Assembly (NCBI GenBank): GCA_002685655.1
Contig: NYXM01000113.1
Location: 1-32,491 of the forward strand
DNA from: Planctomycetaceae bacterium
GTDB taxonomy: Bacteria > Planctomycetota > Planctomycetia > Pirellulales > Pirellulaceae
Length of the DNA stretch: 32,491 nt
Reading direction: 5' to 3'
In this document: piece after piece, positions 1 through 32,491 of the stretch
Layout of the letters: every line of letters starts with the position of its first letter
Position numbering within the stretch: the stretch's first letter is position 1
Made by a program: the position numbers and the translations under genes
The notes under the pieces: model-generated
Seen by the model: only the letters and a program-made list of their open reading frames with translations
Database searches by the model: none
What the model was told of the DNA's origin: nothing

Positions 1-39
1 ACAACCGATCACGCGACTCGAAAGATCGTCGAACTCCAT
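1..39 (-). CDS. GxxExxY-family protein, first 13 codons only (cut by window edge)
   Basis: Reading the minus strand from an ATG at 39 gives MEFDDLSSRVIGC and then the window ends. A short opening of the type (acidic/polar)-L-(S/T)-x-(K/R)-(V/I)-I-G-(C/A) is how GxxExxY proteins begin; this is a small bacterial family of uncertain function, proposed to be related to PD-(D/E)XK nucleases. The codons directly upstream, in the same frame, encode an Asp/Glu/His-rich stretch made from a tandem 9-bp unit, which I recall as a common lead-in to this family. An in-frame TGA lies upstream of that stretch. Only 13 residues are visible and the diagnostic GxxExxY motif itself lies outside the window, so the assignment rests on N-terminal resemblance and the leader. 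Confidence 0.5.
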   Translation of the reverse strand, partial: MEFDDLSSRVIGC

Positions 40-68
40 ATCTTCGTGCTCTTCGTGTTCTTCGTGGT
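40..68 (-). repeat. Tandem 9-bp ACGAAGARC repeat in front of the GxxExxY-type start
   Basis: On the minus strand the 29 bases before the ATG at 39 contain about three copies of a 9-mer of the form ACGAAGA(A/G)C. In the frame of the downstream gene they read Asp-His-Glu-Glu-His-Glu-Glu-His-Glu-Asp with no stop, so they may be translated as an extension or act as leader RNA. The period is a multiple of three, so copy-number change would keep the frame. Confidence 0.6.
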
Positions 69-97
69 CCTCTATTCACGCCGCCGTTTGGTGGAAC

Positions 98-203
98 AAA
101 TGAGTCAAATTCTTAGCGACGGGCACTGACCGCAGGTTGGTCGGAGCGCGGGTCACCGCAACGGAGCGATGGCTCGCGTTGGTCTGAGGCACAGCCTCGC
201 TAG
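98..203. repeat. Dispersed structured repeat, copy A (three potential hairpins)
   Basis: This segment matches 14303-14408 without gaps: 77 of 90 bases over the core 114-203, with weaker similarity upstream. The potential hairpins are CTGACC/GGTCGG around a 7-base loop (126-143), GAGC/GCTC with loop GATG (164-175) and TGAGGC/GCCTCG with loop ACA (185-199). An outer pairing TAGCGA (114-119) with TCGCTA (197-202) is possible as an alternative to the third hairpin. The right end overlaps the stop codon of the DUF1501 gene (200-202). No protein is supported here. Insertion-type (MITE/REP-like) and structured-RNA explanations are both open. Confidence 0.75.
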
Positions 204-1597
204 AGAAGCGGCAACACCTTGCCATCGCTGACCGGCATCGGGCGACCGAGCATGTCGTGAATCTTGGCACGAGGTGAAATGCCGAGACAGCGAAAAATCG
301 TCGCGTGGACATCCGGCGGACCACAGGGCATTGTCTCCGGAAAGGCGCCTTTACCGTCGCTGCTACCGTACACTTGTCCGCCTTGGATCCCGCCACCCGC
401 CATGACGATCGAGTACACGTTCGGATAATGATCTCGCCCTGCCCCGGCATTGATGCGGGGAGTCCTTCCAAAGTCGGTCAGCACCAAGACCAACGTATCG
501 TCCAACGTACCTCGGTCGCTGAGATCTTGAAGTAACGCCGAGGTACCGACATCAAACACCGGCAGCAGGCGATTCTTGAGTCGATTAAAATTGTCCCCGT
601 GTGTGTCCCACATGTCTCCTTTCGAGCCGTTAAGATCACCCGCAGCGCAACAGACTTGCACAATCGGAACGCCTGCTTCTGTAAGCCGCCGCGCCAACAG
701 GATGCTCTGCCCGCCAATATGGTCACCGTATGATTCACGGATCTTCGGGTCTTCCCTGTCCAGATCGTAAGCGTCTTTGACCGCCGAACTGAGCAAGATG
801 TCGCTGGCCAGACTGCGGAAGTGCTGGAAACTCTCAAAGTCATTCTGCGTGCTGATCGGCTTCTCCAAAGAAGATCGCAGGCGATTTCGAGCGGCGACGC
901 GCTCGAAGTCAACGTCGCCCAGATTCAGGACCTGTGAACCGAGTGACCTGGACACGCCGCCGAACGGCGTGCCGCTCGGCGTACGAATCACGATCGGGTC
1001 GTGCTTGGCACCGAGCCATCCTCCGTATTCGCCCGCTTGAAGCGTACCATTGTCCACGAGAGGATACGGCAAGCGAACGGCCGACGGAACGCCGCGCACG
1101 GGCGAACTGAACTTGGAAATGACCGCTGGCAGAGACGGCCAGTCATTTCGCATCGGTGGGATGTTGCCGACACGTGGAGGTTTGTGGCCGGTCAGATTCC
1201 AATACATGCCTCGACCGTGCGCCGAATCATCGTGATGGATCGACCGAATGATCGCCAGCTTCTCGGAATGCCGCGCCATGTTCGGCAAGTGCTCGCCGAT
1301 CTGAATACCAGACGTCGCGGTCGCGATCGGATTAAACTCGCCGCGGAATTCAACAGGCGCGTTGGGCTTCGGGTCCCACGTTTCGTGATGGCTCATGCCA
1401 CCCCATGCGTACACGATGATGCACGCCTTGGCGTGTCGCCGGTTCTCCGGACTTGGGCTGGCTGCCGAACTCTGCAACCGCAATAACGACGGTAGCGTGA
1501 GCCCACCGAAGGCAGCCGACGTAGCCAGCATGTTGCGACGCGAAAACATTCGCACAACGTTGCTGATCCCGTGAAGTTCGTTGTTCATGGCATCCAT
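200..1597 (-). CDS. DUF1501 family protein with Tat signal
   Basis: This is a 465-residue DUF1501 protein, a family abundant in planctomycetes with an alkaline-phosphatase/sulfatase-like fold and no settled activity. It starts with a twin-arginine export signal (RR at residues 20-21, then a hydrophobic Ala/Gly/Leu segment), so it is probably exported folded. Family landmarks are the early WGGMSHHETWDPKP block, the HDDSAHGRGMYWNLTGH block and, near the C-terminus, TDFGRTPRIN followed by GRDHYP and GGGIQGGQVYG. The start is uncertain because the reading frame is open to 1675. ATG at 1597 (MDAMNNEL) or 1588 puts the Tat motif at a normal distance, and neither has a clear Shine-Dalgarno. The usual DUF1549/DUF1553 cytochrome-like partner is not adjacent; the upstream gene is divergent. 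The stop codon lies inside repeat copy A. Confidence 0.9.
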   Translation of the reverse strand: MDAMNNELHGISNVVRMFSRRNMLATSAAFGGLTLPSLLRLQSSAASPSPENRRHAKACIIVYAWGGMSHHETWDPKPNAPVEFRGEFNPIATATSGIQIGEHLPNMARHSEKLAIIRSIHHDDSAHGRGMYWNLTGHKPPRVGNIPPMRNDWPSLPAVISKFSSPVRGVPSAVRLPYPLVDNGTLQAGEYGGWLGAKHDPIVIRTPSGTPFGGVSRSLGSQVLNLGDVDFERVAARNRLRSSLEKPISTQNDFESFQHFRSLASDILLSSAVKDAYDLDREDPKIRESYGDHIGGQSILLARRLTEAGVPIVQVCCAAGDLNGSKGDMWDTHGDNFNRLKNRLLPVFDVGTSALLQDLSDRGTLDDTLVLVLTDFGRTPRINAGAGRDHYPNVYSIVMAGGGIQGGQVYGSSDGKGAFPETMPCGPPDVHATIFRCLGISPRAKIHDMLGRPMPVSDGKVLPLL

Positions 1598-1886
1598 TGT
1601 GGGGCGGTGTGTGCGGGAATGGAGCATCTGCCTACGGAAACTATCGACAAATCGAGGATACACGTCAACTCGCAAGCCACCGAATGCCTCGATTACGGAA
1701 TCCTCGGCTACGAAACTACTTGGAATCCGTGCTGACAGACGGACCCACCCTTGGAACCTCAGATTTCGATGGGAAAAATCAGCTGTCGGGCTCAGTCCGA
1801 GATTATTCCTAAGCCCTCAATACCCGCACAACCGATGAAATCGATACGACTAGAGCAGTCTACCCAGTTCAACGAAGGAACTTCCA

Positions 1887-3356
1887 GTGGATCCCGCAAT
1901 AGATCCTCGCCGGCTCATCGCCCTCTCCGTCCTCGCGACGGCTTGCTTGTTGGTGGCCTCCGCGATTTCCGCTGACGAACCGCAGCGCGACGACGAGCGG
2001 ACGATTCGGCAAGTTGCGGATGAACCCAGATTACTCGACAACGAGGACTGGTTCGCACATGTTTTTGCGGCAGAGGCGGAATCGCCAAGTGACCGAACCG
2101 TGCCGCAAATCACAGTGCCGCCAGATCCAGCGCCGGAGACCCGCCCCCGCGTGGATCCGCGAGAGGATCCCGTCTTGGCTCCAATCGTTCGACCGACTAT
2201 CGACAACGACTCACAACCACCCATCGTCGCCGCACCCAACATTGCTGCACCTGGCGTCGCGCCAACGGACGAACCCCGCTTTACGTTGTTCCGTCGGTCT
2301 CGTTCCCGAGCGAGCTTTGCGCGACGTCGCAGGCCAATTGCCGTGCTTGGAGACTCGCTAACTGACACAGGGCAGATGAATCTGCAATACACAGTCCTGG
2401 ACAAGAGCACTTGGCCGGCCACGCCAATGGCGGCCTCTGCTTCGATAGACATTCCGCTAACTGCCGCCGCCACACGGAGAAGGATTTCCAAGAACAGTAG
2501 CGTGTTACCAACGGATCGCCTGATACTCTCGTATCATCATTTTCACAACGCCCTCGCTGTCGAAACGGCGCACCCCATTGTTGGTGACACGCGGAACATC
2601 TTAAACCTGGATCGGATGACAATTGGGTTCGAAAAGACATTTTTTGATGGACAGTGGGCGATCGACGTGCGGTTGCCAGCGATGAGTCGCTTCGACACCG
2701 CGACAACGGATTTCACACTAACCAATGGCCGGCTTGGTAACACATCCCTTCTGCTCAAGCACCTATGGTATGAAACGGATGCGATGGCTTTGGGAGTAGG
2801 AGTGGGGATCGACACGCCGACCGGCAGCGATGGCCATGTCGTGTTGCCAAACGCCGAAGTTGTCGTTGCCAACGATGCATACCACGCGCTCCCCTATCTG
2901 GGTCTGCTGTTTACACCGACAGACAACTGCGTGGTCCAGGCATTCGCACAGCTGGACATTCCGCTCAACGGCAACGAAATCGAGGTATTTACACCCTCTA
3001 ATGGCAGTTTTATTGGACAGTTTGACGAACGGGAATTGCTATTCCTCAGTCTCTCGGCGGCACACTGGCTCTATCAGAATCCCGACGCCTCGTATTTGAA
3101 AGGGCTGGCGGCGCTGCTCGAGCTGCACCATACGACGTCACTGGACGACAGCGACCGCGTCACGATCAACGCACTAACCAATTCCTATAACCTGCGCGAT
3201 TCTGCAAATGCTTACAACAACCTGAACATGGCGATGGGCGTGCAGGCTCAAATCGGGATGACCGAGTTTCGTGCCGCGGCGGTCCTCCCGTTGCTCGATG
3301 GCGCGAATCGGCCGTTCGACGCCGAATTCCTACTTCAAATCAATCGGCGCTACTGA
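1887..3356 (+). CDS. Probable outer-membrane beta-barrel protein with signal peptide
   Basis: This 489-residue protein begins at GTG with AAGGAA six bases upstream. A basic N-terminus and a hydrophobic stretch (about residues 10-28) ending in an Ala-Ser-Ala-type cleavage context indicate secretion. Residues about 30-150 are Pro/Asp/Arg-rich and low in complexity, and contain a basic SRSRASFARRRR patch. From about residue 200 onward, alternating hydrophobic/polar strands, Asn/Thr/Gly-rich turns and a final aromatic (C-terminal RRY) fit an outer-membrane barrel like the planctomycete proteins usually annotated hypothetical or 'transporter'. No enzymatic motif set is present. The gene converges on the metallophosphoesterase gene with a hairpin between them. 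Function is unknown; the membrane assignment is inference from sequence pattern. Confidence 0.7.
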   Translation: MDPAIDPRRLIALSVLATACLLVASAISADEPQRDDERTIRQVADEPRLLDNEDWFAHVFAAEAESPSDRTVPQITVPPDPAPETRPRVDPREDPVLAPIVRPTIDNDSQPPIVAAPNIAAPGVAPTDEPRFTLFRRSRSRASFARRRRPIAVLGDSLTDTGQMNLQYTVLDKSTWPATPMAASASIDIPLTAAATRRRISKNSSVLPTDRLILSYHHFHNALAVETAHPIVGDTRNILNLDRMTIGFEKTFFDGQWAIDVRLPAMSRFDTATTDFTLTNGRLGNTSLLLKHLWYETDAMALGVGVGIDTPTGSDGHVVLPNAEVVVANDAYHALPYLGLLFTPTDNCVVQAFAQLDIPLNGNEIEVFTPSNGSFIGQFDERELLFLSLSAAHWLYQNPDASYLKGLAALLELHHTTSLDDSDRVTINALTNSYNLRDSANAYNNLNMAMGVQAQIGMTEFRAAAVLPLLDGANRPFDAEFLLQINRRY

Positions 3357-3365
3357 CGCAGAGCT

Positions 3366-3386
3366 GAACATCGAACATCGATGTTC
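3366..3386. terminator. Hairpin between convergent genes
   Basis: A perfect 8-bp inverted repeat, GAACATCG and CGATGTTC, is separated by the 5-base loop AACAT. It sits between the stop codons of two convergent genes (3356 and 3388). There is no clear U-run on either strand, so it is a bidirectional terminator candidate rather than a textbook intrinsic terminator. Confidence 0.45.
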
Positions 3387-3387
3387 C

Positions 3388-4173
3388 CTAATGTTTGCCA
3401 CAGCGGCGTTCTTTGCTGGGAAGGACCTCCAGACATGTAGTCCACCAGCCTGTGACGATTGCTTCAATGAACTCCTCGGGCAAACGCTCGCCGGCCATCT
3501 CTGCGGCGAGACGCTGGTAATCGTAGTGCACCGGCGCGAATTCGACGCGAAACTCCCCGTTTTGCTCTTCCAGCAGCGCATAGAAAACGCGGTTCGCGCC
3601 GTCGTTTTCTGGCCGCCCCAATGCACCAACATTGACGAAGTGGCGGCCTTCTCCAAGCGGTCGGTGCCACTTAATGCCGGTGTGGGTTGCGGCAATCACA
3701 TCAGCGTAATGTGCTTTGGCCAATGACGACAGGAAATGCGTCGATGTCGTCGATTCCCAGAGAAATTCGTTCGTCTTGCGCGGACTGCCGTGGACAAGCA
3801 ACACGGCAAGCGACCCCAGTTCGTAACGGATTTCCTTGGGCAAGTCGCAGAGGAAGGCGCGATTCGAATCGGATGTGTTGGCCAGCGTGTAATCGTAGCT
3901 AAGCTGCGCGAAGTGGTTGTCACGCGGATCCGTATAGCCACATTGACAGTCATCCAAAGCGTTGCCGATAGAATCGTCGTAATTGCCCTGAACGCAGGCG
4001 ATGTTATGGTCATGCAACAATGGGAACACACGATCCGGATGCGGGCCGAAGGCACCCATATCGCCGAGACAGAACATCGCGTCGACGCCGCGTGCGTGCG
4101 CGTCGCTGATGGCGGCTTCGAGCGCCAAATAGTTGTTGTAGATGCCGCCGAAGCAGGCGATTCGATGCGTCAT
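3388..4173 (-). CDS. Metallophosphoesterase-like protein with degenerate motif I
   Basis: This 261-residue protein has the layout of the calcineurin-like YfcE/MJ0936-type phosphoesterases. It shows GD at 37-38 followed by GAFGPHP, GNYD at 63-66, VHGSP at 127-131 and THTG at 163-166 with a later VNVGALGRP. The first metal motif, normally D-x-H in a (S/G)DxHGN context, reads GGIYNN at residues 9-14, so both ligands are replaced. The remaining motifs are intact enough to assign the fold, but catalysis by the usual two-metal mechanism is doubtful. It is the last gene of a minus-strand run, 36 bp after the ABC ATPase, so co-transcription is likely. The substrate is unknown. The start is ATG with no strong ribosome binding site. 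Confidence 0.85.
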   Translation of the reverse strand: MTHRIACFGGIYNNYLALEAAISDAHARGVDAMFCLGDMGAFGPHPDRVFPLLHDHNIACVQGNYDDSIGNALDDCQCGYTDPRDNHFAQLSYDYTLANTSDSNRAFLCDLPKEIRYELGSLAVLLVHGSPRKTNEFLWESTTSTHFLSSLAKAHYADVIAATHTGIKWHRPLGEGRHFVNVGALGRPENDGANRVFYALLEEQNGEFRVEFAPVHYDYQRLAAEMAGERLPEEFIEAIVTGWWTTCLEVLPSKERRCGKH

Positions 4174-4209
4174 GGATCCCGCTGGCTCGGTGGCTATGTC
4201 ATGCCACGC

Positions 4210-5136
4210 TCAACTTACCAGGCCTTTGGTGACGAGCATAAACACGTCCTCAAGCGTTGGTTCTTTTTCGCCAAAGCTACGAATGCCGACGCCCTGACCG
4301 ATCAGCCGATTCAGCAAACTGGCAACACCGTCATCGTCCGTTTCCAGTTCGACGGTGGCCATGTGATCGTCAATTTGAATGTCACGAGTGATTTCCGAAC
4401 TGCGCAGAATGGTCAGCCCTAAGTCCATCTTGTCGGTAAATTTGACGACCACAATCCGGTTACCGCGAATTCGGCGGTGTACGTCGTCGATCGGACCATG
4501 CATCAACAACTGGCCACGCTCGATAATGCCAATCGATGTACAACAATCGGCCAGCTCCGTCAAAATGTGACTGGAAATCAGAATGGTCTTGCCCATCCGC
4601 CGCAGTTCTTTGAGCAGCGCTTTGACTTCGACTCGGGCACGTGGGTCGAGACCGCTAGCCGGTTCGTCTAAGATCAAGACCGGAGGATCGTGTACCAGCG
4701 TTTTCGCCAAACACAGGCGTTGCTTCATACCGCGAGACAGACCATTGACAAAATCGTCTCGTTTATGCGCCAAATCCAAGAGTTCCAGCACATCATTGAT
4801 CACACGTTTGCGTTGCGTGCGTCCGATCCGATAAGCCACGGCAAAGAAATCCAGGAATTCCCATACCTTCATGCCGTCGTAAACGCCAAAGTTGTCCGGC
4901 ATATAGCCGACACTTTGCCGGACACTCATTGGATCTCGGGTTACACTGAACCCGTTGACGATGCCCTCCCCGCGACTGGCCTTCAGCAACGTCGCCAGAA
5001 ACCGAATTGACGTGCTCTTGCCGGCACCGTTGGGTCCGATGAACCCGAACATCTCACGCGCCTCGATCTTCAAATTCAGGCGTTCGACGGCGGTAAAATC
5101 GCCGTAGTCCTTGCCAAAGTCGATCAGTTCGATCAT
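4210..5136 (-). CDS. ABC transporter ATP-binding protein (ABC-2/CcmA type)
   Basis: This 308-residue ATPase subunit couples ATP hydrolysis to transport at the cytoplasmic face of the membrane. Walker A is GPNGAGKST (34-42), the signature is LSRGM (133-137), Walker B is VLILDEP (153-159) followed by ASGLDP, and the H-loop is ISSH. The Q-loop position reads YMPDNFG, with Asp where Gln is usual; I recall this substitution as common in CcmA-like planctomycete ATPases. The extra C-terminal domain (about 220-308) is typical of drug- and polysaccharide-export ATPases of this class. The gene starts 18 bp after the 974-residue lipoprotein gene. No permease gene is visible next to it, which is unusual because these ATPases need a membrane partner. 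Confidence 0.92.
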   Translation of the reverse strand: MIELIDFGKDYGDFTAVERLNLKIEAREMFGFIGPNGAGKSTSIRFLATLLKASRGEGIVNGFSVTRDPMSVRQSVGYMPDNFGVYDGMKVWEFLDFFAVAYRIGRTQRKRVINDVLELLDLAHKRDDFVNGLSRGMKQRLCLAKTLVHDPPVLILDEPASGLDPRARVEVKALLKELRRMGKTILISSHILTELADCCTSIGIIERGQLLMHGPIDDVHRRIRGNRIVVVKFTDKMDLGLTILRSSEITRDIQIDDHMATVELETDDDGVASLLNRLIGQGVGIRSFGEKEPTLEDVFMLVTKGLVS

Positions 5137-5154
5137 ATCTGCATTGCCATCGGG

Positions 5155-8079
5155 CTAATTGTCACTGGGTTTCGAGTCACTGGGTTTCGAGTCACTGGGT
5201 TTCGAGTCATTGGCCCCGTCGTCGGTGGGCTTTTTGTCGCCCTTGCCGTCTGTGTCCTGTTCAGTTCCGGCATTACCCTGGGCGGCATCATCCTGGTTGG
5301 GGTCTTCTAGGTCTTTTTCGTCGAGCTTGCGTTCCTTTTCATCGGTCAAGTCCGCCTTGCAATTGACATCCCGAACGGCGGGCGACATCGGGGCGCGACG
5401 CAGGTGCACGACGAACAACGTTCGGCGCATGACTTGAGCCGCACTGGGACGAATGGTCATGCCGGGTATTTCGTCATCGGAATAGGCGATCAATCGGACT
5501 TCACCCTCGTCCAGTGTCAGCCCTTGGCTGGCCAGTTCGACCAGTTGGCCGATCGAAACTTCGCCGGCGCGTGTCTTGCGGCACCAATGCTTGATTTCAG
5601 CATCTACCAAGCGGCCATCCGGCGGCTGATCTGGTACTCCGTCAATGTCAACGAGATTAAACTTGTCCGATAGTTCAGGATCGCCAGCGGCTTCACGTCG
5701 ATCAATTACCTTGTCGTGATTTGCATCGAGCCGCTCCAGCAACGCTTTGGCCTGTCTGTTGTAACTGAGCGTGGCCAGCGCGTCATCCCATTGCGGCAAC
5801 TGGTTGGTGCCCGAGGGCAGATCAACAAACGTGAGCGGTGCAAATGACCCCGCCTTCAAGTCGCCGACCCAAGCCGCCTGGACCGGTCCGTCGACGCGAG
5901 CGCCTGCTACACGTCTCGGCTGTCCACCTCGAAGGATCCCGGCACCTTTAAGACTGAACTTTGAACCGTTATTGATCTGAAAGCCCTGCGTGTCGTTTCC
6001 AGTCAACGAAAACACGCCACCTAAATCGGCATGTTGCTCGCAGTGCATATAGCCGATGCTATTCGAAATAACTTGTATTCCACCAAACCGTAAATTGCCT
6101 TCGCGGTGCATCGTCACAGTATGGACAGACTCGCCCGTATCGGGCCTGAAATCGACTGAACCGAACGGCTGGGCGACTGCCGAATTGTCGTCAAAGACAA
6201 AGTCGTAGCCCGTTGACAGGGACGTATACATGGCGGAATACCGCGTGACGTGCGCACGAGGATAGTCGCCGTGAACTTCCGCCACCACGACTTCGGTAAC
6301 ACTACGAGCGAACCCAATGTCCAACTGCGCGGTTCGAACAACGACAAAGGCGCCCACAATCGCAATCACTGGAGCCGCCATCCACGCCCATTCAACTCGA
6401 CCAATCATGCGAAACAGCCCCCAGTTCACGGGTGCCAGGATCAGAAGGTACAGAGCCAGAACGCGTAACACAAAACCACTTTGCGGAATCGAAATACCGG
6501 CCGCGTCTTCCAGCGATTGCCGTGCCGCGTCTGAGGCACCGCTGCGGTCATTCCAAGCTCCCAGGCCATAGTTAAGGCGGGAAGGATAGCCATCGAAATG
6601 CCAATTGCCTTCTGCAGAATTTGATGACCTCATAGCAACAGAGTTATCTGCGGTTCGCGGATCACTTACCGCGGTAGTATCCGACGCCTCTAAAGCGTGC
6701 AGGTTCTTCTCTTCACCAGGCTCGACGGCAACTGAGTTCCTGGCAAGGGCATGACCGATGTCACGAGTGAAGTACCGCTGGGTGGTAACCAATCGTGGAT
6801 CCTTGGCGAGAACACCAGGAAAATCCTTCCAAACAGTATTCAGCAATTCCAGCCCTGTGTTATTGCCAATGAACTCGCGGCGAGGTCTTCTCAGCAGACA
6901 AGCGTTGAAGAAACTGTCGTAGCTGGCTCCCCATTGCATGAAGTAACGATCCGTCAGCGAGAACGACGAAACCACAATTCGCCCCTGTCCAATCCGTCGC
7001 TCAAGCACCAGATTGGCCGTATTGGCCAGCGGGACAGCGTCCGGGTGTTGGTGTAACGTGACACCAATCATCGGGGTCTGCGGCAGTACCTCCAATCTGC
7101 GTGTACGCCCGGATCGTGGATGACTCGGCAACGACCAATGCTCGTTGAGTTCCTCGATGGCGGCCGGATCGATCTCGATGGTGTCGCCAGACTGCGCTGG
7201 TAAGTAGTCTTCGAGAAAACTGCCCTTGAGTTTGTCCAACGAATTTGGGCCGCTGATGATCACCTGGCCGCCCCAATGCAACCAATCCAACAGGGCTCGT
7301 TCTTGCGGCGGCGTAAATCGACTTTGATCCAAGTCATCAAGTAACAAATAGCTGATACAAGTCCACGTCAGCGCGTTGGACGGCAGCGGAACAAAACGAT
7401 CAACCTGCGGTTGCAAGACGCGATAATACAACAGCGTCTCGTCCTCGAATTCCTTGCTTGTCGGCGTGTTCATTGCAGTCAACCGCTGGAGAAAACCGTA
7501 CCGACTGGGCGCACTGGAGAGCACCACGAAATAATACTGATAGCCTGGCATCGCCGTGATTGGCGAGCGATCCGGCGGTGTGACGAGGCGTCCACCACGC
7601 GCGGCACGCAATTCTCGATTCAGCCAGATCACTTTCGATGGCATCGCCCCCTCGCGTGGGACGAAATAGGTCGTCTCAAACAAACGCCCCTGCCCTTTGG
7701 CAAGTTTGGCGGGACGCGAGCCTTGCAGGACGTAGTGAGTTGACTCGACGTGGTACGGTTGACCGCGACTGTCGGTGGCACCCGTGTACAACTGCGCCGG
7801 GAAATTGAAATTATTGGCTTTGATTTCGTGAATCGTGGTCAGCCAGTGCCCCGGTTTGGCAAACGGCCGAACCGCCACTTCGTCGGCTGGCACGGTCTTG
7901 ACCGGTTTCAGATCGAAATCTTCCTTGCGTTTCTCTTTCTTCTTTTTCTTGTCGATGTCATCCAGTTCTTTTTTTCGCTTGACTAAAGGGTCCTGATTGC
8001 ATCCTGTGCAACCAGTGAGCGACGTTGCCAGCACAATGGCCAGGCAGATCCAAACCGTCCAGCGAAGTCTCGGATTCAT
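5155..8079 (-). CDS. Large membrane-anchored lipoprotein with EF-hand-like loops and C-terminal SKPSD repeats
   Basis: This 974-residue protein has a lipoprotein signal (hydrophobic segment, then LTGC lipobox near residues 20-23), followed by a Lys/Asp/Glu-rich linker. Residues about 100-450 include a segment (WLHWGGQVIISGPN) that recalls the glutamine-amidotransferase-like domains of Gld-type and DUF4350-type proteins, but I cannot confirm this. Two adjacent hydrophobic segments near 536-556 and 566-586 look transmembrane. Near 786 DANHDKVIDRRE matches a canonical EF-hand loop, and a looser second Asp-rich loop follows near 810. The C-terminus is acidic and ends in SKPSD repeats. ATG at 8079 is preferred because the only longer frame starts with TTG at 8112. 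The tight spacing to the ABC ATPase suggests they work together. Specific function is unknown. Confidence 0.8.
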   Translation of the reverse strand: MNPRLRWTVWICLAIVLATSLTGCTGCNQDPLVKRKKELDDIDKKKKKEKRKEDFDLKPVKTVPADEVAVRPFAKPGHWLTTIHEIKANNFNFPAQLYTGATDSRGQPYHVESTHYVLQGSRPAKLAKGQGRLFETTYFVPREGAMPSKVIWLNRELRAARGGRLVTPPDRSPITAMPGYQYYFVVLSSAPSRYGFLQRLTAMNTPTSKEFEDETLLYYRVLQPQVDRFVPLPSNALTWTCISYLLLDDLDQSRFTPPQERALLDWLHWGGQVIISGPNSLDKLKGSFLEDYLPAQSGDTIEIDPAAIEELNEHWSLPSHPRSGRTRRLEVLPQTPMIGVTLHQHPDAVPLANTANLVLERRIGQGRIVVSSFSLTDRYFMQWGASYDSFFNACLLRRPRREFIGNNTGLELLNTVWKDFPGVLAKDPRLVTTQRYFTRDIGHALARNSVAVEPGEEKNLHALEASDTTAVSDPRTADNSVAMRSSNSAEGNWHFDGYPSRLNYGLGAWNDRSGASDAARQSLEDAAGISIPQSGFVLRVLALYLLILAPVNWGLFRMIGRVEWAWMAAPVIAIVGAFVVVRTAQLDIGFARSVTEVVVAEVHGDYPRAHVTRYSAMYTSLSTGYDFVFDDNSAVAQPFGSVDFRPDTGESVHTVTMHREGNLRFGGIQVISNSIGYMHCEQHADLGGVFSLTGNDTQGFQINNGSKFSLKGAGILRGGQPRRVAGARVDGPVQAAWVGDLKAGSFAPLTFVDLPSGTNQLPQWDDALATLSYNRQAKALLERLDANHDKVIDRREAAGDPELSDKFNLVDIDGVPDQPPDGRLVDAEIKHWCRKTRAGEVSIGQLVELASQGLTLDEGEVRLIAYSDDEIPGMTIRPSAAQVMRRTLFVVHLRRAPMSPAVRDVNCKADLTDEKERKLDEKDLEDPNQDDAAQGNAGTEQDTDGKGDKKPTDDGANDSKPSDSKPSDSKPSDN
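5161..5214 (-). repeat. 15-bp tandem repeat encoding SKPSD
   Basis: Three exact copies of a 15-bp unit (GTCACTGGGTTTCGA on the plus strand, 5161-5205) are followed by a decayed fourth. They encode repeated Ser-Lys-Pro-Ser-Asp at the extreme C-terminus of the lipoprotein. The unit is a multiple of three and the copies are identical, which points to recent slippage expansion that keeps the frame. Confidence 0.9.
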
Positions 8080-8187
8080 CGTGCGAATGGGCCTCAATCG
8101 AGCGGAAAACAACGAAGCAGTGCTTGAGAAATGACCGTTCTCAGTGTATGAAGTGGCAGGGATCGAGGGAAGTCACCGGCTGGCCAA

Positions 8188-8853
8188 TCAAAAATGTCCC
8201 TCTTCGGCCGACAAGCGTCTGTAATCATCGACCGTGTCTAGATCGTCCAGGATTGACGGCTGGTTCACAGCAACCTCGCGAGTCGGCTTCCGCGCCAACA
8301 ACACGTTTACCCCTTCGTCTTCGTTCAACCTGGCAACATCTTGTGCTAACGGCCAGGGAAAGAGTACAGGATGCCCTCGCTTCACACCGGTGGGCTGCCG
8401 TGATGGGCCATGCGCGAGCGTGGCGTGCGTGGGTACCAGAATCGCCTGATTTGACCCACTGTGCTCGTCAAGCAGCGTATCAATCACCTCGGATGAAAGG
8501 CGTGGCATGTCTGCGGGTGCCAGGAGCCACGCTGCGTCGCCGCGAGGATGAAATCGCGTCGTGATTGCGTCCAGGGCCGCCATCACCGAATCCTTCATTT
8601 CCGGCGGCGGCGGCTCGGGCACCACGACGATCGCACCCGCCCGTTGGCAGAGCCCCGCAAGCTCCGAGTCATCAGATCGCACGACGGCCACAACGTGGTC
8701 GACCCCACTGCGCCGCCAGGCCGCAACGACTTGTTCGATCACCGTCATCGCGCCCCACAGCATCTTTAACTTCGGCTGTCCCATGCGTCGACTACGCCCG
8801 GCGGCCGGGATGATGCCAAATGACTGAAAAGCGTGGACGCATGGTTCGGCCAT
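8188..8853 (-). CDS. MocA-like NTP transferase (molybdenum cofactor cytidylyltransferase family)
   Basis: This 221-residue nucleotidyltransferase of the GT-A fold resembles MocA/CoxC-type proteins that attach CMP to molybdopterin or otherwise finish the cofactor of molybdenum hydroxylases. Visible motifs are the nucleotide-binding IIPAAGRSRRMGQPKL near the N-terminus, the metal-binding APADMP block and the substrate-side GHPVLFP block. ATG at 8853 is chosen because GGAGG lies five bases upstream. The frame extends further (ATGs at 8919 and 8889, TTG at 8952), but the extension lacks family similarity. It is the next gene after XdhC on the same strand, a pairing that supports a role in molybdoenzyme maturation. 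MobA-like guanylyltransferase activity is the main alternative. Confidence 0.85.
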   Translation of the reverse strand: MAEPCVHAFQSFGIIPAAGRSRRMGQPKLKMLWGAMTVIEQVVAAWRRSGVDHVVAVVRSDDSELAGLCQRAGAIVVVPEPPPPEMKDSVMAALDAITTRFHPRGDAAWLLAPADMPRLSSEVIDTLLDEHSGSNQAILVPTHATLAHGPSRQPTGVKRGHPVLFPWPLAQDVARLNEDEGVNVLLARKPTREVAVNQPSILDDLDTVDDYRRLSAEEGHF

Positions 8854-9000
8854 CACGGCCTCCAGTTGCTGGTTGCCACCACGTACCATCAAAAGGTAGC
8901 CATCACGTTTTGTCATCATGGCCAAGCACGCGGGAAGTTGTGCCTGTGACAATGCTATTCTAGTGTGCCATCGTCATTAAGCAGTGTTCGATCTTTTATT

Positions 9001-9027
9001 GTCGTCTTTCGCGGAGCGAAAGGCGAC
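9001..9027. repeat. 12-bp hairpin with GGA loop (REP-like palindrome)
   Basis: GTCGTCTTTCGC (9001-9012), loop GGA and GCGAAAGGCGAC (9016-9027) form a 12-bp stem with a single T-G pair on the plus strand. It lies in the 258-bp spacer between xdhC and the MocA-like gene. No U-run follows on the minus strand, so a simple intrinsic terminator is unlikely. Its compact palindromic form is like repetitive extragenic palindromes; only one copy is present here. Confidence 0.55.
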
Positions 9028-9111
9028 GATCGGACAGTAATTCCTCGAACGATCCTAACTGCCTCGTCACGGCGGAGCGTGGCAGCTACATTCAAAAGCG
9101 GCGGTGTCCAA

Positions 9112-10206
9112 CTAAGTCTCGCAACCGAGACCTTGCACATCGACCGCTGTGGGACGGCCGGGGACCTGACCGTTGCGATTTCGGTGTGACACCAATTCCG
9201 CACAAATACTGACTGCAATCTCCGGAACCGTCTGCGATCCAATCTCGATTCCCAATGGCGCATACACACGAGCCAGTGATTCGGTAGAAATACCCTCGTC
9301 AATCAAGTCGTCAAAGATCAACTTGATCTTCCGACGACTGCCAATCAAGCCAACGTAACGTGCGCCGCGTTGAGCCAAGTGGTATAGCGCACGCTGATCG
9401 TGGTTGTGGCCACGCGTCACGATCAGACAATAGGTGTCAGACGTGATCTCCAGTTCCGGCAGGACCTGTTCAATATCCGCAGCAATGCGACGTTGGGCGA
9501 AAGGAAATCGTTCGGCCGACGTAAACTCCTGTCGGTCGTCGACCACCCAGATATCGAACTCCAGTTCCGCTGCCAATCGGGCCACGGCCTGGCCAACATG
9601 ACCACCACCAACAATCACCAGTCGACAGCGAGGCTGCACCGTCAGGTAGGCGACGCCATGCGCGGCATACGGACGCGACCGCGTCGCAAGCGGCCGCAAG
9701 CCCGCCGCGACTTGCTCCGGCAGATCGTCGATCGAGGCGTGCAGCGCAACGGCGGGTTTATCGTGCTGGTCAAACAGATACGAAGCCGTTTCGACCAAGC
9801 CGCTCGCCTCCCCATCAAAAACAATCGCTTCGGTAAATCCCGCACCTCGTTCCACTAACTCGGACAGTTGCTGAAAATATTCCGGTGCCGTACTGGCTTG
9901 AATGGGTTCGATCAAGATACTCATCCGGCCACCGCAAATGAGTCCGTCGTCCCAACCATAATCGCTATTCAGCTGAAACGTGGCGACCTTCGCGGTTTCA
10001 TCCTGGAGCACTACCAGCGCCCGTCGTTTGACTTCCGCTTCCACACAGCCGCCGCCAAGCGTCCCGGCCTGCGAGCCATCGGAAAACACCAGCATCAAAG
10101 CACCAGCCTTTTGCGGCGTCGATCCACGTGTCTCGACAAGTCGACAATAAGCGACCGGCCGACCGGCCTGGAGCGCTTCGATAAGTTGGCAAACAACATC
10201 ACGCAT
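9112..10206 (-). CDS. xdhC: XdhC/CoxI family protein
   Basis: This 364-residue protein of the XdhC family binds molybdenum cofactor, protects it during sulfuration and delivers it to xanthine dehydrogenase or related hydroxylases. The N-terminal XdhC/CoxI domain shows the VETRGSTPQKAGALM and GTLGGGCVEAEV blocks (about residues 24-57). The C-terminal Rossmann-type domain shows VIVGGGHVGQAVARLA near residue 200 and VTRGHNHDQRAL and GLIGSRRK later. The start is ATG; no strong Shine-Dalgarno is seen. The MocA-like gene follows on the same strand. No xanthine or CO dehydrogenase structural gene is in the window, so the client enzyme is unknown. Confidence 0.93.
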   Translation of the reverse strand: MRDVVCQLIEALQAGRPVAYCRLVETRGSTPQKAGALMLVFSDGSQAGTLGGGCVEAEVKRRALVVLQDETAKVATFQLNSDYGWDDGLICGGRMSILIEPIQASTAPEYFQQLSELVERGAGFTEAIVFDGEASGLVETASYLFDQHDKPAVALHASIDDLPEQVAAGLRPLATRSRPYAAHGVAYLTVQPRCRLVIVGGGHVGQAVARLAAELEFDIWVVDDRQEFTSAERFPFAQRRIAADIEQVLPELEITSDTYCLIVTRGHNHDQRALYHLAQRGARYVGLIGSRRKIKLIFDDLIDEGISTESLARVYAPLGIEIGSQTVPEIAVSICAELVSHRNRNGQVPGRPTAVDVQGLGCET

Positions 10207-10280
10207 ACGTACAGCTCGTCTTTCCCAAAAAGAGGATCATCTCAGCAAATATGGCCACTAGACCTAGCCAGAGCCACTGA

Positions 10281-10589
10281 TCAGGCCGGATGTAAGACGC
10301 GCAACGTCGTCTTCACGACCATCCCTTTGACTTTTTCACGGTACGTCACCATGTGAGGCGCGACAAGATGGGCCTGCAACGCCTTCAGACTCTCCCAGCT
10401 CTCCACAACCGTCAGGCAATTACCACGGGCGGGTGGCTGAGCAGTCAGTTCGGTCTGCAGATCGATCGTTGGGGAATACTCCAAGCAACCCTCTTCCGCC
10501 AAAACGTTGGGGACATTGGCCCGAAAATGGGTCACAAAGTCGTCGCGACTACCATCGACCAATTCAATTTCTGCGATTACGTAAATCAT
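10281..10589 (-). CDS. ABM-domain protein (putative quinol monooxygenase type)
   Basis: This 102-residue protein has the antibiotic-biosynthesis-monooxygenase fold, the small dimeric ferredoxin-like barrel of YgiN-type proteins. It opens with MIYVIAEIEL, continues with a helix containing FRANVPNVLAEEGCLEY and ends with VVESWESLKALQAHLVAPHM, the usual order of family blocks. ATG at 10589 is supported by AGGAGA nine bases upstream; the frame extends to 10658, but that extension is Arg/Phe-rich and unlike the family. It lies 74 bp upstream of xdhC on the same strand and may share its transcript. Substrate cannot be predicted; many members act on quinols or have no known activity. Confidence 0.85.
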   Translation of the reverse strand: MIYVIAEIELVDGSRDDFVTHFRANVPNVLAEEGCLEYSPTIDLQTELTAQPPARGNCLTVVESWESLKALQAHLVAPHMVTYREKVKGMVVKTTLRVLHPA

Positions 10590-10969
10590 CGAAGCGAATC
10601 TCCTGCTACCATTTCGTCTCGAACGATTCATTCTGAACCGTGGCGCGAACAAAAACAACGGCCCGATTCAAGACACCCATCTCCGCCAGCCACGCCTGGT
10701 CGCTTCACAAACAGTCGGGTTACTCGTGCAGCGGTTGACTGATGCGACCGTCTAAAACCGTGGAATGGACCGATTTCAGCGGGCTGGCTCACCAAAACGT
10801 AAGCTTCATCACAAACCGTCAGACCGAATTGCGATATCCTGCAACATCGATACGATATGAATGTTCGCCATTGACGTTCGCCAACGGATCGGTGTTAGTC
10901 ACGTTTGTGTCGCTCCGTTGAACGTCAGTGCTGGTTTGGAATTCTCTGGTTTGCAAGGAGCAGTTGTCG
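10590..10969. other. Divergent spacer between ABM gene and arsM-like gene
   Basis: These 380 bp separate two divergent genes. I see no convincing protein-coding or RNA gene. The part nearest the arsM-like gene holds a short direct repeat described separately, and AAGGAG at 10955-10960 is the ribosome binding site of that gene. The central part shows no repeat or strong hairpin. Confidence 0.6.
10863..10883 (+). promoter_or_regulatory. Direct repeat GTTCGCCA x2 around a TTGACG hexamer
   Basis: Two exact copies of GTTCGCCA (10863-10870 and 10876-10883) are 13 bp apart, and TTGACG (10871-10876) lies at their junction and could serve as a -35 element. The matching -10 region about 17 bp downstream (TGTTAG) is poor. 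The site is about 90 bp upstream of the arsM-like start, so it is a candidate regulator-binding site; the evidence is only positional. Confidence 0.25.
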
Positions 10970-12154
10970 ATGAGCGGTACGATGGGACAGGGAAAAGAAA
11001 CGGGATTGAACATCGAACACGCGGTCGGGCAGCGATATTCTGCCGCTTCACAGGCCTCCGAACCAGCTTTGTGTTGCCCCGTTCAATACGACACCAGTCT
11101 CCTAAAAGTGCTGCCCCAAGAGCTGATTGACCGTGACTACGGGTGTGGGGATCCGTCTCGCTATGTGCAAACAGGCGAAGTTGTCTTGGACTTGGGATCG
11201 GGTGGCGGGAAGATCTGCTACATCGCGTCACAAGTGGTTGGCGAAAAGGGAAGTGTGATCGGCGTCGACATGAACAGCGACATGTTGGCTTTGGCTCACC
11301 AGTATCAACAGGAAATCGGCGATCGTATCGGTTGGCATAACGTCAGATTCCATAGGGGCCGGATTCAGGATCTGGCGCTTGATCTGGACAAGTTCGAGTC
11401 CTTCCTCGCCAGCCAGCCAATCGCCACAACCAACGACTGGCTTGGCGCGCAAGACCATGCGCAGCGACTGCGCACGGAACAGCCGATGGTGGAGAGCGAT
11501 TCGGTCGACGTGGTGCTTTCGAATTGTGTCCTGAACCTGGTTAGCCCACGCGAACGGCAACGGCTGTTTGCTGAAGTCTTCCGCGTCCTCCATCCGGGCG
11601 GCCGCGCTGTCATTAGCGACATCGTTTGCGACGAGCCCGTTCCAGAGCGGCTACAGAACGATCCGACCTTGTGGAGTGGCTGCATCAGCGGAGCGCATCA
11701 GGAGGCTGAGTTCCTCGTCCAGTTCCAGCAAGCAGGCTTTTACGGAATTGAAATCGTCGAGCGACAGGTCGAACCATGGGCCACGGTCGAGGGCATCGAG
11801 TTTCGCAGCATCACGGTTCGCGCCTTCAAAGGAAAAGAGGGGCCGTGCCAGGATCATAAGCAAGCCGTCATCTACCGGGGCCCCTGGAAAAGCGTTACCG
11901 ACGATGATGGCCATCTGCTGCGTCGGGGTGTGCGGACTGCCGTTTGCAAGAAAACATTCGACATCTATACCAATGCGCCTTACGCGGAACACTTCTGCGC
12001 CCTCTCGCCCTACACGCAGGTCAACGCAGACACGGCCGAACCATTCGACTGCCGGCAAGATGCGATCCGTGATCCGCGCGAAACTAAGGGAACCGGTTTC
12101 ATCAAGACCGAATTGCCCACTACCGATTGCTGTGGGCCGGATTCCTGTTGTTGA
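10970..12154 (+). CDS. ArsM-like SAM-dependent methyltransferase, Cys-rich
   Basis: This 394-residue class-I methyltransferase uses SAM; the SAM-binding motif is VLDLGSGGGK followed by GVDMNSDML. Features shared with arsenite methyltransferases are an N-terminal CC pair, YGCGDP before motif I, SNCVLNLV and a GCISGA block, matching the places of the As(III)-binding cysteines in ArsM. It differs by an extra segment of about 40 residues before the SNC motif and by a C-terminal extension of about 110 residues that includes YRGPWKSVTDDDGH and ends in CCGPDSCC. The start ATG has AAGGAG nine bases upstream; a GTG at 10928 is less likely. Arsenic methylation is the best guess, but another thiophilic substrate is possible. 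No arsR or other ars gene is adjacent. Confidence 0.75.
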   Translation: MSGTMGQGKETGLNIEHAVGQRYSAASQASEPALCCPVQYDTSLLKVLPQELIDRDYGCGDPSRYVQTGEVVLDLGSGGGKICYIASQVVGEKGSVIGVDMNSDMLALAHQYQQEIGDRIGWHNVRFHRGRIQDLALDLDKFESFLASQPIATTNDWLGAQDHAQRLRTEQPMVESDSVDVVLSNCVLNLVSPRERQRLFAEVFRVLHPGGRAVISDIVCDEPVPERLQNDPTLWSGCISGAHQEAEFLVQFQQAGFYGIEIVERQVEPWATVEGIEFRSITVRAFKGKEGPCQDHKQAVIYRGPWKSVTDDDGHLLRRGVRTAVCKKTFDIYTNAPYAEHFCALSPYTQVNADTAEPFDCRQDAIRDPRETKGTGFIKTELPTTDCCGPDSCC

Positions 12155-12159
12155 CCGCA

Positions 12160-13488
12160 TTAAAAGCGCGTCAATCGTTTCATCACGTCGCCCAGAACCA
12201 GTTCGGCGTCGCCGGTCATTGGCGATTGATTGAAGCTCAGATGGCTGAAGTGGCGAACCACAGTATCCTCCACACCTTCCAAACGACCGCGTTTTAAAGC
12301 CACCGCACCGTCACCCCGTCCATCGATCACTTCGTCTAGATCCGCCAACCACTCGTCCACGCGGCTGCCAAAAAACTGAACCCAACGACTCGACTCGCCG
12401 GCCTTACCTAGCATCCGGCGGGCCGAAGCCAACTCGCCCGCCTTCAGTTGTGCAGTATCGCCCAAGAACACTGAGTAACGAACCTGCGGATTGCGGCGCC
12501 GAGCGTTCAATGCGGTCAAGAATGGTGACCCCGGCTGCAAATCGATTTGGGCGTCTGCCAGCCCGTCTTCGATCGCCGCAGTTGTCCAGCGAGCACGATC
12601 ACGTCGAGCCGCGCCGAGGACCGACTCGCAAAGATCGAGACCGAAGCCAAATTCGGCGAGCACCGAGCCATGATTCGGTGGTGAGATCATGATCAACTGA
12701 TCGACGTTGCCGGGATTCAATCTCGGATCCTCCACTACGGCCCGAGCGACAAGACCACCCATGGAGTGAGCGAGCAACGTCACACGCCGATCCGGATGCG
12801 TCTTGCGAAAATCACGCAGTTCGCGCGCCAACAACGCGGCCGAGTCTTGGATGGGTTGATCGTTGGGGTAGTCAAAAACCCCACACGGCAAGCCCGCTGC
12901 ACGTGGACGAACCAACAAGTTCGCCATGTGGTTACCGCTGGACTGCAGCCCGTGAACTAACAGGACCACCGGCTGATCAGACGCAGTTCGTTGCCACTCG
13001 CGATCGAAGCGTAGACCGTAGGGCCTCGCGACCTTGATCCTGGCTTTGACCGTATTACGCAATCGTCGCGTGATCTCCCGATGCGATGCCAAAAGTGCTT
13101 TGCGATCCAATCGAATCTGCAACTGAGATGGCTCGCCAGACACCGGAACCTCCGTGATGCGGAAGCGGATGTCCGGCGCAAACGCTGCATTCATCGCCGC
13201 CAGGATCGGTCGCGTAAACGGGCTGTCGATGGGAAACGCACCGCGCGAACCAAAATCCTCAAGCGCCCGATCGTCAAAGCCTCGAGCACGCGACACGCCT
13301 CGGAAAATGTCAGTCCAGGAAACCAATCCGTCTCGTGAGGGCACATTGATCGTGGTGACAAAAGCCTCGCGGTCATGAATCACCTGAATTGACGCAACTT
13401 CATTCTCGCCGTACGCAACCGTCGACAGAAAGCAGTATCCGACAACTGCCGTCAGCAGTGCAACAATGCGCTTCGTTCGGCAATCCAT
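12160..13488 (-). CDS. Secreted alpha/beta hydrolase (lipase/esterase-like)
   Basis: This 442-residue protein has a signal peptide (basic start, hydrophobic core, cleavage near the AYGEN region at about residue 26). The hydrolase core begins with LLVHGLQSSGNHM, the oxyanion-hole region. It contains the nucleophile elbow AHSMGG (Ser) with ARAVV after it, then ISPPNHGSVLAEFG, typical of triacylglycerol lipase-like and PGAP1-like hydrolases. A late RHFSHLSF region probably carries the catalytic His. About 170 residues precede the core, with no domain I recognise. ATG at 13488 is chosen because AGGAGG sits five bases upstream, the strongest ribosome binding site in the window. It converges on the arsM-like gene with only 5 bp between. 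Substrate unknown. Confidence 0.85.
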   Translation of the reverse strand: MDCRTKRIVALLTAVVGYCFLSTVAYGENEVASIQVIHDREAFVTTINVPSRDGLVSWTDIFRGVSRARGFDDRALEDFGSRGAFPIDSPFTRPILAAMNAAFAPDIRFRITEVPVSGEPSQLQIRLDRKALLASHREITRRLRNTVKARIKVARPYGLRFDREWQRTASDQPVVLLVHGLQSSGNHMANLLVRPRAAGLPCGVFDYPNDQPIQDSAALLARELRDFRKTHPDRRVTLLAHSMGGLVARAVVEDPRLNPGNVDQLIMISPPNHGSVLAEFGFGLDLCESVLGAARRDRARWTTAAIEDGLADAQIDLQPGSPFLTALNARRRNPQVRYSVFLGDTAQLKAGELASARRMLGKAGESSRWVQFFGSRVDEWLADLDEVIDGRGDGAVALKRGRLEGVEDTVVRHFSHLSFNQSPMTGDAELVLGDVMKRLTRF

Positions 13489-13843
13489 CACATCCTCCTG
13501 TGCAAGTCGCCCATCGATTGATTCCCGACAATTCTATTGCGCGGCAGCAAACAGGCAAATGCAGATTGGGCGGACGAATCGAGTTTGTGGCGCTAAAATG
13601 CGAGCTCATCGTGAATCTTCTAAGAAAAAACCGTGCCGCCGAGCCGGACATCCTCCGGCCCTCTCCCTCCATTGGAGCCGGCCAAGCGAGCACGGGGAAT
13701 CGAAGACGTTGAAGCCCAGACGAGCGGTCAGACGTCGCTCGAACCTCAAGTCAATATCGGCTCCAACTCCAGCGTCTCGGCCTCATTGGCTGCGATGGCC
13801 GTGGTTCTTTCCCCGGCAACGCAAAGACCGTGCCAGCCTGGTG

Positions 13844-13862
13844 CCGCGATTCATCATCGCGG
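13844..13862. repeat. 7-bp perfect hairpin
   Basis: CCGCGAT and ATCGCGG flank the 5-base loop TCATC. It has no adjacent U-run and is far from either flanking gene, so a terminator role is not obvious. Confidence 0.5.
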
Positions 13863-14198
13863 AGTTAATCTGGTAGATTGGGCTCCAATCGCAGAGACTA
13901 ATGCCCTCTGGTCGGACGCGGCAGCGGCCTGGGAGAGAGGCCATGGGGAGAGAACCGCAGCAAACCAACGTCATAGAAGCGATACGGTCAATCAGTTCGT
14001 CGGAACAGAACAAGCGACGCTTGGCGGTGCGCGATTGACGCGCCATGGTTGCTTAAACAAGCAGCAATATGGACATCTGCCATGATCGGTTTGCACGCAG
14101 GGCGTACATCAATTCGCCTATCAACGTAGCAGGCTCACCAGGCGCGATCTGTCCGTGGCACGCAGTTTGCATTCGAGCAAGAAATCAAACCCTTACAC

Positions 14199-14220
14199 AA
14201 CGGCTCCCTCTCCAGCCGTT
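14199..14220. repeat. 7-bp hairpin with pyrimidine loop CCCTCTCC
   Basis: AACGGCT (14199-14205) and AGCCGTT (14214-14220) enclose an 8-base CCCTCTCC loop. In a plus-strand RNA the loop would be complementary to Shine-Dalgarno-like purine tracts, a property of some bacterial small RNAs. No promoter or terminator for such an RNA is evident. Confidence 0.45.
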
Positions 14221-14302
14221 GGCAGCTGGCGCGCGCTGCGTGCACTGCGACTTGTGTCCCAACTTGTCCGCACTAGAAGGCTTGTATCTGGTTGTTCTTT
14301 AG

Positions 14303-14408
14303 ATATGAGCCAAGTCTCTAGCGACGGGCACCGACCGCAGGTTGGTCGGGGAGCAGGTCGCCACAATCGAGCGATAGCTCGCGCCGGTCCGAGGCACAGC
14401 CTCGATAG
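14303..14408. repeat. Dispersed structured repeat, copy B (three potential hairpins)
   Basis: This is the second copy of the element at 98-203, in the same orientation, about 86% identical over the 90-base core. Its hairpins are CCGACC/GGTCGG (14331-14348), CGAGC/GCTCG with loop GATA (14368-14381) and CGAGGC/GCCTCG with loop ACA (14390-14404). In the first and third hairpins it has C-G pairs where copy A has T-G pairs, so pairing is preserved by the change. It ends about 100 bp upstream of the nirBD start. Confidence 0.75.
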
Positions 14409-14454
14409 TTGCGTGCGCTGACGGTCACTCGATGTTTCAAGTCAATCCCAAGAG

Positions 14455-14479
14455 CAGCTCGCAATCGTTCGCCGAGCTG
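14455..14479 (+). promoter_or_regulatory. Inverted repeat in the nirBD leader
   Basis: CAGCTCG (14455-14461) and CGAGCTG (14473-14479) form a 7-bp stem with an 11-base loop about 30 bp before the nirBD start codon. It could be a regulator-binding dyad or a leader hairpin. The ribosome binding site GAGG (14501-14504) lies outside it. Confidence 0.35.
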
Positions 14480-14508
14480 TTGCTAGCCCGATAACAGCAA
14501 GAGGACCC

Positions 14509-17500
14509 ATGATCACCAAGAACGCTGAGACGATTGTCGTAATCGGCAACGGAATGGTCGGCCATCGTTTCTGCGAAAAACTCGTCGAATTCGACGAGTC
14601 GAGACATTACCGAATCATCACGTTTTGCGAAGAACCGCGGGCCGCCTACGACCGCGTCGGGCTGACTTCGTTCTTCGCCCATCGCGACGCCGAGAAACTG
14701 ATGTTGGCGAATCTCGAGTGGTACCGGCGCAACGGCGTCGATATTCATATTGGAGATCGAGCCAATCGCATCGACCGAAAGCAACGGATCGTGCACTCAG
14801 ACAATGACCGGTCGATCGCGTACGACCACGTGGTGCTGGCCACAGGCTCATACCCCTTCGTGCCGCCGATCGAAGGCGTCAAGCTGCGCGGCGTCTTTGT
14901 TTATCGGACCATCGAAGACCTGCAACGAATCATGGCGTTCGGGAAAAAGGTCCGGTGCGCTGCCGTGATCGGTGGCGGCCTACTGGGGCTCGAAGCCGCC
15001 AAAGCCACCTACGATTTGGGCCTTGAAACGCATGTGATTGAATTCGCGCCGCGGTTGATGCCCCGACAGGTCGATGATGCCGGTTCGCGACTGCTCGTCC
15101 GCGAAATCGAAAACTTGGGTGTTCGAGTCCACTTGAACAAGGCGACCAAGGAGATTCAGGGTGACGGTCGTGTCCAACGGATGGTCTTCGTGGACGACGA
15201 AGTCCTGGACGTCGACATGATCATTATTTCGGCCGGCATCCGTCCGCGTGATGAACTCGCGCGTGATTGCGGCATTGACGTGGGCCAGCGAGGTGGGGTG
15301 ATCGTCAACGACACCCTGCAAACCTCGGATCCTAGCATCTTCGCCATCGGCGAAGTCGCCTTGCACGACAGTATGATCTACGGCCTGGTCGCACCAGGCT
15401 ACGAGATGGCTGAAATCGTAGCCGGCAATCTCTGCGACCGGCAGATGTCATTCACCAGCAGCGACCTATCGACGAAACTGAAATTGATGGGTGTGGATGT
15501 TGCCAGCTTCGGAGACTACGAAGCCGGCCCCGAACGCGCACAACCGCTGCTCTATGAAGATCCGTTTGGTGGAGTTTACAGGAAGCTGTTGTTCGATCTG
15601 AGCGGGACACGGTTGCTAGGCGGCGTCTTGGTGGGTGATGCCGCGGACTACGCCCTTCTGTCAGCACTGGCCAAGAACCCGGATCCCCTCCCCTGTGCTC
15701 CGGGCATTTTGATCGCCGGAAGCGGCGGCGGCGGTGCGTTGGGTGCGGATTCAATCTCCGATGACGGACAAGTCTGTTCCTGTAACAACGTCACCAAGGG
15801 CCAGATCTGTGCGGCGATTCGCGATAACAACCTCGTGACGCTTGGCGATGTCAAGGCATGTACCCAAGCCGGCACAGGGTGTGGCGGATGCGTGCCTTTG
15901 CTGACTGATATTCTCAACACGGAACTTGTGGCGGCCGGCAAAACGGTCGACATGGACTTGTGCGAACACTTCGCCTACACACGTCAAGAGCTGTTCGAGA
16001 TCGTCCAGGTGAAACAAATCCGAAACTTTGAGGCGTTGATCCACAGCCACGGCAGGGGCGACGGTTGCGAGATTTGCAAGCCCACAGTGACTTCGATCCT
16101 GGCAAGCCTCTGGAACGAACAAATCACCGAACCCACGCATTGGACGTTGCAAGACACCAACGATCGATTTCTGGCCAACGTGCAGCGCGGCGGCCTGTAT
16201 TCCGTAGTTCCTCGAGTGCCCGGCGGTGAGATCACACCCGATAAACTGATAACGCTCGGTCGCGTCGCGAAGAGGTTTGGTCTGTACACCAAAATCACGG
16301 GCGGTCAGCGTGTCGATCTGTTTGGCGCGCAGGTTCAGCAGCTGCCCGCGATCTGGGAAGAACTGGTCAACGCCGGATTCGAAAGTGGCCATGCTTACGG
16401 TAAATCGCTGCGGACGGTAAAGAGCTGCGTTGGGACGACTTGGTGCCGGTACGGTGTCCAGGACTCGGTAGGCTTTGCGATCCGCCTGGAACAACGTTAC
16501 CGAGGCATCCGTTCTCCACACAAAATGAAAATGGCCGTTTCCGGCTGCATTCGGGAATGTGCCGAGGCACAGTGCAAAGATATCGGACTGGTCGCCACGG
16601 AGAACGGCTACAACTTGTACGTCGGTGGAAATGGCGGGGCAAAACCACGACACGCCGAGATGCTGGCCACGGACATCGACGAGGCGACGGCGGTCAAGTA
16701 CATCGACCGGTTCATGATCTACTATATTCGCACGGCCGACAAACTGGCGCGGACGGCTGTTTGGCTTGAGAATTTGGAAGGCGGCATCCAACAGCTGAAG
16801 AACGTCGTGATCGAAGACAGCCTCGGCCTCTGTGAAGAACTCGAAACACAAATGCAGTACCTCGTCGATACTTACAAATGCGAATGGAAGGAGGTCGTCA
16901 ACGATCCCGAAAAATGCAAGTTGTTTCGCCAATTCGTTGACACGGACGAAACCGAGCAAGGCATCGAAGTCGTGGCCGAACGGAATCAACGACGGCCAGC
17001 CGACTGGCCGAAGGACTTCGTGCCAATTTCCGATCTTGGATCGTATGTCGGCGCGCCGGACGGCGGTTTGCCAGGCGGCGCCCTCGATCCACCTCCGCCC
17101 ACTGACGATTCAAATCCGCCACGCCCGTCCCTCAAGAAATGGGTCAACGTCGGCAGAACGGCGGATTTCCCCGAGAATGGTGGTGCCGCGATCAAGTACG
17201 GCAAAGTGCAGATCGCCGTCTTCAACTTCACCAGCCGAGGTCAGTGGTATGCCTGCCAAAACATGTGCCCACACAAGAACGCGTTTGTGCTCTCTCGCGG
17301 CATCGTCGGCAGCGCGGGAGAGGCCCCCAAGATTTCCTGCCCGTTGCACAAAAAGCCCTTCTCGTTGCAAACCGGCGAGTGCCTGTCGGGTGACGACTTT
17401 TCCATCAAGATCTTTCCGGTGAGAATCGATGGCAACGCAGTGTTGGTGGAGTTGCCGCCGCAAATACAGCTGGACGCACTGCTCGCCACGCAACGGCACT

Positions 17501-17577
17501 GCGTGGGTGCGTGCGACACCATAGCCAACGCTGTGGCCGACCATGCAGGCGAAGTCACTGAAATGCAGACCACATAG
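14509..17577 (+). CDS. nirBD: NADH-dependent nitrite reductase, NirB-NirD fusion
   Basis: This 1022-residue protein reduces nitrite to ammonium in the cytoplasm using NAD(P)H. It has an N-terminal FAD domain (VVIGNGMVGHRF), an NAD-binding fold near 150 (AVIGGGLLGLEAA), BFD-like [2Fe-2S] cysteines around 420-465 (VCSCNN, then GCGGC) and a further Cys pair near 520 (GCEICKP). The siroheme/[4Fe-4S] cysteines follow: CVGTTWC near 639 and CIREC near 678. A Pro-rich linker (about 845-868) joins a NirD module with Rieske-type ligands CPHK and CPLH. NirD is usually a separate small subunit, so this is a natural fusion. The start ATG follows GAGG by four bases. The upstream spacer carries repeat copy B and a dyad. 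No nitrate reductase or transporter gene is in the window. Confidence 0.95.
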   Translation: MITKNAETIVVIGNGMVGHRFCEKLVEFDESRHYRIITFCEEPRAAYDRVGLTSFFAHRDAEKLMLANLEWYRRNGVDIHIGDRANRIDRKQRIVHSDNDRSIAYDHVVLATGSYPFVPPIEGVKLRGVFVYRTIEDLQRIMAFGKKVRCAAVIGGGLLGLEAAKATYDLGLETHVIEFAPRLMPRQVDDAGSRLLVREIENLGVRVHLNKATKEIQGDGRVQRMVFVDDEVLDVDMIIISAGIRPRDELARDCGIDVGQRGGVIVNDTLQTSDPSIFAIGEVALHDSMIYGLVAPGYEMAEIVAGNLCDRQMSFTSSDLSTKLKLMGVDVASFGDYEAGPERAQPLLYEDPFGGVYRKLLFDLSGTRLLGGVLVGDAADYALLSALAKNPDPLPCAPGILIAGSGGGGALGADSISDDGQVCSCNNVTKGQICAAIRDNNLVTLGDVKACTQAGTGCGGCVPLLTDILNTELVAAGKTVDMDLCEHFAYTRQELFEIVQVKQIRNFEALIHSHGRGDGCEICKPTVTSILASLWNEQITEPTHWTLQDTNDRFLANVQRGGLYSVVPRVPGGEITPDKLITLGRVAKRFGLYTKITGGQRVDLFGAQVQQLPAIWEELVNAGFESGHAYGKSLRTVKSCVGTTWCRYGVQDSVGFAIRLEQRYRGIRSPHKMKMAVSGCIRECAEAQCKDIGLVATENGYNLYVGGNGGAKPRHAEMLATDIDEATAVKYIDRFMIYYIRTADKLARTAVWLENLEGGIQQLKNVVIEDSLGLCEELETQMQYLVDTYKCEWKEVVNDPEKCKLFRQFVDTDETEQGIEVVAERNQRRPADWPKDFVPISDLGSYVGAPDGGLPGGALDPPPPTDDSNPPRPSLKKWVNVGRTADFPENGGAAIKYGKVQIAVFNFTSRGQWYACQNMCPHKNAFVLSRGIVGSAGEAPKISCPLHKKPFSLQTGECLSGDDFSIKIFPVRIDGNAVLVELPPQIQLDALLATQRHCVGACDTIANAVADHAGEVTEMQTT

Positions 17578-17607
17578 CCGTGCCGCCCTTCACCGAATTG
17601 CAGACGT

Positions 17608-19116
17608 CTACGACGTTGAGGTTCCGCCAGCCCGTGCCTCGGTGATCTCGATTGCCTTGAGCAGGCCGCGGGCCTTGCTCAGCGTCTCTTGATACTCCGA
17701 AGTCGGATCGCTATCGGCGACGATGCCCGCGCCGGCTTGGACGTAGGCTTTGTTGCCTTGGACGACCAGTGTCCGCAGGGCGATGCAGGTGTCCATATTG
17801 CCAGCGAAATCGAAATAGCCAACCGCCCCCGCATACGGTCCACGTCGGTGACGCTCCAGTTCGTCGATGACCTCCATGGCACGGACCTTTGGCGCACCAG
17901 ACACGGTGCCCGCAGGGAGGCACGCCCGCAGGGCGTCAAAAGCGTTGTTCTTCGACGTCAGCCTGCCTGTCACATTGGACGTGATGTGCATCACGTGACT
18001 ATAGCGTTCAATCGACATAACGTCGGAAAGCATGACGGTTCCATACTCGGCCACGCGGCCGACATCGTTGCGGCCCAAGTCGACCAGCATGACGTGTTCG
18101 GCGCGTTCTTTCGGGTCTGCTAAAAGCTCTTCTCCAAGCTGCGCGTCCTCTTCTGCGTTCTTGCCCCGGGGACGCGTGCCAGCCAATGGTCGTACGGTCA
18201 CTTCGCCATCAACCACACGGCACATGATCTCCGGTGAACTGCCGACAAGCGTGACATCGGGAGTGCGAAGAAAAAACATGAATGGGCTTGGGTTAACCAC
18301 ACGTAAGGTGCGATAGATTTCGAATGGCTTCGATGAGACTTCGCATTCCAAACGTTGGCTGATGACAACCTGAAAAATATCGCCGGCGCGAATGTACTCG
18401 ACACACTTCCGCACCGCATCCTCGAATTCCGTCTGTTCAAAATTCGACTTGAACGAGATTTCAGGTGCGCCCGTCGTATCGATGTCCGCACAGGTCAACC
18501 CATCAGCCGGTCCAGCGAGCTTCGCAACCACTCGGTCAACGCGATCCTTGGCAACTTCATACGCGGATTCGAGATCCGCCACAGAATCATCAACGCGTGC
18601 CATGACGATCACGAACATCGTCTTGGTGACGTTGTCGAAGACGATCATTTCGTCGTAGAACCCAAAACAGAGATCCGGCAATTGGCGATCATCTTGCGGG
18701 GCATTTGGCAGGTGTTCGGTGTACCGCACGACATCGTAGCCAGCGTAGCCGATAGCACCTCCTTCAAACGGCGGTAGCTGAGGCAGATGCGCTGCTTTCA
18801 ACGCATTGATCTGCTTGCGAATCTCCTCCAGCGGGTCTGCCGAGTCAAACTCGGAGGTACCTTCCGACGTATTCAAGGTGACTCGGTTGCTGTGGGCACT
18901 CAGCTCGGCATACGGTTTGGCGGCCAAGAAACTGTAGCGCCCAACCTTCTCGCCACCAATTACGCTTTCAAAAAGACAGGCACTACCGCCATCATCCAGT
19001 CGCTGGAAGGCGCTAACGGGTGTCAACGAATCGCATAACAGGCAGCGATAGACAGGGACCAGATGATGATCGGTGGCGAGTTGTTGAAAAGTCTCGATGT
19101 CGGGAAAGTGTGGCAT
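17608..19116 (-). CDS. trpE: Anthranilate synthase component I
   Basis: This 502-residue protein makes anthranilate from chorismate with ammonia supplied by the TrpG glutaminase, the first committed step of tryptophan synthesis. The chorismate-binding region is complete: [41 protein letters not shown] and the [14 protein letters not shown] block near the C-terminus. The N-terminal [16 protein letters not shown] block (about residues 48-63) corresponds to the LLES element that binds feedback-inhibiting tryptophan, so allosteric control is probably kept. Aminodeoxychorismate synthase PabB is the alternative, but length and this element favour TrpE. No trpG or other trp gene is adjacent. The gene converges with nirBD, with 30 bp between the stops. 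No leader peptide with tandem Trp codons is seen upstream. Confidence 0.93.
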
Positions 19117-19368
19117 GTGTCTATCTTGAAATGTGCGCGGCGGGACCAGAAAGGCACCATGGTTCCGATGTGGTGGGATCCCTGCTTGGCGGACAATGTA
19201 CTTCTTCGCCTTTGTCGGCCCAAAACGGCTGCCTAACGATCACCGAGCTCAAGCTTATCAGTCGCCGTTTAGGGCCACAACGCCGTCGTGGGGTGGCGTG
19301 GTACCCACGATGAGAAAGATCGGAGATAATACCGTCTTACGGTCGAGTTGTGTCAGCTGCTACCAATC
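19117..19368. other. Divergent spacer between trpE and the mcsA promoter
   Basis: I find no coding sequence with protein-like character, no attenuator of the Trp-codon type and no strong repeat here. The trpE promoter should lie in this stretch on the minus strand, but I cannot pick out a convincing pair of hexamers. Confidence 0.5.
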
Positions 19369-19402
19369 TTGACACTTTTTGGGCCCCCGCTAGAATCCTA
19401 GC
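19369..19402 (+). promoter_or_regulatory. Sigma70-like promoter of mcsAB with a dyad over the -10
   Basis: A consensus -35 TTGACA (19369-19374), a 16-bp spacer and TAGAAT (19391-19396) give the best promoter match in the window, with an expected start near 19403. The inverted repeat GCTAG-AATC-CTAGC (19389-19402) covers the -10, a typical place for a repressor operator. It does not resemble the CtsR direct repeat or CIRCE. Confidence 0.65.
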
Positions 19403-19438
19403 TGAAACGTAAGTCTTGGTATGATTGGATGTTGGGAG

Positions 19439-19487
19439 AATCCACTTGGGTGCCCCAGTGGATTGACAGCCCAAGGGATAGGTGGAT
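19439..19487 (+). promoter_or_regulatory. mcsA leader with two competing RNA foldings
   Basis: AATCCACT (19439-19446) pairs perfectly with AGTGGATT (19457-19464), an 8-bp hairpin that leaves the start region free. The same ATCCAC (19440-19445) can instead pair with a second GTGGAT (19482-19487) just before the ATG, and the adjoining TTGGG (19446-19450) can pair with CCCAA (19470-19474). The second fold would hide the ribosome binding region. The two folds exclude each other. This is visible in the sequence, but regulation is inference. Confidence 0.4.
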
Positions 19488-19489
19488 CG

Positions 19490-20011
19490 ATGGCGCTGCG
19501 ATGTCAACAATGTGAAAAGCCCGCGACATTTCACATCACGGAACTGACTGGAGACAAACCCCAGGAACTCCACCTTTGCGAGGACTGCGCCAAGATCTAC
19601 TTGACCAAGGACGACGAATCAATGGACCCTTCGCCTCCCACGTTGGCGGGCGTTTTGGCACAACAACTGAAAATTGGTCAAACGGCGAAGGATCTGCAAC
19701 GACTGGACCAACAGGCATGCCCCGTCTGCGGTGTCACTTTTTATGAATTTCGCCAGCAAGGGCGACTGGGATGTCCGCACGACTACATCTGCTTCGCCAA
19801 TGAACTCGAACCGTTGATCGTGAACATCCATGGCGAAAGGAAGCATGTCGGGAAACGCCCCAAGCGTGTCCACGACAGCACGGACGAACGGACCGAATTG
19901 ATCCGACTGCGACGCGACATGCAGGAAGCGGTCGAAGAGGAAGACTATGAACGCGCCTCTGAATTACGCGATAAGATCCAGAAATTTGAGCAGCAACAAA
20001 GCGATTCGTAG
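19490..20011 (+). CDS. mcsA: McsA-like zinc-binding protein with UVR domain
   Basis: This 173-residue protein is the activator partner of the protein-arginine kinase McsB. It shows CxxC motifs at 5-8 (CQQC), 30-33 (CEDC) and 77-80 (CPVC) and a fourth position CPHD at 95-98, where McsA normally has another CxxC. A UvrB/UvrC (UVR) motif rich in Glu/Arg follows near 138-168 (LRRDMQEAVEEEDYERASELRDKI). The ATG at 19490 is chosen because family similarity (MALRCQQC) begins there. It sits 21 bp before mcsB in the same orientation, which supports the assignment. A good promoter and a structured leader lie directly upstream. No ctsR or clpC is in the window. Confidence 0.88.
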   Translation: MALRCQQCEKPATFHITELTGDKPQELHLCEDCAKIYLTKDDESMDPSPPTLAGVLAQQLKIGQTAKDLQRLDQQACPVCGVTFYEFRQQGRLGCPHDYICFANELEPLIVNIHGERKHVGKRPKRVHDSTDERTELIRLRRDMQEAVEEEDYERASELRDKIQKFEQQQSDS

Positions 20012-20032
20012 GCGTTTCAATAGGACAGTATT

Positions 20033-21109
20033 GTGAAACTTGAAGATCTAGCCGGACGATGCGGTGAGTGGTTACGAGGGTCCGGCCCAGAGTCCGACAT
20101 CGTGATTAGCAGTCGTATTCGCTTGGCGCGCAACCTGGCCGATTTTCCATTTGTCCGGCAATGCGACGACAAGGATCGCACTGCAATCCAGCAGTCGCTC
20201 TGTGATGCCGTCGAAGATGGAAAAGAGCTAACGGACGTCAGCTACATTGACGTCGATGGCCTACCTATCGTTGATCGCCAATTCTTAGTCGAACGCCAAC
20301 TGATCAGTCGCGAATTGGCCGATGCAGACGGACCGCGCGGTGTGGCGATCAATGATGGCGAAAAGTTCAGCTTGATGATCAACGAAGAAGATCACTTGCG
20401 AATCCAAGTGATGAACAGCGGCCTGGACTTGGATTCCGCTTGGGCGCAGATCAACCGGATTGACGATCTTATCGAAGCACGCGTCACCTATGCTTTTCAT
20501 GACTCGCTTGGCTACCTGACCGCCTGCCCAACCAACGTCGGAACGGGTATGCGTGTTAGCGTTATGCTCCACCTGCCGGCATTAGTGATCACGCGTCAGA
20601 TCGAAAAGGTGTTTCGCAGCTTACAGAAAATCAGCCTGGCAGTGCGTGGTCTCTACGGCGAAGGATCACAAGCGATGGGCGACTTCTACCAGATCAGCAA
20701 TCAAATCACGCTCGGTCGCAGCGAAGACGAACTGATCGGCCAGGTCGCTGAAGTCGTGCCCGCGATGATTGATTACGAACGCAAGGCCCGCGAATTCTTG
20801 GTCAAGGAAAGCCAAAAGGACCTACATGACCGAGTGAGCCGCGCATATGGCACGCTCTGCAGTGCGCAAACAATCAGCAGCGAAGAGACGATGATGCTGC
20901 TTTCAAGTGTCCGCATGGGCGTCAACTTGGGTCTGATCAAGGATATTGAGATTCCGACCATCAATCAGTTGTTCATCCACACACAACCTGCGCATTTACA
21001 AAAGCTGCGCGGATCGGAACTCGACACTGCCGATCGAAACATCGAACGCGCCCTATACCTGCAACAGCATCTGCGGCGCGAAACGGATGGAGAGGCAGAA
21101 AAGAACTAA
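20033..21109 (+). CDS. mcsB: Protein-arginine kinase McsB
   Basis: This 358-residue member of the ATP:guanido phosphotransferase family phosphorylates arginine residues in proteins; in Firmicutes this marks them for ClpCP. Visible blocks are SSRIRLARNL (26-35), which binds ATP phosphates, and CPTNVGTGMRVSVMLHLP (about 165-182), the guanido-kinase signature with its reactive Cys. GLYGEGSQAMGDFYQISNQITLG follows, characteristic of McsB rather than creatine kinases. Length is normal for bacterial McsB and the usual C-terminal region is present. The start is GTG, with AGGA shortly upstream. It follows mcsA by 21 bp, and the SGNH hydrolase gene begins 38 bp after its stop, possibly on the same transcript. 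Confidence 0.95.
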   Translation: MKLEDLAGRCGEWLRGSGPESDIVISSRIRLARNLADFPFVRQCDDKDRTAIQQSLCDAVEDGKELTDVSYIDVDGLPIVDRQFLVERQLISRELADADGPRGVAINDGEKFSLMINEEDHLRIQVMNSGLDLDSAWAQINRIDDLIEARVTYAFHDSLGYLTACPTNVGTGMRVSVMLHLPALVITRQIEKVFRSLQKISLAVRGLYGEGSQAMGDFYQISNQITLGRSEDELIGQVAEVVPAMIDYERKAREFLVKESQKDLHDRVSRAYGTLCSAQTISSEETMMLLSSVRMGVNLGLIKDIEIPTINQLFIHTQPAHLQKLRGSELDTADRNIERALYLQQHLRRETDGEAEKN

Positions 21110-21147
21110 GAAAGACCTGACAGTTGGACCAATCGGAGTTTGCACCG

Positions 21148-22281
21148 ATGCGACAGTCCTCACTTCTTCTGATCTTGGTCGGCCTCCTTTCCTGTGGCAC
21201 CTTCCTTTCAGCCAACGACAAAGTCAGTGCTGATTTGGCGCGTTCTTCGGACGATGGAAAAACCCTGTGGTTCGAAATCCAACATCTCGGCCTTGAAGGT
21301 CAAGGATGGCAGGAGACCAAGTCGCCATTTGATCGATTGCCCGCCAAGGCAGAGGGTGTGGTGCGAAAGCCAGTCTGGAATCTCAGCCGTCATTCCGCTG
21401 GAATTAGCGTGCGATTTGCCACCGACGCCAAAACGATCGAGGCAAAGTGGACGCTCACGTCGTCGAACCTGGCCATGCCGCACATGCCGGCAACCGGCGT
21501 GAGCGGACTCGATCTTTACGTGAAGACACCCGGCGGCAGTTGGAGATGGGTAGCCAACGGTCGACCAACGAGACAAAGCAATGAACTCCAGTTGCTCGGC
21601 GAAATCCCCACAGGACGGCATGAATTCTGCCTATACCTGCCGCTATACAATGGCGTGACGTCAGTCGAAATTGGCATCCCCGCGGGCGCTGAACTCGCTC
21701 GACTGCCGCGCACCAAAGGAACGGAAAGACCGATCGTCTTTTACGGCACGTCGATCACCCATGGCGGCTGTGCGTCGCGACCGGGGATGGTCCACACCAG
21801 TATTTTGGGACGCCGTCTGAATCGCCCCGTGATCAATCTGGGATTCTCGGGCAACGGCACGATGGATCTCGAAATGGCCGAGCTGTTGGCGGAACTCGAC
21901 GCATCTATGTATGTCATTGACTGCTTGCCCAATATGGAGGCCGAACTGGTTCGCCAGCGCGTCAAACCGCTCGTAGAGCAGATTCGCTCAGTGCGACCAA
22001 ACGTGCCGATCGTGCTGGCCGAAGACCGCTCGTATTCGAATTCGTTCTTCATCCCATCAAGGAAAAGGCGAAATGACGAGAGCCGCGTTTCACTCCGCGA
22101 GACGTTCGAACAACTGCTCAAAGCAGGCGTGAAGAACCTGCTGTATCTCGAGGGTGAAGGTCAACTGGGCGACGATGGCGAGGCAACCGTCGACAGCTCG
22201 CATCCCACCGACCTTGGGTTCATGCGGATGGCGGATGCCTTCGAACCCGTAATGCGCCAGGCACTGAAGATCAACAACTGA
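21148..22281 (+). CDS. Secreted SGNH/GDSL-type hydrolase
   Basis: This 377-residue exported esterase-like protein has a signal peptide at residues 1-22 or so and an N-terminal beta-rich region (SGNH_hydro_N type) to about 190. The SGNH catalytic domain shows block I GTSITHGG (nucleophile Ser near 205), block II with LGFSGNGTMD (Gly), block III around CLPNMEAE (Asn) and block V DSSHPTD (Asp and His near 348). All four SGNH residues are therefore visible. The likely substrate is an acylated carbohydrate, by analogy with this architecture. ATG at 21148 is chosen because the signal peptide begins there and GGAG lies about ten bases upstream; the longer frame begins with TTG at 21124. It is close behind mcsB, but with no obvious functional link. 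Confidence 0.9.
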   Translation: MRQSSLLLILVGLLSCGTFLSANDKVSADLARSSDDGKTLWFEIQHLGLEGQGWQETKSPFDRLPAKAEGVVRKPVWNLSRHSAGISVRFATDAKTIEAKWTLTSSNLAMPHMPATGVSGLDLYVKTPGGSWRWVANGRPTRQSNELQLLGEIPTGRHEFCLYLPLYNGVTSVEIGIPAGAELARLPRTKGTERPIVFYGTSITHGGCASRPGMVHTSILGRRLNRPVINLGFSGNGTMDLEMAELLAELDASMYVIDCLPNMEAELVRQRVKPLVEQIRSVRPNVPIVLAEDRSYSNSFFIPSRKRRNDESRVSLRETFEQLLKAGVKNLLYLEGEGQLGDDGEATVDSSHPTDLGFMRMADAFEPVMRQALKINN

Positions 22282-22330
22282 ATCGCGTTGTCTTAAAGTG
22301 GTTTGATATGAACGCACGGTTTGCGATTCA
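22279..22330. terminator. Inverted repeat after the SGNH hydrolase gene
   Basis: TGAATCGC (22279-22286, containing the stop codon) and GCGATTCA (22323-22330) are exact inverted repeats with 36 bases between, located between convergent genes. The loop is long and there is no U-run, so a terminator role is only possible. Confidence 0.25.
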
Positions 22331-22393
22331 CATTCGTGGCCGTCTTTGGTTCTGCTCGTGATCGTTCATGCGAATTGGGCCAGGCTTCAATCC

Positions 22394-22900
22394 TCACGGC
22401 GTAAACGGCGCCTTGGCGCGGAGTGCGGGAATCACCGATTGCGGCACGAACCGCGCCAGCTTATCGTCACTCGAAAGCGGCAGAATCTGCTTGATCAATG
22501 AACTAGACACATGCGTAAACTCTTCATCCGCCATCAAAAAAACCGTTTCAATGTCTGGATCCAATTGACGATTGGCCATCATCATCGTGAATTCACCCGC
22601 GATATCAGTCAGCGGTCGGACGCCGCGAATCATAACGCGGGCTCCACATTCCCGCACAAATGTGACTGCCAGACCGGAGAACGTACGTACGTCAACATTG
22701 GTGCAGTGTGAAGTTGCTCGCTTGACCATCTCGACGCGCTCTTCCTGTGAGAACATCGGTGTCTTTTCGACATTAATTCCGACACCAATGACCAACGTAT
22801 CGACGAGCCGACAACTACGTTCAATCACACTCAGGTGTCCCAACGTGATCGGGTCAAACGAACCGGTATAAACAGCAAGACGTGGCGTCGTCGAATTCAT
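22394..22900 (-). CDS. coaD: Pantetheine-phosphate adenylyltransferase
   Basis: This 168-residue CoaD transfers AMP from ATP to 4'-phosphopantetheine, the penultimate step of coenzyme A synthesis. The nucleotidyltransferase motif TGSFDPITLGH (12-22) has the T/HxGH signature. Other family blocks are the RGVRPLTDIAGEFTMMMANRQLDPDIETVFL block, which includes the substrate-binding Arg, and SSSLIKQI near the C-terminus. Length is normal for bacterial CoaD. ATG at 22900 is chosen over a TTG at 22912 because the family begins with this segment. The class-V aminotransferase gene is upstream on the same strand, 166 bp away, with REP-like palindromes between. Confidence 0.96.
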   Translation of the reverse strand: MNSTTPRLAVYTGSFDPITLGHLSVIERSCRLVDTLVIGVGINVEKTPMFSQEERVEMVKRATSHCTNVDVRTFSGLAVTFVRECGARVMIRGVRPLTDIAGEFTMMMANRQLDPDIETVFLMADEEFTHVSSSLIKQILPLSSDDKLARFVPQSVIPALRAKAPFTP

Positions 22901-22990
22901 CGCGTGTTCCAATCAACGATTGCACGGAAGGAAGGATCTTCACACAGATCATCAAGTCGTCAGTCTAGAGCGCGTGCTGATTCACTGTAG

Positions 22991-23037
22991 CGGCCTTTCG
23001 CCGTTTAGACTCAGGAAACAAAGCGCCGCGGACGCTT
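22991..23037. repeat. Two short REP-like palindromes
   Basis: CGGC-CTTTC-GCCG (22991-23003) and AAGCG-CCGCGGA-CGCTT (23021-23037) lie 17 bp apart in the spacer between the aminotransferase gene and coaD, both read on the minus strand. Each could fold alone. The second contains the palindrome CCGCGG inside the stem-loop. Confidence 0.35.
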
Positions 23038-23066
23038 CACGTCGGTGCGACACGCACTAGTCGGTT

Positions 23067-24236
23067 TCAGGAAGTCACTTGCAAGACGGCAATCATGCGG
23101 TCGACATCGTCCTCGTTGCAGTAGGCGTGCGGACTAATCCTCAGCCACCCTCCGCGGAAACTCAATACGACGCCATTGTCGAGGCACCGGCGGCGAACTT
23201 CAACTGGGTCGCCAGCAGGTGGGCTGAAGGCGACAATCCCCGAACGATGGTCCGACTCGCGGCAACTGGCCACATCTGCCCCGATCGCTGCCAGACGCTG
23301 GCAAGCGTAATCGGTCACTTCCAAGACCCGTTCGGCGATGGGAGAAGATTGCGGAGTCAACCCAAAGTCGATCAACGTCTGTAAGCTGGCGGCCAAACCA
23401 ATCATGCCAACCAGATTCTGTGATCCGCCTTCGTACCGAGCGGCCTCGGGACGCAGGTTTAGATCGATGTGGCCGAAATCCGCGCCCTGCACAACGCTGT
23501 TCCAGCCAACGCCAATCGGCCTGAGCGTATCAAGGTGCTCTTTCCGAACGAAAAAGATGCCGGCACCTTCAGGGCCCAACATCCATTTGTGACCGTCAGC
23601 CGCCAGGAAATCGACCCCCGTCGCCTGGACGTCCAGCGGAAAGACCCCCAGTCCTTGAATGGCATCCAAGAACACCAAAACGTCCCGGTCATGTGCCATC
23701 TGCACGAGCTTAGCCACGTCCAATCGCCAGCCAAGGGCGTACCCAACCCAACTGACCGTGATCAGACGAGTGCGAGCATCACAGGCCGCGGCAATTCTCT
23801 CTAAGTCAACTCGGCCCTCTTCCACCGGCAAGCGGCGAACTTCGACCCCGTAGCTCGCCAAGTTCATCCACGGATAGAGATTGGAAGGGAATTCATTTTC
23901 CAACGTCACGATATTGTCACCCTCTTGCCAAGGAAACCCCTCGGCAACCAACGTAATCCCATGCGTGGTGTTATTTATGATGGCTATTTCGTCGTCGGCG
24001 GCGTTCAATATCTGAGCGGCGAGGCGGCGGACCTTAACCCCCCGTTGGAGCCATTGTGGCCATGCGGTATCACCCTCTTCCGTGGCTTCATTGGCCCACC
24101 GCAGGATGGCGGCCCGCGAAGTTTCTGGTAACGGAGCGACGGCCGCATTGTCGAAGTAGGCCCATCTGTTTGTGACGGGCACCAAAGCCCGAAATGCCGC
24201 CCAGGACGCAGGCGTGGCTGCCTTAGGATCGCTCAT
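23067..24236 (-). CDS. Class-V PLP-dependent aminotransferase (cysteine desulfurase-like)
   Basis: This 389-residue fold-type I PLP enzyme belongs to the class-V family. The opening YFDNAAVAPLP block, NNTTHGI near 90, DAIQGLGVFPLDV with the PLP-binding Asp, and ADGHKWMLGPEG with the Schiff-base Lys are all present. Near the C-terminus FRGGWLRISPHAYCNEDDVDRM provides the conserved Arg that binds the substrate carboxylate. It is closest in style to the Csd/isopenicillin-N-epimerase-like branch. I see no catalytic Cys loop of the NifS/IscS kind, so desulfurase activity cannot be assumed. No isc or suf gene is adjacent. Start ATG is at 24236, with no strong Shine-Dalgarno. Confidence 0.9.
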   Translation of the reverse strand: MSDPKAATPASWAAFRALVPVTNRWAYFDNAAVAPLPETSRAAILRWANEATEEGDTAWPQWLQRGVKVRRLAAQILNAADDEIAIINNTTHGITLVAEGFPWQEGDNIVTLENEFPSNLYPWMNLASYGVEVRRLPVEEGRVDLERIAAACDARTRLITVSWVGYALGWRLDVAKLVQMAHDRDVLVFLDAIQGLGVFPLDVQATGVDFLAADGHKWMLGPEGAGIFFVRKEHLDTLRPIGVGWNSVVQGADFGHIDLNLRPEAARYEGGSQNLVGMIGLAASLQTLIDFGLTPQSSPIAERVLEVTDYACQRLAAIGADVASCRESDHRSGIVAFSPPAGDPVEVRRRCLDNGVVLSFRGGWLRISPHAYCNEDDVDRMIAVLQVTS

Positions 24237-24402
24237 GGACTGAACTTACCACGGAAAAGAGGCTATGTACTTCCACCGGAAAGAATCCTGTGACGCGGAT
24301 GACAGGCGAGATGTTTGAATTATACTAACGAGGATGCGGTAAACTGGGGAAGTGTGCGTCAGTTACGGAAATCCGGTTCAGGAAATCCAAGGAAGCGTTC
24401 GA

Positions 24403-24597
24403 ATGCCTAAGGCGTTATGTCTTGTGGGGATGGTTGTCTCCATCCTCATTTTCTTGATATTTCTGCTTGACCTTGTCCTGCCACGCGACTGGGCCTTTTT
24501 TCAAAAAGGCCAGTGGGGTCTGGACATCATCTTCGTCGTATGCGCGGCCGGTTTAGGGTATTTAAGCTGGTCTACGCTGCGTGAGCAAGATAAGTAA
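24403..24597 (+). CDS. Small two-helix membrane protein, unknown function
   Basis: This 64-residue protein has a hydrophobic helix at about residues 4-27, a short polar loop (PRDWAFFQKGQWG) and a second helix at about 34-52, ending in a charged tail. ATG at 24403 is supported by AAGGAA (24389-24394) eight bases upstream; the frame is open further upstream but without protein-like content. A weak -10 candidate TATACT occurs at 24321-24326. I do not recognise a family. The gene converges on the following minus-strand gene with 19 bp between. Confidence 0.7.
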   Translation: MPKALCLVGMVVSILIFLIFLLDLVLPRDWAFFQKGQWGLDIIFVVCAAGLGYLSWSTLREQDK

Positions 24598-24616
24598 TAT
24601 TAGGCAGCGACATGCG

Positions 24617-25375
24617 CTAGGCGGCGCGCAAGATTGACGTGGCTTTCTTCACGGTAGGCTTGCGGATCAACGTTTTGGTAAGGCCGGACATCGACGTAAC
24701 GGCCAGGGCTTTTTTGTCGCGCTGCCGTTGCAGATGGGCCAAAACCAGGTCCAATGCGTCCAAAGCTCCTGTGTTTCCCTCCATTCGCGCCCCATCGATC
24801 ACGAAATGCGCCACGCCAGCGGCCCGAATTACGTGACGAACGCTCTGCCGCAGCGACCAGCCTTTTCCGAACCAGGACCAGTCATTCGGCTGTGGAAGAA
24901 CGACCGTGATTGGCGAATACCAAACACCGAATCGGACGGACTGTGGCTGCAGGCCCTCGCCGCCACGGCGCCCGCCACGGATCATGCCAACACGATGCTT
25001 GACGAGCAAATCCAGGTTTTCGTCTAACTTCGCATCACGCAACGCGATCGCCACGACATTGATATCGGTCGATCGAACGGCTTCAACGCGCGCTGCCAAT
25101 TCACGAGCAAATCGGGTCCGGCCCGCCGCTTTACCGATCCAGGAGGAATCGCCGACGAGGGCAAGATCGTGCCCTGTGTTGGGCGCGGCCAATTCCTCGC
25201 GCAAGGAGAACTGTTGAGGGGCTTGCGGCACCCAGCTGGCCGATAGGTGTCGCGAGTCCACCATGTGAAACAGCTTTCTAGCCAATTTGTCATTTACACG
25301 ACCACCGGTGGCGTCTTCCGCTGGTACGTCGATTGATAGAACAACGGTACCCCTTTGCGACTTTGGACCTTTCAT
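24617..25375 (-). CDS. Uncharacterised 252-residue protein, possibly a degenerate polysaccharide-deacetylase fold
   Basis: I do not recognise this protein with certainty. It opens with GTVVLSIDVPAED. A SASWVPQ strand, an NTGHDLALVGDSSWIG block, the repeated helix FARELAARVEAV, LLVKHRVGMIRGG and finally AHFVIDGARMEGN follow. The strand-helix order recalls NodB-type deacetylase barrels, but the HxxxH metal pair is not seen, so the link is a guess. The C-terminus is Lys/Arg-rich. ATG at 25375 is chosen because AGGAG lies eight bases upstream; an ATG at 25381 is only two bases from it. The protein has no signal peptide and is probably cytoplasmic. Confidence 0.7.
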   Translation of the reverse strand: MKGPKSQRGTVVLSIDVPAEDATGGRVNDKLARKLFHMVDSRHLSASWVPQAPQQFSLREELAAPNTGHDLALVGDSSWIGKAAGRTRFARELAARVEAVRSTDINVVAIALRDAKLDENLDLLVKHRVGMIRGGRRGGEGLQPQSVRFGVWYSPITVVLPQPNDWSWFGKGWSLRQSVRHVIRAAGVAHFVIDGARMEGNTGALDALDLVLAHLQRQRDKKALAVTSMSGLTKTLIRKPTVKKATSILRAA

Positions 25376-25699
25376 TCGCATTTCTCCTCACCCAGAAAGT
25401 GCCGTGCCGATTCCGCTCCGTAAAACGGGCTTTCTGCCAACCTGATCGAACATTTGAGGCAGACCCTCTTTCCATCGGCTCGTCGGCGGCGAGGATTGAC
25501 CCGATCATGGTCGTTATGGCGGCTGTGACTGCTCGAATCATTCAGAATGTGGTGCCAGTGCAACCTGCGGCGGTTTTCGGATTGAGGCTGACCCTGCGGA
25601 TCGTGCGGTCTCCCACCTACTTCTGGCGGGTCGAAACAGAGACCCCACCCCGCACAGATTCTCTTTCTTTTGACTACGAGAAAAAGCCGGCAGCGAGTC

Positions 25700-25721
25700 C
25701 CTTCTCGCCTCGGGGAGAAGG
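25700..25721. repeat. 7-bp hairpin CCTTCTC/GAGAAGG
   Basis: CCTTCTC (25700-25706) and GAGAAGG (25715-25721) flank an 8-base G/C-rich loop. It is a stand-alone extragenic palindrome in the spacer, without a U-run. Confidence 0.45.
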
Positions 25722-25903
25722 ACATGTTCAAGGCTGTCCTAAACCTCCAAAGCGAAAAAGTCTGATCAGCGGAGGACGACACCCCCTGGGTTCAAGGTTG
25801 TATTTGCTTTGCGGAAACGGAATAATCAGGTGAAATGTAGGTGAAACGTCCTCTATGGCTGGCCTCAGGGCGTGATCGGATTTTCCCCGAGTAAAACGCC
25901 GCA

Positions 25904-25927
25904 TTGACGGCTGTTGGTCGATATAAT
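25904..25927 (+). promoter_or_regulatory. TATAAT and TTGACG upstream of the VWA gene, badly spaced
   Basis: A perfect -10 hexamer TATAAT (25922-25927) lies about 60 bp before the start codon. TTGACG (25904-25909) is only 12 bp from it, too close for a standard sigma70 promoter, so the true -35 may be different or an activator may be needed. Confidence 0.35.
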
Positions 25928-25988
25928 GCAAGTGTGTTCACGGACTTGCGACGGTCTCGTGTGATCCTTCTCAGAACGAGGGACTAAG

Positions 25989-28043
25989 ATGGCTACCGAC
26001 GACGCGACTCTCTCTTCTCACGACGACGAAATGGACCCCCTGGCCGATCTCAGCGATATCGAAGAATTGGAGGCGGTTGAAGATGTCGAAACTCCGCTGG
26101 CAACCGTAGACGAAGCGCTGGCCTCCGAAGCTGACGACTCGTCAGATGATGATGACGACGAAGATGACGACGGGCATGATTCGAGGCATGGTGGCTTTCG
26201 GATTCGCAACTTCTTCATGAACATGGGCGCCTTCAGTGTGTCCGTGATTTTCCATGTCGTACTGCTGGTTGTTCTGGGGTTGATGTTCTTTGAAGACACG
26301 ACCAAGGCTGCCATCAATACAATCGTCGCGTCGGTGATGGAAGAGCGTCCGGAGGATGCCCCTGTAGAGATCGAGCTGAACGAGAAGATCGAGCAGGTCG
26401 ACGAACAGACGATTGCCGTCTTTAGTCCATCGGCCATGGGCGCGGCAGGTCCAGCTGCCTCCACTGCCGGCGAAATCACGTTTGACCAGACGTTGGTCGA
26501 GACGGCCGAACAGACTGCAATCGTCGTTAATGCACCGACGATCGGAATTCCCGATACGGTGGGCCTCATTGAAGCGGTGCCAAAAGGAGAAGTGAAGGGC
26601 GACCCTCGAGTAATCGTCGAGGATTACGCCCAGGCTTTCGACGCCATCACGCAAGAGATTATGTGGATGCTCGACAAAGGCCCCGTGCTGGTCATGTGGT
26701 GCTTCGATCAGTCGGAGAGCATGAAGGACGACCAGCGAGAGATTCGCGAGCGGATTGCCAATGTCTACAACCAGTTGGGAATTGTCGGCAACAACAACAG
26801 TGACGCGCTGCTAACGTCGGTCACCAGCTACGGCAAGGCCTTTGCTGTTCATACGTCCAAACCAACCAGCAATCGCGAGGAGATCGTCAACGCAATTGAC
26901 GCCGTGCCCGTCGACCCATCCGGCGAGGAGATGATGTGCCAGGCTGTCGGTGCCACGATTACCGGCAACCGTAGATTCGCCACGCGTGGACGCCAGATGG
27001 CTCTGATCCTGGTCACCGATGAAAGCGGAAACCGGAAGAATAACGATACATTCCTCGAAAAGGCCATCGCCGAAGCTAAATCGAGCAATTGCAAGATCTA
27101 TGTGCTGGGCCGCGAAGCCGTGTTCGGTTATCCGTATGCTCATATTCGCTGGAGGCACCCGCAGACCCGCGGCATCCATTGGTTGCGCATCGACCGAGGG
27201 CCCGAAACTGGATTTCCGGAACAGTTGCAGACCAACGGGTTCCGTCGCCGGCACGATGCGTTCAGCAGCGGCTTTGGCCCTTATGAACAGACGCGGATGG
27301 CTCGCGAGACAAATGGTGTGTTCTTTATGCTACCGAGTGTCGAAACGAATTTGGTCAGCGCGCAAAAGCATCGCTACGAATTGGAAGCGATGCGGCCGTT
27401 CCGGCCTGACTTGAGCGCCCGCATCGAAGTCCTGGCGGCTCGTGACAGATACCCTCTACGTGCCTTGATCTGGCAAGTGATCAGCGATCTGAACCCGTAC
27501 AATCCGGCTGTGCAGAAGATTGTTGAGCTTCGGGTAGACTACCCCCTGACGGCGCCGGAATTCCTCAAGGCAGCGCGAACGAATCAGCAGAAAGCGATCA
27601 TGCTGATAAAGTACATGGGGAAAGCACAAAAGGCACTGGAAGAAGGAAAACACCTGCGAGACCAAGAAGCTGACCCGCGCTGGCAAGCGAATTATGATCT
27701 GATTTATGCTCAGCTAATCGCCTATCAAGCGCGGATCTACGAATACGGTGCAGCGCTTGAAGATTTCATCAAGAACCCCAAAACCGCTCCCCCAATGAAA
27801 GGCACGGCGCGACTGGTTCACTGGGACATTGGCGTCACAAAGACCATTCGTACCAAGGAGAGCGAACCTTACATTCAAAAGGCGGCCGAATTGTTGCTAG
27901 CTACAAGCAAAGAATTCCCCGGGACTCCCTGGGCCGTGCGAGCCGACTATGAACGCAGACGGGGCTTCGGAGTCGATCTACATCCAGACTATCACGCGCC
28001 CACGGTGCGAGTAAGCAATCCGATTCCGGTCCCGAAATTTTGA
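25989..28043 (+). CDS. VWA-domain membrane protein with acidic N-terminus
   Basis: In this 684-residue protein residues 1-65 are extremely acidic, with a run of Asp/Glu. A single hydrophobic helix (about 80-102) anchors it in the membrane, and a Val/Ala/Thr/Pro-rich linker follows. The von Willebrand A domain starts near 231 with the MIDAS DQSES (DxSxS) and continues through a TDESG block near 345. A C-terminal region of about 250 residues contains helical segments rich in Ala, Lys and Glu. The start ATG has GAGG seven bases upstream. The next gene encodes a Tat-exported toroid protein, and I recall such pairs in planctomycetes; the joint function is not known to me. A role as a surface or periplasmic scaffold is inference. 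Confidence 0.85.
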   Translation: MATDDATLSSHDDEMDPLADLSDIEELEAVEDVETPLATVDEALASEADDSSDDDDDEDDDGHDSRHGGFRIRNFFMNMGAFSVSVIFHVVLLVVLGLMFFEDTTKAAINTIVASVMEERPEDAPVEIELNEKIEQVDEQTIAVFSPSAMGAAGPAASTAGEITFDQTLVETAEQTAIVVNAPTIGIPDTVGLIEAVPKGEVKGDPRVIVEDYAQAFDAITQEIMWMLDKGPVLVMWCFDQSESMKDDQREIRERIANVYNQLGIVGNNNSDALLTSVTSYGKAFAVHTSKPTSNREEIVNAIDAVPVDPSGEEMMCQAVGATITGNRRFATRGRQMALILVTDESGNRKNNDTFLEKAIAEAKSSNCKIYVLGREAVFGYPYAHIRWRHPQTRGIHWLRIDRGPETGFPEQLQTNGFRRRHDAFSSGFGPYEQTRMARETNGVFFMLPSVETNLVSAQKHRYELEAMRPFRPDLSARIEVLAARDRYPLRALIWQVISDLNPYNPAVQKIVELRVDYPLTAPEFLKAARTNQQKAIMLIKYMGKAQKALEEGKHLRDQEADPRWQANYDLIYAQLIAYQARIYEYGAALEDFIKNPKTAPPMKGTARLVHWDIGVTKTIRTKESEPYIQKAAELLLATSKEFPGTPWAVRADYERRRGFGVDLHPDYHAPTVRVSNPIPVPKF

Positions 28044-28205
28044 GCTTTGGTGCCAGATTTGTGCCGATAACAGGCAAGGGTTTTGCTTCAACCCTGAGGT
28101 TGATGCAGTACCAGGCATTATTGATGTGGTTTCAGGCACGCAGGCGCTTGCGTCGCGCCGACGTTGTTCCCTCACCGAACGTAAGTCATTTCTAAGGAAG
28201 CGGCC

Positions 28206-29255
28206 ATGGATATCGTGTCTCGGCGAACCGCTTTGCGAACCGGAGCCGCGCTCGTCGGAGCCGCCGCCCTCCCCACCACCTCACGAAGCAGTGTGGCGGC
28301 GAAGAAGAACCCACGCTGGGAAGCGAAAATCGACCGTGGTTTGAACTGGGTCGCCGGGACGCAGTCGTCTCTGGGGCATTGGACCGCTGGAAACTATCCA
28401 ACCGCCATGACAGCACTCGGCGGCACCGCCCTGATCTGTTCCGGGTCAACTACAACACAAGGGCCATACGCCCGCAACATCCGCCGGACCGTCGACTTTC
28501 TCACGAACAACAAGTGTCGCGACAACGGATTGATCGGTGATCCGCTTACCGATAACCGCTACACCTATGGGCACGGCTTTTCGATGTTGTTCTTGTCACA
28601 GATATTGGGCGAGGAGGAAGACGAGGAACGTCGCGAAGAGTTAATCAACATCCTCACCAAAGCGGTCGACTTCAGCGCCAAGGCACAGACCCCGTCCGGT
28701 GGCTGGGGCTACGTCAGCGCGCGTGACGGCAACAACTTTGATGAAGGATCGACCACCATCACTCAAGTGCAGGGCTTGCGCGGTTGCCGAAACGCCGGCA
28801 TCGCGGTTCCTGAAGAAGTGGTTGAAAACGCGCGGCAGTACATCTATCGCTGCAAGAATCCAGACGGTGGCATTTCCTACAGTTCGCGGAATCGAGGTAG
28901 TTCGCGTCCGGCCATAACCGCGGCCGCCCTCGCAGCCCTCTACAATGCCGGCGACTACGACAGCAAACACGTTCCAGAAATGCTGAGTTACACGAAGACC
29001 AACCTACACCAAATAACCACCGACATCCGATCGTTCGGTCATTGGCATTACACCTATCTATACTATTCGCAGGTGGTCTATCGACAAGGCGATAACGAAT
29101 GGCCGCCGTTCCGTGACAAGCTGTACGAGAAAATCACCAGCGAACAAGAATCGGATGGTGCGTGGAGCGGTAACATTGGCAAGATCTACGTCACGTCGTG
29201 CAACCTGATCATGCTGTTGTTGGACCGTGGATACTTGCCGATCTACCAACGATAG
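28206..29255 (+). CDS. Tat-exported prenyltransferase/squalene-oxidase repeat protein
   Basis: This 349-residue protein has the alpha/alpha-toroid repeat family seen in terpene cyclases and prenyltransferases. The Tat signal is RRTALRTGAALVGAAAL at residues 6-22. QW-like repeat cores are spread through the chain (SLGHWTAG, SGGWGYV, PDGGISY, SDGAWSG), each after a helix, supporting a barrel of helices. No DxDD cyclase motif or zinc-binding set is seen, so enzyme activity is unlikely and a binding or scaffold role is more plausible. The ATG has AAGGAA six bases upstream. It lies 162 bp after the VWA gene on the same strand and its 3' end overlaps the glpD 3' end by 13 bp on the opposite strand. 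Confidence 0.88.
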   Translation: MDIVSRRTALRTGAALVGAAALPTTSRSSVAAKKNPRWEAKIDRGLNWVAGTQSSLGHWTAGNYPTAMTALGGTALICSGSTTTQGPYARNIRRTVDFLTNNKCRDNGLIGDPLTDNRYTYGHGFSMLFLSQILGEEEDEERREELINILTKAVDFSAKAQTPSGGWGYVSARDGNNFDEGSTTITQVQGLRGCRNAGIAVPEEVVENARQYIYRCKNPDGGISYSSRNRGSSRPAITAAALAALYNAGDYDSKHVPEMLSYTKTNLHQITTDIRSFGHWHYTYLYYSQVVYRQGDNEWPPFRDKLYEKITSEQESDGAWSGNIGKIYVTSCNLIMLLLDRGYLPIYQR

Positions 29256-30952
29256 CCGTACTGCTCGCTCAATTGCCTGCGGCAGGCGTCGACTTCCCGG
29301 TCCAGATCTGTCGCGTCAAGACGCTGCTCAACGACCATGAGTTCGGCTAGTTCTCGTAGCGTTTCTCCGGATATGTGCCCCGTCAACAGCAGCATCAATC
29401 GTCGTTCGACGAGGTCGGGCAGACATCGCACCCACTCGTTTCGAATCACCCAGCGGGCGAAGCCACGCGGAACCTGCGTGCCGGTAATCGGCGAGCGCTC
29501 GAAACTGCTCAGCCCGGCCACGACATCCTCGAATACGCTTCCGCAGAGTGCGTCGAGACATTCAATCGTACCAAGGTCGCAACGCAAGTCTCGAGCCAGT
29601 TGCGATTGGCGAACTGCGAGGTCGTCAGCATCAGTGGGATATTCTCGCCCGCCAGGAACGACCCGGTCGCGCGTCGAAGCCACACGACTGCGACCCAGTT
29701 TCTCGAACACCGTATTGGCAACTTGTTCACCTAGTTGCCGCGACGTGGTCAGCTTGCCACCGATAAGTGTCAGCACCGGAATGTCGCCTTCGGTCAGTTC
29801 GACATGATGGTCGCGGCTTACCGCACCGGGTGAAAGACTCTCGGCAAACGGAAGTGGCCTCACTCCGCTGTAGTGACAGACGATGTCCTGAGGCGTCAGT
29901 TGCACGCTCGGAAAAACATCGCGAACCAGCTCGAACAGGTATTCCAACTCCTCCGGTGTGGCGATAGCTTGATGCGGATCGTCGGGAAATGGCTTGTCCG
30001 TCGTGCCAATCAAGACATGCTCTCCAAAGGGTAGCACGAACACGAATCGGCCTTCCAACGTTTCCGCGTACACCGCCTGCCCGCCAAGCGCATCACGCAA
30101 CGCGTCGGATGTGATCAGAAAGTGACTTCCCTTGGTCCCGCCAAACAGTCGCCGCGATGGCACACCGAGCTGGTCCAAGGTGGCGTCGCCCCAAGCACCC
30201 GTCGCGTTGACAATCATCGGCGGTTCAATCGAAATGGGTAACGGTTCGGCCTCTTCGCGGTCAACCGCTGCGACAAGATCCTCGGGCGGTCCAGTCATTT
30301 CGTTCATCCGGCGCAGATCGACAACCTGGACAGTGGAGCCATTCCTGCGAACGTCATGATGCGTCAAAACTCGAAAATCCAGACCCTGTTTTGCAGATAT
30401 CTCCCGAGCATCGCGCAATAGCGCCAATGTGTACCGCTCTGGGAATTGCATTTGTGCGTCGGCGTAGCGGCAGACCCAATGGTACGCGTCCGCCACCTGG
30501 GGTTCGACATCACCGTGGCGGCTCGATACCGAATGCGCGGGCAACGGCGACCGTCGGGAAAACCAGTCGTACAGTTGCAAGCCCGTTCGGGTGAGCCACA
30601 AGCCACGCGGTGTGCTGTGCGTCGCGGACATTCCCATGAGCCTCATGATCGCCGCCGTCCACCCGCCGCTGCGACAGCGAATCGGTACGGCGAACGTCAA
30701 GGGTTTCACAAACTGCGGAGCCAGCCGTAGCAGTCGATCCCGCTCGATCAGCGCTTCGCGCACCAAGCGGAATTCGCCGTATTCCAGGTACCGCAGTCCA
30801 CCATGAATCAGCCGAGAAGACTTGGACGTCGCACCACAAGCAATGTCGCCTCGTTCGACGATCCAACAGGAAACTCGATTCAACGCCAATTCGCGGGCCA
30901 ACGAGGCACCATTAATGCCCGCTCCCAAGATGAGCACAGGTTGGCTGTTCAA
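29243..30952 (-). CDS. glpD: Aerobic glycerol-3-phosphate dehydrogenase
   Basis: This 569-residue FAD enzyme oxidises glycerol-3-phosphate to dihydroxyacetone phosphate and passes electrons to quinone at the membrane. The FAD-binding GAGING motif is at residues 10-15. SSRLIHGGLRYLEYGEFRLVREAL, FGGTKGSHFLI, LPFGEHVLIGTTD and HYSGVRPLPF are standard GlpD blocks, and a C-terminal DAO_C-type helical domain is present. The start codon is TTG, because the FAD motif begins only nine residues later; GAGG lies six bases upstream and supports it. No glpF, glpK or glpR is adjacent. An unknown 94-residue gene lies upstream on the same strand. Confidence 0.94.
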   Translation of the reverse strand: MNSQPVLILGAGINGASLARELALNRVSCWIVERGDIACGATSKSSRLIHGGLRYLEYGEFRLVREALIERDRLLRLAPQFVKPLTFAVPIRCRSGGWTAAIMRLMGMSATHSTPRGLWLTRTGLQLYDWFSRRSPLPAHSVSSRHGDVEPQVADAYHWVCRYADAQMQFPERYTLALLRDAREISAKQGLDFRVLTHHDVRRNGSTVQVVDLRRMNEMTGPPEDLVAAVDREEAEPLPISIEPPMIVNATGAWGDATLDQLGVPSRRLFGGTKGSHFLITSDALRDALGGQAVYAETLEGRFVFVLPFGEHVLIGTTDKPFPDDPHQAIATPEELEYLFELVRDVFPSVQLTPQDIVCHYSGVRPLPFAESLSPGAVSRDHHVELTEGDIPVLTLIGGKLTTSRQLGEQVANTVFEKLGRSRVASTRDRVVPGGREYPTDADDLAVRQSQLARDLRCDLGTIECLDALCGSVFEDVVAGLSSFERSPITGTQVPRGFARWVIRNEWVRCLPDLVERRLMLLLTGHISGETLRELAELMVVEQRLDATDLDREVDACRRQLSEQYGYRW

Positions 30953-31110
30953 CGGAAACCTCGGGCCGCGGGGGAATCGCCAAACGATGTAGCCGCGTCT
31001 GGTCGATCAGTTATCAATCCATCCACGTTTAACGCCATGCAATGCAGGTCGGCGGCGGCGTTGAGTGTATTGAAAAGGAGAATCCGCTCGATCGTATCAT
31101 CCGTTTTCGA

Positions 31111-31395
31111 TCACGTCATCGCAATCTCGGCCAGACGCGACAACACTTCCATGACCTTTCCATCCGAGGCAGTCTCCTTAATCTTGGCGACCATGCGGTC
31201 CCCATTGGGACACTCAATATAGACCCAGGCAATCGTCTTGCCCCGACCGACCACGTCCGGACGAAACGGGTCTTCCACATCGATTCCTTCGACTAGAAGT
31301 GCGTCAAGCTGTGTTTCAACAACGAATGCGCGTCGATGGGGGACACGACTTTCAGTCATGCTGGACCAGATCTCAGCCACGCGATCAAACGTCAT
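31111..31395 (-). CDS. Hypothetical 94-residue protein
   Basis: I do not recognise this protein. It has a balanced composition with an acidic middle (VEGIDVEDPFRPD) and alternating strand/helix pattern (KTIAWVYIECPNGDRMVAKIKE, then EVLSRLAEI), which looks like a small cytoplasmic domain rather than a chance frame. There is no signal peptide or Cys/His metal site. A promoter-like pair lies just upstream on the same strand. glpD lies 158 bp further along in the same direction, so the two may share a transcript. Confidence 0.6.
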   Translation of the reverse strand: MTFDRVAEIWSSMTESRVPHRRAFVVETQLDALLVEGIDVEDPFRPDVVGRGKTIAWVYIECPNGDRMVAKIKETASDGKVMEVLSRLAEIAMT

Positions 31396-31422
31396 AGAGT
31401 TTTCTTATCCCGAAGTGCGAGG

Positions 31423-31450
31423 ATTACAAAGCAACAGAATAGTGTAACAA
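31423..31450 (-). promoter_or_regulatory. Putative promoter for the 94-residue gene
   Basis: On the minus strand TTGTTA (31445-31450) and TGTAAT (31423-31428, five of six matches to TATAAT) are separated by 16 bp. The -10 ends 27 bp before the start codon, an ordinary distance. The surroundings are AT-rich compared with neighbours. Confidence 0.35.
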
Positions 31451-31657
31451 TCAAATGAAGTTGCGTAAGCGGGGTCTTCGTCACCATGAGAATATCTGCT
31501 GACATCGCATCGTTGTATGCGCATAGGAGGCGCAGCCGAGCAACTTCCGTTGTAAACTATGAACTATAGCAGCCTGAAATCTCACAGATCCGGCTACCAA
31601 AATCCTTCAGGGCATCGCACGCAATGCAGATGTTTCGGGGACAGACTGACCACCGAT

Positions 31658-32491
31658 TCATTTCTTCTTCCTATTTCGCTTCTTCTTGTTAGCAGGCGGC
31701 GTGTAGTTTGGATCGAGATACTGTAAGCGTCGCTTGACATCAGAAAACGCCGAACCACTCCGCGTCAGGTTGCGAATCGTAATATCAAACGCATACCCGG
31801 GCTTTCCATCGCGAAGCAGGACGAGCGAATTCAAAATCAAATTGGTCTCGACACCTGACTCGCTCTGAGCGAGCACTCCCAAGATGACTGGACGAGGATC
31901 CGCTGCCTGAGTCAGACCAAGGAATTCCGCGGCGCGTGTTCGCACCAGTAGATTGGAATCGTTTTGGGCAAGCCGCTTGGCTGGGGTAACAAATAAGCTT
32001 GCCTGTCCTGCGAAACGACTGCACGCGATCAATCCCCAATAGCGATGCCACGGGTCGTCCGCTCCCAATGCCAGTTCGATACCCGAGCGTGCTTCGGCAA
32101 ACGGTTTCAAACAGAGATCGGCCACATCAACTAGCTGCGCGATCTCGCCTTGGTGCAATTGGCCGAATTCGATCGGATTCTGGAACGCCTGATCAACGAG
32201 GTAGTTCTCCGGATAGAGGCTCAAATCCGGCAACGACTTGACGCGTGCGGCCAATCGTTCACGCAGATCGGTTAACACGGACAGATAATTTGGATCGGAA
32301 GCCAGATTCTTGGTCTCGTGCGGATCGGCCTCGATATCATAGAGTGCTTCTGGAGCGCGGCTTTCGAAGAACTGTCGCTGAATAGCATTCAACTTTCCGG
32401 CGTGGTAGAGATCACGCCATTCCGCATACGCCAACATCTTGTACCGGTAGTTGTTTTGTAGACCGTCGAAGTTAAAGGGTTGGTAGTTTCG
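31658..32491 (-). CDS. Sulfatase, C-terminal part (cut by window edge)
   Basis: The frame stays open from 31658 to the right edge, so the N-terminal part with the active-site C/S-x-P-x-R motif is outside the window. Near the edge the protein reads NYQPFNFDGLQNNYRYKMLAYAEWR, followed by ALYDIEADPHETKNLA, the standard end-of-domain signature of type-I sulfatases (YDLxxDPxExxNLA). The later part has a helical-repeat look (RAAEFLGLTQAAD, NLILNSLVLLRDGK), often seen as an appended domain in planctomycete sulfatases. It ends in a very basic KKKRNRKKK tail. An internal ATG at 32437 is not the real start, because homologous sequence continues upstream of it. Confidence 0.88.
   Translation of the reverse strand, partial: RNYQPFNFDGLQNNYRYKMLAYAEWRDLYHAGKLNAIQRQFFESRAPEALYDIEADPHETKNLASDPNYLSVLTDLRERLAARVKSLPDLSLYPENYLVDQAFQNPIEFGQLHQGEIAQLVDVADLCLKPFAEARSGIELALGADDPWHRYWGLIACSRFAGQASLFVTPAKRLAQNDSNLLVRTRAAEFLGLTQAADPRPVILGVLAQSESGVETNLILNSLVLLRDGKPGYAFDITIRNLTRSGSAFSDVKRRLQYLDPNYTPPANKKKRNRKKK

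Follow-up and report, generated by a model that had tools for sequence, protein, structure and literature searches.

The two similar segments, A and B, of the 32,491-nt stretch of planctomycete DNA analysed here (the window) belong to a dispersed, non-coding repeat family with a unit of approximately 105-130 bp. They are probably copies of a short piece of mobile DNA, approximately 105 bp in length, that is non-coding and non-autonomous and has spread through a group of planctomycetes. Both copies carry a second, much smaller unit nested within them, which occurs at other sites in related genomes and is treated separately below.

The repeat pair, its family and its dispersal

Copies A (100-203) and B (14305-14408) have the same orientation and share 83% identity over 104 nt without gaps, which confirms the recurrence of a 106-base segment in the original prediction. 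The pair is the longest repeat in the window, the remaining direct repeats listed being 25-31 nt long. The limits had to be corrected, as the boundary tetranucleotide had been counted into the right ends and copy B begins further upstream than was proposed (Table 1). By eye, the 5' part of B (GGCTTGTATCTGG...) is like the start of the copies in genome G062; the 5' part of A upstream of approximately position 98 is diverged or lost.

Table 1. Features of the two repeat copies in the window.
Feature	Position	Strand	Remarks
Copy A of the repeat family	98..199	+	83% to B over 104 nt; match of covariance model R1 at 148-206, E 5e-5
Nested mini-hairpin in A, GGGCACTGACCGCAGGTTGGTC	121..142	+	Missing here in the aligned copies of relatives; found at other sites in relatives
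Family hairpin 2 in A, GAGC-GATG-GCTC core, foot G.G broken	163..176	+	Alignment A6, columns 52-65
Family hairpin 3 in A, GAGGC-ACA-GCCTC	186..198	+	Alignment A6, columns 77-89
3' boundary CTAG of A	200..203	+	Position equals the right-hand CTAG of 23/27 scored G062 copies
5' boundary CTAG of B	14273..14276	+	Position equals the left-hand CTAG of 21/27 scored G062 copies
Copy B, full length, ~106 bp plus nested unit	14277..14404	+	Match of R1 at 14349-14411, E 1.9e-6
Nested mini-hairpin in B, GGGCACCGACCGCAGGTTGGTC	14326..14347	+	In place of CAAC of unoccupied copies, e.g. L232
Family hairpin 2 in B, CGAGC-GATA-GCTCG	14368..14381	+	Alignment A6
Family hairpin 3 in B, GAGGC-ACA-GCCTC	14391..14403	+	Alignment A6
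3' boundary ATAG of B	14405..14408	+	Position matches CTAG/CTAC/CTGT of other copies

BLAST searches with copy A in 16 related genomes mainly returned its 5' 25-30 nt, i.e. the nested unit, and longer relatives of the rest of the copy were found in genome G005. After alignment of A and B with 31 copies found in five genomes, one common architecture was visible: a 5' stretch precedes a conserved block (AGCGACCAACGGGAGCGGG), which is followed by hairpin 2 and, near the 3' end, by hairpin 3. What had been described as hairpin 1 of the element is actually the separate nested unit. A covariance model (R1) was built from 14 copies of four genomes, with the window sequence excluded, and a search of this type, as proposed in the original prediction, picked A and B and nothing else from the window at E values up to 10. 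Matches at E up to 0.01, some of them weak, were obtained in 17 of 98 relatives of G005, and at least 41 scored candidates each were present in genomes G024, G055 and G062. The G062 subfamily is the nearest to the window by eye, and copy L232 resembles B minus the nested unit. An exact-pattern scan of genome and viral contigs for the initial 29-31 nt of the core gave no match. The family itself is undescribed in the literature searched, which covered few subscription journals and held no account of it; its kind, small palindromic mobile DNA, is already known.

A 77-nt probe from the 5' part was located at no fewer than 42 places in G062 with 88-100% identity (40 of 107 candidates were scored). 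The 29 copies viewed in this genome share their start position. At least five of them (L369, L371, L376, L380 and L386) are preceded by another copy or by the 3' end of one, and the others by different flanks. Part of the spread thus took place by tandem duplication, and tandem copies of approximately 109-111 bp are also present in G024. Open reading frames of at least 120 aa contain 18 of 64 copies compared with 214 of 249 random positions (nine of the 73 copies, with flanks shorter than 500 nt, are not in this count), and the strands of the flanking genes (13/15/9/8, one undetermined) revealed no bias in orientation. The mostly intergenic placement and unbiased strands fit non-autonomous mobile DNA better than a gene-linked RNA. 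For the family element as a whole no unoccupied site was found, the matches of 80 nirB loci covering the gene or another block. With no before/after pair found, the claim of mobility rests on the dispersed flanks.

The window encodes at 14509-17577 a nirB-like nitrite reductase with a C-terminal Rieske-type domain according to Pfam, which looks like a NirB-NirD fusion. The best full-length matches of this 1022-aa protein, with 75%, are in Planctomycetota contigs (L001, L005), and a partial match of 86% is found in a MAG labelled 'bacterium'. Another block at approximately 13627-13784 matches L013 at 75% and L064 at 90% over 53 nt.

The nested 22-nt unit

The nested unit has the form GGGCACC-stem-GNA-stem-GGTC and a length of approximately 22 nt. 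Its foot (GGGCACC...GGTC) is constant, the upper stem is variable yet complementary, and the GNA loop is usually closed by C-G. As a DNA hairpin loop, C(GNA)G has unusually high stability. The window copies both have GGGCACYGACCGCAGGTTGGTC in place of the CAAC of unoccupied family copies. Because its place is equal in A and B, the unit probably reached the family before these two were copied.

Allowing one mismatch, GGGCACCGACCNNNGGTTGGTC was found in 17 of 196 relatives with up to 32 copies per genome, compared with three matches in total for the reversed-pattern control. Exact forms were present in one of 294 evenly drawn planctomycetes (G005) and in two IMG/VR contigs. When the upper stem was loosened (GGGCACCNNNNGNANNNNGGTC), 70 of the 196 genomes gave matches against about 39 for the control, so that many of the single matches are due to chance. 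Genomes rich in copies have stems of their own. The loosened pattern matched 38 times in G008, where the stem ATCC/GGAT was seen in 16 of the 20 matches listed, and the upper stems GTGC/GCAT and GCGC/GCGT recur in other genomes. The arms were compared in at least 82 distinct 22-mers, copied by hand from the matches listed: 18 of 71 distinct arm combinations are fully paired, several of them one step apart or possibly chance, against 3.0 in shuffles (maximum 9 in 2000). C-G closes the GNA loop in 14 of these 18, the G and A of the loop being fixed by the search pattern. As a separate observation, the nested hairpin of G008 (L317, L328-L345) lies within a shared imperfect palindrome in 12 of 14 copies shown, with GGGGACTGTCCC...TTTGCG on one side of the shared repeat and CAAAATGGGACTGTCCCC on the other.

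In relatives, the nested unit substitutes for approximately 4-9 nt inside tRNA genes, including anticodon loops. For 16 of the 21 copies at tRNA-array loci, an uninterrupted homologue could be aligned over the tRNA gene (11 good alignments with scores of 90-114 and five weak ones of 70-83); three others aligned to the neighbouring tRNA only and two were unmatched. A part of the loop, GTGAA, is replaced in tRNA-His (L151 versus L137) and approximately TTAGAA in the tRNA-Leu(tag) of two genomes (L116 and L154 versus L109), while further replacements are located in D arms and variable regions. Several of the genes carrying the unit were called by ARAGORN as tRNA-??? with a four-base anticodon. 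The equal replacement of tRNA-Leu in G005 and G062, and of tRNA-His in G129 and G158, argues against an assembly error. A transposase-like gene, presumably IS110-like, also contains the unit, in place of the TCAA of its paralogue in the same genome (L400) and of a relative (L399), a replacement of 4-5 nt. Unoccupied sites of the nested unit are represented by family copies without it, by the tRNA homologues and by L400 and L399.

The tRNA arrays (L116, L120, L137, L141, L142, L154, L109 and L261) are dense and, across several genomes, partly similar in isotype order. L261 is a 94-kb predicted viral contig with 25 tRNAs called within 11 kb. Some of the array tRNAs carry inserts, among them a second palindromic type (L100, approximately 1044-1082).

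For the flanks of the nested unit, a mean complementarity of 7.23 was calculated against 6.17 for swapped flanks (sd 0.19), in 78 distinct contexts among 96 copies; the set comprised 97 copies at three or four of four upper pairs, some of them likely chance, from which one without flank was omitted. A preference of the unit for palindromic targets was considered on this basis and rejected: the complementarity is raised on average but weakly, and two of the 78 single contexts (L262 and L365, both at the centre of long palindromes) exceed the 99% swapped-flank threshold.

It is conceivable, and we propose it tentatively, that the nested unit is a mobile DNA element itself, among the smallest proposed, swapping in for a few bases and often doing so at hairpin loops. 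If true, it would have taken the place of tRNA anticodon loops within tRNA gene arrays. A somewhat less likely explanation is that the unit is not self-mobile and has originated again and again during replication, through template switching or through copying between stalled hairpins, a process compatible with the other readings. The replacement of bases where an addition could have been found, the slightly higher complementarity of true over swapped flanks and the negative search for a linked transposase (see below) are in line with such an origin. However, the foot stays constant from genome to genome and the changes of the upper stem are compensated, a pattern that suggests recognition by a protein; the number of distinct contexts among the copies also speaks against template switching.

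Element boundaries and the candidate mobilising enzyme

CTAG borders the 27 scored G062 copies on the left in 21 cases and on the right in 23, and the tetranucleotides on both sides are equal in 20. Four copies deviate on the left only, two on the right only and two on both sides (CTAT/CTAT in L375 and CTCG/CTTG). One of 30 loci was omitted from the boundary views as it had too little flank, and two of the 29 copies have no scored right tag (L379, CTAG by eye, and L377, with a different 3' end). With both sides taken together, the boundary tetranucleotide is specific to the subfamily, being mostly CTAC in G017, CTGT in G055 and CTAG in G062. Among boundaries read by hand in six genomes, left and right matched exactly in 16 of 35 copies compared with 10.3 in shuffles (p 0.002); these 35 out of 44 copies were 8/9 of G017, 2/5 of G001, 2/3 of G013, 2/4 of G005, 9/11 of G055 and 12/12 of G062, the ends of the rest being unplaceable. 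In the loci L368-L397 of G062, CTAG occurs at 0.82/kb with the family's own copies included, and is thus approximately four-fold rarer than the 3.5/kb expected from base composition.

Equal tetranucleotides on both sides, including the CTAT pair of L375, and the excess of exact left/right matches are what favours a different origin of the family, as a MITE-like element derived from an insertion sequence whose DDE transposase duplicates a 4-bp CTAG-like target, in place of an IS200/REP-like single-strand element. We regard this origin as the less likely one: no terminal inverted repeats were apparent on reading the copies, and the deviations in G062 are mostly one-sided, with a single identical and a single unlike double deviation against the six others.

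On the favoured reading, the element inserts beside CTAG-like tetranucleotides, and its terminal hairpin stands directly before a tetranucleotide of the same kind. The joint change of the boundary tetranucleotide on both sides and the hairpin immediately in front of it recall IS200/IS605 and REP elements. Both the family element and the nested unit may be recognised as single-stranded DNA hairpins, and an IS200/IS605-type transposase (Y1, REP-associated) that acts in trans would be the most likely agent, although this is a guess. In 40 loci with Y1 genes (PF01797), neither the nested unit (up to four substitutions) nor the core block of the family (up to three) was detected, and R1 gave a best E value of 0.19 on 20 of them. 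Single short hairpin-like motifs were seen at the Y1 loci L270 and L299. A scan for a hairpin plus tag in 33 of the 40 loci resulted in 12 matches compared with about 10.7 in shuffles, the positive control being 23 of 30 family loci. PF01797 is present in 151 of 193 relatives, and for this reason a contrast in Y1 presence (14 of 15 versus 0 of 5 genomes) was dropped as uninformative.

Conserved hairpins and relation to known elements

Hairpins 2 and 3 of the family are kept by compensatory changes. In alignment A6, containing 73 copies, 95.2% of 729 pair cells were standard pairs. Two of the 73 copies of relatives (L255 and L253) had been dropped from it since they lack the anchor motif, both window copies had been added, and the rows of L248 and of the second L231 copy are only partial. 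Both sides were changed in 69 cells, whereas shuffles gave 19.6 and slid structures 7-14 such cells, and the covariation score was 0.314 versus 0.112; the copies are related to each other, and these shuffle comparisons are therefore not probabilities. Doubly changed pairs were not more numerous than in shuffles, at five against 4.2 (five was reached by 100 of 500). Examples are pairs with C-G in 51 copies and G-C in 18, A-T in 50 and T-A in 17, and C-G in 51 and A-T in 15. The covariation test put forward in the original prediction has thus given double-sided changes in two hairpins, and the keeping of these hairpins is supported, on the basis of the 73 aligned copies and not of the window pair; the support does not extend to an RNA role. 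The T-G to C-G differences reported for hairpins 1 and 3 were found again, at T127 (A) versus C14332 (B) and at the foot of hairpin 3 at T185 versus C14390 (positions counted by hand). The statement that A and B differ exactly where pairing is kept was too strong, as the foot of the middle hairpin is C-G in B and G163.G176 in A, an uncompensated change (A6 columns 52/65).

That the family represents a structured non-coding or cis-regulatory RNA duplicated in the genome is highly improbable: it would agree with the compensatory changes in two hairpins and with the window copies, which fold somewhat better than shuffles when the nested unit is included (z -1.3 to -2.7, both strands), but the covarying columns would be equally expected of a DNA hairpin, five copies of relatives are no more stably folded than shuffles (z -1.2 to +0.6), the orientation to neighbouring genes is unbiased, copies occur in tandem and, closely similar to one another, at many dispersed places, and a foreign unit is located inside both window copies. 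The folding values together indicate that short hairpins are kept in a family without unusual overall RNA stability. The Rfam covariance models gave no match in the window at the gathering score, and in six loci of relatives they identified only tRNAs, all in L154. The RNA option of the original prediction is unsupported by these results, and its alternative, an inserted element present in several copies, is to be preferred.

Compared with the cyanobacterial very small mobile repeated elements, units of 20-odd nt inside other repeats, the nested unit has a constant foot, an upper stem that covaries, and a loop of the form GNA. The family as a mobile element can be set beside three other systems, each as described in one article (PMC3733652). 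Like the REP GTAG superfamily, it consists of small palindromes in many copies, with families by genome, and the 3' end of the G017 subfamily reads on the other strand as GTAG followed by a stem-loop. REPs are also found inside palindromes and inside ORFs (PMC3733652). Unlike REPs, the family has two kept hairpins and a unit of approximately 105 bp, of which only the 3' hairpin has the REP size of 20-40 bp. Most G017-type ends fit the GTAG tag, with CTAC after hairpin 3, whereas copy A with its CTAG and copy B with its ATAG do not, and CTAG or CTGT are found in other subfamilies. The association of REPs with RAYT (Y1) genes was not seen here, with 0 of 40 Y1 loci carrying the nested unit or core block. 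MITEs are 70-300 bp long and have terminal inverted repeats of 15-30 bp and no coding capacity (PMC3733652). The family resembles them in size, in being non-coding and dispersed mostly between genes, and in the equal short direct repeats at many ends, but differs by its conserved internal hairpins and by copy ends that, read by eye, have no apparent terminal inverted repeats. Rickettsia palindromic elements (PMC3733652) are likewise palindromic inserts within genes, whereas the nested unit, no longer than approximately 22 nt, takes the place of bases and is located in tRNA genes.

With its boundaries, hairpins, subfamilies and target tetranucleotide defined, the repeat family is now testable. 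The nested unit raises the questions of how a 22-nt hairpin replaces its target and does not interrupt it, and of the fate of tRNAs whose anticodon loop was taken over. A transposase, if one is responsible, would here carry out an unusual reaction on single-stranded hairpins; otherwise, the nested units would be a natural record of hairpin-driven template switching.
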